DNA of 64,000 bases from an uncultured Cohaesibacter sp. (lineage in GTDB: Bacteria; Pseudomonadota; Alphaproteobacteria; Rhizobiales; Cohaesibacteraceae): positions 1,178,001 to 1,242,000 of the forward strand of contig NZ_OY762905.1 of NCBI RefSeq assembly GCF_963666525.1, given 5' to 3'. A program made the translations under genes and the position numbers. Shown here in pieces: positions 1-64,000 of this stretch. Under the pieces are notes generated by a model. It had not been told where the DNA came from. It saw only the letters and a list, made by a program, of their open reading frames with translations, and did no database searches. The stretch's first letter is position 1. Every line of letters begins with the position of its first letter.

Positions 1-135
1 GTTGGCGCTACCATCGATCAGGCCTTCAACCTGGTTGAGGAAATCGAGGAAAACGCCCATTTGCATTTCACCCTGAATGGCCGAGGCAAGCCGCTCAGCA
101 GGCAACAGCAAGACGATCTGAACGGCAAATACTGA
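1..135 (+). CDS. Class II aldolase/epimerase family protein, C-terminal fragment
   Basis: The frame is open from the first base of the window and ends at TGA 133-135, giving the last 44 residues of a gene that starts outside. The tail is acidic and helical (AFNLVEEIEENAHLHFTL), which fits the C-terminal helix of class II aldolases such as L-fuculose-phosphate aldolase or L-ribulose-5-phosphate 4-epimerase. The gene lies 39 bases upstream of a sugar kinase of the FGGY family on the same strand. Such kinases and aldolases are commonly paired: the kinase phosphorylates a ketose and the aldolase or epimerase acts on the phosphate. The family call rests mostly on that context because so little of the protein is visible. 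Confidence 0.5.
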   Translation, partial: VGATIDQAFNLVEEIEENAHLHFTLNGRGKPLSRQQQDDLNGKY

Positions 136-174
136 TCATCTGTGACACCAAAATCAACAGGAAAGAACAATAAG

Positions 175-1725
175 ATGGTCACGCAAAAGAACCACTCCAT
201 TGTCCTCGGCATCGACATAGGAACCACGGGAACCAAATGCAGTTTCTATGATCTGGAATGCAATCTCGTCGCCAGCGAGTATCAGGAATATCCAATGATC
301 CACCCCCGCGAAGGCTGGGTCGAGGAAGACCCAAATGTCTGGTGGGCCAGTGTCGTCCGCAACGTCAAGCTCTGCATCGATCGTGGCGAGGTCGACCCGG
401 CCCGGGTCGCAGGTATCGGAGTGAGCTGCACCAATTCCTTCATCCCCCTCGACCGGCAGGGCAACAATCTCTATAACGCCATCCTCCAGCTTGACCAACG
501 CTCAGCGAGCGAAGTCCAGTGGCTGGAAGATACCATCGGCCGCGACCGCATCTATGAGGTGACGGGCAACCGCATCGCCCGTGGCACCTTTGCCCTGCCA
601 ACCCTGCTCTGGTACATCAAGAACCGCCCTGATATCATCGAGAAGACCCACAAGTTCGTGGTCCCGAGCGGCTTCATCATCAACAAGCTGACCGGGGAAT
701 TCTCGATCAATACCTCCCGCATGGGCTTCACGCTGCTCTCCAACATTCGCACCGGCACGTGGGACGAGGGACTGGCGAGAGACACGGGCGTGCCGATCGA
801 CAAGCTGCCAAAGCCCTATAATGCAACGGATATTGTCGGCCATGTCACGGCCGCAGCAGCCGAACAATGCGGCCTCCTGGAAGGCACGCCGGTTGTCGCC
901 GGTTCCATGGACACGGTAGCGGCAGCCATCGGCGCGGGAGCCATCCTGCCCGGCGACAGTTTCCTTGCCATCGGCACCTGCGGACGGGCCTGCTTCACCA
1001 CAGAAACCCCGGCTTTCGACGACCGCCTGATGAATTGCCGCCACGCCGTGGACGGCCAGTGGCTGAGCGTTGAAGCCACCAACGCGGCCGGTGCCTCGCT
1101 CCGATGGTTCCGCGACCAGTTCGGCGACGCCCTTGCCGAACGCTGCCAAAAAGAGGGCAGCTCGATCTATGAGATGCTCGACAAGGTGGCCGAGGAAGCC
1201 AACGCCGGGTCCAATGGCGTTCTCTATCTGCCCTATCTTTCCGGCGAGCGCTGCCCGATCTGGGATCCAAACGCCCGCGGCGTGATGTTCGGCCTCAGCT
1301 TTGGCACCAGCTATGGCGACATGGTCCGGGCAATCATGGAGGGTGTTGCCTATTCCATCCGTCAGGGCATGAAGATCGTTCTCAAGCACAATGACAAGCC
1401 CAAGTCCCTGTCCTTGGGCGGCGGCATCGCCAACAGCCAGATCTGGTGCCAGATCTTTGCCGACATTCTCAACGAACCGATCGTCCGCCTGCGCGTCAAC
1501 GAAACCGAAACTCTGGGCGCTGCCATTCTGGCAGCCAAGGGCGTTGGCCTTATCGACAGCCTCGACGAGATGACAGGCTACACGACCCAGCACTGCGAAA
1601 TCATCCACCCGGACAAACAGGCATCTGCCATCTATGACGACTATTTTGCCCTTTACGAAAAGCTTTATGAAGACCTGAAGGACAATTTCATCGCAGCGCA
1701 GTCCATCAAGGAAAAGCACAGTTAG
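175..1725 (+). CDS. FGGY-family carbohydrate kinase (xylulokinase-like)
   Basis: This is an ATP-dependent sugar kinase of 516 residues, close to the usual 480-530. The N-terminal phosphate-binding motif GIDIGTTGTK lies near the start. The second ATPase-fold domain carries GTPVVAGSMDTVAAAIGAG and, near the C-terminus, the FGGY adenosine loop LSLGGGIANSQIWCQIFAD. I chose ATG 175 because AGGAAAG at 159-165 sits 9 bases upstream; a GTG at 142 in the same frame has no comparable ribosome binding site. It follows a class II aldolase gene in a probable operon that ends at the terminator at 1814-1853. The substrate cannot be read from sequence: a pentulose such as L-xylulose or L-ribulose is likely, and an AI-2-type kinase is an alternative. 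Confidence 0.88.
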   Translation: MVTQKNHSIVLGIDIGTTGTKCSFYDLECNLVASEYQEYPMIHPREGWVEEDPNVWWASVVRNVKLCIDRGEVDPARVAGIGVSCTNSFIPLDRQGNNLYNAILQLDQRSASEVQWLEDTIGRDRIYEVTGNRIARGTFALPTLLWYIKNRPDIIEKTHKFVVPSGFIINKLTGEFSINTSRMGFTLLSNIRTGTWDEGLARDTGVPIDKLPKPYNATDIVGHVTAAAAEQCGLLEGTPVVAGSMDTVAAAIGAGAILPGDSFLAIGTCGRACFTTETPAFDDRLMNCRHAVDGQWLSVEATNAAGASLRWFRDQFGDALAERCQKEGSSIYEMLDKVAEEANAGSNGVLYLPYLSGERCPIWDPNARGVMFGLSFGTSYGDMVRAIMEGVAYSIRQGMKIVLKHNDKPKSLSLGGGIANSQIWCQIFADILNEPIVRLRVNETETLGAAILAAKGVGLIDSLDEMTGYTTQHCEIIHPDKQASAIYDDYFALYEKLYEDLKDNFIAAQSIKEKHS

Positions 1726-1813
1726 AAAACGGCAGATCCCGAAAAGCTTCAAGGTACTGAGACCTCCAAAGGCCCACAGAGAAGGCCACCCCGGAAGACC
1801 CCAAGACGATAAC

Positions 1814-1853
1814 TGCGCCCTTCATCTCACCCCATTGAAGGGCGCATTTTTTT
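1814..1853 (+). terminator. Rho-independent terminator after the sugar kinase
   Basis: An 11-bp perfect stem, TGCGCCCTTCA (1814-1824) with TGAAGGGCGCA (1836-1846), is followed by seven T residues. It ends the aldolase-kinase transcript. Confidence 0.88.
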
Positions 1854-2199
1854 GATAAGGGTTCTGTCAGCCACCGAAATCCCCTTGAGAGGCACCGGGA
1901 GGATCGCAAGGACCTCGACCAAAAGCCCGGTCACATTTTCGTTCCTTGACTTGCCCTGACATCAGGGCGACAGTGGTTCCATGACCCTATCAAGCTTCAA
2001 TCTTGTTCTCAAACGGATGTGCCTTATCGCAGGCGGGTAGCCCCCCGGCTTGGTCGCGTCGCGCCTTGCCGCGGGGAAGCGGCAAGCAGCCACAGGGCGT
2101 GGTCCACGCAACGGGCAGTGCGACAATCAACCATCACCGATCGATTCGTTTCAAGATGAAACATTGACTTGCGCGCCTTCGCGTCAAGGAGATGCTGCT
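1854..2199. other. Gene-free stretch before rnk
   Basis: No convincing gene is seen. The frame of rnk is open upstream to 2050, but the strong ribosome binding site places the start at 2200. Nothing else in the stretch is recognisable. Confidence 0.6.
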
Positions 2200-2619
2200 A
2201 TGGCTCATGGCAAGAAGAGACTTGCAAAACCTCGAATTACCCTCACCCAAACCGACCACAAGCGCCTGACATTGCTGGCAGAAGAAAATGCCGACCGCAT
2301 GGCGTCCGTCACGGATGCATTGTTTGTCGAGCTGGACCGCGCCCGTGTCGTTCCTGACAGGAAGATAGCCGAGAACACCGTCAGGATGGGATCCGGCGTC
2401 TGCTTTTCGAGTGATCTGGAAGAAACCCGTCAGATATCGCTGGTCTTTCCCGGACAGGCGGATATCGACAAGGGTAGAATATCCATTCTGACGCCCATCG
2501 GCGCCGCCCTGATCGGGCTTTCCACCGGTCAGTCCATGGACTGGACCACACGTGACGGTCGTACCCAGCGCCTGACCGTGGAAGCGGTTGACCCGCCAAT
2601 AGAGACCTCGCCTGAATAG
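2200..2619 (+). CDS. rnk: Nucleoside diphosphate kinase regulator, GreA/GreB family
   Basis: The protein has 139 residues, the normal length for Rnk. A short N-terminal helical part (LTQTDHKRLTLLAEENADRM) is followed by a GreA/GreB C-terminal FKBP-like domain (residues about 55-130: VRMGSGVCFSSDLEETRQIS, then ILTPIGAALIGLSTGQSMDW). Rnk-type proteins bind RNA polymerase without the full Gre coiled coil, and in Escherichia coli Rnk is linked to NDP kinase levels. The start is ATG 2200 with AAGGAG at 2187-2192. It stands as a single gene. Confidence 0.85.
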   Translation: MAHGKKRLAKPRITLTQTDHKRLTLLAEENADRMASVTDALFVELDRARVVPDRKIAENTVRMGSGVCFSSDLEETRQISLVFPGQADIDKGRISILTPIGAALIGLSTGQSMDWTTRDGRTQRLTVEAVDPPIETSPE

Positions 2620-2872
2620 TGGCCCGCTTGCCGTGGCGGCAATCCCGAGACCTTGCCGCCTCTGCTTCCGGCCTGTCGCCCAGAAACCACAGGCAAGCGG
2701 AACGCCCCTCTCCTCCTATCATTCCGGATCGTTGCGCTTAAAGGCAAAACGATCGCCAAAGCCGAGCGCCGCCCCGGCCACAGGTCTGCCGATTAGCACA
2801 ACACCGGCAGTTGGCCGCAAGCGGCAGGTAGTGGCAAATACCGGGAAATGCAAACAGACCAGGACATTACCA

Positions 2873-3331
2873 ATGCCATTTTTCAGACCATACCCCTTCG
2901 AACTGACCCCGATCGGCAAGATCTGGCGAGCCGAAAGCAAACCAATGCCATCCGCATCACCTGCCTATCCGGACCATGATCGGGAGTATACGCTCGAACT
3001 GGACGCCGTCTTCTATGAAGGCTGCTTCGGGCTCGACACGATCAGCCATCTGACGGTTCTCTACTGGCTGCGTGATGCTGATCGGTCCGTTCTCAAGAGC
3101 AATCCGCCCGACGGTGGCGACAGCATCGGAATTTTTGCCTCGCTCTCGGAGGATCGCCCCAACCCGATTGGCTTGGGCACCGCCGCCATCATCCGTATCG
3201 AAAAGAACCTTATCCACGTTCGGGGGAGCATCGACTGCCAAAGCGGCTCTACGCTCCTTGATCTGAGGCCACGCTTTTCCTGGCAGCCAGCGCCGGATGA
3301 AGCGGTCCTGCCGCTTGATGCAGGCCCATAG
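2873..3331 (+). CDS. trmO: tRNA (t6A37)-N6-methyltransferase, TrmO/YaeB family
   Basis: The protein has 152 residues and belongs to the single-domain TsaA/TrmO (UPF0066) beta-barrel methyltransferases, which use S-adenosylmethionine to methylate t6A at tRNA position 37. The signature is GIFASLSEDRPNPIGLG, matching the family GVFATRSPxRPNPIGLS, and the N-terminal FELTPIGKI matches the family PIGxI start. ATG 2873 gives a protein that begins right at this conserved start; the frame is open further upstream without a better start. Some members of this family are only distantly related to E. coli TrmO, so the exact tRNA target is inferred. Confidence 0.78.
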   Translation: MPFFRPYPFELTPIGKIWRAESKPMPSASPAYPDHDREYTLELDAVFYEGCFGLDTISHLTVLYWLRDADRSVLKSNPPDGGDSIGIFASLSEDRPNPIGLGTAAIIRIEKNLIHVRGSIDCQSGSTLLDLRPRFSWQPAPDEAVLPLDAGP

Positions 3332-3438
3332 GTGGGTCGCAAGCCGGATCATCCCCCATTCCCCATAGCATCGCCAATGACGAACCTCAGACCGCTGCCT
3401 CCGACACGTTACAAAGGCATGGAACTCGGCACCATTTG

Positions 3439-4350
3439 TCAAAGGCCGTTGCGCTCGGCCTGCCCCGACCGGAGTGCTGAGGTCGCCTTTGTGGCCTTTA
3501 TCAGCCATGCCTCGAACTCGCCATAAGCCGGGCTCGGATCCTTCTGTGACAGCCGGGTCAGCCAATAGCTGCCCGTGATGATTTCCTCGTCAAAGCACCG
3601 CACCAGATCCCCCGCGGCCAACCGACTCTCAAACATTCGAATTGGCAGCAAGGCAATGCCATAGCCGCTGGCAACCAGATCCGCCATGGCCACGGACGAG
3701 TCGAAAACCGGCTCCTCGATGAGTGGCGGGACCAGCCCGACCTTGCTGAACCACAGCGGCCATTCATCGGAACGATAGGTCCGCAGCAAGGTCTGGTCAT
3801 AGAGGCTTTCCGGGCCAGCCAATCTGGCCGCAACGGACGGTGCACAAAGGGGGGTCAGTGGCGTCGTCATCAGTGGCGTTGCCTCCAGCCCCGGCCATCG
3901 GCCATCCCCGAAGCGGATGGCCGCGTCCAGTCCCTCCTGCGCGATATTGACGCGGTTGTTGTTGGTGAACACCCGGATGCGGATACCGGGATGTTCGCTT
4001 TCAAACGCCTCCAACTGCCCCAGAAGCCAGCCAACGGCAAAGGTAGTCACAACGCCGACATTCAGCGTTTCCTCAAAGCGCTTGCCCTGAAACCGGTCGA
4101 GCATTCCACCGATCCGGTCGAGACTGCCGGTGAGCACGGGCAGCAGCATTTCGGCTTCAGACGTCAGAGAAAGCCCGCCTCGCGTGCGGTGAAATAGCTG
4201 AAAGCCGAGCAGGTCTTCCAGCCGCGCAATCTGGTGGCTGACCGCCGCCTGGGTGACACGCAGCTCGATGGCGGCACTTGTGAAACTGCCTTGCCGAGCC
4301 GTCGCCTCAAAGGTCCGCAAAGCATTGAGAGGAATATCAGGACGATCCAT
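3439..4350 (-). CDS. ampR: LysR-family regulator of the adjacent beta-lactamase (AmpR-like)
   Basis: The protein has 303 residues with a LysR helix-turn-helix at residues about 10-60 (RTFEATARQGSFTSAAIELR, VTQAAVSHQIARLEDLLG) and a periplasmic-binding-like effector domain. It is transcribed away from a class A beta-lactamase gene whose start is 188 bp distant, the classic ampR-bla arrangement in which the regulator senses muropeptides or UDP-MurNAc-pentapeptide. The start ATG 4350 precedes the conserved PLNALRTFEA motif of the AmpR/GcvA branch. No leader promoter is obvious, but the shared intergenic region contains a perfect dyad at 4427-4446. GcvA-type regulators look similar, so the AmpR role is an inference from the neighbour. 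Confidence 0.8.
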   Translation of the reverse strand: MDRPDIPLNALRTFEATARQGSFTSAAIELRVTQAAVSHQIARLEDLLGFQLFHRTRGGLSLTSEAEMLLPVLTGSLDRIGGMLDRFQGKRFEETLNVGVVTTFAVGWLLGQLEAFESEHPGIRIRVFTNNNRVNIAQEGLDAAIRFGDGRWPGLEATPLMTTPLTPLCAPSVAARLAGPESLYDQTLLRTYRSDEWPLWFSKVGLVPPLIEEPVFDSSVAMADLVASGYGIALLPIRMFESRLAAGDLVRCFDEEIITGSYWLTRLSQKDPSPAYGEFEAWLIKATKATSALRSGQAERNGL

Positions 4351-4426
4351 TACATGACTCAATCTAATACCAAACACGAGAATTAGTCGTTTGATAGCAT
4401 ATTCCCGCCGGAGCATAGTCCCCAAA

Positions 4427-4446
4427 ATGACATCACCTGATGTCAT
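4427..4446. promoter_or_regulatory. Perfect inverted repeat between ampR and bla
   Basis: The arms ATGACATCA and TGATGTCAT are separated by CC. The dyad lies in the 188-bp divergent region, 92 bp upstream of the bla start. It is a likely operator. Whether the AmpR-like protein or another regulator binds it cannot be told from sequence. Confidence 0.55.
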
Positions 4447-4538
4447 GGGCACAAAAGATGGATCTGGCCATCGTGATCACCCGATCATGCACCGTTGACC
4501 AGACAGGTGCCCCTTTTATCAAACCATGGAGGAAAGAC

Positions 4539-5417
4539 ATGAGAAAGACACGTCTGTCGTCTCTCAACGGCGTCCTGTTGGCTGTCGCGCTCTGCATCAC
4601 CGCATCGGGCACAGCCATTGCGCAGGATCTCAAACAGACCATCACAAATTGGGAAAGCCGTCTCGGAGCCCGCATTGGCGTCACGTTGCGCGCAACCCCA
4701 TCCGACAGCATCTTTACCTATAAAGCCGACCAGCGCTTTCCCATGGCCAGCACCTTCAAGGCCCTGATGTGCGGTGCCGTGCTCGCCCGAGTGAATGCCG
4801 GCAGCGTCAGCCTTTCAGACCGAGTGACCTATCGAGCCGATCAGCTCCAGTCCTATTCCCCCATCACCAAGGACCATGTGGAGAGTGGAATGTCCGTTGC
4901 CGATCTGTGCGAAGCCGCCATCACGCTCAGCGACAACACCGCTGCCAACCTGATGCTGGAAAAAGTGGATGGTCCCAGCGGACTGACCGCGTTTCTGCGC
5001 TCTATCGGCAATGAAATGACCCGTCTGGATCGCTGGGAACCAGATCTCAATGAAGGGACTGAAGGGGACCCGCGAGATACCACAACGCCCGACGCCATGG
5101 CTTTGTCCCTGTCACAGCTCCTGTTCGGCGACACCCTGCAACCGGCGTCCGCTGACCGTCTCAAACAATGGATGATCAACGACAAGGTGGCCAGCACCCT
5201 GATCCGCCCCCATCTGCCCGAGGGCTGGATCATAGGCGACAAGACCGGAACCGGCGGCAACGGCGCACGTGGCATCGTTGCCTTTCTGCAGAAGCCGGAT
5301 GGCAAATCCTATGTGACCGCCATCTACGTCACGGCAACCGACGCCGCCATCGCCTTGCGCAACGAGGCCATTTCGGACATCGGGCGGGCCGTGGTCGAGG
5401 AAATCCGGGCACACTAG
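4539..5417 (+). CDS. bla: Class A beta-lactamase
   Basis: The protein has 292 residues with a Sec signal peptide ending near TAIAQ (residue about 29). It has all class A elements: S71-T-F-K74 (STFK), S131-D-N133 (SDN), E167 in the omega loop (EPDLN) and K235-T-G (KTG). C78 and C124 match the C77-C123 disulfide of TEM-type enzymes, and there is no cysteine at position 238, so the KPC/GES-type disulfide is absent. It acts in the periplasm by acylation and hydrolysis of beta-lactams. The start ATG 4539 has GGAGGA at 4528-4533. The divergent LysR gene suggests inducible expression. The substrate range cannot be predicted. Confidence 0.93.
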   Translation: MRKTRLSSLNGVLLAVALCITASGTAIAQDLKQTITNWESRLGARIGVTLRATPSDSIFTYKADQRFPMASTFKALMCGAVLARVNAGSVSLSDRVTYRADQLQSYSPITKDHVESGMSVADLCEAAITLSDNTAANLMLEKVDGPSGLTAFLRSIGNEMTRLDRWEPDLNEGTEGDPRDTTTPDAMALSLSQLLFGDTLQPASADRLKQWMINDKVASTLIRPHLPEGWIIGDKTGTGGNGARGIVAFLQKPDGKSYVTAIYVTATDAAIALRNEAISDIGRAVVEEIRAH

Positions 5418-5571
5418 GCCCTCGCTCTCCGAGCGCGAATTTATGATGTAAACGGGAAAGGCACCACAACGGTTGGCCAGATTGGATGCCAAAAGAGGCT
5501 TGCGGGCATGAGACGCCTGCAGGTGAAGGTAATTCTCAGTCAAGCTGATCCGTCACCATCTGACAAATTAG

Positions 5572-5610
5572 CGTCACGGCAGAAGCGTCGAAAGACGCAG
5601 TGCCGTGACG
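5572..5610. repeat. Long intergenic hairpin between convergent genes
   Basis: The outer stem CGTCACGGCA / TGCCGTGACG (10 bp) encloses an inner stem GCGTC-GAAA-GACGC with a GNRA-type loop. No T-run follows on either strand, so it is not a standard terminator. It lies between bla and the convergent small-protein gene. Confidence 0.6.
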
Positions 5611-5662
5611 AAAGGCATAATCACTTCATTGCTCTTTATGGGCAATGATCAAAGGCTCTGGC

Positions 5663-5962
5663 TTAGTTATGATCAAAGTCGGGAGCACAGGTGTAGCCGA
5701 CGAAGGCCGAACTGGAGTTGGCCGTTGGGACATAGGCGGCTTTAGGCTGTTCACCGAAGAAGCAATAGGCCCCGTTGGCGACATAGCGATCATAAAGGCC
5801 AGGCCCCGTAGACAACAACACGCTTCCGCTTTCCTGAACGACCTGTTTGACCTGCGCGGCAGTCAGGGACTGGGAATCCACCCGCGGGGAGGCGGAAGCG
5901 GAAGCGCCGAAAGCAATTGCACTGATGGCAAACACGGAAAGAGCAGTAGTCAGATTTCTCAT
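5663..5962 (-). CDS. Small secreted protein of unknown function
   Basis: The 99-residue product begins with a clear signal peptide (MRNLTTALSVFAISAIAFGA, cleavage probably after ASASA). The mature part has about 75 residues with two cysteines (NGAYCFFGE and VGYTCAPDFD) that could form a disulfide in the periplasm, and the aromatic-rich segment GLYDRYVANGAYCFFGEQPK. AGGA lies 8 bases upstream of ATG 5962. Short secreted proteins with a similar DRYVA...YC...VGYTC pattern occur in Rhizobiales genomes, but I know of no function. It is convergent with bla and stands alone. Confidence 0.65.
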   Translation of the reverse strand: MRNLTTALSVFAISAIAFGASASASPRVDSQSLTAAQVKQVVQESGSVLLSTGPGLYDRYVANGAYCFFGEQPKAAYVPTANSSSAFVGYTCAPDFDHN

Positions 5963-6482
5963 CGTTTATTCCTCATATTTTCTTTGTTTTGGATGCGACA
6001 CCTTATTCACTGCTATACCGATCAAATGGGTCCGAGAGCCCTCCCGTTCAAGTCGCCAACGATCACGTTTGCACGTAATGACGTAATAATAATTGAACCG
6101 ATTATTACATATATTTCAGATAGTTATACTTGAAAAGCAAACGATTAATGCATAACCGAAACCCTTGATCGCAGCCTCTTGCCGCAGTCAATCTCCGGTG
6201 TGTGGCATGCTCAGGAATGGGAACAACAACGCCCCCCAAAAGCGCATGAATACAACAGAGAACAAAGTCCGGCGTCCTCCGAACGAAAGAGACCCGCGAA
6301 GAATAGAAACCCGCTCTTCAGGTCCGGATTATCAAGATCAAAGAAAAAACAATGAAAAACAAAAATAATGGCGACATAAAAACCACAACAAATGTCGCAC
6401 CCCAAAACCACTTAAGAGGAATTTCAAAATATTCAATTTCGATTTATTGTAGTTTGGTCATAATTTTATAGGATTTTTTAAA
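5963..6482. other. AT-rich gene-free region upstream of the RTX gene
   Basis: About 520 bases clearly lower in G+C than the neighbours, with A-rich tracts near 6340-6480. It must hold the promoters of the small secreted gene (minus) and the RTX gene (plus). I see no convincing gene or strong dyad. Confidence 0.5.
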
Positions 6483-8234
6483 ATGGAAATCATTGGAACA
6501 AGTGCAGACGAAATTCTCTACGGGACCAATTTTTCCGATCAGATCTACGGTGGAGATGGCAACGACACGCTCTACGGCTATGATTCATGGGACATGCTTT
6601 ATGGAGGTCGGGGAAATGATACGCTCATCGGCGGAGGTGGGGACGACATCCTCAATGGCGGCGTTGGTGACGATACCTACTCCATGGTCACTCCCGGTGA
6701 CATAATCATCGAGTATGACACTCCAGGGACGGATCTGGTTATCGCCCTGACCAATTTTTCCCTCATAGAGCATAGTCAGTATCTGGAAAACCTGACCCTT
6801 ACGGGCCTTTATGATTACACCGGCACAGGCAATATCCAGGACAACATCATTACAGGCAACGCGCGCCACAACACCCTCTATGGCCTCAGCGGCAATGACA
6901 CGATCTACGGTGGGGACGGCAACGACACCATTTATGGTGGCCCCGGTGCGGATCTTATGTATGGCAATGCTGGCAACGACATGTTTTTTGTCGATGACAC
7001 CGGAGATCGGGTCGTGGAGCTGTCCGGTGAAGGCACAGATACCGTTTACAGTTCCGTCGCCTTCTCGCTATACGACAATCCCTGGATCGAAAATCTGTAT
7101 CTGACCGGAAGCGCAGATCTAACCGTTTATGGCAACGACCAGGCGAACACCATCCAGACACGTGCGGGCAACAATGTCATCTTTGGTTTTGGTGGTGACG
7201 ACTTTATTTACGGCGGCGAAGGAAATGATGTGATCCGTGGCGGAACCGGAGTGGACATCATGATCGGCAGAGGTGGAGATGACATCTACTATGTTGATGA
7301 CACCGACGACTATGTGATGGAATATGGTTGGATCCCCGGAGAACACAATATCGTCTTCAGCTCCGCATCCTTCTCTTTCATGCAAAACAGCCGCTATATC
7401 GAGGAACTCATACTGACCGGTAGCGATGATCTGTGGGGCGTGGGCAGCGTTCTGGAAAACACCATCACTGGCACACTGGGCAACAACAGCCTCTATGGCA
7501 TGGACGCTGACGATATAATCTATGGTCGCGATGGCAACGATACGCTTTACGGCGGCACCGGAGCCGACACCATGTTCGGCAATGCCGGAGACGACACCTT
7601 CTTTGTCGATGACCTTGGCGATATCGTCAGAGAGTTCATCAACGAAGGCATGGATCAGGTGTTCAGCCAAGTGTCCTTTTCGCTTGAGGACCAGAGCCAG
7701 CATCTTGAAAACCTGACCCTTCTTGGCACTGCAGACATCAATGGCACGGGCAATCTGCAGGACAATGTCATCATCGGGACCACCGGTAGCAACATTCTCA
7801 ATGGTCAGGCCGGACGTGACGCCATATACGGCCTCGCAGGCGATGATACGATCAACGGCGGCATTGGGGCCGATATTCTGGTTGGGGGTGCAGGGGTTGA
7901 CAGCATGGATGCTGGCAACGATGCCGCAACCGACACCTTTGTCTTCACGAACATAAGCAACAGCGGCCTCGGGGTCGGCAACTTCGATGTAATCAGCAAT
8001 TTTGAGAGCGGCGAGGATCTGATCGATCTGCATCTCATTGATGCCGATACCAGCACCGCAGGCATGCAAAACCTGATCTACAACGGCACTTCGGGCGTGG
8101 CTAACGGCGTCTGGTATCAAGCATCCGGTGCAGATCTGATGGTCTATGCGGATGTGACCGGCGATGCAGAAGCGGATTTTTCCTTCATGGTGACGACAAT
8201 CGGCGGTCTCGCCGAAGCCGATTTCATACTCTGA
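6483..8234 (+). CDS. RTX calcium-binding protein, type I secretion substrate
   Basis: The 583-residue protein consists almost wholly of hemolysin-type calcium-binding nonapeptides (GGxGxDxLx, for example GGDGNDTLYG and GGAGVDSMDA) in five blocks near residues 20-60, 130-160, 235-260, 350-375 and 425-465. Between the blocks lie four copies of a longer module with GTDxVxSxxSFSL and ENLTLTG followed by GTGNxxDNxITG. There is no Sec signal. The C-terminus ends in an aliphatic stretch (GGLAEADFIL) typical of type I secretion signals, so export by an ABC/HlyD/TolC system and folding in external calcium is expected. No catalytic domain is seen; an adhesin, matrix or surface protein is most likely. 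No type I exporter lies nearby. Confidence 0.85.
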   Translation: MEIIGTSADEILYGTNFSDQIYGGDGNDTLYGYDSWDMLYGGRGNDTLIGGGGDDILNGGVGDDTYSMVTPGDIIIEYDTPGTDLVIALTNFSLIEHSQYLENLTLTGLYDYTGTGNIQDNIITGNARHNTLYGLSGNDTIYGGDGNDTIYGGPGADLMYGNAGNDMFFVDDTGDRVVELSGEGTDTVYSSVAFSLYDNPWIENLYLTGSADLTVYGNDQANTIQTRAGNNVIFGFGGDDFIYGGEGNDVIRGGTGVDIMIGRGGDDIYYVDDTDDYVMEYGWIPGEHNIVFSSASFSFMQNSRYIEELILTGSDDLWGVGSVLENTITGTLGNNSLYGMDADDIIYGRDGNDTLYGGTGADTMFGNAGDDTFFVDDLGDIVREFINEGMDQVFSQVSFSLEDQSQHLENLTLLGTADINGTGNLQDNVIIGTTGSNILNGQAGRDAIYGLAGDDTINGGIGADILVGGAGVDSMDAGNDAATDTFVFTNISNSGLGVGNFDVISNFESGEDLIDLHLIDADTSTAGMQNLIYNGTSGVANGVWYQASGADLMVYADVTGDAEADFSFMVTTIGGLAEADFIL

Positions 8235-8680
8235 AACAAACACAACGCTGGCCTCCCGGATAGCCGGGAGTGCCGCCTGACTTGGGCAACACACATAGGG
8301 AAAGGCGCAGAACGGTACGATGGTCCGCCTGTAGCAGATAGACCTTCTTTCAGTTATCCGAAGCCATCAATGCTCCATCCCTTTCAAATTCAGCAAAGGG
8401 TCGCTATGCTCGGACCATTGCTCCGACCAGTCCATTTCCACATCATCGGCCACCTTGCCACGGCCTCGGGAATCGAGATGACCAATCGCCATCTGCACCA
8501 CGCCATTTCGCTCGCTCATCCTGTATGAACCAAAGCCGACACCCAACCAAGGCTCAGGCCGCAGTGCTGGAAGATCGTCACCGCACCGTGATCGGACCAA
8601 ACCTGAAGTCTCTGCTACCTGAAGTCTCTGCTTCAACCCTGTTTGAACACCTGAATGAAAGAAAAGAAGGTATCGACACA
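8235..8680. other. Gene-free region with a 16-bp tandem duplication
   Basis: The unit ACCTGAAGTCTCTGCT occurs twice in direct succession at 8601-8616 and 8617-8632, about 50 bp upstream of the sulfotransferase start. Short open frames here lack ribosome binding sites. Nothing else is recognised. Confidence 0.55.
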
Positions 8681-9502
8681 ATGGATCAAAGCCGGATAAA
8701 CAGCTCCCCTCTCCTGGCTCCCTATGCAAAGACCTTCACAGACGGGGTCACCATAGACCGTGATCTGCTTTCTGGTCTGGCATCCCGATCCAGATTGTAT
8801 CTGATCTTCATCCAGCCTCGCTCAGGATCGACCTGGCTCTGCGAACTGCTCAAATCCACTGGCACACTGGGCAATCCGCAGGAATGGTTCAATGAGCGGT
8901 TCATCACAAACACCAACGTCCGGCTGGATGGCAAACCACCCAAGCTGCGCGGAACGGCAGATATCAATGCCTATATACACGATATCGTTGAAGAAACCGG
9001 AGGAACCGCAGGGGTCCAACTCTCCTACTGGCATGCGCTGGCGCTTTCGCAGCTTGCAACCGCCGGCCTGCCAATGGACAAGATGGTGCAGTTCTATCTG
9101 AGACGGCGGGATGTCATCTCACAGGGCATTTCCCTTTTCAAAAGTGCGAATACCGGATACTGGCATTCTTATCAGGAGAACCCGGAAGTCCTCGACGACG
9201 TCTCGTTCGACAAACAGGGCTGCATTGCCAAGATTGCACAGATCGTCAATGCGGAAATCAAGTTCAAACAGATGTTTGCCAACTGCAAGCTTGCCCCGAT
9301 ACCACTCTATTACGAAGATATCTGCGCCGCCCCACTTGCAAGCCTGCAGTCGATTGCCGCGCACATCGGCGGCCCCGTACCACAAGCCCTGCCAGCGACA
9401 GAATTGGTGCAACTGCGAAACGACAAGACTGCGCATTGGAAATGCGAGCTGGAAAGCGATCCGCAAGTCATGGATTTAATGGCGCAAAGACCAGGCTTCT
9501 AG
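8681..9502 (+). CDS. Stf0-family sulfotransferase
   Basis: The 273-residue protein carries the PAPS 5'-phosphosulfate loop IQPRSGSTWLCELLKSTG (residues about 38-55) and the 3'-phosphate-binding region YLRRRDVISQGISLFKS, in the order found in Stf0, the trehalose 2-sulfotransferase family. It would transfer sulfate from PAPS to a sugar hydroxyl, giving a sulfated glycolipid or polysaccharide. ATG 8681 is chosen because AAGAAGG (8664-8670) is well placed; the frame extends upstream to 8525 across a tandem duplication without a start signal. The acceptor is unknown. It directly follows the RTX gene, but with a 446-bp gap. Confidence 0.82.
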   Translation: MDQSRINSSPLLAPYAKTFTDGVTIDRDLLSGLASRSRLYLIFIQPRSGSTWLCELLKSTGTLGNPQEWFNERFITNTNVRLDGKPPKLRGTADINAYIHDIVEETGGTAGVQLSYWHALALSQLATAGLPMDKMVQFYLRRRDVISQGISLFKSANTGYWHSYQENPEVLDDVSFDKQGCIAKIAQIVNAEIKFKQMFANCKLAPIPLYYEDICAAPLASLQSIAAHIGGPVPQALPATELVQLRNDKTAHWKCELESDPQVMDLMAQRPGF

Positions 9503-9779
9503 ACGTGGCCATTCATCACCGGACAATCCAGACCAAAGGATTTTGGAGATCCGGACCGACAAAGGGGATGCCCCGAGTAGTACGAGTAGTATGAGAGGGT
9601 CAATCAAACACCCTTTTCTCGCCTGCCTCTGCCAATGACTGGCGCCCTTTGAAACGCGGGAAGAGCGATGGGGTCATTCTCGCGCAAAAGACGCATGAAA
9701 TCGCCCCTCACCCGCCCGGTCACTGAATCGGGTCTTCATGGGGAGATTGCAAGCCCATGCGTCTTTGCAAGAGTGACGC

Positions 9780-10877
9780 CTACGCCGACATTTCCAGCAT
9801 CGTGACGGCTCTTTCATCATCGGTGAAAAGATGAACACGGGACTTGTTGAAGCTGAATTCTTCGACATCCCCCTTATGCACGATGGCATCGCCATCCAGC
9901 TCAGCCGTCAGGGTTTGTCCATTGAGGGTGCCGTAAACATAGGTCGTGCCACCCAGTTCCTCGACGACTTCAGCCGGGAAAGACAACGAGATGTCACCAG
10001 AGCTGCCGGTTGTCAGGTGTTCCGGCCGGATGCCCAGCTCCAACGGCTGTCCCGGCTGCAACCCGGCCGTATCAACCGCCAGCGTTATCTCTTCGCTGTC
10101 CGTCAATGCCAGGGTCACAGTCTTGTCTCCCAGAGCCTTGATGGTGACGGGCAGGAAATTCATTTTGGGCGACCCGATGAAGCCTGCAACAAACTTGTTG
10201 GCGGGCGTGTGATAAAGCGCCATCGGCGTACCAACCTGTTCGATGGCCCCGTCGCGTAACACCACGATCTTGTCCGCCATGGTCATCGCCTCGACCTGAT
10301 CGTGTGTCACATAGATCATCGTATTGCCGAGCTTTTCATGCAGACGGGAAATTTCGATGCGCATCTGCACACGCAATTCGGCGTCCAGATTGGAAAGAGG
10401 TTCGTCGAACAGGAACACCTTGGGCTGGCGAACGATCGTGCGGCCGATGGCAACGCGCTGGCGCTGACCGCCGGAAAGCTGGCGCGGTTTGCGATCCAGC
10501 AGTTCGTTCAGCTTGAGAATCTCGGCTGCTTCATTGACGCGCGCCTCGATAAATTCCTTGCTCTTGCCCGCAACCTCCAGTCCGAAGCTCATGTTCTCAT
10601 AGACCGTCATATGCGGATAGAGGGCGTAGGACTGAAACACCATGGCAATGCCCCGGGCACTGGCCTTGGCATCGGTCACGCAGTCGCCATCAATGAAGAT
10701 TTCTCCTTCCGTGACCTCTTCAAGTCCGGCGATCAGGCGCAGCAAGGTCGACTTGCCGCAACCTGACGGCCCGACAAACACGATGAATTCGCCATTCTTG
10801 ATGTCAAGGTCGACGCCATGAATGGTCTCGACGGCACCAAAGCGCTTAACGACCGTTTCCAGCTTTACGTCAGCCAC
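9780..10877 (-). CDS. Sugar ABC transporter ATP-binding protein (UgpC/MsmK type)
   Basis: The 365-residue protein has Walker A GPSGCGKST (residues about 36-44), Q-loop, signature LSGGQRQRVAIGR, Walker B VFLFDEPLSNLD and switch His (YVTHDQVEAM), followed by the C-terminal OB-like regulatory domain found in the MalK/UgpC group. Two such subunits drive import through the two permeases encoded upstream in the same operon. It is the last gene of the operon, 14 bp after the IclR-family regulator. The substrate is probably an oligosaccharide, uronide or related compound. Confidence 0.92.
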   Translation of the reverse strand: MADVKLETVVKRFGAVETIHGVDLDIKNGEFIVFVGPSGCGKSTLLRLIAGLEEVTEGEIFIDGDCVTDAKASARGIAMVFQSYALYPHMTVYENMSFGLEVAGKSKEFIEARVNEAAEILKLNELLDRKPRQLSGGQRQRVAIGRTIVRQPKVFLFDEPLSNLDAELRVQMRIEISRLHEKLGNTMIYVTHDQVEAMTMADKIVVLRDGAIEQVGTPMALYHTPANKFVAGFIGSPKMNFLPVTIKALGDKTVTLALTDSEEITLAVDTAGLQPGQPLELGIRPEHLTTGSSGDISLSFPAEVVEELGGTTYVYGTLNGQTLTAELDGDAIVHKGDVEEFSFNKSRVHLFTDDERAVTMLEMSA

Positions 10878-10891
10878 GGTGTCCCTCCCAT

Positions 10892-11602
10892 TTATTGATC
10901 ATAGTTTTCTATCTTGGCCACCAGCCTTTTGAGCTCGGCGACACGCCCATCCAGCTCGTCGGCTTCCACCTCGAAATCGGTAAAAGCGATGGCTGCCTTG
11001 GCGCCGCCCACAAAGAACGTGCAGGCGATATTGTTGATCTTGCCGTTTGATCCGGTGCAGCAGGCATAGCCCTTGGCACGGGCATTGGCGACGGCAATGC
11101 GCATCGCCACCTTTTGCTCCTCTGGCCAGTGATCGATGGTCTGGGCCAGTTCCTCATCATCCATTTCCGCCAACAGAGCCATGCCGATGGACGATTGAGA
11201 GGAAGGATAGAGATGATAACCACCAAGCCCATCGGCCGGATCCTGATGAGCCAGAGCGTGATACATGTAAACCACGGAATCCTGCCAGAGCACACCGATA
11301 GCCAGCGTCCTGTCATCGAACGGCGTGTTGATCGCAACCTTTGTTGCGGCTCGGAACAGCGCCGATGAATGGAAACTCTGCGCCGCCAGAACATGCACGA
11401 CAGGGCCTGGCATGTATTTTTTCTGGGCGTTCTGCTCGGCCATGCCGATGCTTTTGAGCGTGCGCAGCAAACGGTTGACCTTGATGATATTGAGATCGAG
11501 CTTTTCCGACAGTTCCTTGTTGCCCAGCGGCCGACCAGCGATCGTCAGTTCCTGAAAGCAACGAATTCCGTCGATGAGACTCTGATTGGGTTGCGATGAC
11601 AT
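10892..11602 (-). CDS. IclR-family transcriptional regulator inside the sugar operon
   Basis: The 236-residue protein has an N-terminal winged helix (residues about 7-60: GRPLGNKELSEKLDLNIIKV NRLLRTL) and the C-terminal IclR effector domain, with AACCTGSNGKINNIACTFF-like features near residue 180. It sits between the second permease and the ATPase gene and so is co-transcribed with the transporter it probably controls. The best operator candidate is the dyad at 17004-17035, at the head of the operon. IclR proteins may activate or repress; the dyad overlaps the ribosome binding site of the first gene, which favours repression. Confidence 0.85.
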   Translation of the reverse strand: MSSQPNQSLIDGIRCFQELTIAGRPLGNKELSEKLDLNIIKVNRLLRTLKSIGMAEQNAQKKYMPGPVVHVLAAQSFHSSALFRAATKVAINTPFDDRTLAIGVLWQDSVVYMYHALAHQDPADGLGGYHLYPSSQSSIGMALLAEMDDEELAQTIDHWPEEQKVAMRIAVANARAKGYACCTGSNGKINNIACTFFVGGAKAAIAFTDFEVEADELDGRVAELKRLVAKIENYDQ

Positions 11603-11616
11603 GGTTTCCCCCTTGC

Positions 11617-12453
11617 CTATTTCACTGCGCCCGATGTCACGCCACCGATGAACTGCTTTTGCAGGATGGCAAACACCAGCACAACCGGCGCGGCGGCCAG
11701 GAAGGAAGCGGCCATCGCCCCGCCCCAGTCGGCGTTATTCTCGTTGATATAACGAAGCAGCAGGCCCGGTCCAATGGTTCTATTTTCTTCGGATGTGATC
11801 AACGTCATAGAATAGAGCAGATCATTCCACGACCACATGAAGGCATAGAGCGTCACCGTGATGAACGCCGGCAGGGAAATCGGCATGACGATACGCCGGA
11901 AGATCTTGAAATTGCTGGCACCGTCAACCTTTGCCGCCTCTATGAGCTCATTGGGCACCTGCTTGAAATAGCTATACATCATGTAGGTCGAGACCGGCAG
12001 GGCAAAGACGATATAGGAGATCGTCAAACCGAGCCGTGTATCGAGCAGCCCAACAGCCTGAAGCATCGGATAAATCGAGATCAACAGCACACCGAAGGGA
12101 AACATCTGAGCCGACAGGATCAACAGCATCAACGGCTTCTTGACCGGATAGTCGAACTTGGCGAAGGAATAGCCCGCCAGTGCTGCCAGAATGGCATTGA
12201 GCAGAGCCGAGGAACTCGACGTGATCAGCGAGTTGCCCAGTTGCAGCAGGATATTCCCATCCATGATGGCAGAAACGAAATGGCCCAGAAAGGGATGAGC
12301 GGGAAACAGCGTCGGTTGCAGGCTGTACAGCTCGCCATTGTCCTTGAAGGCACTGATCAGCGCCCAGTAGACCGGAAAGAAAAGAAAGAAGGCGATCAGC
12401 ACCAGCAGGAAGGAAAATCCGAGTTTCTCTTTCCACGTACGCAGTTCAAACAT
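11617..12453 (-). CDS. Carbohydrate ABC transporter permease (MalG-type)
   Basis: The 278-residue membrane protein has about six transmembrane segments and the cytoplasmic EAA loop PNELIEAAKVDGASNFKIFR that contacts the ATPase. The first segment (FSFLLVLIAFFLFFPVYWAL) and overall length fit the MalG/CUT1 group. It starts 3 bp after the end of the MalF-type gene, so the two are translationally coupled. Confidence 0.92.
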   Translation of the reverse strand: MFELRTWKEKLGFSFLLVLIAFFLFFPVYWALISAFKDNGELYSLQPTLFPAHPFLGHFVSAIMDGNILLQLGNSLITSSSSALLNAILAALAGYSFAKFDYPVKKPLMLLILSAQMFPFGVLLISIYPMLQAVGLLDTRLGLTISYIVFALPVSTYMMYSYFKQVPNELIEAAKVDGASNFKIFRRIVMPISLPAFITVTLYAFMWSWNDLLYSMTLITSEENRTIGPGLLLRYINENNADWGGAMAASFLAAAPVVLVFAILQKQFIGGVTSGAVK

Positions 12454-12456
12454 GGC

Positions 12457-13377
12457 TCAGTCCTCCTTGAACAAGCTGCGCAGATAGTAGACAACGATCG
12501 GCATAAGGGTGAACACCCACAGCACGCCAATGGCGCTGGCCATGCCCAGATCCCAGTTCTCGAAGGCCTGCCGGAACACTTCAATCGACAACACCGAGGT
12601 GGCGCGGACCGGGCCGCCGCCCGTCAGGGCATAGATGATGTCGAACTGTTGCAGGTTGCCGATCATGCCGAGGGCACCGGTAACCAGAAACACCGGCTTG
12701 AGATGCGGCAGGATCAGCCTGCGAACGATGGTAAAATTGGAAGCCCCGACGATCCGGGCCGCCTCGATCTGCTGGAAGTCCATGCCTTGCAGCCCGGCAA
12801 GGAAGAAGGACATGAACAGAGGAATGGATATCCACGCACGGGTCAGGATCACCGCCATCATGGCGCCCACGTCGTTGGAAAGAAACTGAACCGGCTCACT
12901 GACAATGCCGATGCTCAGCAGGATGACATTGACGATGCCATATTTGCCATTCAGCATCCACGCCCAGATGAAGGCCGAAACGGTCGACGGCAGGATCCAT
13001 GGCAACAGCGTCATGGTGCGCAAGACACCGCGCCCGCGAAAATCCTGATACATCAGCAAGGCCCAGCATAGCCCGAGAACCATGGTCAGCAGCGTTGTGC
13101 CGACCACGAAGATCGCGGTTGTCACCCAGGAGCCCAAAACGTAAGGGTCTGTCAGAATGGTGACGAAGTTTTCAAAGCCGATGAAAGTCGGCTCCACGTC
13201 GTAAATCGTATATTGATAGAAGGCCATGGACATGGCGTCGATGAACGGATAGGCCACCATCACACCGAAGGCGATCATTGCCGGCACCAGAATGGCATAG
13301 GCAAAGAGCCTGTCTGCCCGTTTGAGGCTGCCCCTTTTCCGACCAGCCATAGCTGTCTTGTCTGAAACCATGACCAT
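12457..13377 (-). CDS. Carbohydrate ABC transporter permease (MalF-type)
   Basis: The 306-residue membrane protein has about six transmembrane segments and an EAA loop at QQIEAARIVGASNFTIVRRL. An N-terminal basic cytoplasmic segment precedes FAYAILVPAMIAFGVMVAYP. ATG 13377 is preferred because AGGAAGGA lies just upstream; an earlier in-frame start at 13398 lacks a site. It is paired with the MalG-type permease to form the CUT1-type heterodimer. Confidence 0.92.
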   Translation of the reverse strand: MVMVSDKTAMAGRKRGSLKRADRLFAYAILVPAMIAFGVMVAYPFIDAMSMAFYQYTIYDVEPTFIGFENFVTILTDPYVLGSWVTTAIFVVGTTLLTMVLGLCWALLMYQDFRGRGVLRTMTLLPWILPSTVSAFIWAWMLNGKYGIVNVILLSIGIVSEPVQFLSNDVGAMMAVILTRAWISIPLFMSFFLAGLQGMDFQQIEAARIVGASNFTIVRRLILPHLKPVFLVTGALGMIGNLQQFDIIYALTGGGPVRATSVLSIEVFRQAFENWDLGMASAIGVLWVFTLMPIVVYYLRSLFKED

Positions 13378-13400
13378 GGATCCTTCCTGTCTCACCAAGC

Positions 13401-14684
13401 CTAGTTCATGATCCGCTTGATGCGCTGTTCCATGTCAGCGGCAGCTGTTCTGGCGTCCTTTTTACCCAGAATGACCGACTGCACTTCCTCGCTGACAACG
13501 GCTACATAGTTGGAGCTGTTTTTCAGTGGAGACAATTCGTTGCGTTTTGGCAAGCCGAGAGAATTGTTCCAGTCGACAATGAACTGGTCGCTGGTCACCG
13601 CTTCATTGGCCCGAGCTGTGCTGGTCACGGGAATGGCACCAAGCTTGGCAAAATATTCAAGCTGCACCGCATCATTCATGGTGAGACCCGAGACAAATTT
13701 GGCCGCAGGGCTATCCTTGGAAAAGGCTCCATCGACTTTGGCTGCGTCGGTTTTCAGCATGATCAGCAAATGACCCCATTCCATCGAATGCGATGTCATG
13801 CCTTCCTTGAGAACAGGCGTCTCGATCGGATAGACGTTGACATCATAGGCTTCACCCTGACCGGAGAAATCGCGAGCAAAGCCCTTTGCGACCGGCGCAT
13901 CGAAATAGAAGGCGGTCTTGCCCTGCCCGAACTGACGTCTTGCCGCGCCACGGTCTGTATCAAGAGACGCAAGCTTGTCGTCGATCAGGCCTTTCATGAA
14001 ATCGAGCGTTGCCACTGTGGCATCGGAATTGATGGTCAGATTGTCATTCTCATCGAAGATGGCACCACCATGCGCCCAGAGCCAGAGCTGGAAATCTGAA
14101 GAGATCAGGTTGTTGTCTTTGGTCATCATGGCATAGGGCGTGCTTTCAGGATCAGCCGCCTTGACCTTTTTGAGATCGGCAACAAAGGCATCAAGGGTCT
14201 TGGGCGTCTCTTCTACGCCAGCGGCCGACAACACCGCCTTGTTGGAGACAAGGCTGATGGAGCCGATATTCCACGGCATGCCATATTGCTTGCCCTTGAA
14301 CTGACCCGCAGCCAGCACTGCGGCCGGGAACATGCTTTCCAGATAGTCCTTGCCGTACAATTCATTGAAATCGACAAGATTTGGCAACTGGGCAAAGGTC
14401 GGCAACCATTTGGCCGAACTCTGATAGACATCGAGGTCCTGCTTGGTGCGCACGCGCAGGAAGACATTCTTCTGCATGTCCCCCCAGGAACTGGACAAGA
14501 CATTGACCTTGACGCCGGTCTGATCAATCAATCCCTGCACAATGGCCGCGTTGCTGGGTTCGGCCGTGACCCAATTGAGAAAGGTAATGTCGTCCTTGGC
14601 CGAAGCCACAACAGAGAATGCGCCAGTGGCCAGAACCGACAGCGCAGCCGTCGCTGCCAGTCTGGTAAGCTTTGTTCTTTTCAT
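13401..14684 (-). CDS. Sugar ABC transporter substrate-binding protein
   Basis: The 427-residue periplasmic protein has a Sec signal (LAATAALSVLATGAFSVVASA, cleavage near residue 30) followed by a family 1 extracellular solute-binding fold: FLNWVTAEPSN at the mature start, the hinge SPAAKFVSGL region and KRIMN at the end. The start ATG 14684 has GGAGGAG at 14694-14700, nine bases upstream; the open frame extends further but would lose the signal peptide position. It is the second gene of the operon, followed by the two permeases. Ligand unknown; the partner FAD enzyme gives no clear hint. Confidence 0.9.
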   Translation of the reverse strand: MKRTKLTRLAATAALSVLATGAFSVVASAKDDITFLNWVTAEPSNAAIVQGLIDQTGVKVNVLSSSWGDMQKNVFLRVRTKQDLDVYQSSAKWLPTFAQLPNLVDFNELYGKDYLESMFPAAVLAAGQFKGKQYGMPWNIGSISLVSNKAVLSAAGVEETPKTLDAFVADLKKVKAADPESTPYAMMTKDNNLISSDFQLWLWAHGGAIFDENDNLTINSDATVATLDFMKGLIDDKLASLDTDRGAARRQFGQGKTAFYFDAPVAKGFARDFSGQGEAYDVNVYPIETPVLKEGMTSHSMEWGHLLIMLKTDAAKVDGAFSKDSPAAKFVSGLTMNDAVQLEYFAKLGAIPVTSTARANEAVTSDQFIVDWNNSLGLPKRNELSPLKNSSNYVAVVSEEVQSVILGKKDARTAAADMEQRIKRIMN

Positions 14685-14721
14685 TTCCCGATACTCCTCC
14701 CGAGAGTTCCATTGGATTTGA

Positions 14722-16992
14722 TCACTCCACCCGCAGACCGAGCAGGGCAACCGGTTGGCCTTGAGAATTGCGTAAGTGCGCCACGAGCTGCCGGACGGGG
14801 CGACCTTCCGGCAAGGCAAAATGCAGAACCGCCTGCCGGTTGCCGGAGAACTGCGCAACAAGTTCTCCATCAGCAAGAATCTCGCCTTCATGGACAAGAT
14901 GCGGCATGATCCGGTCGTGATGATGGTACTGAACGCTCTCCAGCGGATGATCATAGTCGCAATCCGCATAGAGGATCAGCGTTCGGGCGACGACGGGCTC
15001 TGGCCATTCCAGCGACAGCACTGCCTCCCTGTCGTCCCATGCGGCAACCCAGGCATTGGGGCCGGAGGTCGGACGCAACGCCCCCGTGAGCAGATTGTCC
15101 TTGGCAAAGACATGCAAAGGCGACTGATGATCCTTGGTTGAAAAGGCCACAAGCTTGCCAACCGGGCGGCGTTCCGGCACCCAGAAGTCGAAGCTGTCGA
15201 CGCCCAGACCTTCCGGAGCCTCTTGCCGCTCTTGCGTGCTGACCTTCTTCAGCCCGCCCTTTTTCACGGTGACAAGGCCAGTCAGTAAAGCATTGCTCTG
15301 CCCCACCGATACATGACCGTTCTTGAGGAAGCAGACAAACAGATACTGCGCCTTGCCGTTGCTGGAGAGTGGAATGTCAATGCTGCCCTCGCCCTTGGCA
15401 AGAGCAAACCGATAACTGGCAACCAGCTCTTCCGGGGTATGATTACCCGCCTTTTGCGAAAGACGCAGTTCAACGGTCAGCTCGGAATCGGCATCAGCCA
15501 GCACGGGCACGGAAATGGTGTGGTCAAGCGGACCGGGCAGCAATTGGGCAAGGTCGGCGACAAGCGGCTTCCAGCCGGCGTCATGGGGCAATCCGTCCAG
15601 AGCCAATTCGCTGGAAACAGTAAGCTCGGCATCGAGGGCAAGATTATCCTCAGCTAGGGCATCATACAGCGGCACGTAATGGCCATTGGCAGACAGGCGG
15701 CTTTTCAGAAGCCCGATATGCTCGGGACGCGCCAGCTCACGCGGCGTGATCTGGCGTTTGAGGCAAAGACTGGCCGCCGTGCCGATCGCCTGCCCGACAG
15801 CAGAGGACGTTGCCATCACCCGGGTTGAGCCAAAAGCCACATGAGAGGCTGAAAGCAGGCGCCCGTTGATAAACAGATTTTCGATGTTGCGGCTATACAT
15901 GCTGCGAAACGGAATGCCGTAGGCGCCCTTGGCATGATACTGGTTGCAGCCACCGCGTTGACTGTAGACACCATCTGCCGGGTGCAGATCGATGGACCAG
16001 CCGCCATGGCTGATGTTGTCTTCATGCTCGACCTGCTCGACGATGTCACGCTGACGCATGATATAGTCCCCTTCAGCACGACGACTTTCGCGCTTGCCGG
16101 GAATCGTGCCGACCCATTCCAGCGTCAGGTTGGCACTTTCGGGAAAGTTGCCGGAATTCTTGATATAATCCCAAACGCCGAAGACTATCTTCTGCAACTC
16201 TGCCTTGATCTCTTCCGACTGGTGAATGGTATCAAGCCGTCCACCCCATTCGATCCACCACAGCGAACAGCCCTGCTCTGAGGCAGCGAAATTCCGGTAG
16301 CGAGGGATCAGCTTCTCGACATCCTTCAAGGCAAAATCCGGGGCTACATAATCGACCGGATGACCGACATCCTTGGAATAGAAATAGAGCGAATGGCCCA
16401 ACAGAGCGCCGTAATCATCACCGGGAGCCATCGGCTCATCAAATTCGGAGGCATCTTCCGCCCCCATGCGATAGGCCGCACCAGACAGATGCACGAGAAT
16501 GCCGTCACCGCTGGAATCGGCAAAATAGCTGCCTTGCAGATGATACATCGTGCCATTCTGCGCGTTGAAGGCATGGACTTTGCGAACCCTGTTACCATCC
16601 ATTTCCGCATGAAACACAACCGTGTTGACCAACACGGTGATATTGTCTTCACGGGCCACCCAGTCCTGAATGATGGTATCAACGACCACCGGATTGCCAC
16701 CATGGTTACGGAACTGGTTTTCCAGCAGGATCTCGTTGATGATCCCTCCTTCGCGCGCCCATCTGTTGTTGTTGCCGCCGTGCGATGTCGCGCCCAGTAT
16801 CCAGAGCCGGATCTCGCTCGATGCATTACCGCCCAAGACCGGACGATCCTGCACCAACACCACCTTCGCCCCCTCTCTGGCAGCTGCGATGGCAGCGCAG
16901 GTTCCAGACAGGCCACCACCAACGACAACCAGATCGGCCTCAAGGTCCACTGTCCTGAGGTCACGCGGACCTGCGGCATCCTCCAGAATCAT
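14722..16992 (-). CDS. FAD-dependent oxidoreductase (FAD_oxidored family) with C-terminal beta-rich domain
   Basis: The 756-residue protein has an N-terminal Rossmann FAD-binding motif ADLVVVGGGLSGTCAAIAAA, the glycine-rich LGGNASSEIRLWILGA, and later NLFINGRLLSASHVAFGSTR and a second nucleotide-contact region (MATSSAVGQAIGTAA). This matches the PF12831 family found beside carbohydrate genes. Residues about 470-756 form an extra region likely to be beta-sandwich. No signal peptide is seen, so it is cytoplasmic. ATG 16992 with GGAGGAC just upstream is a better start than the TTG at 17004. It is the first gene of the ABC-transporter operon and probably modifies the imported compound. The reaction is unknown. 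Confidence 0.82.
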   Translation of the reverse strand: MILEDAAGPRDLRTVDLEADLVVVGGGLSGTCAAIAAAREGAKVVLVQDRPVLGGNASSEIRLWILGATSHGGNNNRWAREGGIINEILLENQFRNHGGNPVVVDTIIQDWVAREDNITVLVNTVVFHAEMDGNRVRKVHAFNAQNGTMYHLQGSYFADSSGDGILVHLSGAAYRMGAEDASEFDEPMAPGDDYGALLGHSLYFYSKDVGHPVDYVAPDFALKDVEKLIPRYRNFAASEQGCSLWWIEWGGRLDTIHQSEEIKAELQKIVFGVWDYIKNSGNFPESANLTLEWVGTIPGKRESRRAEGDYIMRQRDIVEQVEHEDNISHGGWSIDLHPADGVYSQRGGCNQYHAKGAYGIPFRSMYSRNIENLFINGRLLSASHVAFGSTRVMATSSAVGQAIGTAASLCLKRQITPRELARPEHIGLLKSRLSANGHYVPLYDALAEDNLALDAELTVSSELALDGLPHDAGWKPLVADLAQLLPGPLDHTISVPVLADADSELTVELRLSQKAGNHTPEELVASYRFALAKGEGSIDIPLSSNGKAQYLFVCFLKNGHVSVGQSNALLTGLVTVKKGGLKKVSTQERQEAPEGLGVDSFDFWVPERRPVGKLVAFSTKDHQSPLHVFAKDNLLTGALRPTSGPNAWVAAWDDREAVLSLEWPEPVVARTLILYADCDYDHPLESVQYHHHDRIMPHLVHEGEILADGELVAQFSGNRQAVLHFALPEGRPVRQLVAHLRNSQGQPVALLGLRVE

Positions 16993-17003
16993 GACGTCCT
17001 CCA

Positions 17004-17035
17004 ATTTCTATAATTGAAATATCTATTATAGAAAT
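17004..17035. promoter_or_regulatory. Operator-like dyad ahead of the FAD/sugar-transport operon
   Basis: Perfect 11-bp arms ATTTCTATAAT (17004-17014) and ATTATAGAAAT (17025-17035) are spaced by 10 bp, so the arm centres are 21 bp apart, two helical turns. The dyad starts 12 bases upstream of the FAD gene start codon. It is the best candidate site for the IclR-family protein encoded in the operon. Confidence 0.65.
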
Positions 17036-17313
17036 CATTTGGTCAAACTGAAATCGCCCTGGCTGACAAAAAGATGCTTCATGACGTGGAAAAGTGATAC
17101 CCCGCCTCGCTTGTCGATAGGCAAGAAAGGTAAAAACAAGGCAATAAAATCAGCTGGTTAAATAGAAATTTCGAAGCAAGACGGGGACTGGGGACAGCAC
17201 ACCCGACAAAAGCACGACAAGGCAGAGGAAGCTGCGCACCACCTATGAAGGAGACACCGTATCGCACCGATCCCTCATCTCAGACCTCGACGCCCCATCC
17301 CAAGGGCACAAGA
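17036..17313. other. Gap between the DUF4424-like gene and the sugar operon
   Basis: About 280 bases on top of the dyad at 17004-17035. It should hold the operon promoter, read leftward. I see no gene and no clear terminator. Confidence 0.5.
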
Positions 17314-18339
17314 TCATTCTAGCGTCAGCCAGTAAATCTGAAGGTCGTCAGGCGGATCCTTGATAAGCCCGGACGTATAGGGCACATCGTCATCACTGAA
17401 CCGATAGTGACCGGCCTGGTCCTTTTCAAACCTGCCGACACCACAAATGCCAGCCATCAGATCGCCATCAGACAATATGACTTCGATGTCCCACGTCCCA
17501 TTGGCAGAACCCCAATGCGCAAAGGGCCGCATCAGAACCGGAAGCTCGAAAACGCGATTTGGCACGAAATTTTCGTTTTTGAACAGCGAGACAACCTTTG
17601 CATCCTCTTCCCCGCTCAGGCACAACTGCCTGCGATCATACATATCGATCCCCAGTCCGATGTCCTCCCCGATTTTCATCAGGGAATCGACCAGTTCGCC
17701 ATATGCAGGAAGCAGTTCAATGCGGATATGCGTGAAGGACTTCGCCTCGAAGGACTGACGCCAATAATAGGTCGCCTCGATACCCCAACCGTTCCATCGA
17801 CCGGGAACCATGCCCTTGTCCTTGAGAGCCTGAACAGCATCAGGAGGTGCGGAGGCCAAAAGCCCAAGCGTCTTCTCCGATACCGGATGCAGCGGCAAAC
17901 CTGCGGCCTTGACCAGATCGGAAACATCCAGTTGATGATAAAGAGCACGAAGCTCAACGTTCGGGATGATTTCCCTACCCTCGACAAAAACCCGCACGCC
18001 CAACGGGCGATCGCCAAACAAATCAGGACGATCATTGACCATGTCCCAATGATCTGAAATGAATGGCAACGGCAGGTAGAGGGTGGAAACGGCATCGGCA
18101 CCACCATAATTCTCGATCTTCATCTCATAGGAGACAAGCTCCCGGCTGATCGAAATGGAAGTGTGCCGAACATAAAGATCCTTGTTCATGCCCAATTGCG
18201 GCATGGTCAGTGGTAGTGGAGAATACACAGGCCCATCATAGGCGAGACCGGCACCCGTGAGCAGGATGAGCAAACCGACAGCGACACTCATCAGAGAAGC
18301 AAGGTTTGACGGGATACTGGAGAAACGGAAAATCTTCAT
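17314..18339 (-). CDS. Secreted DUF4424-like protein of unknown function
   Basis: The 341-residue protein has a hydrophobic N-terminal signal (LASLMSVAVGLLILLTGAGLAYD) and a mature part rich in beta-strand. It contains the pattern ISISRELVSYEMKIENYGGADA ... LYLPLPF, which resembles the DUF4424 secreted family where an N-terminal immunoglobulin-like fold is preceded by an MNxDLxxR/S motif. GGAGGGA lies just upstream of ATG 18339. It lies upstream of the sugar operon on the same strand, with a 320-bp gap, so co-transcription is doubtful. The family call is by overall pattern only. Confidence 0.55.
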   Translation of the reverse strand: MKIFRFSSIPSNLASLMSVAVGLLILLTGAGLAYDGPVYSPLPLTMPQLGMNKDLYVRHTSISISRELVSYEMKIENYGGADAVSTLYLPLPFISDHWDMVNDRPDLFGDRPLGVRVFVEGREIIPNVELRALYHQLDVSDLVKAAGLPLHPVSEKTLGLLASAPPDAVQALKDKGMVPGRWNGWGIEATYYWRQSFEAKSFTHIRIELLPAYGELVDSLMKIGEDIGLGIDMYDRRQLCLSGEEDAKVVSLFKNENFVPNRVFELPVLMRPFAHWGSANGTWDIEVILSDGDLMAGICGVGRFEKDQAGHYRFSDDDVPYTSGLIKDPPDDLQIYWLTLE

Positions 18340-18513
18340 GTCTTCCCTCCCTGTTCCGAAAATTCTCCCGCTCCATTATCCGCCAAAACCCGGACTTTTG
18401 CCATGCTACAGGTGGACAGCAACATCGGCCACCTTCGGGCTTGTCGCGTGGCACGACGGCCCTTGAGCTGGCTAAGTCCCGAGCGACCAGAGAGATGTCT
18501 TTTCGTTGGGAGC

Positions 18514-19425
18514 CTAGTCGATGACGCCTTCGGTCTTGAGGATCTCGACCCGGCGCGCCACAACATCCGAGAATGCCTTGCCGATACCACTCAACGGACG
18601 ATCCGAGGGAACAAACTGGGCGATATCCCATCGAATGGCAGGCAGCAGCGGGCAATGAACCACTTTCTCGTCGTCAAGCAGAAGGCAGGCAACCGGATCG
18701 ACAATCGCCAGCCCGACACCCATTTCCACCAGCCGGACGATACCGTGCAGTGTGCGCGTCTCGGCAACGATGGAGCGCTCCACCTCGATGTGCTGCATCA
18801 TGTAGTCGATGCGCATCCGGAGCGGACTGCCCGGCGCGAGATCGACAAAGGTTTCCCGCTTCAGTTGCTGCAGCGTCACTTCTTTCAATCCGCTCAGAGG
18901 GTGGTTTCTCGGCATCAGACAGCGTGCTTCACAGATCGCCAGGGATGTCACGTCCGCGCCATAGGGATCGGCATCGAGAGTAATTCCCAAGGCCATGTCG
19001 CAGCTTCGCTCAGAGACCATGCGCATGATTTCGCTCATGCCCGTATCGCGCAGCCTGACCGAGACATGTGGATGGGTCGTCTGAAACTCGGCGATGGCAT
19101 CAATCAGGAAGGTGTCACAGAAAATCGGCTGCGCAGCGATAACCAGATGACCGCGCTGGTTGTTGGCGATGGCACGGGCTTCCTCTGAGAGAGACCGGAT
19201 GCTTTCCAGCCCCCGCACCACGGTCTGGTGAAACTGGAAGGCCTCCGGCGTCGGTATCAGCTTGTTTCGCTTGCGGAAAAAAAGGGCAAATCCAACCCGC
19301 GTTTCCAGCGCGATCAGCAGGCGGCTGATCATCGGCTGACTGAGGCCAAGCTCGTCTGCAGCACTGCGCATACCACCCAGACGGATGTAAGCGTCGAATG
19401 CTTCTAATTCGCGGATTTTCATCAT
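18514..19425 (-). CDS. LysR-family regulator, divergent from tctCBA
   Basis: The 303-residue protein has the helix-turn-helix ELEAFDAYIRLGGMRSAADE / LGLSQPMISRLLIALETRVG at residues 5-45 and a LysR effector domain. The start is ATG 19425 (a second ATG follows), with GGGAGAG just upstream. The gene is transcribed away from the tctC start 144 bp distant, so it most likely controls the tripartite tricarboxylate transporter and the deacylase behind it. The intergenic region contains a CAGTATT/AATACTG inverted pair. Confidence 0.85.
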   Translation of the reverse strand: MMKIRELEAFDAYIRLGGMRSAADELGLSQPMISRLLIALETRVGFALFFRKRNKLIPTPEAFQFHQTVVRGLESIRSLSEEARAIANNQRGHLVIAAQPIFCDTFLIDAIAEFQTTHPHVSVRLRDTGMSEIMRMVSERSCDMALGITLDADPYGADVTSLAICEARCLMPRNHPLSGLKEVTLQQLKRETFVDLAPGSPLRMRIDYMMQHIEVERSIVAETRTLHGIVRLVEMGVGLAIVDPVACLLLDDEKVVHCPLLPAIRWDIAQFVPSDRPLSGIGKAFSDVVARRVEILKTEGVID

Positions 19426-19437
19426 TTTTCTCTCCCT

Positions 19438-19500
19438 CAGTATTACAAAAATGCATACTATCATATCTTCTTGCAAAAAAGGGAATACTGTGAAAGAAAA
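19438..19500. promoter_or_regulatory. Divergent LysR/tct control region with inverted half-sites
   Basis: CAGTATT at 19438-19444 and AATACTG at 19494-19500 form an inverted pair around a 49-bp AT-rich spacer that also holds GCATACT. LysR proteins often bind spaced half-sites in divergent promoters. The assignment is tentative. Confidence 0.35.
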
Positions 19501-19569
19501 GTTCGGTGGATTACTCCAACACCTTCCATAGGTCTTTTTCGGACCGCAGCCTAAGAGGTTCATTAGAAC

Positions 19570-20547
19570 ATGAGAAAAATCATTTCCGCCCTCGCGATGG
19601 CGACAGCTCTTTTCACTGGCGCGGCTATGGCTGAAGACAGCTACCCGACACAAGCAGTTACCCTTGTCATTCCTTATGGCCCGGGCGGAGCATCAGACCT
19701 TGCTGGTCGTGCCCTTGCAGAAACTGCCAAAACCTATCTTGGTCAGCCGATCACCGTCGTCAACAAGCCCGGCGCTGGTGGCATGAACGGTGCCCGTTCC
19801 GTTGCTGAAGGCGAAGCGGATGGCTACACCCTGCTGCTGGCCCGCGTTGGCATGGCCCTGACCCCGGCCGTCACTCCGCAGGCAACCCCGAATTGGGATG
19901 CCTACACCTTCCTTGCTGCGCTGGAAGCAACGCCGATGATTCTTGCCGTGAAGGGCGATTCTCCTTACAACAGCGTTGAAGAGCTGCTGAAAGCCGTCAA
20001 GGACAGCAACGGCGCCATGACCTATGCCGCATCCGGCGCAACCGCGATCGATGGCTTCACCTCTCAGGCGCTGCTTTCCGATGCTGGTCTTGACCCGCTC
20101 ACCGCAGCAACTCTGGTGCCTTACAAGGGCGGCGGCGCACTGGCTACCGCTCTGCTCGGCGGCCATGTTGACTTCCTCGCTGTCTCTGCCGGCTCTCTCA
20201 TCCCGCATATCGAAAGCGGCGACATGAAAGCGCTGATGGTCTTTGCACCGGAACGCATGGAAAAACTGCCGAACGTCCCGACCGCTGCCGAACTCGGCTA
20301 CAAACAGGCAGGCCAGGTCACTGGCTGGAGCGCCCTCTATGCTCCCAAGGGTCTGCCTGAAAACGTAGTTGCCAAGTGGAACGAAGTTCTGGGCAAAGTC
20401 GCAACCGACAAGACCTGGCTTGAGCTGGCTGGCCGTCGTGGCTCCATCTCTACCGTTGGCAAGGTTGACATGACCGCCTACGCAAAAGAGCAGTATGACC
20501 TGTTCCACGGTCTGGCCCAGAAATTCGGCTATCTGCCAGCAAACTGA
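19570..20547 (+). CDS. tctC: Tripartite tricarboxylate transporter substrate-binding protein
   Basis: The 325-residue periplasmic protein has a Sec signal (KIISALAMATALFTGAAMA) followed by the TctC/BugD fold: YPTQAVTLVIPYGPGGASDL at the mature N-terminus and VVNKPGAGGMNGARSVAEGE, the usual ligand-contact loop. It delivers a small carboxylate to the TctAB membrane pair encoded next. The gene is rich in strong codons and the first in the operon, consistent with high expression. Ligand unknown; citrate-like or amino-acid-derived acids are possible. Confidence 0.93.
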   Translation: MRKIISALAMATALFTGAAMAEDSYPTQAVTLVIPYGPGGASDLAGRALAETAKTYLGQPITVVNKPGAGGMNGARSVAEGEADGYTLLLARVGMALTPAVTPQATPNWDAYTFLAALEATPMILAVKGDSPYNSVEELLKAVKDSNGAMTYAASGATAIDGFTSQALLSDAGLDPLTAATLVPYKGGGALATALLGGHVDFLAVSAGSLIPHIESGDMKALMVFAPERMEKLPNVPTAAELGYKQAGQVTGWSALYAPKGLPENVVAKWNEVLGKVATDKTWLELAGRRGSISTVGKVDMTAYAKEQYDLFHGLAQKFGYLPAN

Positions 20548-20625
20548 AAATAGCAAAGAACAACATCATCTGACAGTAAGCGTGGCCCTCTTCCGGGCCA
20601 CGCCAATTGCTGGGAACCTCCCGCC

Positions 20626-21135
20626 ATGCACAATTCCATTCTCCGTAGCCCGTGGTTTTGCGGGTTGATGATCGCAGCCTTTTTTGCCTTCGTCATCTTT
20701 GCCCTGATTCCGGTCTATGTGCCTCGTCCAGCCTTCATTCCAGGCTTTGCACCGCCCCCCGACATGTGGCCTCGCACCGTCTCCATCATTGGCGCGGCCC
20801 TTGGCATCCTTCTCTTCGTTCTGGCCCTGCTCGGCCGGATGGGAGACAGTGAAGTGATCGAAAGCGACGGTGCGCCGAGAACAGTCCAGATCACCCGTTT
20901 CATTGGCGCCCTGGTCGCCTTCACTGCGTATATCTGGCTGATGCCCTATGTCGGCTTTCTCGTTGCCTCCATGGCGCTGACAGGCGCGATGATCCTTTTG
21001 ACCGGTGAGCGCAACTACCGCTTCTGGATCCTTGGAACGTCCCTGCTCGGTCCGATCCTGCTCCAGGCGATCTTTCATTCGGCGCTGGGAACCCAGTTCC
21101 CCGTTGGGATCCTGACCAAACAATTCGGCTTCTGA
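20626..21135 (+). CDS. tctB: Tripartite tricarboxylate transporter small membrane subunit
   Basis: The 169-residue protein has four predicted transmembrane segments (for example WFCGLMIAAFFAFVIFALIP and ILLFVLALLGRM), the normal topology of TctB. It lies 78 bp after tctC and 12 bp before tctA. TctB sequences are poorly conserved, so the call rests on size, hydropathy and position. Confidence 0.87.
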   Translation: MHNSILRSPWFCGLMIAAFFAFVIFALIPVYVPRPAFIPGFAPPPDMWPRTVSIIGAALGILLFVLALLGRMGDSEVIESDGAPRTVQITRFIGALVAFTAYIWLMPYVGFLVASMALTGAMILLTGERNYRFWILGTSLLGPILLQAIFHSALGTQFPVGILTKQFGF

Positions 21136-21147
21136 TCGGAGACTTAC

Positions 21148-22629
21148 ATGGCGCACGACATTCTTTATGCCCTGCAGGCGGTAGCAACCTGGCAGAATCT
21201 CCTGATCATGGCCGCAGGCATCTGGGGCGGTGTGATCATCGGAGCCATCCCCGGCATGACCGGCACGATGGCTGTTACCCTTGCCTTGCCCTTCACCTTC
21301 TACATGGAACCGGTTCCGTCCATTCTGCTGCTGGTCGCCCTTTACAAGGGTTCGACCTATGGTGGCTCGGTTTCGGCCATTCTGATCAAGACTCCCGGCA
21401 CTGCTTCTGCGGCCTGTACCGCCCTTGACGGCTATCCGCTTGCCCGTCAGGGCAAGGCTGGCAAGGCGCTCAACATGGCGCTTTATTCCTCGGTGATCGG
21501 CGACTTCATCTCGAACCTCTCGCTGATCTTCCTTGCCGCACCACTGGCCGTTCTCGCCCTGCGCGTCGGACCGCCGGAATATTTCATGCTGATGCTGTTT
21601 GCCCTCACCACCGTGGCTGGCGTTTCGGGCAACTCCCTACTTCTGGGCCTGATCTCCGCAATCTTCGGCCTGCTCCTGGCAACCGCAGGCGAAGACCTAT
21701 ACGGCTCCTTCCGCTTTGCCTTTACAGAAGACATGCAGGCGGGCCTGTCGGTCGCTCCGGTGCTCATCGGCCTTTTTGCACTGCCGGAGCTGTTCAAGCT
21801 GATCGTCTTCCGTGCGGCCCACAAGAACGAGGCCGCCAAGCTGGGCGACCAGAAAGTCACCCGTAGCGAGTTCATGGCATCCCTCAAAACCATTTTGCGA
21901 GGATCTGCCATTGGTGCCGTGCTCGGTGCCATCCCAGGCATCGGGCCATCGGCAGCCGCCTTCTTCTCCTATGGGGAAGCACAGCGCACCTCGAAGAATG
22001 GCAGCAATTTCGGCAACGGTGAGCTCGAGGGCATCGCGGCGTCGGAATCGGCCAACAACGGCGCCTGCGGAGCGACCATGATCCCGCTGCTGGCTCTGGG
22101 CGTTCCCGGCGATGTCATCACCGGCGTCATGCTTGGCGCCTTCATGATTCAGGGCCTGACCCCGGGACCGCTGCTGTTCCAGACCAACATCCACGAGGTC
22201 TACATGCTGTTCATCGGCATGCTCTTCTCCTCGGTTCTGTTGTTCTTTGCGGGCAAGGTCATCATGCGGGCCTTCTCCCATGTCGCCCGTATTCCCCAAT
22301 CGCTGCTGGCACCGCTCGTCCTGTTGCTCTGCCTGTTCGGCATCTACTCGATTGCTTCCAGCATGTTCGATGTGGCCGTGCTGCTGATCATGGGCGTCAC
22401 GGGGTTCATCATGTTCCTGCTCAACATCCCGGCGGCCCCCTTCCTCATCGCCTTCATCATCGGACCGATGATCGAGGAGAACCTGCGCCGCGCACTTGCC
22501 ATTTCCCGTGGCGATCCGTCTGTGCTGATCTCATCGCCCATCACGATGATCTTTGCAGTGCTGATCGTCCTTGTCGTCGGGCTTACTGTCCGACGAGAAT
22601 TCCTCAAATCCAGAAATAGAAAGGCTTGA
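21148..22629 (+). CDS. tctA: Tripartite tricarboxylate transporter large permease
   Basis: The 493-residue protein has about 12 membrane segments and the conserved TctA motifs GAIPGMTGTMAVTLALPFTF and KGSTYGGSVSAILIKTPGT near the N-terminus, repeated in inverted form as AIPGIGPSAAAFFSYGEAQR and PLLALGVPGDVITGVMLGAF. It is the ion-coupled channel subunit. The deacylase gene follows 5 bp after its stop codon. Confidence 0.94.
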   Translation: MAHDILYALQAVATWQNLLIMAAGIWGGVIIGAIPGMTGTMAVTLALPFTFYMEPVPSILLLVALYKGSTYGGSVSAILIKTPGTASAACTALDGYPLARQGKAGKALNMALYSSVIGDFISNLSLIFLAAPLAVLALRVGPPEYFMLMLFALTTVAGVSGNSLLLGLISAIFGLLLATAGEDLYGSFRFAFTEDMQAGLSVAPVLIGLFALPELFKLIVFRAAHKNEAAKLGDQKVTRSEFMASLKTILRGSAIGAVLGAIPGIGPSAAAFFSYGEAQRTSKNGSNFGNGELEGIAASESANNGACGATMIPLLALGVPGDVITGVMLGAFMIQGLTPGPLLFQTNIHEVYMLFIGMLFSSVLLFFAGKVIMRAFSHVARIPQSLLAPLVLLLCLFGIYSIASSMFDVAVLLIMGVTGFIMFLLNIPAAPFLIAFIIGPMIEENLRRALAISRGDPSVLISSPITMIFAVLIVLVVGLTVRREFLKSRNRKA

Positions 22630-22634
22630 GACCA

Positions 22635-23834
22635 ATGAGCCTCACCATCGAAGCCCCCTCGCTCCAGCATCCTGCCCTTGAAAAGGCAAAGGCGCATCTG
22701 GGGGCTTTGATTGGATATGATTCCGTATCCAGTCGTTCAAACAGAGCGCTTATCGACTATGCAGCCGAAACTCTCGCTAAACTGGGCGCAGAGATTGTCA
22801 TCCTGCCCAACGAAGAAGGCACTAAAGCCAATCTGATTGCGCGCTTTGGGCCTGCCGATGTCCCCGGCGTGGTTCTGTCTGGACACACCGACGTTGTCCC
22901 GGCCAATGAAGAAACTTGGGTAACGCCCCCGTTCAGTGCAGACGAAAGGGACGGCAGGATCTATGGCCGCGGCTCCTGCGACATGAAGGGCTTTGACGCC
23001 TGCGTGCTTACAGCAGCCGATGCTTTCGCCAAGGCAGATCTCAAGCGTCCGGTCTATATCTGTTTCTCCTATGACGAGGAAGTGGGATGTCTGGGTGCTC
23101 CGGCAATTGCCCGCTGGCTGGCAGAACTGGATGTTCCACCGGAACTGGCCATCATCGGTGAACCGTCAGAGATGAAGCTTATCACCGGTCAGAAGGGCAA
23201 GATTGCCATGCGGGCCCGCGTGAAGGGAACGTCAGGACACTCCTCCTTTGCCCCTGAACATGTCAATGCAGTGGAATATGCAGCCCGGATCATCAGCACC
23301 ATCGCAGAGCGCGCCGAGCGCTATCAGTTGGAGGGCCCGTTCGACAAGGATTTCACCGTTCCCCATGCGACCATGCTGACCACGATGATCAGCGGCGGGG
23401 TCGCCACCAACGTCACGCCGGGCAGTTGCAGCTTCACCTTCGAATTGCGCTCGATCAGCGGCATGGACGCCGAAGGTGACATGCAGGCCCTGCTTGATGG
23501 CATTGACACCGACATTGCAGCAAAGATGACCGCACGATCAGAAACCTGTGGTGTGACATGGGAGCGCATCTTTGCCTATCCCGCCATGGGAGATGCCCGT
23601 GGCACTGCCGGCTTCGAACGCTATGCCCACCTCATGACGGAATGGGGCGGCAAAGTGTCTTACGGATCGGAAGGCGGCGTTTTCGAAAGGACCGGCAAGA
23701 TCCCCGCCATCATCATCGGGCCGGGTTCCATCAAGCAGGCTCACAAGCCCAATGAGTTCATTGACATTGACCAGATCGAGCAGTGCCTGAATTTCCTTGA
23801 TGATCTGATGGCAGACTTGGAAAAGCCACTCTGA
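22635..23834 (+). CDS. argE: M20-family deacylase, acetylornithine deacetylase-like
   Basis: The 399-residue zinc hydrolase has metal ligands H84 and D86 (SGHTDVVPAN), D116 (GSCDMKGFDA), the catalytic pair E148-E149 (SYDEEVGCLG), E176 (IIGEPSEM) and a C-terminal His (AHKPNEFI), as in ArgE/DapE. ArgE releases acetate from N2-acetylornithine. Here the gene is the fourth of a transporter operon, 5 bp after tctA, which suggests that it deacylates an imported N-acyl amino acid rather than serving arginine synthesis. ATG 22635 is chosen over TTG 22626, which overlaps the tctA stop. Confidence 0.82.
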   Translation: MSLTIEAPSLQHPALEKAKAHLGALIGYDSVSSRSNRALIDYAAETLAKLGAEIVILPNEEGTKANLIARFGPADVPGVVLSGHTDVVPANEETWVTPPFSADERDGRIYGRGSCDMKGFDACVLTAADAFAKADLKRPVYICFSYDEEVGCLGAPAIARWLAELDVPPELAIIGEPSEMKLITGQKGKIAMRARVKGTSGHSSFAPEHVNAVEYAARIISTIAERAERYQLEGPFDKDFTVPHATMLTTMISGGVATNVTPGSCSFTFELRSISGMDAEGDMQALLDGIDTDIAAKMTARSETCGVTWERIFAYPAMGDARGTAGFERYAHLMTEWGGKVSYGSEGGVFERTGKIPAIIIGPGSIKQAHKPNEFIDIDQIEQCLNFLDDLMADLEKPL

Positions 23835-23956
23835 CTTCAGAGATCAGACGACGACGAGCCTGCGCCTCCCAACTTCAGGATATAGGGGCGCAGGTCAAAT
23901 CTCCGGGTGCTCTTCCGCTGTCCGCGCAGGCCCCCGGGGACGAATGGTCGCTTTGC

Positions 23957-23986
23957 TTGCTGGCAGGTTTTGAACATTCGCATAAT
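23957..23986 (+). promoter_or_regulatory. Sigma-70-like promoter ahead of a possible small RNA
   Basis: TTGCTG (23957-23962) and CATAAT (23981-23986) are spaced by 18 bp. A start near 23993 would give a transcript of about 160 bases ending at the terminator at 24129-24155, with no coding gene in between. Confidence 0.4.
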
Positions 23987-23992
23987 CACGAA

Positions 23993-24157
23993 TAGACGAG
24001 AATCAGGATCAGCCGTAAAGCTTTATAAACAAAGCCGTAAAGGCCAACCGGGCAACGACCCGGACAACCGTAGTGAACGCTACGACCCAGCACCGAGCGG
24101 GATACCCCAATCCCCACGCGAACTGTTTAACCCGGACCCCACGCCGGGTTTTTCTTT
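23993..24157 (+). ncRNA. Possible structured small RNA of unknown family
   Basis: Four successive short hairpins are visible: GCTTT/AAAGC, CCGGG/CCCGG, CGTAG/CTACG and the terminal AACCCGG (24129-24135)/CCGGGTT (24144-24150) followed by a T-rich tail. The decamer AGCCGTAAAG occurs twice near 24010-24040. A promoter-like pair precedes it. There is no ribosome binding site with a good frame. It lies between argE and the tRNA on the opposite strand. I do not recognise the family; read-through structure of the tct transcript is an alternative. Confidence 0.4.
24129..24157 (+). terminator. Rho-independent terminator (end of the RNA candidate)
   Basis: The stem AACCCGG/CCGGGTT with an eight-base loop is followed by TTTCTTT. 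Only the plus-strand reading has a T-rich tail. Confidence 0.65.
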
Positions 24158-24364
24158 GACCGGCCAGCAGTTGCCGGCCAATCCCGATCCATAGACCGAC
24201 AGACCTTGGCCCAGCATCGGTCGACAACGGCTGTGACATGCCACAGCCAGACCACGAGCGCAACAGACACGCTTCCAGACGAAGCTTTGCAAAAGCACCA
24301 CGGACCGATGTCATGGTTGACATTTCGCTCATGGGATTGAACTGGTGTGGCGGATGAAGGGGAA

Positions 24365-24441
24365 TGGTGGGCCCGGAGGGACTCGAACCCCCAACCAGAC
24401 CGTTATGAGCGGTCGGCTCTAACCAATTGAGCTACAGGCCC
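24365..24441 (-). tRNA. tRNA-Ile2 (anticodon CAU, lysidine type)
   Basis: The gene folds into a full cloverleaf of 77 bases with an encoded CCA end. The acceptor stem is GGGCCTG/CGGGCCC, the D-arm carries GTAGCTCA...GAGC, the anticodon loop is CTCATAA with CAU, and the T-loop is GGTTCGAGTCC. The anticodon loop followed by TTG-GTT-type variable bases matches tRNA-Ile2, whose C34 is changed to lysidine by TilS so that it reads AUA codons. Automatic annotation often labels this gene tRNA-Met. Confidence 0.9.
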
Positions 24442-24697
24442 TGAATTTCAGGTGCATTTGAACTATACTGAATTGGGCTTTCAAGCAAGCCCCAGCAGCG
24501 GCATCGGTGGATAGCCCTCAGCTTTCTGCCCACCACTACCTGTGGCTGCCGAATGACCCGATCCAACTCCGGCCACAAAGCTCTGTAATGATCCTGATCG
24601 AGGGACAGGATTCCCGATTGGAAAGATCTGCCCGAGACCTTCGTCTCGCCGGACAGATAGAGTTTTTGACAGATACTGCCACTGCGGAGAAAAATTG

Positions 24698-25432
24698 ATG
24701 AAGAAAAGCCTGATCATATTGACCACCCTTCTTTCCCTGTCCGCATTTCCGGCCCTGGCCGATGGCGACAAGACCAGTGGGCGGGATCTGAAAAGCACGA
24801 TCGCAGTGACAGGAACCGGCAGCCTGCGCGCCGCTCCTGACATGGCAATCCTGTCGGCTGGCGTGGAATCCATGGCCAAGAATGCCAAGGATGCCCTTGC
24901 CGACAACAATACCAAGATGGCAGCCCTGATGGCAGAGCTGGAAAAAGCAGGCATCGAGAAGAAAGACATCCAGACCACGAACTTCAACATCCATCCGCAA
25001 CTGGTCTATCCGAACAGTGCCAGCGAAGCCCGTGCGCCAGAAGTCGTCGGCTATGTGGTCAGCAACCGGGCGACAGTCCGCATTCAGGATCTGGGTTCCG
25101 TCGGCTCGGTCCTGACGGCACTGGTCAATGCCGGATCGAACGATATCTCCGGCCTGAGCTTCGACATCTCCAACAAGAAGGAGCTTCTGGACGAAGCGCG
25201 CAAGGCGGCTCTCGCCGATGCCCGACACAAGGCCGAGCTCTACGCGACCGAGCTGGGCACCAGCATCGAGAAGCTGCAGAGCCTTTCGGAATCCGGTGGT
25301 TTCATCCCGCCTCAACCAATGATGATGCGCGCAGCAAAGCTTGAGGCCGTCGCCTCCGATGTGCCCGTAGCAGAGGGCGAGATGGAAGTCTCCATCACGG
25401 TCGACACGAACTGGTTTCTGAAAGACGAATAG
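24698..25432 (+). CDS. SIMPL-domain (DUF541/YggE-like) periplasmic protein
   Basis: The 244-residue protein has a signal peptide (KKSLIILTTLLSLSAFPALA) and one SIMPL domain, with IAVTGTGSLRAAPDMAILSA near the mature N-terminus, ALADNNTKMAALMAELEKAG, and a C-terminal VSITVDTNWFLKDE strand. Family members are periplasmic or outer-membrane-linked proteins of uncertain role; E. coli YggE is tied to oxidative stress. ATG 24698 has GGAGA at 24686-24690. It is convergent with rpoD. Confidence 0.87.
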   Translation: MKKSLIILTTLLSLSAFPALADGDKTSGRDLKSTIAVTGTGSLRAAPDMAILSAGVESMAKNAKDALADNNTKMAALMAELEKAGIEKKDIQTTNFNIHPQLVYPNSASEARAPEVVGYVVSNRATVRIQDLGSVGSVLTALVNAGSNDISGLSFDISNKKELLDEARKAALADARHKAELYATELGTSIEKLQSLSESGGFIPPQPMMMRAAKLEAVASDVPVAEGEMEVSITVDTNWFLKDE

Positions 25433-25540
25433 GCTGCTCGGTTGAAGGGTCACTTCAACGAGCGGATTCTTTTTCCGAACAACCGGACTCTCTACTGGAA
25501 CGGCAACCACTTGAAGCAGGACGCCAACCCTGCCCGACCT

Positions 25541-25580
25541 TAAAAAAACAAAGCCCGGACAATTACTTGTCCGGGCTTTG
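25541..25580 (-). terminator. Terminator of rpoD
   Basis: A 14-bp perfect stem, CAAAGCCCGGACAA (25549-25562) with TTGTCCGGGCTTTG (25567-25580), is followed on the minus strand by a run of seven T residues. It may also stop plus-strand read-through from the SIMPL gene. Confidence 0.92.
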
Positions 25581-25606
25581 TGATTCAAACTGACAGCGAC
25601 TTGATT

Positions 25607-27685
25607 CTAGCTGTCAAGGAAGCTGCGAAGCTTGCGCGAACGGCTCGGATGCTTGAGCTTGCGCAGGGCCTTGGCTTCGATCTGGCGAATACGTTCACGG
25701 GTCACCGAGAACTGCTGACCGACTTCCTCAAGCGTGTGGTCGGTGTTCATGCCGATACCGAAGCGCATGCGCAGCACGCGCTCTTCACGCGGGGTGAGCG
25801 AAGCGAGAACGCGCGTCGTTGTCTCGCGAAGGTTGGCCTGAATGGCAGCATCGATAGGCAGAATGGCATTCTTGTCCTCGATGAAATCACCCAGATGACT
25901 ATCCTCTTCGTCGCCGATCGGCGTTTCCAGAGAAATGGGCTCCTTGGCAATCTTCAGAACCTTGCGCACTTTCTCAAGCGGCATCTGCAACTTGTCGGAA
26001 AGCTCTTCTGGCGTCGGCTCGCGACCGATCTCGTGCAACATCTGGCGCGAGGTACGAACGATCTTGTTGATCGTCTCGATCATGTGCACAGGAATACGGA
26101 TCGTCCGGGCCTGGTCCGCAATCGAGCGGGTGATCGCCTGTCTGATCCACCATGTGGCATAGGTCGAGAATTTGTAGCCGCGCCGATACTCGAACTTGTC
26201 GACCGCCTTCATCAGACCGATGTTGCCTTCCTGAATGAGATCGAGGAACTGCAAACCGCGGTTGGTATATTTCTTGGCAATCGAGATAACGAGACGCAGG
26301 TTGGCTTCGACCATTTCCTTCTTGGCCTGACGGGCTTCACGCTCGCCTTTCTGCACGGAGGAAACAATGCGGCGGAATTCGCTGATTTCAAGGCCGGTCT
26401 CGGTGGACAGCATCTGGATGTCTTCCCGCAGATCCTGAATCCGATCGCCTTCGTGATGGACAAATTCCTTCCAGCCACGCGAAGGCAGCTGAGCCACGCG
26501 CGCCATCCAGCTGGTATCTAGTTCTTTGCCCTGATAGTTGTTCAGGAACTCGGTACGGTTGACACCATAGGCCTCGGCCAGACGCAGAAGGCGACCTTCA
26601 CGGCCAACCAGCTGCTTGTTGATTTCATAGAGCTGCGAAACCAGTGCGTCGATACGGTTCTGGTTGAGCGACAGGCTCTTCACTTCAACGATGATGTCTT
26701 CCTTGAGCTTGTCGTAGCGGCGCTCATGGCTCGGCGACAGGGCCTTGTTGGCCATGCGCTGTTCTACCAGCTGATCCTGCAAACGGCGCAGCTTCTTGTA
26801 GTCTTCGGCGATCTGGTCGAAAATGGCCAGAACCTTCGGCTTCAGCTCGGCTTCCATCGCGGCAAGAGAGAGGTTGTTCTCCAGATCATCCTCATCTTCC
26901 TCGTCGTCACCTTCGCCTTCACCCTCGCCTTCACGTTCCTCGTCATCTTCATCATCGGACGAAGGCTTGCTGACAGCAGCAGGCGCCGGTTTGGCTGTAG
27001 CCGACTCGGCAACCGGAGCGGCAGGTGCTGCACTGTCGTGCTCATCCTCGTCGCCGTCACCGTCATCGTCGCTGTCGTCGTCTTCGTTGCCCGGTCCGGC
27101 ATAGGTCGCTTCAAGGTCAATGATGTCGCGCAGCAGGATGTTGCCATCGAGCAGTTCGTCGCGCCAAATGATGATGGCCTGGAAGGTCAGCGGGCTTTCG
27201 CACAACCCGGCAATCATGGCCTCGCGCCCGGCTTCGATGCGTTTGGCGATCGCAATTTCGCCTTCGCGAGACAACAGCTCGACTGATCCCATTTCGCGCA
27301 GATACATCCGCACGGGGTCGTCGGTCCGGTCTGTCGGCTCCTTGCTGGTCGTGGTCTTGGCAAGCGCGGTCGAGGCCTTGGCTTCCACAAGATCCGTCGA
27401 CTCGCTTTCCGAATCCGTATCCGAATCGTTATCATCAGCCTCTTCAGCCTCGATGACATTGATCCCCATGTCGGAAAGCATGGACATCGTGTCTTCGATC
27501 TGTTCAGAGGAAACTTCTTCCGACGGCAAAACTTCGTTCAATTCATCATATGTGACGTAACCGCGCTTCTTTGCGGTCTTGATCATCTGCTTGACAGCAG
27601 TGTCCGTCATGTCCAACAGTGGCGCATCCGAGTTGGAGCCTTCGCTGTTGGTCTTGTCGTCGTTTTGCATTGCCTTTGTTGCCAT
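25607..27685 (-). CDS. rpoD: RNA polymerase primary sigma factor RpoD
   Basis: The 692-residue protein has sigma region 1.1 (residues about 30-90), region 1.2 ([20 protein letters not shown]), a long non-conserved region with very acidic runs near residues 205-265, region 2 with the -10 recognition segment ([20 protein letters not shown]), region 3, and region 4.2 with the -35 helix-turn-helix ([20 protein letters not shown]). This is the housekeeping sigma factor. ATG 27685 is preferred over the upstream start at 27736 because GGAG lies six bases upstream. It follows dnaG in the same direction, as in many proteobacteria. Confidence 0.97.
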
Positions 27686-28167
27686 TCCTGTCTCCAAAGA
27701 CACCCCGGTGAGGTGGGCGTCTGCTCTGGCATCCACTCGTACGAACGGTTAGTCATGCAATTCTGCCGGTGCTCGCAGCAACCGCATGCTGTTCAGGATT
27801 CTAGTACATTCATATAGATGGGTTCGTTAAACGCCTCTTAACCCAAGCCTGTCCGGTGCAGTCACCACAGTCCCCTGCACATATATCCACAAAAACAGGC
27901 CGGTTAGACGGCAAAGTCCCCGGCTTCAGATCTCGTTCGATTATCCGCAGCAAAAATCATTTCGTCGCCAACTTGACATTTGGCGCATGGGGCTGCCGGA
28001 CCTAGATATTTAGCGCAGCGATTCGATTCGGCAACCCCCCAGCGCAAGAAAAATTCCGATTTATCGGATTTTCCGAATCATTTTTACGGTTTTTGACAAA
28101 AAAATGCAGCCGACACGGCGGTTGCAGCCCGATTCGCCAATCGAATCAGCGGTGAATGGCCGCAGGG
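27686..28167. other. dnaG-rpoD intergenic region
   Basis: This 480-bp stretch holds the dnaG terminator at 28098-28126 and must contain the rpoD promoter, read leftward. A small dyad CCGAT-TT-ATCGG lies near 28060. No gene is seen. Confidence 0.55.
28098..28126 (-). terminator. Terminator of dnaG
   Basis: Read on the minus strand, TGCAACCG and CGGCTGCA form an eight-base stem with one A-C mismatch, followed by seven T residues. It is placed about 40 bases past the dnaG stop codon. Confidence 0.75.
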
Positions 28168-30180
28168 TCAGGCATTTTCGGGATTGGGCTGGGCCAGTTG
28201 CTCCAGGACATCAGCCAACGCCACCCGGTTGCCAGCGCTTTTCATCTGATCATAAAGCTCACTCAGTTCCTGCTCCTCGCGCAGGTTCTCTTCCCGACGC
28301 CGGTGCACCTCGTTGGTCAGGGACTGGATCCGGGCAAACGCCCCCTCATCCACCCCGTACGACAGGTTGGCCATCTCTCGCGCCAGATCCTTCTCGGTTT
28401 CCCGCACTTCCAGAACGTTGAGATAGGACTGGAACAGCCGTTCAAGGAACAGACGGCTGGGCTGATAGACCAGCTGGTGCACGCGCCGCCGCCCGGCAAG
28501 CCGCCAGCCCCACGGATGCAGAATCTTGCCCGTCTCGTCGCGCACCTCGACCCCATGCAGATCATCCAGCAGATCCTTCAGGTTCGCCGGACAATGAGAA
28601 TAGATGTCCTGATAGGTGCGGGCCCGCTGATCGAAGATGATGTGCGAGAGCACATATTTGAAGGCCTCAAGGCTTTCCTTCTGAAACGGCACGGAGAGAA
28701 TCTGCTCGGCGAACTGCTCGAACAGATAGGGCATGTGGATCGACAAACCGATGAGGCAATATTCATATTCCGTAGACTGCCCCTCTTCCGGTGCGCGAGA
28801 AATATTGCCCGAAGCCTGCAGGGCGCTCGATGGTCCGGCCCCCTTGCCAGCCTTGGCACCGCCACCGGTAAAGAAACGATTGCGATTCTGGTCCCGCCGC
28901 TCCCTCTCCTGCTGCCAGAAGAAATTCGACAGCGCGGACTTGAAGCTCATCTGATACTGGCGCTGCACGCGCTCATCCTTGATGAGCCGTACCAGATCCT
29001 CGATCCGCTTTTCAAGCGCAGCCTTACGTTCGGGTGTGTCGGCCGGTTGCGCTTCCAGCTCCCGTTCCCAGATCACGTCAAACAGGCTGTGGGCCTCACC
29101 CAGCACAGCGCGGAAGGCATCAGCCCCACCCTCGCGCACCAGATCATCCGGGTCCTTGCCGTTGGGCAGAAACACAAACTGGAAGGAATAGCCGGCTTTC
29201 AGGTTGGGCAGAATGCGCTCGATGGAACGGTGCGCGGCCTGGCGTCCGGCCCGGTCGCCGTCAAAGCAGATGAAGGGCTCGTTGGAAAAGCGCCACATGC
29301 GGGCAATCTGCTGCTCCGTGAAGGCCGTGCCCAGCGAGGCAACCACATGGCGGACACCGGCCTGATAGAGCGCAATGGCGTCCATGTAGCCTTCCACCAC
29401 AATCGCTGCCCCGGCCTCATAGGCCGCCTGCCGCGCCCGGTGAGCGTTGAACACCATGTTGCCCTTGAAGAACAGACGCGTTTCCGGCGAGTTGAGATAT
29501 TTCGGCTTGCCCTCCTTGTCGAGGATACGGCCACCGAAAGCCACCACCCGCCCGCGTTCGTCTTCGATCGGGATCATCAGGCGATTGCGAAACCGGTCAT
29601 AGGTCGGGCGACCATCATCGGGCTTGATGATCAGGCCCGTTTCCAGCATGTCCTGTTCACTGACCCCATGTTCGAGCAGATAGCTCTTGAGGTGATCGCG
29701 ACTGTTGGGCGAATAGCCGATCCGGAAAGTCCGGATCGTTTCCTCGCTCAGCCGCCGCCCCTCGGCATAGATCCGCGCCTCCCGCCCCAGATCGGAGCGG
29801 AACTGCAGCTGGAAATATTTGGCAGCCATATCCATGACGTCATAGAGACTGGCCCGCGCCTTCTCCTGACGCTGCACCTGGGGGTCGGGATCCGGCATAG
29901 GCACGCCCGCCTGATTGGCCAGCAGCTCCACAGCCTCGGGAAAGCTCAGCCCCTCGGTCTCCATCAGGAACTTGAAGATGTCACCATGCTTGCCCGAAGA
30001 GAAGCAATGATAGAACTGCTTCTGATCATTGACGAAAAAACTGGGCGTCTTTTCCTTGTTGAAAGGCGACAGCCCGGCATATTCCCGCCCCTGACGACGC
30101 AGTTTTACCTTGCGTCCGACAACATCGGACACCGGAATGCGCTCTCTTATTTCTTCAAGCAGGCTTTGCGGAAATTTCAT
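28168..30180 (-). CDS. dnaG: DNA primase DnaG
   Basis: The 670-residue primase synthesises RNA primers at the replication fork. The N-terminal zinc-ribbon-like domain (residues 30-75), the TOPRIM catalytic core with VVEGYMDAIALYQAG and FICFDGDRAGRQAA, and the C-terminal helicase-binding domain are in the usual order. The four canonical zinc ligands C-H-C-C are largely gone: they read S38, N41, C59 and S62. I recall the same loss in other alphaproteobacterial primases, so it is a lineage trait rather than damage. ATG 30180 matches the conserved family start; the frame is open to 30246. Confidence 0.96.
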   Translation of the reverse strand: MKFPQSLLEEIRERIPVSDVVGRKVKLRRQGREYAGLSPFNKEKTPSFFVNDQKQFYHCFSSGKHGDIFKFLMETEGLSFPEAVELLANQAGVPMPDPDPQVQRQEKARASLYDVMDMAAKYFQLQFRSDLGREARIYAEGRRLSEETIRTFRIGYSPNSRDHLKSYLLEHGVSEQDMLETGLIIKPDDGRPTYDRFRNRLMIPIEDERGRVVAFGGRILDKEGKPKYLNSPETRLFFKGNMVFNAHRARQAAYEAGAAIVVEGYMDAIALYQAGVRHVVASLGTAFTEQQIARMWRFSNEPFICFDGDRAGRQAAHRSIERILPNLKAGYSFQFVFLPNGKDPDDLVREGGADAFRAVLGEAHSLFDVIWERELEAQPADTPERKAALEKRIEDLVRLIKDERVQRQYQMSFKSALSNFFWQQERERRDQNRNRFFTGGGAKAGKGAGPSSALQASGNISRAPEEGQSTEYEYCLIGLSIHMPYLFEQFAEQILSVPFQKESLEAFKYVLSHIIFDQRARTYQDIYSHCPANLKDLLDDLHGVEVRDETGKILHPWGWRLAGRRRVHQLVYQPSRLFLERLFQSYLNVLEVRETEKDLAREMANLSYGVDEGAFARIQSLTNEVHRRREENLREEQELSELYDQMKSAGNRVALADVLEQLAQPNPENA

Positions 30181-30393
30181 CGACAGAAACTCGAACTCGA
30201 TCTTGTGGGTTTCGCCTTGTTTGCCTCCAACCCGGTCTGAAATCAAGATCCGGATGGCAGATGATATAGCGAGATGTCACAAAAGCAAATGACCTCTCAC
30301 AGAGAGGCCATTGTACCATTGATCACAGTCTCATGCCGGCGAGGTCATGATGGTGGGCACACCGGGCCGGATGCAGCCCTCGCCCTGAAGGCG

Positions 30394-30843
30394 CTAGAGC
30401 AGCATGCTCTTGACGATGCAGCTTGCCTTGCCGAAATCCATCTGGCCGGGATAGGTGGCCTTGAGGTGGTTCATCACCTTGCCCATGTCCCGCAAGCCGT
30501 CGGCTTCGAGTTCCTCGACCGCCTTGGCGCAGGTTTCCGTCACTTCTTCCTCGCCCATCTGCTGGGGCAGGAATTCGCGAATGATATCGGCTTCTTCCCG
30601 TTCCTGCTGGGCAAGCTCGTGACGACCGGCTTCATCATAGATGCGGATGGATTCTTCGCGCTGCTTGATCATCTTGGCGAGAATCTGCAGCACCTCTTCT
30701 TCCGACACCCGTTCTCGGCCTTGTCCGCGAGCCTCAACGTCTCGGTCCTTGATAGCGGCTGTTACCAGACGCAGGGTCGCCATACGGCGTTTGTCCTGAG
30801 CCTTGATTGCCCCTGTCAGGCTTTCAGTAATCTGCTCACGCAT
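30394..30843 (-). CDS. yqeY: GatB/YqeY domain protein
   Basis: The 149-residue protein consists of the YqeY domain alone: an N-terminal three-helix bundle (LTGAIKAQDKRRMATLRLVT) and the C-terminal helical part shared with GatB (MGKVMNHLKATYPGQMDFGK). Free-standing YqeY probably contacts tRNA, but its role is unknown. It is transcribed divergently from carA, with 727 bp between, and upstream of dnaG on the same strand, a common order in alphaproteobacteria. Confidence 0.93.
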   Translation of the reverse strand: MREQITESLTGAIKAQDKRRMATLRLVTAAIKDRDVEARGQGRERVSEEEVLQILAKMIKQREESIRIYDEAGRHELAQQEREEADIIREFLPQQMGEEEVTETCAKAVEELEADGLRDMGKVMNHLKATYPGQMDFGKASCIVKSMLL

Positions 30844-31569
30844 AGTGTTGGCCTCTCATCTCTGTTGGCCTTCATCATCAGGAATCACATCTCGCTCTCG
30901 GCAAGAAAGCGATTTCCCAATGAGGAGCCAAGAGCATAATTCCTGTATTGCGGCAGAATTCTGCCACGAAATCGGCAGGTTTCCGCCAATTGAAACTGGC
31001 TTTGCCTCCGAAAAGACTTAATGTTTGATACAGGGACTTTCAATATTAGGCAAGTCGGCATTGCACTTACGTCTGAACCTCCCCCCCTCTGCCACGCCCT
31101 GGAAGCCCTCCGGCAACGTCCCGGAAAACGATGGAAATCCAAGCACATCGCCCAATGTCTAGGTGGCGGCGACAACACTCTGGATAAAGATTAACAGATG
31201 TTTAAAAAGCGCCTTGAGGCCCACCCCGACAGCGACGATCCGTCCCTGCTAGACATTTCAGATTCGGGCCACGCAGGACCTGTTTCAAGGGATCACAGAA
31301 AGCCAGAGTGGGCTTTGCAGCGTCGACGCTGGCATCGATTGACCAAAACAGCACAAAATGCCGAAAAATATCGCATATGAAAAATTTATTTTCGAATTAT
31401 TTCACCCTCCCGCATTGACGCTCGCGCACTTTTGTCATAGATCATCACCTCTGAGAACACGCATTCCCCGTAACCATCCTTGCCAGTCGCGACTGAGCGC
31501 CGTCATGGCCTCAGCTGTCAGGATCGGGCACGGAGAACAGACAAACCGCATTTTCAGGACACCCACGGC
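30844..31569. other. yqeY-carA divergent region
   Basis: This is a long gene-free region of about 725 bp. It contains a probable carA promoter at 31415-31443. Several short open frames exist, but none has a ribosome binding site or recognisable product. Confidence 0.5.
31415..31443 (+). promoter_or_regulatory. Probable carA promoter
   Basis: TTGACG (31415-31420) and TAGATC (31438-31443) are spaced by 17 bp. The start would lie near 31450, giving a leader of about 120 bases before carA. Confidence 0.5.
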
Positions 31570-32793
31570 ATGGCTAACCCCGCTTCTTCACCGGCTGCAA
31601 CGACACCGGCCCCTTGGGAAGACTTCAAACCGACCGCTCTCCTTGTTCTGGCAGATGGAACTGTCATCGAAGGTCAGGGCATCGGCGCGCCCGGTTCGGC
31701 CGTCGCAGAAGTCTGCTTCAACACCGCGATCACCGGCTACGAAGAAATTCTCACCGATCCGTCCTATGCAGGCCAGATCGTGACCTTCACCTTCCCGCAC
31801 ATCGGCAACGTTGGCACCAATGAGGAAGATGTAGAAACCATCGACCTCAACAACAATTCCGGCGTGCGTGGCGCTGTCATCAAGACCGACATCACAGAGC
31901 CGTCGAACTACCGCGCAACCCGCCATTTCGACGCCTGGCTGAAGTCCCGCGGCATCGTCGGCATTGCCGGCATCGATACCCGTGCGCTGACGGCCCTGAT
32001 CCGCGAAAAAGGCCTTGCCAACGCCGTGATCGCCCATGCGCCGGACGGCAAGTTTGATGTCAAGGCCCTGAAAAAGGAAGCCGCTGGTTGGAACGGCCTT
32101 GTTGGCGCCGACCTTGCCAAGGACGTTACCACCGAAGCATCCTTCGAGTGGGATCAGACCCCGTGGGTCTGGAACGAAGGCTACGGCAAACTCACTGAAC
32201 CTGATTTCCACGTTGTCGCCATCGATTTCGGCATCAAGCGCAACATTTTGCGTCTGCTCGCCGAACAGGGTTGCAAGCTGACGGTGCTGCCGGCAACGGC
32301 AACGGGCGAAGACATTCTGGCGCTGAAGCCGGACGGGGTTTTCCTGTCCAACGGCCCCGGCGACCCGGCAGCAACCGGCGTCTATTCCGTCGAAGCCATC
32401 AAGGCCGTCATTGCTGCAGGCATCCCGCTGTTCGGCATCTGCCTTGGCCACCAGATGCTGGCTCTGGCCCTCGGCGGCAAGACCACCAAGATGCATCAGG
32501 GTCACCATGGCGCCAACCACCCGGTTCAGGACAAGACCACTGGCAAGGTGGAAATCACCTCGATGAACCACGGCTTCGCAGTGGATGGTGACAGCCTGCC
32601 GGAAGGCATCGAGGAAACCCACGTTTCCCTGTTCGACGGCTCCAACTGCGGCCTTGCAGTCAAGGGCAAGCCGATTTTCTCGGTCCAGTTCCACCCGGAA
32701 GCTTCTCCGGGGCCGAAGGACAGCCACTATCTCTTCACTCGCTTCACCAACCTGATGCGCGCTGAAAAGGGCATGGACCTGGTCGCCGAATAG
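31570..32793 (+). CDS. carA: Carbamoyl-phosphate synthase, small (glutaminase) subunit
   Basis: The 407-residue protein has the N-terminal CarA domain ([20 protein letters not shown]) and the class I glutamine amidotransferase domain with catalytic C291 (FGICLGHQ) and H375/E377 ([10 protein letters not shown]). It releases ammonia from glutamine and channels it to CarB for carbamoyl phosphate in arginine and pyrimidine synthesis. ATG 31570 is the start that matches family length; the frame is open upstream to 31480. carB lies 2.2 kb downstream on the same strand, separated by two other genes. Confidence 0.97.
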
Positions 32794-32837
32794 ACCCGGC
32801 GGGCCAGTCTGGCAGCCAATGCGTCAAGAACAGAAAA

Positions 32838-32870
32838 CCCGCGCCGACGACAGTCTCGCGGGCTTTCTTG
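32838..32870 (+). terminator. Terminator of carA
   Basis: CCCGCG (32838-32843) and CGCGGG (32857-32862) form a stem followed by CTTTCTTG. It is moderately strong and sits 45 bases past the carA stop. Confidence 0.6.
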
Positions 32871-32886
32871 TCAAATGGCAATCAAA

Positions 32887-33795
32887 TCAGGGATTGGCGA
32901 CCGAAAAGGTATCGCACGCCCCGACACTACCGCTGTCATAGCCTTTGGCAAACCAACGCTTGCGCTGGGCGGAGGTGCCATGGTTGAAGCTGTCTGGCAC
33001 GACATAGCCCTGGGTCCGCTTCTGCAAGGCGTCATCCCCGATCTGCGTGGCAGCGTTGAGAGCCTCGTCGAGGTCGCCGTTGTCGAGCAGCCCCTTCTGG
33101 TTGGTATAGTGCCCCCAGACCCCGGCGTAGCAATCAGCCTGAAGCTCCACCCGGATCGACATCTTGTTGGCCTCGACTTCACTCATCGAGCGGCGCATTT
33201 CGTTGAATTTTGGCAGAATGCCGGTAACATTCTGTATGTGATGGCCAACCTCGTGGGCGATGACATAGGCCTGCGCGAAATCCCCCGGCGCCTCGAAGCG
33301 GGTCTTCAGTTCCTGATAGAAGCTCAGATCGATATAGACCTTCTGATCGCCCGGACAGTAGAAGGGCCCGGTAGCGGCGGATGCCGACCCGCAGGCCGAG
33401 CGGATCTGGTTGGAAAACAACACCAACTTCGGTTGTGGATAGGTCTGCCCGGCCTTCTGGAAGATAGCCCCCCAGACATCCTCCGTCTCGGCCAGCACGA
33501 CCTTGACGAAGGCGGCCATTTCCTCTTCGGTAGCACTGCGCTGGGGCGACACCTGCTGCGTGGTCTGGGTTTGCTGGGTGTAGTTCCCACCGCCCCCGAG
33601 CAGCAAGGACAGAATGGTCGACGGGCTGACACCCATCATCCAGAGCACGCCACCAATCACCACGAGAACGATCAGGCTTGGTCGCCCGCCGCCACGACCG
33701 ATCGGCAGCCGCATCCCGGATCGCGAAAACCCGCCTCCGGATTGTCCCCGTCGATCCTCAACATTATCGCTCTCTCTTCGTCCGCGCCACTGCAT
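32887..33795 (-). CDS. Neutral zinc metallopeptidase (YpfJ family)
   Basis: The 302-residue protein has an N-terminal basic segment, one transmembrane helix (PSLIVLVVIGGVLWMMGV, residues about 40-60) and a periplasmic metallopeptidase-like domain with the zinc motif AHEVGHHIQN and downstream RVELQADCYAGVWG, whose glutamate is the likely third ligand. This is the DUF2265/YpfJ 'KPN_02809 family neutral zinc metallopeptidase'. The physiological substrate is unknown. ATG 33795 has GGAG seven bases upstream. It is convergent with carA. Confidence 0.9.
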   Translation of the reverse strand: MQWRGRRESDNVEDRRGQSGGGFSRSGMRLPIGRGGGRPSLIVLVVIGGVLWMMGVSPSTILSLLLGGGGNYTQQTQTTQQVSPQRSATEEEMAAFVKVVLAETEDVWGAIFQKAGQTYPQPKLVLFSNQIRSACGSASAATGPFYCPGDQKVYIDLSFYQELKTRFEAPGDFAQAYVIAHEVGHHIQNVTGILPKFNEMRRSMSEVEANKMSIRVELQADCYAGVWGHYTNQKGLLDNGDLDEALNAATQIGDDALQKRTQGYVVPDSFNHGTSAQRKRWFAKGYDSGSVGACDTFSVANP

Positions 33796-33956
33796 GGGTT
33801 TCTCCACTCTCAACCAACAGGATCAGGCTCTGGTCATGGCCTTACCAGACCCACAATGAACCGGAGGTGAAAGACTTTGCAACGACAAACTGCAAGACGC
33901 AGCCGTCGGAAGACCCGGTCGCGATCCGGCGTGCGCCAAGGGACGGGAAAACCGGC

Positions 33957-33995
33957 AAAAAAGAAGAGGCCCGTCGCTGGACGGGCCTCTTCTTT
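33957..33995 (-). terminator. Very strong hairpin terminator on the minus strand
   Basis: A perfect 16-bp stem (33960-33975 with 33980-33995, arms beginning AAAGAAGAGGCCCGTC) and a four-base loop are followed on the minus strand by a T-run. No minus-strand gene lies directly upstream of it, so what it terminates is unclear. Confidence 0.8.
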
Positions 33996-34064
33996 GGGAG
34001 GTTTGATGCTGTGAGGGATCATACAGGCGTCTAGCGCCCCGCCCCCAGATTCATCAAGGTTCAC

Positions 34065-34080
34065 ATAGACAGCTGTCTAT
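34065..34080. promoter_or_regulatory. Perfect 16-bp palindrome ATAGACAGCTGTCTAT
   Basis: The palindrome is perfect and lies in a gene-free stretch. Its form is typical of operators for TetR-type repressors, but no TetR gene is present within the window beside it. Confidence 0.5.
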
Positions 34081-34323
34081 TTGAACAGGCGTGCAAGATA
34101 GCAACGAAACTGAGCGAATTTATGAACGTCACACCGGCGACGAACGCCCAGTGTTTCGCGACTTACCATAAGATCAACCAACATTGGGATACTCCGTTCA
34201 TGGGATCGATAAAGATTCCCGGTTTTCATCGCACCCTTATGCATGATCCGCCATTGACCTATCCTTCAAGGTAGGCTTTAAATAGATCGAGTCAAACTGC
34301 ACTCAGTGCGCTTACATAGCAAA
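34081..34323. other. Gene-free stretch between peptidase and XRE gene
   Basis: No gene is seen on either strand. Its left part borders the minus-strand terminator at 33957-33995 and the palindrome at 34065-34080; its right part borders the XRE operator. A short minus-strand transcript is possible. Confidence 0.4.
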
Positions 34324-34377
34324 ATATGCGCACAATGTGCACAATTGTCAACAGGGAAGCGCACATTTTGCGCAAAT
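34324..34377. promoter_or_regulatory. Paired inverted operator-like motifs upstream of the XRE gene
   Basis: Site A (34324-34342) reads ATATGCGCACAATGTGCAC. Site B is the same motif on the other strand (34359-34377), ATTTGCGCAAAATGTGCGC; 16 of 19 bases agree. Each is itself a partial dyad of TGCGCA and TGTGC. Site B ends 11 bases before the regulator's start codon, so autoregulation is likely. A third dyad, GCACT-C-AGTGC, lies just upstream near 34298. Confidence 0.65.
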
Positions 34378-34388
34378 AGATAGAAGCC

Positions 34389-34748
34389 GTGCCAAAATCT
34401 GAAGAAAAACAAGGCCGTGAGCCCCGTGACCACATGTCAGCAGACCAGTTTCGGGTCTGGCGGCGCAGCATGGGCCTCAAACAGAAAGACGCTGCCGACT
34501 TGCTGGGCCTGAAGAAGCGCATGATCCAGTATTACGAAAAAGGCAACAGGGACGGCAAAGCAGTTTCGATCCCGAAATCCGTGCGTCTGGCCTGCTATGC
34601 GTTGACGATTGGCATTTCCGATTTCGATGGCAAGATCTTCAGCAAATTCGACCCGGCCAAATACAAGGAAGAGGAAAAACCGGAGCTCCCCGAAGAGCTG
34701 CTGCCGGTGGCCATGGATCCTGACTCTCCCGAGGAAGAATCTACTTGA
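34389..34748 (+). CDS. XRE-type helix-turn-helix regulator
   Basis: The 119-residue protein has one HTH_XRE domain at residues about 18-55 (FRVWRRSMGLKQKDAADLLG, then LKKRMIQYYEKGNRDG), followed by a helical part and an acidic, proline-rich tail (EEEKPELPEELLP). Similar short regulators of Rhizobiales read FRxWRxxMGLTQxxAAExLG. GTG 34389 is taken as start; ATG 34434 would also leave the domain whole. It stands alone before carB, and the paired motifs at 34324-34377 suggest that it represses itself. Target genes are unknown. Confidence 0.78.
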   Translation: MPKSEEKQGREPRDHMSADQFRVWRRSMGLKQKDAADLLGLKKRMIQYYEKGNRDGKAVSIPKSVRLACYALTIGISDFDGKIFSKFDPAKYKEEEKPELPEELLPVAMDPDSPEEEST

Positions 34749-35037
34749 CTCCCGTCTCTGGAGAAAATGCCTCGACGGCCTCGGAAGTCATACGTATTTT
34801 CCCCAGACATCCATTTAAAAGCCTTGATCTCGACAATAAATTGGCTTTCCTATCCTTCAAGCCAAACAATCATCCAAAAAAGTGCAGGTTAGAGACAAAA
34901 AAACGTCCCTTGCCTATGGCAATGTGAGCAATATTTCGCTATAGCGATCCAAATCTCATCTGCACACCCCGACCAGCAACGGCCAGGCTCCTCTTAAGAA
35001 AAGGGTGAGCGGTGCCTCGACGTGAGCGCGAAGAACG
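34749..35037. other. Gap before carB
   Basis: About 290 bases, AT-rich in the middle. It must contain the carB promoter unless carB is read from the XRE gene. No clear dyad, terminator or gene is seen. Confidence 0.45.
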
Positions 35038-38346
<3,309 letters not shown>

Positions 38347-38380
38347 TAAGTGAGACAGATCTCACGTCAGTTATTCATGC

Positions 38381-38422
38381 GCGTCTCGAAGGCACGAAGC
38401 CTTCGAGACGCTTAACTTTTTT
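38381..38422 (+). terminator. Terminator of carB
   Basis: A 12-bp perfect stem, GCGTCTCGAAGG (38381-38392) with CCTTCGAGACGC (38400-38411), is followed by a T-rich tail with six T residues. Confidence 0.88.
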
Positions 38423-38467
38423 GTGGGGACAGGTGCCCCGTTTGAAGCAGGAGGCTTTCCCAAGGCT

Positions 38468-38941
38468 ATGGAAAAAATCCCTATGACGCCTGCTGGATAT
38501 CAGGCTCTGACTGAAGAATTGAGACAGCGTAGCGGCGAAGAACGCCCGCGGATCATTGCCGCAATCTCCGAAGCCCGCGCCCATGGCGACCTCTCCGAGA
38601 ATGCCGAGTATCACGCAGCCAAGGAACAGCAGAGCCTTAATGAAGGCCGCATTTCCGAACTGGAAGACAAGCTCTCTCGCGCAGAAGTCATCGATGTTTC
38701 CAAGATGAGTGGCGACACCATCAAGTTTGGAGCCACGGTTACTCTTGTCGATGAAGATACCGACGAGGAAAAGACCTACCAGATCGTGGGTGACGTCGAA
38801 GCAGACCTGAAAAAGGGAAAGATCTCCCTTTCCTCGCCGATTGCCCGTGCGCTTATCGGCAAACAGGTGGAAGAGTCTGTCGAGGTCATGGCTCCGGGTG
38901 GTGCCAAATCCTACGAAATTCTCGCCATCAAATATATCTGA
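38468..38941 (+). CDS. greA: Transcription elongation factor GreA
   Basis: The 157-residue protein has the N-terminal coiled coil (residues 1-75, with the acidic tip [20 protein letters not shown]) that enters the RNA polymerase secondary channel, and the C-terminal FKBP-like domain ([20 protein letters not shown]). It stimulates cleavage of backtracked RNA. ATG 38468 gives the normal GreA length. AGGAGG at 38449-38454 is 13 bases upstream, unusually far, with a weaker AAGG nearer. Confidence 0.96.
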
Positions 38942-39031
38942 TCGCGACAGGTCCCGACAGGCCGCTGGCCTGTCCCTTCGGGCGCGCTCTTCACTAAAGG
39001 GCGCAATCGGAAACGCCTCAAAGACAGGCGC

Positions 39032-39071
39032 AACAAAAAAGCGCATTGGTGAAATTCACACAATGCGCTTT
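39032..39071 (-). terminator. Terminator of lrp
   Basis: Read on the minus strand, AAAGCGCATTG (39071-39061) pairs with CAATGCGCTTT (39048-39038), followed by TTTTTTG. It lies just past the lrp stop and also lies behind greA on the other strand. Confidence 0.8.
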
Positions 39072-39118
39072 GAAACCCGGATGGGCGCTTTGAGATCCTG
39101 ACAGCTCAGGACAGGCAA

Positions 39119-39655
39119 TCAGTCACCCAGATTGATCGGAACATTCGGAGCATTCTTGCTCAGACGGATGGTGAGAGATGTCCGGACACTGTCCACGTTG
39201 GGCGCGGACGTCAGTTCATTGATAACGAAGGACTGGAACGCCTGAAGATCCGGAGCAACGCAGCGCAGGACGAAATCGATATCCCCCGACAGCATGTAGC
39301 ATTCCCGAACCTGGGACCAGCCACGAACTCGCTCTTCGAATGCAACCAGATCGGCCTCGGCCTGACTATGCAGACCAACCATGGCGATCGCCGTCACGTC
39401 AAATCCGATTTGCTTTTCATCAACGATGGCACGATAGCCCTTGATAATCCCGGCTTCTTCCAGAGCGCGCACGCGACGCAGGCAGGGAGGAGCGGAAATA
39501 CCGACGCGACGCGCCAACTCTACGTTTGTGATACGACCATCATCCTGAAGCTCTTTCAGGATCTTCCAGTCGATGGGATCTAGTCTTGCTTTCAAGGCAA
39601 AAGGTCTCTTATTTTCGAGAAGCTCGCGGGAATTGGAGCGCAATATTTGTAACAT
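39119..39655 (-). CDS. lrp: Lrp/AsnC-family transcriptional regulator
   Basis: The 178-residue frame has the AsnC helix-turn-helix (LDPIDWKILKELQDDGRITN / VELARRVGISAPPCLRRVRA) and the C-terminal RAM domain that binds amino acids and forms octamers. Related Rhizobiales proteins start about 21 residues later, at the position of a TTG codon near 39592, which would give 157 residues; ATG 39655 is kept here with that reservation. It is divergent from the ELM1-like gene. This lrp-trxB-lsrB neighbourhood is typical of Rhizobiales. Confidence 0.92.
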   Translation of the reverse strand: MLQILRSNSRELLENKRPFALKARLDPIDWKILKELQDDGRITNVELARRVGISAPPCLRRVRALEEAGIIKGYRAIVDEKQIGFDVTAIAMVGLHSQAEADLVAFEERVRGWSQVRECYMLSGDIDFVLRCVAPDLQAFQSFVINELTSAPNVDSVRTSLTIRLSKNAPNVPINLGD

Positions 39656-39796
39656 GGTATAGCGTGAGGTGACACCCTATGATAGCGCAAAATGGATCTA
39701 TCTGGAAAGTTTAGACACATTTCTGTGCCCATTTAGGACATAGATTAACGTTTCGGTGAATTATTTGAAAAGCGCACAGACTCAGGAGAGCAAAGA

Positions 39797-40756
39797 GTGG
39801 TAGTCGCTTCTGGCATGAAACTCTGGATTTTTAGCGATGGAAAAGCGGGCGACGAGAATCAGTGCCTGAGCGTCGCCGAGCGACTGGGAGGCACGATCGA
39901 GATCCGGCGCGTTGCCCCCAAGGCGCCATGGGTCTGGATGATGCCGCATGGCCCCATCCCGCCTGGTGACAGACCGTCAAACCCCGCCTCGCCGCTGTAC
40001 GGCCCCTTTCCCGATGTCGCCATCGCCTCGGGCCGAAGAACCGTGGCCTATCTGCGCAAGCTCAAGCAACTGAGCCCGACAACCCTCACGGTCTTCCTCA
40101 AGGACCCGCGCTCTGCCAGCCTCAATGCCGACCTTGTCTGGGTGCCCTTTCATGACAAGCGCCGCGACGCGAAGACGATAGTGACGCTCACCGGCCCGAC
40201 GCGGCTGACCAGTGTGCGACTGAGAGAGGCCCGCATCAAGGCTCCGCAGTCCTTGCTGCATCTGCCAACCCCGCGCGTGGCACTGATCCTTGGCGGCGAC
40301 ACGGCCAAAGAGAAATTCGGCGAGAAGGCCTCCCGGCGCCTTGCCCACTATCTGGCCCATGACCTTCCGCCCCACATCTCCGTCATGGTCACGCCATCGC
40401 GCCGGACACCAGCCCATCTGACCGCAGCCGTTCGCAAGGCCCTGCAGAAGCACCCCCACTGGATCTGGGACGAGAAGGGAGACAATCCCTATTTCTCGAT
40501 GCTCGGCCTTGCCGACGCCATCATCACCACCGCTGATTCTCATTCCATGCTTTCAGATGTCCTTGCGACACAGGCACCGGTTTACATCTTCGAGCCGGAC
40601 GCCTATCCAAAGAAGCTGAAACGCACAATCCATCAACTGCTTCAACACCCATTCGTTCAACTTCTGCCCGCCCCCCTTGAAACGGGAACCCGACCCGCCA
40701 TAGATTCAACTGAACTGATAGCAGACGAAATCCGGGCGCTGCTGAACCCTACCTGA
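39797..40756 (+). CDS. Mitochondrial-fission ELM1-family protein
   Basis: The 319-residue protein belongs to the ELM1/DUF1022 family, recognised by KLWIFSDGKAGDENQCLSVA at the N-terminus, LILGGDTAKEKFGE in the middle and ADAIITTADSHSMLSDVLAT near residue 245, the last resembling the donor-binding region of GT-B glycosyltransferases. The plant homologue affects mitochondrial fission; bacterial members have no established role and may be glycosyltransferases. GTG 39797 is well supported by AGGAGAG six bases upstream. It lies just before trxB and is probably co-transcribed with it. Confidence 0.83.
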   Translation: MVVASGMKLWIFSDGKAGDENQCLSVAERLGGTIEIRRVAPKAPWVWMMPHGPIPPGDRPSNPASPLYGPFPDVAIASGRRTVAYLRKLKQLSPTTLTVFLKDPRSASLNADLVWVPFHDKRRDAKTIVTLTGPTRLTSVRLREARIKAPQSLLHLPTPRVALILGGDTAKEKFGEKASRRLAHYLAHDLPPHISVMVTPSRRTPAHLTAAVRKALQKHPHWIWDEKGDNPYFSMLGLADAIITTADSHSMLSDVLATQAPVYIFEPDAYPKKLKRTIHQLLQHPFVQLLPAPLETGTRPAIDSTELIADEIRALLNPT

Positions 40757-40817
40757 ATGAGGGCGAGAAAGCCGAACAACCCCGGTTAGCTTGCACTCCC
40801 CAAAGAAAGATACTCCG

Positions 40818-41762
40818 ATGCATAGCAAAGTCTTGATCATTGGTTCTGGACCCGCTGGCTACACAGCCGCCATTTACGCTGCCCGCGCCATGCTTGAGCC
40901 AACGCTCGTCGCCGGCATGCAGGAAGGTGGTCAGTTGACCATTACCACCGAACTGGAAAACTATCCCGGATTTGCCGAGGAAATTCAGGGCCCATGGCTG
41001 ATGGAGCAGATGAAGGCGCAGGCCAGAAATGTCGGCACCAATCTGATCGCCGACATCATCACCGAAGTCGATTTCTCCTCCCGCCCCTTCAAGGCCAGAG
41101 GCGACTCCGGCACCGAATACACCGCCGACAGCGTGATTATCGCCACCGGTGCCCAGGCACGCTGGCTGGGGCTTGAAAGTGAAGACAAATTCAAGGGCTT
41201 CGGCATTTCGGCCTGCGCCACCTGCGACGGCTTTTTCTATCGCGGCAAGGAAGTGCTGGTAATCGGCGGCGGCAATACTGCCGTTGAAGAGGCGCTTTAT
41301 CTGACCCACCACGCCAGCAAGGTGACCGTCATTCATCGCCGCAATGAATTTCGTGCCGAGAAGATCCTGCAGAACCGTCTTGAGAAGAACCCCAAGATCG
41401 ACGTAATCTGGGACACCGTCGTCGAGGATTTCATCGGCAAGGAAGGCTTCCCGCCAAGCGTCACCGGCGTCAAGCTGCGCAACGTCAAGACCGGCGAAGT
41501 TTCCGAGCGGATGACCGATGGCATCTTCGTGGCCATCGGCCATGCCCCGGCTGTCGAGCTGTTCCGGAACAGCCTGCAAATGAAGGAAAACGGCTATCTC
41601 TGGACGGCGCCTGATTCGACAGCCACGTCGATTCCGGGCGTTTTTGCAGCCGGAGACGTCACCGACGACAAGTATCGGCAGGCCGTAACAGCAGCTGGCA
41701 TGGGCTGCATGGCTGCCCTGGAAGCGGAACGCTTCCTTGCAGAACAAGAAGACGCTGAATAA
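40818..41762 (+). CDS. trxB: Thioredoxin reductase
   Basis: The 314-residue flavoprotein has the FAD motif VLIIGSGPAGYTAAIYAARA, the redox centre C133-A-T-C136-D (CATCD), and the NADPH motif VLVIGGGNTAVEEALYLTHH. It reduces thioredoxin with NADPH in the cytoplasm. The C-terminal FAD motif GVFAAGDVTDDKYRQAVTAA is intact. ATG 40818 fits the family start. Confidence 0.97.
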   Translation: MHSKVLIIGSGPAGYTAAIYAARAMLEPTLVAGMQEGGQLTITTELENYPGFAEEIQGPWLMEQMKAQARNVGTNLIADIITEVDFSSRPFKARGDSGTEYTADSVIIATGAQARWLGLESEDKFKGFGISACATCDGFFYRGKEVLVIGGGNTAVEEALYLTHHASKVTVIHRRNEFRAEKILQNRLEKNPKIDVIWDTVVEDFIGKEGFPPSVTGVKLRNVKTGEVSERMTDGIFVAIGHAPAVELFRNSLQMKENGYLWTAPDSTATSIPGVFAAGDVTDDKYRQAVTAAGMGCMAALEAERFLAEQEDAE

Positions 41763-41974
41763 TAACGGGTTTTGCCCAGAAATTACGGCCTAAGACCTCC
41801 GACTAGCTTGTTTTGCATTTGAAACTTCTTAGACTAAGGGCTACGCTTTAATCCGCATATCTGGCGTAGCCCAAACGCATATCGACTGGGCGGGTCAATC
41901 ACAGCCAGTCCGGGCTTTAAAAGGAACAGACAGTAGCTCGAATTGCGTGCGCCGCAGTTCAGCCGGAGGAAACT

Positions 41975-42865
41975 ATGGATTGGGACAAACTACGCATTTT
42001 TCATGCGGCCGCTGACGCTGGCAGCTTTACACATGCCGGCGACAAATTGCATATGAGCCAATCCGCGATTTCCCGACAGGTCAGTGCACTGGAATCAGAC
42101 CTTGGGGTGACGCTGTTTCACCGTCATGCCCGCGGCCTCATCCTCACCGAACAGGGAGAGCTGCTGTATCGCACCGCCCATGACGTGCTGATGAAGCTCG
42201 AAACGGTCCGCACGCACCTTACCGACTCCAAGGAAAAGCCGACCGGCGAGTTGCGTGTAACGACGACGGTTGGCCTTGGTTCAGCATGGCTGACGTCGCA
42301 TCTGGCAGAATTCATGGAACTCTACCCCGGCATCGCATTGACGCTGCTGCTGGAGAACGAGGACCTCGATCTGGGCATGCGTCAGGCTGACGTGGCCATC
42401 CGTCTGCACCAGCCGACCCAGCCGGACCTCATTCAGCGCAAGCTCTTCACCGTGCACTTCCACATGTATGCCTCGGCGAGCTATCTGAAGAAATTCAGCC
42501 AGCCACGCTCGATGGATGAATTGGAACAGCATCGGCTGATCTGTTTTGGCGACAATCACCCCAACTATCTCAAGGACGTCAACTGGCTGGAAACGGCCCA
42601 GATGCCCCCGGGGAAAAAGCGTCAAATGGCGCTGAAGGTGAACAACCTGCTAGGCATTCGCCATGCCGTCATGCGTGGTGCAGGCATAGCGATTCTTCCT
42701 GATTACGTCGTTCACCCCCGTGACGAGCTCATCCAGCTGCTTCCAAGTGTGGAAATGCCGAGCTTCGAGACATATTTTGTGTATGCAGCCGAGCTGAGAA
42801 ACTCCATGCGCATTAATGCCGTCCGCGATTTTCTGCTGTCAAAGGCAGCCAGCTGGCATTATTAA
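41975..42865 (+). CDS. lsrB: LysR-family regulator, LsrB/VtlR type
   Basis: The 296-residue protein has the LysR helix-turn-helix at residues 4-60 (DKLRIFHAAADAGSFTHAGD / KLHMSQSAISRQVSALES) and a typical effector domain. Position directly after trxB, and before an AbcR-like small RNA, matches LsrB of Sinorhizobium and VtlR of Brucella/Agrobacterium, which act in symbiosis or virulence and activate an AbcR small RNA in the latter. The only cysteine is C190 (LICFGDNHP). GGAGG precedes ATG 41975. The gene ends in a strong terminator. Confidence 0.87.
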   Translation: MDWDKLRIFHAAADAGSFTHAGDKLHMSQSAISRQVSALESDLGVTLFHRHARGLILTEQGELLYRTAHDVLMKLETVRTHLTDSKEKPTGELRVTTTVGLGSAWLTSHLAEFMELYPGIALTLLLENEDLDLGMRQADVAIRLHQPTQPDLIQRKLFTVHFHMYASASYLKKFSQPRSMDELEQHRLICFGDNHPNYLKDVNWLETAQMPPGKKRQMALKVNNLLGIRHAVMRGAGIAILPDYVVHPRDELIQLLPSVEMPSFETYFVYAAELRNSMRINAVRDFLLSKAASWHY

Positions 42866-42897
42866 CCTCCATCCGGAGTCATTTTAGAAGATATCTT

Positions 42898-42927
42898 GCA
42901 CCCATGAGTATCTGCTCATGGGTGTTT
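42898..42927 (+). terminator. Terminator of the lsrB-type gene
   Basis: A perfect 10-bp stem of CACCCATGAG and CTCATGGGTG with a six-base loop is followed by TTTT, about 35 bases past the stop codon. Confidence 0.85.
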
Positions 42928-42984
42928 TAGTATTTACCCGTAAAGTCATGCACCATGCGCATGACAGAATTGCATCTGAACGCA

Positions 42985-43013
42985 TTGAAAGCAGACTAAT
43001 TAATAGGCATATA
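42985..43013 (+). promoter_or_regulatory. Promoter of the AbcR-like small RNA
   Basis: TTGAAA (42985-42990) and CATATA (43008-43013) are separated by exactly 17 bp. The expected start is near 43020. Confidence 0.6.
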
Positions 43014-43017
43014 TGCC

Positions 43018-43155
43018 TCAGCTGAAGGCAATAATCGTTGCTAACCTCCTCCCTGCGACGATGTTTGTAGCCAGCTGTTCCCCTCTGGAAGGTGATTGCT
43101 CCGCACTTTTGTGCGGAAAAAACTTTATAAGCCGGACTTTGGTCCGGCTTTTTTT
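43018..43155 (+). ncRNA. abcR: AbcR-like (alpha-r15) small regulatory RNA
   Basis: A transcript of about 135 bases is framed by a sigma-70-like promoter and a strong terminator. It holds two pyrimidine-rich stretches, CCTCCTCCC (near 43045) and TTCCCCTCTGG (near 43078), which could pair with ribosome binding sites, then a hairpin TCCGCAC/GTGCGGA (43100-43117), then the terminator hairpin GCCGGAC/GTCCGGC with seven T residues. AbcR RNAs of Rhizobiales repress ABC-transporter mRNAs through such CU-rich loops and, as I recall, lie beside lsrB/vtlR. Usually two copies are tandem; I see only one. Confidence 0.68.
43131..43155 (+). terminator. Terminator of the AbcR-like RNA
   Basis: The stem GCCGGAC (43131-43137) / GTCCGGC (43142-43148) has a TTTG loop and is followed by seven T residues. 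Confidence 0.9.
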
Positions 43156-43316
43156 CTTCCCCCTTCAAATCTCAGTTGTTATGTTCGAATTTGCACAATT
43201 ATTGTGCAAGCTCATTAATTTGGCATTTATCGCCATGCAGGTTCGAAAATTGTTGCACCTGTTTTTGCATTCATGAGATTTGAGGAAATACCTACAGGCT
43301 CCCCATAACCGGATAC

Positions 43317-43340
43317 AAAAAGGGGGCCACGCAAGCCCCC
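43317..43340 (-). terminator. Terminator of msrP
   Basis: On the minus strand GGGGGC pairs with GCCCCC, followed by TTTTTG. It lies about 35 bases past the msrP stop. Confidence 0.72.
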
Positions 43341-43374
43341 CACTCATGCCTATTCGGATTCTGAAGACCGATCC

Positions 43375-44403
43375 CTATCGGTAGAGTATTTCTTTTGCAC
43401 CCAGGTCCTTGTAGAGGTGGGCAACCTGCTCGCCATACCCATTGAAGAGGCGCGTTGGAACAGTCTCTTTCGTGCCCAGCAGCTGCTCGGTAGCCTGACT
43501 CCAGCGCGGATGCGGCACCTCCGGATTGACATTCGCCCAGAAGCCATATTCCTCGGCCGCAAGCTGCTCCCAGAAACTGACCGGGCGTTCATCCGTAAAG
43601 GTGAAACGAACGATGGACTTGATCGACTTGAAGCCATATTTCCACGGCAACGCCAGCCGAAGCGGCGCACCAAACTGTTTGGCTGCCGGTTTGCCATAGA
43701 CCCCGGTCACCAGAAAGGCCAGCTCGTTGGTTGCCTCCTCGATGGTAACCCCTTCCACATAGGGCCATGGATACCAGCTCTGTTTCTGCCCGCTCGCCCA
43801 GTCGGTATTCTTGAATGTCTCCATCCGGATGTATTTGGCACCAGAGAGCGGCTTGGCAAGGCGCACAAGGTCGGCCATGGCAAAACCGGTCCAGGGCACA
43901 GTCATCGCCCAGGCTTCTACGCAGCGATGCCGATAGATTCGCTCTTCCAACGTCATGGAACGGATGAGCTTGTCGATGTCGATCACCTGCTCCTGCTCGA
44001 CCATGCCATCGATGGTCACAGCCCAGGGGCGTGTCTCGATCCGCTGGGCGGCCCCCGCGATCTGCTTGTGCGATCCGAATTCGTAGAAATTGTTGAAGCG
44101 GCCGGTATAGTCTTCCGACGTGATGGCACGCTCAACCTGATAGCCGTCATTCAGCTTGGCCGGATAGAGATCCATCGTCGGGTCCTTGAAGTCGGACGTG
44201 CCGGTGGTCTGGCTGATGGGATCCCTTCCCGAGCGCCCGCCGCCCTTGCTCTCAAGGCCGTTGTCGCAGCCAGCAAGCCCAAGCGCCGCACTGCCGATCA
44301 GCAGGGACGATCCGCCAAGGAACTTGCGGCGATTGAGATAATGCTGTTCGTCGGTCACAAGGTTTTCCCTTATGGCCCAGGACTTCTGTCGCTTTATAAA
44401 CAT
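43375..44403 (-). CDS. msrP: Protein-methionine-sulfoxide reductase catalytic subunit MsrP
   Basis: The 342-residue molybdoenzyme begins with a twin-arginine signal (NRRKFLGGSSLLIGSAALGL) and has the sulfite-oxidase fold with the molybdenum-ligand cysteine C161 in YRHRCVEAWAMTVPW. It is exported folded with molybdopterin and repairs oxidised methionines in periplasmic proteins. It normally works with the heme b membrane subunit MsrQ encoded next to it. Here neither neighbour is msrQ: upstream is DUF554 and downstream the small RNA. Confidence 0.93.
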   Translation of the reverse strand: MFIKRQKSWAIRENLVTDEQHYLNRRKFLGGSSLLIGSAALGLAGCDNGLESKGGGRSGRDPISQTTGTSDFKDPTMDLYPAKLNDGYQVERAITSEDYTGRFNNFYEFGSHKQIAGAAQRIETRPWAVTIDGMVEQEQVIDIDKLIRSMTLEERIYRHRCVEAWAMTVPWTGFAMADLVRLAKPLSGAKYIRMETFKNTDWASGQKQSWYPWPYVEGVTIEEATNELAFLVTGVYGKPAAKQFGAPLRLALPWKYGFKSIKSIVRFTFTDERPVSFWEQLAAEEYGFWANVNPEVPHPRWSQATEQLLGTKETVPTRLFNGYGEQVAHLYKDLGAKEILYR

Positions 44404-44555
44404 GCCACTCCCTCACACTTGTTGCTCGATGCCACAGTTCCTTGACAGAAAGCCTAGCGAGAGGCGACGACACATGCAATTCAACATCATGTGTCCATGC
44501 GAGAGCACAAGCGAGCGCGGGAGCGGGTGCAGTCAGCAAATAGTATCCGGCGCGG

Positions 44556-45269
44556 TCACGCAAACAGCACAGACCACCCCCACGAAATCGGCATCACGAT
44601 CCAGAGAGCCGGGATCATGTTGGCCACGGGAAACTGCTTGATACCGCAGATGCGCATGCCAACCGCCAGCATGATGCAGCCGCCACAGGCGGAAAAATCG
44701 GCCAGCATGGCAGGCGTCGTCAACGGGATGATCAGCACCGCAGCAAAGAAGAAGAGGCCCTGAATGACCAGCTGAGGAATGGCCAGAACAGCAATGATAT
44801 AGCCCATCGTGGCGGCAAAGATCATGGCCGTGAACAGGTCCAGAATGGCCTTGACGATCAACAGCGTGGTATCGCCGGTCATACCTTCCACCATCGCGCC
44901 ATAGATCCCCGTGGCGCTCATGCTGAACAGAACCAACAGCGCGACGAAGCGACCGATAAACTCGTCAGGAGCCATGGCTCCGTCCGATGGCGTCAGCCTG
45001 GAGAGCATGGTCTTCGTTTTCGATGACATCTTGTGAATGGCATTTTCCAGTTCGACGATTTCGCCGAACAGAGAACCGACAATGAGCGCCAATACCACCG
45101 GCGCGAGCGCAACAACCTTGCTGGCCATGGCGACCCCGAGCCCCATGGAGGCAATACCGAACACCATCGGCATGTTCTGTTTCACGTTATCGCTGATTTT
45201 GGAGCCAACGAAGGCTCCTGCCACGCTGCCGACCACAATGGCAGCGCCGTTGATGAGAGGACCAATCAT
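44556..45269 (-). CDS. DUF554 family membrane protein (YdfK/YqgA-like)
   Basis: The 237-residue protein has about seven hydrophobic segments and the DUF554 pattern: IGPLINGAAIVVGSVAGAFV at the N-terminus, MVFGIASMGLGVAMASKV, and FSACGGCIMLAVGMRICGIK near the C-terminus. It is a possible transporter of unknown substrate. It is on the same strand as msrP, 150 bp upstream, and probably transcribed separately. Confidence 0.88.
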   Translation of the reverse strand: MIGPLINGAAIVVGSVAGAFVGSKISDNVKQNMPMVFGIASMGLGVAMASKVVALAPVVLALIVGSLFGEIVELENAIHKMSSKTKTMLSRLTPSDGAMAPDEFIGRFVALLVLFSMSATGIYGAMVEGMTGDTTLLIVKAILDLFTAMIFAATMGYIIAVLAIPQLVIQGLFFFAAVLIIPLTTPAMLADFSACGGCIMLAVGMRICGIKQFPVANMIPALWIVMPISWGWSVLFA

Positions 45270-45536
45270 AGTTATTCCTGTTATGGCTTATGCTTGCCAC
45301 TGTTTATGGCGTGTCATCGCCGTTTGTTCTTGTTGTTAGCCACCCTGCCATGACCGAACCCGCTGTCCTCCCCCAAGGCTCGTGCATGGTGCTGGTTAAG
45401 AGTGTATCCCAAAGTGTTCGCCAACCGGCTTTCCTGTATGGTGTACCAATGCGTTTGCCAAGGCCATCACTCGGGCGCCCTGTCGAGGCGGCACAATGAC
45501 TTGCCCCGCCAGATCTTCGACGCCAGATCCGCCTCG
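45270..45536. other. Gap between DUF190 and DUF554 genes
   Basis: About 270 bases without a convincing gene; short frames have no ribosome binding site. It should contain the DUF554 gene promoter on the minus strand. Confidence 0.45.
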
Positions 45537-45857
45537 TCAGTCTTCCGCCGAAAAGCCGAATTCGATTTCAGCCTTGGTATGAAAGACCTTGAGATTATTG
45601 GCCTTCAGCACCGCCATAAGTTGACCGTATTCCTCGGCTGTCACAGCCATGGCCAGTTTCTGCGGTGGATCCTGCATATCAAAATAACCGTTGGAATGGT
45701 AGCGTCCATCATGGCCAAAACCTTCCTGAGCCGTGGAAAGGGTCGCACCACGAATGCCGAGCGCCATGGCCTGATCGATGATCCAGCGAGCCAATGGCCG
45801 ATCGTCATGTTCGCGGCTGCGCTGGGTAAAGAATGTTATGAGAAACCCGTGTGTCAT
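45537..45857 (-). CDS. DUF190 family PII-like protein
   Basis: The 106-residue protein is a single DUF190 domain (GFLITFFTQRSREHDDRPLA, IRGATLSTAQEGFGHDGRYH, AVTAEEYGQLMAVLKANNLK, VFHTKAEIEFG), a ferredoxin-like fold related to PII trimers. DUF190 genes often lie beside crcB fluoride channels, but none is here. ATG 45857 has AGGA five bases upstream; the frame extends to 45938 but that would add an untypical N-terminus. The role is unknown. Confidence 0.85.
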   Translation of the reverse strand: MTHGFLITFFTQRSREHDDRPLARWIIDQAMALGIRGATLSTAQEGFGHDGRYHSNGYFDMQDPPQKLAMAVTAEEYGQLMAVLKANNLKVFHTKAEIEFGFSAED

Positions 45858-46182
45858 GAGATTCCTGAGATCTGATGCTGAAAATGCATTTGTGAAGCTG
45901 CCAGTCCTATTGGCGGTCATAGCAACCGGGCCCAACAAGGGGATCCCCCTTGCATCTCCGGGCAGGAATAGGAAACTGGGAGAGAAGCTGGCCCACTATC
46001 GATCCTGCTGCTGAAAAAGGCAACAGAAAAATTGACAAATTTGCCACCTCTGTCACGCGCGGAGGTCGGCCCTCGCCCACAGGCCTGGGGGGGGCTGTCA
46101 GAAGGTCGGATTGTCGACAGCATAACGAGGAAAGCGGAGCCAAAGCTCCGCTTTCCCCTTGATTGCATCGCTCTAGAGAGCA
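45858..46182. other. Gap between EF-G-like and DUF190 genes
   Basis: It contains an imperfect hairpin CAAGGGG/CCCCCTTG near 45936-45952 in the DUF190 leader and a strong 12-bp hairpin GGAAAGCGGAGC (46129-46140) / GCTCCGCTTTCC (46145-46156) just behind the EF-G-like gene, probably its terminator although no long T-run follows. I see no gene. Confidence 0.55.
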
Positions 46183-48240
46183 CTATTCGGCAGCGTTGGC
46201 TGCTTCAAGTACAAGATCAGCCTGACGACCGACCAGCTCCTGCATGTGATCGAAGGTCGCCACGAAGGACGCCACACCGGCCGAAATGGACCGCAGTTCG
46301 ATGATCAGGTCACCGATCTCCGACTGCGGCATGAGGCTCTCTACCACGTCCCAGCCTTCCCAGCCGGGCCGGGCATCATAGCCCATCAATTGTCCCCGAC
46401 GCCCGGCAACGATGGTATTGACCTTAGCCGTCACGTCATTGGGCACCGCAATCTTCACATTCATGATCGGCTCCAACAGAACCGGGCTGCACTGCGGCAA
46501 GCCTTCCCGCATGGCCAGCGTGCCAGCCGAGCGGAAGGCCTGATCGGAGCTGTCCACCGTGTGGTAGGAACCATCGCTCAGGTTTACCGCGAGATCGACC
46601 ACCTCAAACCCCAGCGGCCCCTTGCCGAGCGCATCCTTGACGCCGTTCTCGACCGAGCTGAAATACTGCCTCGGCACGACGCCCCCGGTGATGCTTTCGC
46701 TGAACTGGAAGCCTTCGCCGCGGTCCAGAGGCTTGATGTCGATCACGACATCGCCGAACTGACCGTGGCCGCCGGACTGTTTCTTGTGACGACCGCGAAC
46801 GGTAATCCCCTTGCGGATGGTCTCCTTGTAGGGAACAGCAGGCGCGTGGCTGTCGATGTTGATCGAGTATTTGCCAACCAGCCGTTCAACGGCAACACGC
46901 AAATGCATTTCACCCTGGCCCCGCAGAATGGTCTCGCTGCTGTCCTGATTTTGCTCGACCATCAGCGAAGGATCTTCCTCATACAGCTTCTGCAAGGTGG
47001 CGTGCAGCTTGACCTCGTCGCGATGTTCCTTTGGTTTTACAGCGATGGCAAAGACCGGCGGCGGCGCATCAAAGGCGTCCAGAGCATCGATCCCTTCCTT
47101 GGCCGTTGTCAGCGTCATCCCCGTATGGGCACTATCGAGCTTGCCAAGGGCAATTACGTCACCGGCACTGGCGGCATTGTCCTTGACCGTCTTCTGGCCC
47201 TGCACATGAAACAGACCGGAGACCCGCCCGATTTCTTCCCCTTGCGGACCAAAGAAGACATCACCGTCCTTGACCGAACCCTTGAGCACCCGCGAGATGG
47301 ACAGTTTGCCACCGTGCGAGGTGTGAATGCTCTTCATGACCTGAAGCACCGGTTCGCCGTTCGGCAGGTCCGGGCAACCGAGACGTTCGGCCGTGTAAGT
47401 GACGCCGAGCCCTTCGTGGCGCAGCACCTTGAGCAGACGCATCACTCCATTTTCCTGCTCGGCAGCCCCGATCAGGACCGGCATGACCTGCCCGGTGCGC
47501 ATTTCCTGCACAAGATCGGTAAAAATCTGCTCCTTGGAGGGTTCCATGTCCTCCAACAGCATTTCCATCAGCTTGTCGTCATGATCGGACAGGGTTTCCA
47601 ACATGGAATAGCGGGCTTCCCATTCCCGTTCCTGATCATCCGCACTCATATCCACCAGTTCACTGGGAGCATGTTCGTTGTAAAGAAAGGCACGTTCCAG
47701 AGCCAGATCGATATAACCGATGGCCTGCTCGCCCTTCCAGATAGGGATCTGCCGCAGAAGCAGCGGCGTGTTCGACGCATGCTGCAGGGCTTCCACTACG
47801 GAGCGCACGCGCGTCGTGCATTTGTCCATTTTATTGATAAAGAGAATGCGGGGAATATTGCGCTCTTCGAGCTGCTTGAGAATGACCTGCAAGGCAGGGA
47901 TTTTCTTCTCGTCCGGTTCGCAGACAACAATCGCCAGATCAACAGCGGAGAGAGCAGGAAGGCTTTCAAATTGAAATTCGACCGAGCCGGGGCAATCAAT
48001 AAAGATATAGGGATCTCCCAGAAACTCCGTTTCCGCGATATTGGCTTCCACAGACATGTGGTGGGCGCGGGCTTCTTCGGATGCATCGCCAACAGACCCT
48101 CCGCTGTCGACTGATCCGAACTTGTTGATTGCACCGGTTCGCGCCAATAAGGCTTCAAGGAGAGTTGTCTTACCGCTACCAAAGGGTCCGACGATGGCTA
48201 CGCAACGTGGACCCTCGACTCTTCTGCCTGCTTGTCCCAT
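46183..48240 (-). CDS. Elongation factor G-like GTPase (EF-G paralogue)
   Basis: The 685-residue protein has the EF-G domain order: GTPase (G1 GPFGSGKT at 18-25; G3 DCPGSVEF at 82-89; G4 NKMD at 136-139), beta-barrel domain II, and domains III-V with the long domain IV (GITVRGRHKKQSGGHGQFGD). The G3 motif differs from canonical EF-G DTPGHVDF: the catalytic histidine is serine 86. Such paralogues occur in Rhizobiales beside the true fusA of the ribosomal-protein operon. The role is unknown; a ribosome-linked function with slow or absent GTP hydrolysis is possible. GGAGG precedes ATG 48240. Confidence 0.88.
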   Translation of the reverse strand: MGQAGRRVEGPRCVAIVGPFGSGKTTLLEALLARTGAINKFGSVDSGGSVGDASEEARAHHMSVEANIAETEFLGDPYIFIDCPGSVEFQFESLPALSAVDLAIVVCEPDEKKIPALQVILKQLEERNIPRILFINKMDKCTTRVRSVVEALQHASNTPLLLRQIPIWKGEQAIGYIDLALERAFLYNEHAPSELVDMSADDQEREWEARYSMLETLSDHDDKLMEMLLEDMEPSKEQIFTDLVQEMRTGQVMPVLIGAAEQENGVMRLLKVLRHEGLGVTYTAERLGCPDLPNGEPVLQVMKSIHTSHGGKLSISRVLKGSVKDGDVFFGPQGEEIGRVSGLFHVQGQKTVKDNAASAGDVIALGKLDSAHTGMTLTTAKEGIDALDAFDAPPPVFAIAVKPKEHRDEVKLHATLQKLYEEDPSLMVEQNQDSSETILRGQGEMHLRVAVERLVGKYSINIDSHAPAVPYKETIRKGITVRGRHKKQSGGHGQFGDVVIDIKPLDRGEGFQFSESITGGVVPRQYFSSVENGVKDALGKGPLGFEVVDLAVNLSDGSYHTVDSSDQAFRSAGTLAMREGLPQCSPVLLEPIMNVKIAVPNDVTAKVNTIVAGRRGQLMGYDARPGWEGWDVVESLMPQSEIGDLIIELRSISAGVASFVATFDHMQELVGRQADLVLEAANAAE

Positions 48241-48672
48241 GGCAAATCCTCCTTTTCTGTTTCTGCATGATGTCCGGCACCAGCCTGACATGCTGCTCCA
48301 CACGGCTCAGCACATCCTCCTCCTGGTGTAGATTGCAAGTTTGACTGCACCCCTCCTGTTTGAATAAACGCGCCAAACTGTCAAAAGCGCGGACAATACT
48401 CTTTCAGCTTAGCGGAGATTTGGTCGCTCCGTTTGATCAAACGCAAAGAATCCGGCGATTGCAGAAGGGACTCACCGCAATTTGACGGTTTGGCGACAGC
48501 CCTTCGTCTAACAACCACCTTTCGTCTATAAGACGAATTATCTAATTGAAGTAAAAGGACAATTGGTGCTTTGCCCCGAACAGCACCAGAGCCAAAAGAA
48601 AAGGGACGCCGATGGCGTCCCTTTCCTCATCGCTCAATCCGCCCACAAGGGACAGGAATGTCAGTGCCGATC
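48241..48672. other. Gap between the aminotransferase and the EF-G-like gene
   Basis: It holds the aminotransferase terminator at 48600-48624 and should hold the EF-G-like promoter. A pyrimidine/purine-rich part near 48490-48540 repeats TCGTCT-like words. No gene is seen. Confidence 0.5.
48592..48624 (-). terminator. Terminator of the aminotransferase gene
   Basis: An 11-bp stem, AAAGGGACGCC (48600-48610) with GGCGTCCCTTT (48614-48624), is followed on the minus strand by TTCTTTT. Confidence 0.8.
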
Positions 48673-50382
<1,710 letters not shown>

Positions 50383-52089
50383 ATGACGGACCATGCAGCC
50401 TTTAGGGGCTTGGGACAGGCCTTCAGACTTGCGTCTGCGGCCGTCCTGCTGACTGCACTGACATCCATATCAGGACCGGTGATTGGATGGAGCAAAGCCT
50501 ATGCTTCCCCCACCGCCACAGCTGATAAACCATCCACTGAAAAGCAGATTACGGGCAAGAAGCCCGGCGAGACGGCCGACCACAGCAAGTTTGAAATCCT
50601 GCAACAGGATTTCAAGAGCGGGCCGGAAGTCACCAAGGCCTGCCTGTCCTGCCACACAGAAGCGGCCACTCAGGTGCATGATTCCATTCACTGGAAATGG
50701 GAATATGACAATGAGAAAACCGGCCAGAAGCTCGGTAAGCGCTATGTGATCAACGCCTTCTGCGGCAACGTCGCTTCCAACGAAGCCCGCTGCACTTCCT
50801 GCCACGCCGGTTACGGCTGGACGGACATGCGCAAGGATCCACCGGCAGCTCCAGAAGCGGTTGATTGCCTCGTCTGCCACGCAGACACGCAGTATTACAA
50901 GAAATTCCCGGCCAAGGCCGGATTGCCCATCACCGAACCGATGGACTTCAACGGCAAGCCCTTCAAGGTTTCCAACCTGATCGAAGCGGCGCAGTCCGTG
51001 AGCCTGCCACAACGCGACAACTGCGGTGCCTGCCACTATTATGGCGGCGGTGGCGATGGCGTCAAACACGGCGACATCGACAGCTCGCTCAACAAGCCGT
51101 CCAAGGACCTCGACGTCCACATGGCTGCCGACGGTGGCAACATGGCCTGCTCGGCCTGCCATTCCGGTTCGGGCCATGTCTGGCCAGGGTCGCGCTACGA
51201 CATGGAAGCCAAGCCGCAGGCACGCGACGATGAAGGCAAGAAGCTGCCTTCCTTTGCCATGCGTCGCATGAACGAAACCGCCTCCTGCGAGAGCTGCCAC
51301 ACAGATGCTCCCCACCAGGGCAAGACGCTGGCAGCCATCAAACTCAACAACCATACCGACACGGTTGCCTGCCAGACCTGCCATATTCCGGAGTTCGCTC
51401 GCGGCGGCGTTGCCACCAAGATGCTCTGGGACTGGTCGACTGCCGGCAAACTGAAGGATGGCAAGCCCTTCGCTCTCAAGGATGACAAGGGACATCCCAG
51501 CTACGATTCCAAGAAGGGTGACTTCATCTATGAAGAGAATGTCAAGCCAACCTACAGCTGGTTCAACGGGCAGTTCACCTATGTCACCGACAACGATCCG
51601 GTTGATACGTCCAAACCGGTCATCCTCAATGCCCTGGGCGGCAGCGCAAACGACGAGACCGCCCGCATCTGGCCGTTCAAGCTGATGCACACCAAGCAGC
51701 CGATCGATGCGGAAAGCAAGAAGCTTGTCTATATGCATCTGTTCGGCAAGGACTCAGACGCCTTCTGGAAAAGCTTTGACTGGCCGAACGCCATCAAGGC
51801 CGGACAGGAATACATGGGCAAGGACTATTCGGGCAAATTCGAGTTCATCGAAACCCGCATGTGGTGGCCCATCACCCACATGGTTGCTCCGTCGGACAAG
51901 GCCGTGCAGTGCGATGAATGCCACTCCAAGGGCGGCCGTCTCGAAGGTATCGAAGGGGTCTACATTCCCGGGCGGGACGACATGCCCCTCATCAACTGGC
52001 TGGGCTATGGCCTGATCATCCTGACCATTCTGGGCGTGGCCATCCACACGATCTTCCGCATTGCCACCCGCAACCAGCGCCAACACTAG
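50383..52089 (+). CDS. Octaheme c-type cytochrome, tetrathionate reductase family (copy 1)
   Basis: The 568-residue protein has an N-terminal export signal/anchor (residues 12-38), eight CxxCH heme sites (C87, C137, C162, C214, C256, C302, C330, C510 as first cysteines) and a C-terminal transmembrane helix (GYGLIILTILGVAIHTIF, residues 541-558). Order and spacing match the octaheme tetrathionate reductase (OTR) family, whose Shewanella member is soluble and reduces tetrathionate, nitrite and hydroxylamine in vitro. A non-heme cysteine, C127 (NAFCGNVASNE), lies before heme 2 and may be the active-site cysteine. GGGAGGA precedes ATG 50383. The cytochrome b gene follows 13 bp later. Physiological substrate unknown. 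Confidence 0.88.
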   Translation: MTDHAAFRGLGQAFRLASAAVLLTALTSISGPVIGWSKAYASPTATADKPSTEKQITGKKPGETADHSKFEILQQDFKSGPEVTKACLSCHTEAATQVHDSIHWKWEYDNEKTGQKLGKRYVINAFCGNVASNEARCTSCHAGYGWTDMRKDPPAAPEAVDCLVCHADTQYYKKFPAKAGLPITEPMDFNGKPFKVSNLIEAAQSVSLPQRDNCGACHYYGGGGDGVKHGDIDSSLNKPSKDLDVHMAADGGNMACSACHSGSGHVWPGSRYDMEAKPQARDDEGKKLPSFAMRRMNETASCESCHTDAPHQGKTLAAIKLNNHTDTVACQTCHIPEFARGGVATKMLWDWSTAGKLKDGKPFALKDDKGHPSYDSKKGDFIYEENVKPTYSWFNGQFTYVTDNDPVDTSKPVILNALGGSANDETARIWPFKLMHTKQPIDAESKKLVYMHLFGKDSDAFWKSFDWPNAIKAGQEYMGKDYSGKFEFIETRMWWPITHMVAPSDKAVQCDECHSKGGRLEGIEGVYIPGRDDMPLINWLGYGLIILTILGVAIHTIFRIATRNQRQH

Positions 52090-52102
52090 GGAGGACAGAC
52101 AC

Positions 52103-52819
52103 ATGACCGACATGACATCTGCCTCGGGCCCTGCCTCTGGCAAGGCAGAAAGCAGCAAGGCCAAAATCTTTCATCGCAAGGTCAAGAACTACAGTCGCTA
52201 TGAACGCTTCTGGCACTGGTCTCAGGCGATCCTGATCTTCACCCTGGCCTTCTCCGGCTTCACGGTGCACGGGACGATCCGCTTCATCCCGTTCGCCAAG
52301 GCGGTAATGATCCACGATATCGCCGCCTTCGTGCTGATCTTCCTGTGGCTGTTCACGGCCTTCTGGACCTTCACCACCGGACAATGGCGCCATTTCGTGC
52401 CCACCAACGCCGGACTCTGGGACGTCATCATGCACTATCTCGTTGGCATGATGCGTGGTCAGCCCCATCCCTACAAGCGCACACTCAGCCGCAAGCAGAA
52501 CCCGCTGCAGTCCTTTGCCTACTTCTCCATCATGACTGTGGTTGGTCCGTTGCTCTGGCTCTCCGGGCTGGCCTATATGTTCTACAGCTTCTGGGAAGGC
52601 AACTCGGGCAACAACGACATCTTCAGCCTGATCGTGCTATTGCACCTCATCGGGGCTTTCCTGATGGTCGCCTTCGTGATCGGCCATATCTATATGGTCA
52701 CCACGGGCAAGACGCTGATCCATTACACCAAAGCCATGATCACCGGCTTTGAGGACATGGAACTGACGGAAGCCGAGGTCACCTATCTCGAAACCCACGA
52801 ACCGGACCGCATCAAGTAA
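52103..52819 (+). CDS. Cytochrome b, quinone-linked partner of octaheme cytochrome 1
   Basis: The 238-residue protein has four or five transmembrane helices of the cytochrome b561/Ni-Fe hydrogenase b-type family (PF01292). The histidines WHWSQAILIF (helix 1), MIHDIAAFVL (helix 2) and GHIYMVTTGK near the C-terminus are likely heme b ligands. It would link the octaheme cytochrome at the periplasmic face to the quinone pool. GGGAGGA precedes ATG 52103. A terminator follows. Confidence 0.86.
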   Translation: MTDMTSASGPASGKAESSKAKIFHRKVKNYSRYERFWHWSQAILIFTLAFSGFTVHGTIRFIPFAKAVMIHDIAAFVLIFLWLFTAFWTFTTGQWRHFVPTNAGLWDVIMHYLVGMMRGQPHPYKRTLSRKQNPLQSFAYFSIMTVVGPLLWLSGLAYMFYSFWEGNSGNNDIFSLIVLLHLIGAFLMVAFVIGHIYMVTTGKTLIHYTKAMITGFEDMELTEAEVTYLETHEPDRIK

Positions 52820-52847
52820 GAACAACAGCACCGAGCAAACCAGCCAG

Positions 52848-52878
52848 GGTCGCAGCGGCAACGCTGCGGCCTTTTTCT
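52848..52878 (+). terminator. Terminator of the first octaheme module
   Basis: GGTCGCAGC (52848-52856) pairs with GCTGCGGCC (52863-52871), with one G-T pair, followed by TTTTTCTTT. It separates the two modules transcriptionally. Confidence 0.82.
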
Positions 52879-52978
52879 TTGCCTCATGGCGTGACATGTC
52901 GGGGCTCGTTCCCAGCCCTCAATCGGGCGCTAGACAATCGGTTACGACCAAGGACGTGTGACAACGCGCCTCATCAAC

Positions 52979-53012
52979 TATATTCGAATAGCCCAAATAG
53001 GTATTTTATAGT
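52979..53012 (+). promoter_or_regulatory. Promoter of the second octaheme module with a TATTCGAATA palindrome
   Basis: The perfect palindrome TATTCGAATA (52981-52990) covers the expected -35 position of a -10 TATAGT at 53007-53012. The core ATATTCGA recurs in the control regions of the DUF2892 and sqr genes. It is a likely regulator site. Confidence 0.5.
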
Positions 53013-53130
53013 CTTGTTTAAAAGATCTGCTGACACGGTCCGGAGCCGGGTCGGCTTCTCATGACAACCAGATCAGTTTCTGCCGGGAAAGTTGATCTTC
53101 TTGCCTTTTTGCATTTGTTCGGAGGACCAC

Positions 53131-54879
53131 ATGGCGAACTTTGCATTTGGAGGCGGATGGCCACTCGACAGGACCAGCAAGGGATCTGGTCTGGCGGCCT
53201 CTGCCCTCATTCTTATGTCACTGCTATTGCTGCCGGTTGGTAGAGCGTCGGCCGCTTCGGGCGACGCCCTGCCCCATTCGCCGCTCAGCCCGGATGCAAA
53301 GGCCAGCCTGCAGCTTTCTGGCAAGCCAGCTGGCGGCACGGCCGATCACTCCAGGTTCGAGATCCTGCAGCAGGAATTCAAATCCGGCCCCGAGGTCACC
53401 AAGGCCTGCCTTGCCTGCCACACCGAAGCGGCAGACCAGGTGCAGCACACCCTGCACTGGAAATGGGAAACCACCAACGAGGCGACCGGCCAGACCCTTG
53501 GCAAACGGACGGTGATCAACGCCTTCTGCGGCAACGTCGCTTCCAACGAGCCACGCTGCACCTCCTGTCACGCCGGTTATGGCTGGGAGGACATGCGCAA
53601 GGATCCGCCGTCCGAGCCGGAAGCGGTGGATTGCCTTGTCTGCCATGCGGACACTGCCCTCTACAGCAAATACCCGACCAAGGCCGGACATCCGCTCTAT
53701 GAGCCGATAACGGTCAACGGCAAGACGGAGATGCCCCCCGACCTTGGCAAGGCAGCCCGGTCGGTCACCAATCCGCAACGCCAGAATTGCGGCTCCTGCC
53801 ACTATTACGGCGGCGGCGGCGATGGCGTCAAACACGGCGATCTGGACAGTTCTCTGAACCAGCCGGACAAGACGCTCGACGTGCATATGAACAAGGACGG
53901 TCTCAACATGGCCTGCACCGCCTGTCACGCAGGCTCCGGCCATCAATGGCCCGGCTCGCGTTACAGTATGGAGGCCAAGCCGACAACCGTTACCAAGAAT
54001 GGCGAGGAAACAAAGACTGCCAAGATCCGCAAGCTTGATCAGTTGGCCAGCCTGATGGAACCATCGGCGACCTGCGAAAGCTGCCACTCGAACCGCCCCC
54101 ATGACGGCAGCGACCTGATGGGCATCAAGCTCAACGACCACACCGATACGGTTGCCTGCCAGACCTGCCACATCCCCGAATTTGCCCGCGGCGGCGTTGC
54201 CACAAAGACTCTCTGGGACTGGTCAACCGCTGGCAAGCTGAAGGACGGCAAACCCTACAAGGACATGGATGAGCATGGTCACCCCAGCTACATGTCTGAA
54301 AAGGGCAACTTCGAATATGGCGAAAAAATCCAGCCGTTCTATGCCTGGTTCAACGGCGAAACCACATGGACCCTGCTGGACGACAAGATCGATCCCTCCA
54401 AGGTCGTCGAGATCAACGCCCTTGGCGGCTCTCCAAGTGATGGCAAATCGCGCATCTGGCCTTTCAAGCAGATGCTGTCTCGCCAGCCTTATGACATGGA
54501 AACCAACCAGTTGGTCTACAATCATGTCTTCGGCAAGGACGACACGGCCCTCTGGACCAATTTCGACTGGAGCAAATCCGTGCCCGCGGCGATGGACTTC
54601 ATCGGCAAGGACTTCTCCGGCAAGCTCGGCTTTGTCGACACCCACATGTATTGGCCTATCACCCACATGGTCGCGCCGAAAGATCAGGCCGTGCGCTGCA
54701 CTGAGTGCCACGCCAGACAGGGCCGCCTTGATGGCATCACCGGCATCTACATGCCAGGGCGTGACACGTTCAAATGGCTGGACTGGATCGGCTACGCCGC
54801 CTTCGGCCTTACCGTGCTGGGCGTCCTGTTCCACGCCTTGCTGCGCATCATCTTCCGCAATCGCAAGAAACAGGCCTGA
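53131..54879 (+). CDS. Octaheme c-type cytochrome, tetrathionate reductase family (copy 2)
   Basis: The 582-residue paralogue of copy 1 has a signal/anchor segment (residues 20-42), eight CxxCH sites (first cysteines C93, C143, C168, C220, C262, C315, C343, C523) and a C-terminal transmembrane helix (AAFGLTVLGVLFHALLRIIF). The non-heme cysteine is conserved (C133, NAFCGNVASNEPRCTSCH). It differs from copy 1 mainly in a longer loop between hemes 5 and 6 and in the last 60 residues. GGAGGA precedes ATG 53131. The cytochrome b gene follows 11 bp later. The two copies may differ in substrate, redox potential or regulation. Confidence 0.88.
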   Translation: MANFAFGGGWPLDRTSKGSGLAASALILMSLLLLPVGRASAASGDALPHSPLSPDAKASLQLSGKPAGGTADHSRFEILQQEFKSGPEVTKACLACHTEAADQVQHTLHWKWETTNEATGQTLGKRTVINAFCGNVASNEPRCTSCHAGYGWEDMRKDPPSEPEAVDCLVCHADTALYSKYPTKAGHPLYEPITVNGKTEMPPDLGKAARSVTNPQRQNCGSCHYYGGGGDGVKHGDLDSSLNQPDKTLDVHMNKDGLNMACTACHAGSGHQWPGSRYSMEAKPTTVTKNGEETKTAKIRKLDQLASLMEPSATCESCHSNRPHDGSDLMGIKLNDHTDTVACQTCHIPEFARGGVATKTLWDWSTAGKLKDGKPYKDMDEHGHPSYMSEKGNFEYGEKIQPFYAWFNGETTWTLLDDKIDPSKVVEINALGGSPSDGKSRIWPFKQMLSRQPYDMETNQLVYNHVFGKDDTALWTNFDWSKSVPAAMDFIGKDFSGKLGFVDTHMYWPITHMVAPKDQAVRCTECHARQGRLDGITGIYMPGRDTFKWLDWIGYAAFGLTVLGVLFHALLRIIFRNRKKQA

Positions 54880-54890
54880 GGAGACCAATC

Positions 54891-55631
54891 ATGACTGACA
54901 TACCGTCTTCCACCTCGTCTTCTGGCCCGTCTTCCGGCCGATCTGAAGAACTGACCAACCGGCCAGATGTCAAAAAGCGGGCGGTGAAGATCTACACCCG
55001 CTACGAACGCTTCTGGCACTGGTCACAGGCGCTGCTGATCTTCATTCTGGCCTTCTCCGGCTTCAATCTGCATGGCACGCTCTCCCTCGTGCCCTTCCCG
55101 CTGGCGGTCATGGTTCACACCTACGCCGCCCTCCTGCTGCTGGTGCTCTGGCTCTTTACCACCTTCTGGAACTTCACCACCGGACAGTGGCGCCACTATC
55201 TGCCGCAAAACAAGGGATTGTTCGCCGTGATCAAATTCTATGCCTACGGCATCATCATGGGCGCGCCGCACCCCTATTCGAAAAGCCTTGCCCGCAAGCA
55301 GAATGCCCTGCAATCACTGGCCTATCTGACTTTCATGGTCATCATCGGCCCGGCCCTCTGGCTCTCGGGCATCGCCTATCTGCTCTATGGCCTTTGGGAA
55401 ACAATCCAGAACAGCCAGCAGATGTTTTCGCTGGTCGCCTTCGTGCACACGGCAGCCGCCTTTGCCATGATCACCTTCGTCGTCATCCATGTCTACATGA
55501 CGACCACCGGCAAGACGGTGTTCCACTACATCAGGACGATGATTACCGGCTACGAAAAGATCGAACTGACGCCCGCCGAGGAGGCCTATCTGGAAGAGCA
55601 GCAACCGGACATGCTGAAGGCCGACAATTAG
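54891..55631 (+). CDS. Cytochrome b, quinone-linked partner of octaheme cytochrome 2
   Basis: The 246-residue paralogue of the first cytochrome b has the same helices and likely heme-ligand histidines (WHWSQALLIF, MVHTYAALLL, IHVYMTTTGK), and the shared loop TTGQWRHYLPQNKGL. A serine-rich, disordered N-terminus precedes the first helix. TGAGGAG overlaps the stop of the octaheme gene, so translation is likely coupled. Confidence 0.86.
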   Translation: MTDIPSSTSSSGPSSGRSEELTNRPDVKKRAVKIYTRYERFWHWSQALLIFILAFSGFNLHGTLSLVPFPLAVMVHTYAALLLLVLWLFTTFWNFTTGQWRHYLPQNKGLFAVIKFYAYGIIMGAPHPYSKSLARKQNALQSLAYLTFMVIIGPALWLSGIAYLLYGLWETIQNSQQMFSLVAFVHTAAAFAMITFVVIHVYMTTTGKTVFHYIRTMITGYEKIELTPAEEAYLEEQQPDMLKADN

Positions 55632-55655
55632 CTCGAATACCTGCTCCAAAAAAGA

Positions 55656-55687
55656 AGCCGCAGCACATGCTGCGGCTTGTTCTTTGC
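55656..55687. terminator. Bidirectional terminator between cytochrome b and DUF2892 genes
   Basis: A perfect 11-bp stem, AAGCCGCAGCA (55656-55666) with TGCTGCGGCTT (55669-55679), has T-rich tails on both strands and lies between convergent genes. Confidence 0.85.
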
Positions 55688-55731
55688 GACACGACCAGAC
55701 CTAAGGGACAGCCCCTGCCCCTTGTTGGCAA

Positions 55732-55935
55732 TTATTCGAAAGCCGTGCCTGGCTTGACGCCGAACTTTTTCAGGATCATCGCTGCCGGGCAGAAGCCGGT
55801 GAAGGCAGATTGCAGCATGTTGGCACCGATGAAAACCGTGAACCAGACAAACAGCGGATGAACATAAACCGTAAGCAGGACGGAAAGCAGGACCATGAAG
55901 CCTGCGAATGCGAGAATGGAGCGATCCAGAGACAT
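55732..55935 (-). CDS. YgaP-like DUF2892 small membrane protein
   Basis: The 67-residue protein has two transmembrane helices ([17 protein letters not shown] and [18 protein letters not shown]) and the family motif [18 protein letters not shown]2892 forms the membrane part of YgaP, where it is fused to a rhodanese that handles persulfides; free-standing copies often lie near sulfide or thiosulfate genes. Here it lies between octaheme and sqr genes, which supports a sulfur role. GAGGTG precedes ATG 55935. Its promoter (TTGTTA, 17 bp, TAATTT, minus strand) contains the ATATTCG core. Confidence 0.85.
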
Positions 55936-55955
55936 TTTAGCACCTCGTTAAATTA

Positions 55956-55971
55956 GAACTTGCGAATATAC
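55956..55971 (-). promoter_or_regulatory. ATATTCG element in the DUF2892 promoter
   Basis: Read on the minus strand, GTATATTCGCAAGTTC lies between the -35 TTGTTA and -10 TAATTT. The core is shared with the second octaheme promoter and the sqr promoter. Confidence 0.45.
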
Positions 55972-56192
55972 ATAACAAATGATTTTCGCAAGGTAAAGTC
56001 CTAAGATCGGGATTCATGCTGAGGCAAGCTGTCGCGGCCAGAAGGCGGCCTACGGCCCATCACATACATTTGTATCAGCTGCCCCGAAATCGTCACAATA
56101 TTGATCAGCTTGCGCCCATTTTACCGCAAATCTGGGCCTTAATCCCGTGAGACAGTGATCACGGACCAACCCTTTTTCGGGAACTCAGAACA

Positions 56193-58718
56193 ATGAAATT
56201 GCCAGAGACTCTTTTTAATGACCGGATCAAAGATCGGAAAAGAAAGCGCCATAGCATTGCACTGCACCCAAAAGCCGATCTCGAGCATTCCTTTTCCAAA
56301 GCCTTCAAGATCTGGATCGGCGCCTACGCGCTGATTGTCGCCGTAGCCCTGACTGTAACCTTTGGCTCCCAGGCTCATTCCAGCCCGGCCACAGCCGTCA
56401 GCCCGCAAGCGGTTCCCATTGCCTCCCCTCTCCTCGTCACCCCCGATGACATGCAATCGGGTGGCCTTCTGTTCAAGGCCAAGGAGGCGGGCAAATATAT
56501 TGAAGCCCCGAAAGTCGCCACCGACATCAAGGTCGACGTCACCGGCCCGGTTGCGCGTACCATCGTGACGCAAAAATTTCTCAATCCGAGCGATGCCTGG
56601 GTGGAAGGGATCTATGTCTTTCCGCTGCCGGATACCGCCGCTGTCGACCAGTTGAAGATGAAGATCGGCGACAGGATCATCGAAGGCAAGATCAAGCCAC
56701 GGGAAGAAGCGCGCCAGATCTATGAAACCGCCAAACAGGAAGGCAAGAAGGCGAGCCTCCTGGAACAGCAGCGCCCCAATCTGTTTACCAACGCCGTGGC
56801 CAATATCGGCCCGAATGACTCGGTTACCATCCAGATCGAATACCAGCAGACCATTCCGCGCAAGGACGAGGAATTCTCCCTGCGTGTGCCGCTGGTCGTC
56901 GCACCGCGCTACAACCCTCTCGCCAAGCCACTGCAGCCGGTCATCGACCTCAAGGCCAACCAGTCCGATGGTGGCAACGGCTGGTCCAGCACGGACCCTG
57001 TGCCGGACCGCGACACCATCACCGCCCCCGTGCTCGACCCGGAGAAGGCTGGCAAGAGCAATCCGGTCAGTCTCAGTATAGATCTGAAAGCCGGCTTCCC
57101 CCTCGACAAGGTCGTCAGCCACTATCATGACGTGGTCATCAAGCCGGTTGATAGCAAGGAAATGTCCCTCAGCCTCAAGGGCGAGGCTGTTCCGGCAGAC
57201 AAGGATTTCCTCCTGACCTGGACTGGCAAGCCGACCGAAACCCCGAACCTTGGCCTCTTCAGCCAGACCCTCAAGGATGACCCCACCGGGCGTCAGACCG
57301 GAGATGGCCAGAAGAAGGAAGCCAATGGCGAGGAACGGGAAGAGGAAACCCTCTCTGAGGGCGACGCCGACCAGTATCTGCTTGCCTATATCACCCCGCC
57401 TTACAAGCTGGCCAAGGACTTGCAGACGCCGCCACGCGAGGTCGTCTTCGTCATTGACCAATCTGGTTCGATGGATGGCCCGTCCATCCTGCAGGCCAGA
57501 GAAAGCCTGATTGAAGCCCTCGGCCAACTGAGGCCGGAAGACAAATTCCAGATCATCCGCTTCAACAACGAAATGGCGCAGCTGTTCCCATCGCCTCAGC
57601 CAGCCGACAAGGAAAACCTGTCAACGGCCCGCTACTGGGTAGCCGCAATCCGGGCCGAGGGGGGCACCGAGATGCTTCCGGCGATGCAGGCTGCGCTGAG
57701 AGATGTAAACCCGAACGCTCCGACCCTGCGGCAGGTGATCTTCCTCACCGACGGTGCCATCGGCAACGAGCGTGAACTGTTCGAAACCGTCAAGGCGCAG
57801 AAAGGTCGCTCCCGCATCTTCACCGTCGGCATCGGCTCTGCCCCCAACAGCTTCTTCATGTCCCGCGCTGCCGAAGTCGGTCGCGGCACCTTCACCCAGA
57901 TCGGAGACATCACGGAAGTCAAAGGCAAGATGGCCGAGCTGTTCACCCAGCTGACAACCCCGGTTGCCACCGACCTCAGCATTTCCTTTGCCAACGGCAA
58001 GAACATCGAGGCATCCCCGAGCGAACTGCCCGACCTCTACAAGGGAGAGCCCGTCATCGTCGCTTTCAAGGGCAAGGATCTGGGTAACGAGCTGACCCTC
58101 AGCGGTCGCTTTGACAATCAACCATGGTCGATGACCGTGGACATAACCAAGGCAGCACCGTCCGCCGCCGTCGACAAGCTGTGGGCCCGTGGCAAGATCC
58201 GTCAGTTGGAGAATGAGCGTCTGTTGTCTACCGACAGCGCCGGTATCGACAAGGCGATCGAGACCCTCGGCCTCCGTCACCATCTGGTGACACGCCTCAC
58301 CAGCCTCGTCGCCGTGGATGTGACTCCAGCTCGACCGGAAGGCGAAACACTGGACAGCCGCAAGGTGCCGCTCAACCTGCCAGACGGCTGGAACATGGAT
58401 GCTGTCTTCGGGGAAGAGCCCCAGCCTCAGCCATCCATGGCCCCCAATGCTCCAACGGGATCCGCGGCTCCGATGCGAGCACTCAAACGCAGCTTCGGCT
58501 TCAGTGCTCCGGCGATGAAAGCGATGGCCACGAGCCCTGCCCCGGACAGCAACGCCAGAGTGGCATCTCTGGTACCGACCGGCGGTAATCAGATCCTGCT
58601 GCCGAAAACGGCAACCCCGGCCAGCCTGTTGATCCTCGCAGGCATAGCCCTGCTGACACTGGCAGGCGCCCTGCTCGCCTGGCTGCAATGGCGCAAGATC
58701 GCACCGGAGCTGCGCTGA
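56193..58718 (+). CDS. VIT/vWA protein, marine proteobacterial sortase target
   Basis: The 841-residue surface protein has an N-terminal transmembrane/signal region (residues about 40-65), a VIT domain (residues about 110-235), a von Willebrand A domain with MIDAS motif VIDQSGSMDG near residue 424 and FLTDG later, and a C-terminal sorting signal: LPKTA at 803-807, a hydrophobic helix (LLILAGIALLTLAGALLAWL) and a basic tail. This is the known TIGR03788-type substrate always paired with a class GN sortase. It is presumably cleaved at LPKTA and attached to an unknown acceptor at the cell envelope. The sortase gene follows 80 bp later. Confidence 0.9.
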   Translation: MKLPETLFNDRIKDRKRKRHSIALHPKADLEHSFSKAFKIWIGAYALIVAVALTVTFGSQAHSSPATAVSPQAVPIASPLLVTPDDMQSGGLLFKAKEAGKYIEAPKVATDIKVDVTGPVARTIVTQKFLNPSDAWVEGIYVFPLPDTAAVDQLKMKIGDRIIEGKIKPREEARQIYETAKQEGKKASLLEQQRPNLFTNAVANIGPNDSVTIQIEYQQTIPRKDEEFSLRVPLVVAPRYNPLAKPLQPVIDLKANQSDGGNGWSSTDPVPDRDTITAPVLDPEKAGKSNPVSLSIDLKAGFPLDKVVSHYHDVVIKPVDSKEMSLSLKGEAVPADKDFLLTWTGKPTETPNLGLFSQTLKDDPTGRQTGDGQKKEANGEEREEETLSEGDADQYLLAYITPPYKLAKDLQTPPREVVFVIDQSGSMDGPSILQARESLIEALGQLRPEDKFQIIRFNNEMAQLFPSPQPADKENLSTARYWVAAIRAEGGTEMLPAMQAALRDVNPNAPTLRQVIFLTDGAIGNERELFETVKAQKGRSRIFTVGIGSAPNSFFMSRAAEVGRGTFTQIGDITEVKGKMAELFTQLTTPVATDLSISFANGKNIEASPSELPDLYKGEPVIVAFKGKDLGNELTLSGRFDNQPWSMTVDITKAAPSAAVDKLWARGKIRQLENERLLSTDSAGIDKAIETLGLRHHLVTRLTSLVAVDVTPARPEGETLDSRKVPLNLPDGWNMDAVFGEEPQPQPSMAPNAPTGSAAPMRALKRSFGFSAPAMKAMATSPAPDSNARVASLVPTGGNQILLPKTATPASLLILAGIALLTLAGALLAWLQWRKIAPELR

Positions 58719-58798
58719 TACATACATGACAATCCGCACAATCCGCGCACGGGGCCACTCCGTGCGCGGCATCAACCACCATGCATCACAGGAACACC

Positions 58799-59473
58799 AT
58801 GAGATACCCCCGCCCCACGCAGTATAATTTAGGCACACTTTGTGCCGTGGCTCTTGGACTGCTGGGGCTGGGGTTGCTGATCTGGGGCAGTTGGATCCCC
58901 ATCAAGGCGCAACTGGCGCAGGTCCTTTTGGAGCGCGCCTGGCAACAGAGCAGAGCGGATGGCATGCCACACAAGGCATGGCCATGGGCTGACAGTTGGC
59001 CGGTCGCCCGCCTGACCATCCCATCCCTTGATCTCCAGACCATCATCCTCAAGGAAGCCGGTGGCGAAGGGCTAGCTTTCGGTCCCGTTCTGCTTGCGCA
59101 GGGAGCGCGACTGGGTACGGCAGGCACGAGCATCATCGCCGCTCATCGGGACACCCATTTCCAGCCCCTCCAGCAACTTCAGACCGGAGCCATGGTGGAG
59201 ATCGAACAGATGTCTGGCCCTACGCTTACCTATCGCATCGACGGCAGCAAGATCGTTCGCTGGGACCAGTCGGGCCTGCAGAAGGACAGTCCGAGCCCGT
59301 TGCTGGTGCTCTCATCCTGTTGGCCGTTTGACGGCATGGTCGGCGGTCCCTTGCGCTATCTCGCCTTTGCAAGCCCAACCGAGGCAACCACCCGCCTGCT
59401 GACAGGAGCCACCCCCGCTCCGGTCCCGACCCGGCTGGCGGCCTTCACCGGGGCTGCGTCACAACGCCCCTGA
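58799..59473 (+). CDS. Class GN sortase
   Basis: The 224-residue transpeptidase has one N-terminal membrane helix (VALGLLGLGLLIWGSWI) and the sortase catalytic triad: H116 (IIAAHRDTH), C174 (LVLSSCWPF) and R186 (GGPLRYL). Class GN is the gram-negative group dedicated to one neighbouring vWA substrate. ATG 58799 has AGGA five bases upstream; ATG 58781 in the same frame is less likely. The active site faces the periplasm. Confidence 0.92.
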   Translation: MRYPRPTQYNLGTLCAVALGLLGLGLLIWGSWIPIKAQLAQVLLERAWQQSRADGMPHKAWPWADSWPVARLTIPSLDLQTIILKEAGGEGLAFGPVLLAQGARLGTAGTSIIAAHRDTHFQPLQQLQTGAMVEIEQMSGPTLTYRIDGSKIVRWDQSGLQKDSPSPLLVLSSCWPFDGMVGGPLRYLAFASPTEATTRLLTGATPAPVPTRLAAFTGAASQRP

Positions 59474-59602
59474 TTCATCAAATTCCTTGTTCGATTGATG
59501 AATAGAATTCAGTTGCAGTGATGGGGCTGTTTGCCTTAGAAGTCGGTGATCCGGACAAACAGTGCGCCGGAGCTCTCCCTTACCGTTCTGAAAGCTGCTC
59601 CA

Positions 59603-60523
59603 ATGCCAAGAATGACCGCCAACCTGTTGTTGCTGTTTGCCGCCATCGTATGGGGGGCCGCCTTTGTGGCCCAGTCCACGGCCATGGATTCCATCGGCCC
59701 GATGAACTTCACCGGCGTGCGCTTCATTCTGGCAACATTGGCAGTCGTGCCCTTTGCCTATTTCGAACGGCGGCGGGTAAGCAATCCCATTCCGATGCCC
59801 GTCATCATCAAGGGTATCCTGATCGGGGCCATCTTCTTTGCAGGCATCGGCTTTCAGCAGATGGGATTTGCCACGACGTCCGTTACCAACGCAGGATTCC
59901 TGACGGCAATGTATGTGCCGCTGACCCCGGTTATTGGCGTACTGGTCTTCCGCAGCTGGCCATCTCCGATGATCTGGCCGCTTGTGGCTCTGTCGATCAT
60001 GGGCGCCTATCTTCTGGCTGGCAACCTTGAAGCCATGAAACAGGGCGATATCCTGATGATGTTCAGTGCGCTGTGCTGGACGTTCCAGATCATTCTGGTC
60101 GGCCGCATGGTCAGCAAATATGGCAACCCGCTGGCTTTTGCACTGCTCCAGTTCGCAACTGCCGGGGTACTTGGCCTGCTGTTCGGACTACCATTTGAAA
60201 GCCTCGACGTTGCAAGCCTTCAGGGCGCATGGTTCGAGATCATCTATACCGGCGTATTCTCCGGTGCTCTGGCCTTCGGTCTGCAGGCCATCGGCCAGCG
60301 CTATACGCCACCGGCAGACGCGGCAATCATCCTCTCCGGCGAAAGCCTGTTTGCAGCCATCTTCGGTGCCATCCTGCTGGGTGAGCGGCTGACACCGAGC
60401 CAGTATTTCGGCTGCTTCCTGATCTTCTCCTGCATCCTGCTGGTTGAACTGCTGCCGCAGATCCAGAAGCGCCTGCGCAAATCCAAGAAGCCAGCCGAAG
60501 CATCCGCCGACATCCCGGCCTGA
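59603..60523 (+). CDS. EamA/DMT-family transporter
   Basis: The 306-residue membrane protein has about ten transmembrane helices in two EamA repeats (starting LLLLFAAIVWGAAFVAQSTA and ILMMFSALCWTFQIILVGRM), typical of drug/metabolite or amino-acid exporters. ATG 59603 and ATG 59612 are both possible starts; neither has a good ribosome binding site, and the frame is open to 59546. The substrate is unknown. It is convergent with sqr. Confidence 0.87.
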   Translation: MPRMTANLLLLFAAIVWGAAFVAQSTAMDSIGPMNFTGVRFILATLAVVPFAYFERRRVSNPIPMPVIIKGILIGAIFFAGIGFQQMGFATTSVTNAGFLTAMYVPLTPVIGVLVFRSWPSPMIWPLVALSIMGAYLLAGNLEAMKQGDILMMFSALCWTFQIILVGRMVSKYGNPLAFALLQFATAGVLGLLFGLPFESLDVASLQGAWFEIIYTGVFSGALAFGLQAIGQRYTPPADAAIILSGESLFAAIFGAILLGERLTPSQYFGCFLIFSCILLVELLPQIQKRLRKSKKPAEASADIPA

Positions 60524-60596
60524 CCAATGGCAACACGATACTGAACCCCTTGGCTTGTCCCAAAGCCGAAGGGCTCAGAGCCAGGACATCCCCCAC

Positions 60597-60626
60597 AAAA
60601 AAGCCGCTGCTCCGAAGAACAGCGGC
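60597..60626 (-). terminator. Terminator of sqr
   Basis: A 10-bp stem with one G-T pair, GCCGCTGTTC with GAGCAGCGGC on the minus strand, is followed by TTTTTT. It lies about 35 bases past the sqr stop. Confidence 0.82.
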
Positions 60627-60660
60627 AGGATGAGCTTCCAAATCGATTATCGTTGCCCGG

Positions 60661-61932
60661 TCACTTCTTGATCTTGGCAATATCCAGAAGGCTCAGAACG
60701 GCCTTCTCGTAATATGGCTCGGTCTCACCGATGCGGATCTTGCGCAGGAAGTATTTTTCGAAAGCAATCTTGGCCAGGTGAACCCACTTGCCCTGCCCCG
60801 AATAGTTTGTGTTGCGTGGCGGGATCTGTGGCATAGCAACAAAGGCCAGCCCGGAATCGCCAAAGTCGGCAAGACAGATCGCATTCCATGTCGCTTCATG
60901 GGAAGGCTCTTGACCGGCCAGAATTTCCTTCAGGTTCTTGGCAGAAGCAGTCACCATCGACTCGATCATGTAACCGGTCTTGGGAACACCCACCGGAACC
61001 GGCGTCTTTTCATAAGGAGGAATGGCTATGCAGACGCCAATGCCGAAGATGTTGGGATATTTCGGGTTGCGCTGGTGCTTGTCGACGATGACGAAGCCAC
61101 GCGGATTGACCAGCCCCTCGATGCCCTGAAGGGCAGGAATGCCGCGGAAGGCCGGCAGCATCATCGAATGCTTGAACGGCAGCTCATGCTTCTGCTTTTC
61201 CGATCCGTCCTCGTTGACTTCGGTAACATACATGACACCGGCTTCAACCTTGTCGACCTTGGCGTTGGTGATCCATTTCACCGTACGGTCACGCATGGCC
61301 GATTCCAGCATACCCTTGGTGTCGCCCACCCCGCCGAGGCCGAGATGCCCGACATAGGGTTCGGACGTCACGAAGGTCATGGGCACCTTGTCGCGGATCT
61401 GGCGCTTGCGCAGATCCGTATCGAAGATCATCGCCGTTTCATAGGCCGGACCATAACAGGAGGCGCCCTGAACCGCACCAACCACGATCGGTCCCGGATC
61501 CTTGCAGAAGGCTTCCCACTTTTCATAGCCGGCGGTGGCATGATCGACGTCGCACACCGAGATGGTGTTGCCTTCCGGCCCCAGTCCCTCGATCTCGTCA
61601 AAGGCCAGTTCCGGCCCAGTCGCGATCACCAGATAATCATAGGCAACGGTCGAGCCGTCAGCCAGACCGATCGAATTATGCTCCGGATCAACGCTGGTGA
61701 CTGCGGAGCAGATGAAATCCACCTTGTTCTTCGGCAGAACCGTCGCCAGATCCAGGGTGATGTCCTTTTTCTTACGCCACCCGACGGCAACCCACGGGTT
61801 GGACGGGGTGAACTGGAAGAATGGCTTGTTGGAAACCACGGTTACCTTGTCCGTCTTGGACAATTTCTGGCGGATTTCATAAGCTGCCGAAAGACCGCCA
61901 AGACCTCCCCCCATAACAACTACGTGCGTCAT
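60661..61932 (-). CDS. sqr: Sulfide:quinone oxidoreductase
   Basis: The 423-residue FAD protein has the N-terminal Rossmann motif VVVMGGGLGGLSAAYEI and the three cysteines of the Acidithiobacillus-type SQR: C127 (SVCDVDHA), C159 (GAVQGASCYGPAYE) and C353 (NAICLADFGD), the last two forming the catalytic disulfide. VPKTGYMIESM and the C-terminal amphipathic helices that insert in the membrane also match. It oxidises sulfide to sulfur/polysulfide or a persulfide acceptor and reduces quinone. Upstream on the minus strand is a TAGTATT/AATATTA-type dyad. Confidence 0.9.
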   Translation of the reverse strand: MTHVVVMGGGLGGLSAAYEIRQKLSKTDKVTVVSNKPFFQFTPSNPWVAVGWRKKKDITLDLATVLPKNKVDFICSAVTSVDPEHNSIGLADGSTVAYDYLVIATGPELAFDEIEGLGPEGNTISVCDVDHATAGYEKWEAFCKDPGPIVVGAVQGASCYGPAYETAMIFDTDLRKRQIRDKVPMTFVTSEPYVGHLGLGGVGDTKGMLESAMRDRTVKWITNAKVDKVEAGVMYVTEVNEDGSEKQKHELPFKHSMMLPAFRGIPALQGIEGLVNPRGFVIVDKHQRNPKYPNIFGIGVCIAIPPYEKTPVPVGVPKTGYMIESMVTASAKNLKEILAGQEPSHEATWNAICLADFGDSGLAFVAMPQIPPRNTNYSGQGKWVHLAKIAFEKYFLRKIRIGETEPYYEKAVLSLLDIAKIKK

Positions 61933-62003
61933 TTTCTCTCCTTTGAAGCACCGCCCCTCCCCGGCGAAAGGTGCTCTGTGCGTAATGCGACGTCCTTTTA
62001 ATT

Positions 62004-62021
62004 TAGTATTTTCGAATATTA
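62004..62021 (-). promoter_or_regulatory. Dyad with ATATTCG core in the sqr promoter
   Basis: TAGTATT-TTCG-AATATTA is an inverted repeat with one mismatch, about 72-90 bases upstream of the sqr start. Read on the minus strand it contains AATATTCGAAAA, matching the cores upstream of the second octaheme gene and the DUF2892 gene. Confidence 0.5.
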
Positions 62022-62164
62022 GGACTATTTAATAAAACAGAAAATTGGCCATTCGGCTGATACAATCCCTGCATGAGCCATCCGTTGAATTATTTTTCTA
62101 CCCCCCTTCATATTCTTGCTTTGTTCCCTTACATTGTGCTCAAACAGCACCACGAGGCAGGCAC

Positions 62165-64000
62165 ATGGCATCCAGAAAACAGGAAGAGGCTGAAAAACAA
62201 GGCGGTTTGGGTGGAGCACCACAAGCCTCCTTTGAAGGAGCCCCGCTTTCTGATTCGATAGCTGACTGGGCCGATGAAATAGCCCAGGCCGCCAGACTTG
62301 ACCCCAACCCCAAGGATAGCGCCAAAAAGCCGACAGCGAAACGCCCAAGAAAGTCCAAGGACACCCCTGTTTCGGCGCGTGAAAAGGCCGCAGGGGGCAT
62401 GAATCCCATCGCGGGCCTCGACATTTCGCTTGAAAAGGCTGAAGAGCTCGAACGGGTAACCCGCGAGCGCAAGAAGGCCCAGAAGAAAAAGGGCAAGAGC
62501 GATGATCGCTCTGGCGTCACCGAGACCGTTCGGGCACTGGAATCCCTGATCGAGCACGGCCGGCCCGAGTTCATGGATTCCGCGCCATGGACTCCCCACC
62601 GCCCGGAACGCCCCGAGAAGTCGGAAGGCGGCGTCTCCTTCGAGCTGAAGACCGAGTTTGAACCGGCGGGCGACCAGCCAACAGCAATTGCAGATCTGCT
62701 TGAAGGCATCAGTGATGGCGAAGCAACGCAGGTTCTGCTTGGCGTGACCGGTTCAGGCAAGACCTTCACCATGGCCCAGGTTATCGCCCAGACCAACCGG
62801 CCTGCCCTCATCCTCGCCCCCAACAAGACCCTGGCCGCCCAGCTCTACGGCGAGTTCAAGAATTTCTTCCCCAACAATGCGGTGGAGTATTTCGTCTCCT
62901 ACTACGATTACTACCAGCCGGAAGCCTATGTGCCACGCACCGATACCTTCATCGAGAAGGAAAGCACGATCAACGAGCAGATCGACCGGATGCGCCACTC
63001 CGCCACCCGCGCCGTGCTTGAGCGCGACGACGTGATCATTATCGCCTCGGTGTCCTGCATCTACGGTATCGGCTCGGTCGAAACCTACACCGAGATGAGC
63101 TTCAAGATCGAGACCGGCGACGTCATCGACCAGAACCAGCTCATTGCCGATCTGGTGGCGCTGCAATACAAGCGCAACAACATGGATTTCCAGCGCGGCT
63201 CGTTCCGTGTCAGCGGCGATGTCGTCGAGATCTTTCCGGCCCACTATGAAGACCGCGCCTGGCGCATTTCCTTCTTCGGCGACGAAGTCGAGGAGATCAA
63301 GGAATTTGACCCCCTGACCGGCCAGAAGATGGGCGATCTGGAAATGGTCAAGCTCTACGCCAACTCTCACTATGTCACCCCGCGCCCGACCCTCAACCAG
63401 GCCATCAAGAGCATCAAGAAGGAACTCGCCGAACGACTTGAGGAACTGGAGGCCCACGGTCGCCTGCTCGAGGCACAGCGGCTGGAACAGCGCACGCGCT
63501 TTGATCTGGAGATGATGGAGGCCACTGGTGCCTGTCAGGGCATCGAGAACTATTCGCGCTATCTCACCGGCCGTTTGCCGGGCGAGCCGCCGCCGACCCT
63601 GTTCGAGTATCTGCCCGACAATGCTCTGATTTTCGTCGACGAGAGCCATGTGACCATCGGCCAGCTCGGCGCCATGTATCGGGGCGACTTCCGCCGCAAG
63701 GCGACGCTTGCCGAATATGGCTTCCGCCTGCCAAGCTGCATGGACAACCGCCCCTTGCGCTTTGAGGAATGGGACGCCATGCGCCCGCAGACCGTCGCCG
63801 TATCGGCCACTCCAGGCAGCTGGGAAATGGAAGAAGCCGGTGGCGTCTTCGCCGAGCAGGTCATTCGCCCGACAGGCCTGACCGACCCGATCATCGAGAT
63901 CCGCCCCGCCAAGACCCAGGTGGACGACCTGCTGGGCGAGGTCAAGGAAAAGGCCGCCCAGGGTTACCGCACGCTGGTCACGACCCTGACCAAGCGCATG
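62165..64000 (+). CDS. uvrB: Excinuclease ABC subunit B, cut by the window end
   Basis: The frame is open for 612 codons to the last base. The UvrB core begins near residue 155 ([20 protein letters not shown]) with Walker A GVTGSGKT, the beta-hairpin [16 protein letters not shown]-type VDESH (residues about 490) and motif [10 protein letters not shown]. The first 150 residues are a charged, lysine-rich, probably disordered extension of the kind seen in Rhizobiales UvrB. UvrB verifies DNA damage handed over by UvrA and positions UvrC. The C-terminal part, including the UvrC-binding domain, lies outside. Confidence 0.96.

Follow-up and report, generated by a model that had tools for sequence, protein, structure and literature searches.

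Two diverged modules of membrane-anchored octaheme cytochrome c and cytochrome b in tandem in Cohaesibacter, with signs of separate regulation

The window, a stretch of 64,000 nucleotides from an uncultured marine Cohaesibacter sp. (NZ_OY762905.1, positions 1,178,001 to 1,242,000), carries at 50383-55631 two octaheme cytochrome c/cytochrome b gene pairs in tandem order, all four genes on the plus strand with ATG starts and a GGAG-type stretch immediately 5'. Copy A comprises occ1 (50383-52089; a membrane-anchored OTR-family octaheme cytochrome c of 568 aa) and cyb1 (52103-52819; a PF01292 four-histidine cytochrome b of 238 aa), and copy B the corresponding occ2 (53131-54879; 582 aa) and cyb2 (54891-55631; 246 aa). 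The earlier note had described two such pairs with eight CxxCH motifs per octaheme and a terminator between them; its coordinates proved exact, eight motifs were counted in each octaheme, and a terminator-like hairpin lies between the modules on the plus strand (52846-52873). In all eight genus loci that have both module positions, this place holds a hairpin with 10 or more pairs and a T-rich tail, a criterion that 10 of 200 random 300-base windows from those loci also satisfy. Our terminator scan gave 12 terminator-like hits across the region, compared with 6.5 (sd 3.1) for shuffled sequence, and also marked one 3' of module B (55655-55678), readable on both strands. An Rfam hit to ctRNA_p42d (52842-52882), at 25 bits against a gathering score of 50, sits on the intermodule terminator and was taken as chance.

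Both octahemes belong to the OTR family, covering all of positions 1-440 of the 440-position profile TIGR04315 (609.8 and 610.3 bits, cut-off 375) and scoring far over the cut-off of PF11783; the HAO family was absent from the Pfam and NCBIfam matches listed for them at E 0.001. For each, the Shewanella OTR 1sp3 was the sole PDB sequence match at E 0.001, occ1 aligning over residues 6-422 of its 443 (E 9.9e-103) and occ2 over residues 6-423 in two stretches (E 4.3e-103). In addition to the eight CxxCH motifs, both copies keep in the alignment the positions matching 1sp3 Cys64, Asp150 and Lys153, which we take to be the OTR active-site residues. The lysine aligned to the active-site lysine (Lys228 and Lys234 in the two copies) is conserved, and a passage of PMC12285233 states a non-motif lysine heme ligand for OTR. 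The NrfA-type heme motif CxxCK occurs in neither copy. Among 142 family-conserved columns, 7 in copy A and 8 in copy B are incompletely kept, none of them a Cys, His or Lys.

The 1sp3 alignment stops before the anchor region of the Cohaesibacter proteins, and it is there that they depart from the Shewanella enzyme, a soluble periplasmic protein: each is extended at its C-terminus by a membrane helix that bears a conserved histidine, and each has a cytochrome b dedicated to it. The histidine is His555 in occ1 (codon 52045-52047, plus strand) and His568 in occ2, within a helix spanning residues 548-579 (54772-54867, plus strand) of an AlphaFold model of the octaheme that was poor overall (pLDDT 58.4) and was used for this helix alone. 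Both copies have a C-terminal hydrophobic segment and an adjoining cytochrome b, and neither is an anchorless, Shewanella-type OTR without a dedicated cytochrome b. The cytochromes b match the PF01292 profile and have four histidines (38, 71, 181 and 195 in cyb1; 43, 76, 186 and 200 in cyb2), common to all 118 cytochromes b compared (loci L045-L161 and the window, 119 distinct proteins minus one 108-aa fragment), that probably bind heme. The AlphaFold model of cyb2 (pLDDT 84.5) is FdnI-like by predicted fold, its sole Foldseek match at E 0.001 being 1kqf_C, the formate dehydrogenase-N gamma subunit (E 6e-5, TM 0.63/0.70). The best NCBIfam match of both was to the PhsC-type thiosulfate reductase cytochrome b, NF011582, at 117.3 and 118.7 bits, below the cut-off of 204. 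The four histidines are a likeness to FdnI and PhsC-type proteins and the fold is a likeness to FdnI, but here the partner is an octaheme cytochrome c rather than an iron-sulfur protein.

A C-terminal membrane anchor was present in 152 of the 158 distinct OTR frames that we examined, and every one of these 152 had a cytochrome b, either adjoining (150, including L072, which the distance rule missed and which was counted as paired from tblastn) or naturally fused to it (L209 and L211); the six anchorless frames had no small cytochrome b alongside. A histidine occurs at tail positions 38-43 in all 152 anchored tails, and in the aligned column in 117 of 117. Some relatives have a receiver domain fused to the module, in some lineages to the cytochrome b. 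We interpret the module as an OTR complex of the membrane with a link to quinone. The earlier note, which knew of no described function for a paired, cytochrome b-linked arrangement, had overstated its novelty: anchored OTRs in our samples have the cytochrome b link as a rule, and the same two-gene arrangement, an Otr with a cytochrome b561, is already mentioned for the Ignavibacteria genome Ch128a (PMC7509429), as one named cluster known there by genome annotation, for which the passage concerned proposes electrons from the quinone pool. Modules described in a part of PMC10924467 likewise encode an OTR-family octaheme with membrane quinone-linked proteins, but there a HybA-like tail-anchored iron-sulfur protein and a HybB-like quinol oxidase are used, whereas the Cohaesibacter octaheme is itself tail-anchored and its quinone protein is a cytochrome b.

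The neighbours, which the earlier note had called conserved, are so inside Cohaesibacter but not beyond it. Across 95 distinct loci outside the genus no flank except the cytochrome b recurs generally, and we abandoned assignment of function by neighbours (flank clusters were named by eye, not by family search, and many antisense-shadow clusters were ignored). Many of these flanks look like housekeeping genes; a Crp/Fnr-like gene is among the nearest five in L067, L088, L090 and L161.

The two copies share 61% identity in the OTR and 56% in the cytochrome b, and copy A forms its own clade in the trees of both genes, which place the duplication within the genus; as judged from these trees, the whole pair is duplicated in tandem inside Cohaesibacter. 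Mean dN/dS was 0.11 for copy A (27 of 28 pairs) and 0.096 for copy B (51 of 105 pairs), the remaining pairs being outside dS limits, and on these estimates both copies are under purifying selection. They are therefore not the near-identical recent duplicates that would have spoken against a specialised two-module system. At 13 positions the copies differ in fixed fashion; copy B keeps the family-majority residue in seven of these, copy A in one and neither in five. Four of the 13 fall in one loop (A181, 184, 196 and 197), where they could alter substrate access. Both copies are intact in 7 of 18 genus genomes. The EF-G tree holds 17 genomes, of which 8 lack copy A, among them one (G017) near-identical in EF-G to an A-bearing genome (G016); in another genome (G011) copy A is split across frames. 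Its loss takes five changes on that tree, and its presence is unclustered there (in 151 of 500 shuffles no more changes were required). Copy B is the more widely kept and less diverged, copy A having diverged on its stem and been lost several times. Such patchiness is what would be expected were the second copy a dispensable duplicate without specialisation, kept by dosage or drift and heading for loss. We nonetheless consider this unlikely, since dN/dS of copy A is low across deep divergence, all eight unbroken A copies keep the eight heme motifs, and copy A has an upstream dyad of its own.

That dyad, ATTAC-N6-GTAAT (50199-50214, unstranded), occurs in 9 of 9 upstream regions of copy A, with identical arms and a variable spacer, and in 0 of 15 of copy B. 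It is missing from all 124 OTR upstream regions outside the genus and from all 2480 background windows. Genome-wide it is found in two places (2.0 predicted from base composition; 0 for the backward-read control), the second being 18 bases 5' of a gene that by eye resembles an ABC-transporter binding protein, and these two places support no regulon. The dyad is operator-like, and because it is confined to copy A, regulatory specialisation is the best-supported form of specialisation of the copies. There is also a weak case for an upstream motif shared by both modules: the best site has at most two mismatches in 13 specified bases in 8 of 9 regions upstream of copy A and in 12 of 15 upstream of copy B, compared with 74 of 2000 windows drawn at random from these loci. 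G010 is at chance level, with four mismatches in either copy, and in G015 the site lies elsewhere. The core of this motif is a GACA-N3-TGTC dyad, found 5' of module A (50184-50194, unstranded), and a related, degenerate copy of the motif before module B (52957-52973, plus strand) has two mismatches. The core fails as a general OTR signal: outside the genus a single upstream region of 124 has it, against a background of 12 in 2480. The motif may resemble RegA/ActR sites.

Other candidate signals were rejected. The FNR site consensus is TTGAT-N4-ATCAA, and in a search of 24 genus upstream regions no such site was found in the window; near-sites occur with one mismatch in G010 copy A and with two in G004 copy A and G010 copy B. 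A structured leader RNA 5' of copy A was discarded, its 24 predicted pairs showing no two-sided changes and an unfavourable covariation term (+1.14). The separate promoters claimed by the earlier note have indirect support from genus-conserved blocks in both upstream regions, but the sigma-70 scan gave three sites against 2.6 expected, with none in front of either octaheme.

The same note had suggested specialisation for different substrates or for opposite directions of electron flow. The regulatory side of specialisation gains from the A-only dyad, but nothing that we found supports different substrates; the aligned active-site residues are unchanged in both copies. Nor does anything that we found support opposite directions, with one copy a reductase and the other a dehydrogenase. 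Separate tree groups and different upstream sites speak for such a division of labour, but A and B do not differ at the active-site or heme-ligand positions and both modules use the same kind of cytochrome b, and we regard it as highly improbable.

On balance we favour, with a little more confidence than doubt, each pair forming a quinone-linked inner-membrane reductase complex, copy A most probably being an isoform that is expressed under certain conditions, its regulation shifted, rather than a different reaction, given its stem divergence, its own upstream dyad and its repeated loss. The sequences show the components and that these always come as a pair, conservation at the ligand and active-site positions, and natural fusions. 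Each gene pair would yield one complex, whose formation and topology we infer, with a periplasmic OTR-type octaheme that is fixed by a C-terminal membrane helix of its own and sits on a diheme cytochrome b of the FdnI kind. Oxidation of quinol at the cytochrome b would send electrons through the b hemes and the eight-heme chain to the lysine-ligated heme. There, if Shewanella OTR is a guide, a small compound in the periplasm (tetrathionate, nitrite or hydroxylamine) would be reduced; direction and substrate are both putative. Copy A would differ in regulation and perhaps in a tuned affinity. Two points count against this direction: FdnI runs in the quinone-reducing direction, and tetrathionate reduction by ubiquinol would be thermodynamically poor.

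The module might instead oxidise a reduced sulfur compound (e.g., thiosulfate to tetrathionate) and feed the quinone pool via its cytochrome b. Its FdnI-like cytochrome b would suit that role, and hosts of the module include Thioclava, Rhodovulum and Paracoccus, genera known for sulfur oxidation. Furthermore, a passage of PMC6548844 cites the Shewanella OTR as an enzyme that oxidises thiosulfate to tetrathionate, and otr adjoins soxYZ genes in lucinid symbionts according to part of PMC11237559. An SQR-like protein is encoded in the window (60661-61932), but its gene lies 5 kb off on the opposite strand and scores 98.5 bits against an NCBIfam SQR cut-off of 525. Neither this genome nor any of the seven two-module genomes has an over-cut-off SoxB or a SoxA or TsdA domain, and passages of PMC4484225 and PMC10986466 credit OTR with reducing tetrathionate, nitrite and hydroxylamine; we judge oxidation rather unlikely. 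The apparent anticorrelation between two modules and Sox (SoxB over cut-off in 0 of 7 two-module genomes and 7 of 11 others) was dropped as confounded by kinship: a single change accounts for Sox on the EF-G tree, and there were too few pairs for an independent-pairs test.

Reduction of nitrite or hydroxylamine in place of NrfA, for ammonification or detoxification, we hold to be about as unlikely as oxidation. None of the 18 genus genomes, this one included, has a match to NrfA (PF02335), and Shewanella OTR reduces both compounds (passages of PMC4484225). But this genome yields no NapA or NarG above cut-off, and one or the other occurs in 6 of the 16 OTR-bearing genus genomes, so that a nitrate-to-ammonium chain is no general fit. 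Sub-cut-off molybdoenzyme matches (here a 900-aa frame with 165.7 bits on NapA) allow for another nitrite source, and nitrite may also be external.

Compared with the favoured reading of a quinone-linked reductase with a conditionally expressed copy A, a broader proposal is more tentative: tail-anchored OTR/cytochrome b may be a distinct enzyme class in which the anchor histidine becomes part of a heme or quinone site that the cytochrome b has in the membrane, receiver domains fused to the cytochrome b in some lineages allow cytoplasmic readout or control of electron flow, and the two Cohaesibacter versions serve two redox conditions.

The module itself is widespread, and the unusual part is one genus keeping two versions, seemingly differently regulated. 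Environmental genome papers, in the passages concerned, take otr to mark tetrathionate reduction, resting on work with the soluble Shewanella enzyme. Unlike that enzyme, most OTRs in the samples examined have a membrane anchor and always come with an FdnI-like cytochrome b. This pairing would change the bioenergetics, giving a direct quinone link and perhaps moving charge across the membrane. Concrete, testable handles are offered by the histidine of the anchor and by the fusions to receiver domains, and a genus with two diverged versions and different upstream sites offers a natural comparison for the real substrate and direction.

The module at window 50383-55631 consists of four forward-strand genes: copy A, encoding an OTR-family octaheme cytochrome c (occ1, 568 aa) and a cytochrome b (cyb1, 238 aa), and copy B, encoding a second such pair (occ2, 582 aa, and cyb2, 246 aa). 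Gaps of 13 bases (occ1-cyb1), 11 bases (occ2-cyb2) and 311 bases (between pairs) separate them, in a host genome assembled as a single contig of 5.18 Mb and assigned to Cohaesibacter through its named relatives. The tandem pairs claimed in the earlier note are a real, well-formed feature, with exactly eight CxxCH motifs in each octaheme and all four proteins 96-99% identical to their C. haloalkalitolerans counterparts. Its claim of conserved neighbours also holds inside the genus, where 15 of 16 loci share the same flanking genes, EF-G-like upstream and a sortase target protein downstream; in genome G015 the modules lie at another genomic location than in the remaining genus loci. Directly after copy B, on the opposite (minus) strand, is a small YgaP-like membrane protein (PF11127, 55732-55935), and a marine proteobacterial sortase target protein with a class GN sortase (56193-59473) adjoins the modules. 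An FAD oxidoreductase weakly resembling type III sulfide:quinone reductase (60661-61932, minus strand; 98.5 bits, cut-off 525) recurs downstream in many genus loci.

Each octaheme scored about 610 bits in a profile search with TIGR04315 (cut-off 375) and contains PF11783, and the Shewanella structure 1sp3 was the sole PDB sequence relative of both at E 0.001. At 142 alignment columns, 94 other OTRs (excluding L080, an OTR on a short contig) show 95% or higher conservation. Of these columns, 7 show a deviation in one or more copy A sequences and 8 in copy B, and no Cys, His or Lys column is affected. Alignment places equivalents of 1sp3 Cys64, Asp150 and Lys153 in both copies. That OTR has a non-motif lysine ligand is stated in the available part of PMC12285233.

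The 23 Cohaesibacter sequences formed one clade (support 100) in a tree of 118 OTRs, made by a quick method, with several long outer branches and excluding a broken G011 copy; within it copy A (8 rows) was a clade (support 100) on a long stem (0.5), copy B being the remainder. Because the cytochrome b tree splits likewise (cyb1, 9 rows, a clade at 100/100), the whole pair was duplicated inside Cohaesibacter. Both copies are intact in 7 of the 18 genus genomes (G000, G003, G005, G010, G012, G013 and G016); G004 has copy A only, another 7 have copy B only, and neither occurs in 2, G007 (64% complete) and G008. G011 has an intact copy B and a broken copy A, its octaheme split over two frames followed by a cytochrome b frame (L053 10801-12587), which is either a pseudogene or a sequencing error. 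When mapped on an EF-G tree covering 17 genomes, copy A presence required 5 changes, and it is scattered, since 151 of 500 shuffles reached as few; we read its history as one gain with repeated loss.

The earlier note proposed that the copies had specialised, a claim that fared better for regulation than for catalysis. Restricted to pairs with dS 0.05-1.5 (27 of the 28 for copy A, 51 of the 105 for copy B), mean dN/dS was 0.11 and 0.096, respectively. All A sequences differ from all B sequences at thirteen fixed positions, four of them at A181-197, ahead of the fourth heme motif; copy B keeps the family-majority residue at 7, copy A at 1 and neither at 5. Upstream, both share a motif, TGYGACA-N3-TGTC-N-CA; 8 of the 9 A regions and 12 of the 15 B regions contain it with no more than 2 mismatches over its 13 specified bases, vs. 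74 of 2000 random same-locus windows (window sites: one mismatch for A, two for B). Copy A is also preceded by ATTAC-N6-GTAAT, with identical arms and variable spacer in 9 of 9 regions; it was absent from all 15 B regions, from all 124 regions upstream of OTRs in other genera and from all 2480 background windows. We claim no regulon for this dyad, which occurs at two places in the host genome (2.0 predicted from base composition; backward-read control, 0), the second 18 bases before a gene resembling an ABC-transporter binding protein. A terminator-like hairpin lies 3' of cyb1 in 8 of 8 genus loci with both module positions (10 of 200 random windows). On these features taken together, A and B are probably separately transcribed versions, and their regulatory divergence has better support than their catalytic divergence. 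The copy A leader (50243-50382) is conserved; all nine sequences keep a GAGTCTG/CAGACTC pairing, in part via G-U changes, with no two-sided covariation among them.

The cytochrome b-linked arrangement, for which the earlier note knew of no described function, has one mention that we found, an Otr/cytochrome b561 pair in the accessible part of PMC7509429; the text seen of PMC10924467 gave the one mention found of an OTR-family octaheme paired with another kind of membrane protein. Cytochrome b lies immediately downstream of OTR in 116 of 117 loci (15 genus, 22 order and class, and 80 named best matches to occ2, some genomes appearing twice; the order-level match G067 is outside this set). The named set is skewed to relatives of the window, the phylum-wide sample less so; the latter added loci for 40 of 49 new over-cut-off places. 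Judging distinctness by the last 300 residues, we counted 158 OTR frames (including the 3' fragment of the split copy in G011), and 152 have a hydrophobic C-terminal segment. The cytochrome b of these anchored OTRs is an adjacent frame in 149 and fused in 2 (L209 and L211); that of L072, overlooked by our distance rule, is present by tblastn. Four of the six unanchored OTRs (L080, L186, L188, L193, L197 and L207) had no cytochrome b match, L080 lying on a 3.5-kb contig with only 1,120 bases downstream. The other two adjoin a large protein that combines c-type heme domains with a cytochrome b domain at its C-terminus (L193 1245-3518, minus strand; L207 3841-7515, plus strand), possibly a second multiheme/cytochrome b class. 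OTR exceeded cut-off in 16 of 20 genomes of the family and, in samples that include the window's own genome, in 29 of 297 of the order, 3 of 385 of the class and 45 of 398 of the phylum. The octaheme/cytochrome b pair is ordinary for anchored OTRs, and the duplication with differing upstream sites is a genus-level variant.

Four cytochrome b histidines, the last pair spaced HX13H, are identical in 118 of 118 sequences (119 distinct, minus one fragment, drawn from the 117 loci above plus the window). A sequence-profile search gave hydrogenase-1 cytochrome b as sole match (E 0.029), and the predicted cyb2 structure (pLDDT 84.5) was nearest to FdnI, the formate dehydrogenase-N gamma subunit (1kqf_C; E 6e-5, TM 0.63/0.70). 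FdnI-type cytochromes handle quinone at the cytoplasmic side. The octaheme's C-terminal membrane helix itself bears a histidine (His555 in occ1, His568 in occ2), conserved in 117 of 117 sequences in the aligned column; all 152 anchored tails have a histidine within tail positions 38-43. If the enzyme is periplasmic, this helix should run inward, placing the histidine near the cytoplasmic side, where it may contact a b heme or quinone.

The host genome had no over-cut-off match to NrfA, NapA, NarG, SoxB or the SoxA/TsdA domain, weaker molybdoenzyme and SoxB-like matches being present. As NrfA occurs in none of the 18 genus genomes, NapA in 5, NarG in 2 and SoxB in 7 (the same 7 as the SoxA/TsdA domain), OTR follows the distribution of neither nitrate reduction nor Sox. 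According to the portion available of PMC4484225, Shewanella OTR reduces tetrathionate, nitrite and hydroxylamine. We favor, with modest confidence, a quinol-driven, reductive module. Oxidative operation is a strong competing reading; the part seen of PMC6548844 cites Shewanella OTR for that direction. Excerpts of two further papers call the physiological contribution of Shewanella OTR unclear (PMC10949509) and report that growth tests of Caldithrix abyssi, a carrier of an Otr homologue, failed to confirm predicted sulfur-compound respiration (PMC5317091).

In two genomes from the same phylum, OTR, cytochrome b and a response-regulator receiver domain are fused into a single polypeptide (L209 1842-4601, minus strand; L211 2970-5834, plus strand), and each of PF11783, PF01292 and PF00072 scores above its cut-off there. 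A domain search covered eight of ten long cytochrome b frames (L199, L202, L204, L212, L213, L215, L216 and L217, but not L205 or L214), and in all eight a receiver domain lies C-terminal to the membrane part, which suggests that the OTR complex is coupled to signalling in some lineages. A literature search, based on excerpts of papers and under-covering subscription papers, returned no account of these fusions, the tandem duplication or the anchor-helix histidine. We consider the combination of an anchored OTR, an FdnI-like cytochrome b and a conserved anchor histidine a more interesting result than the duplication.
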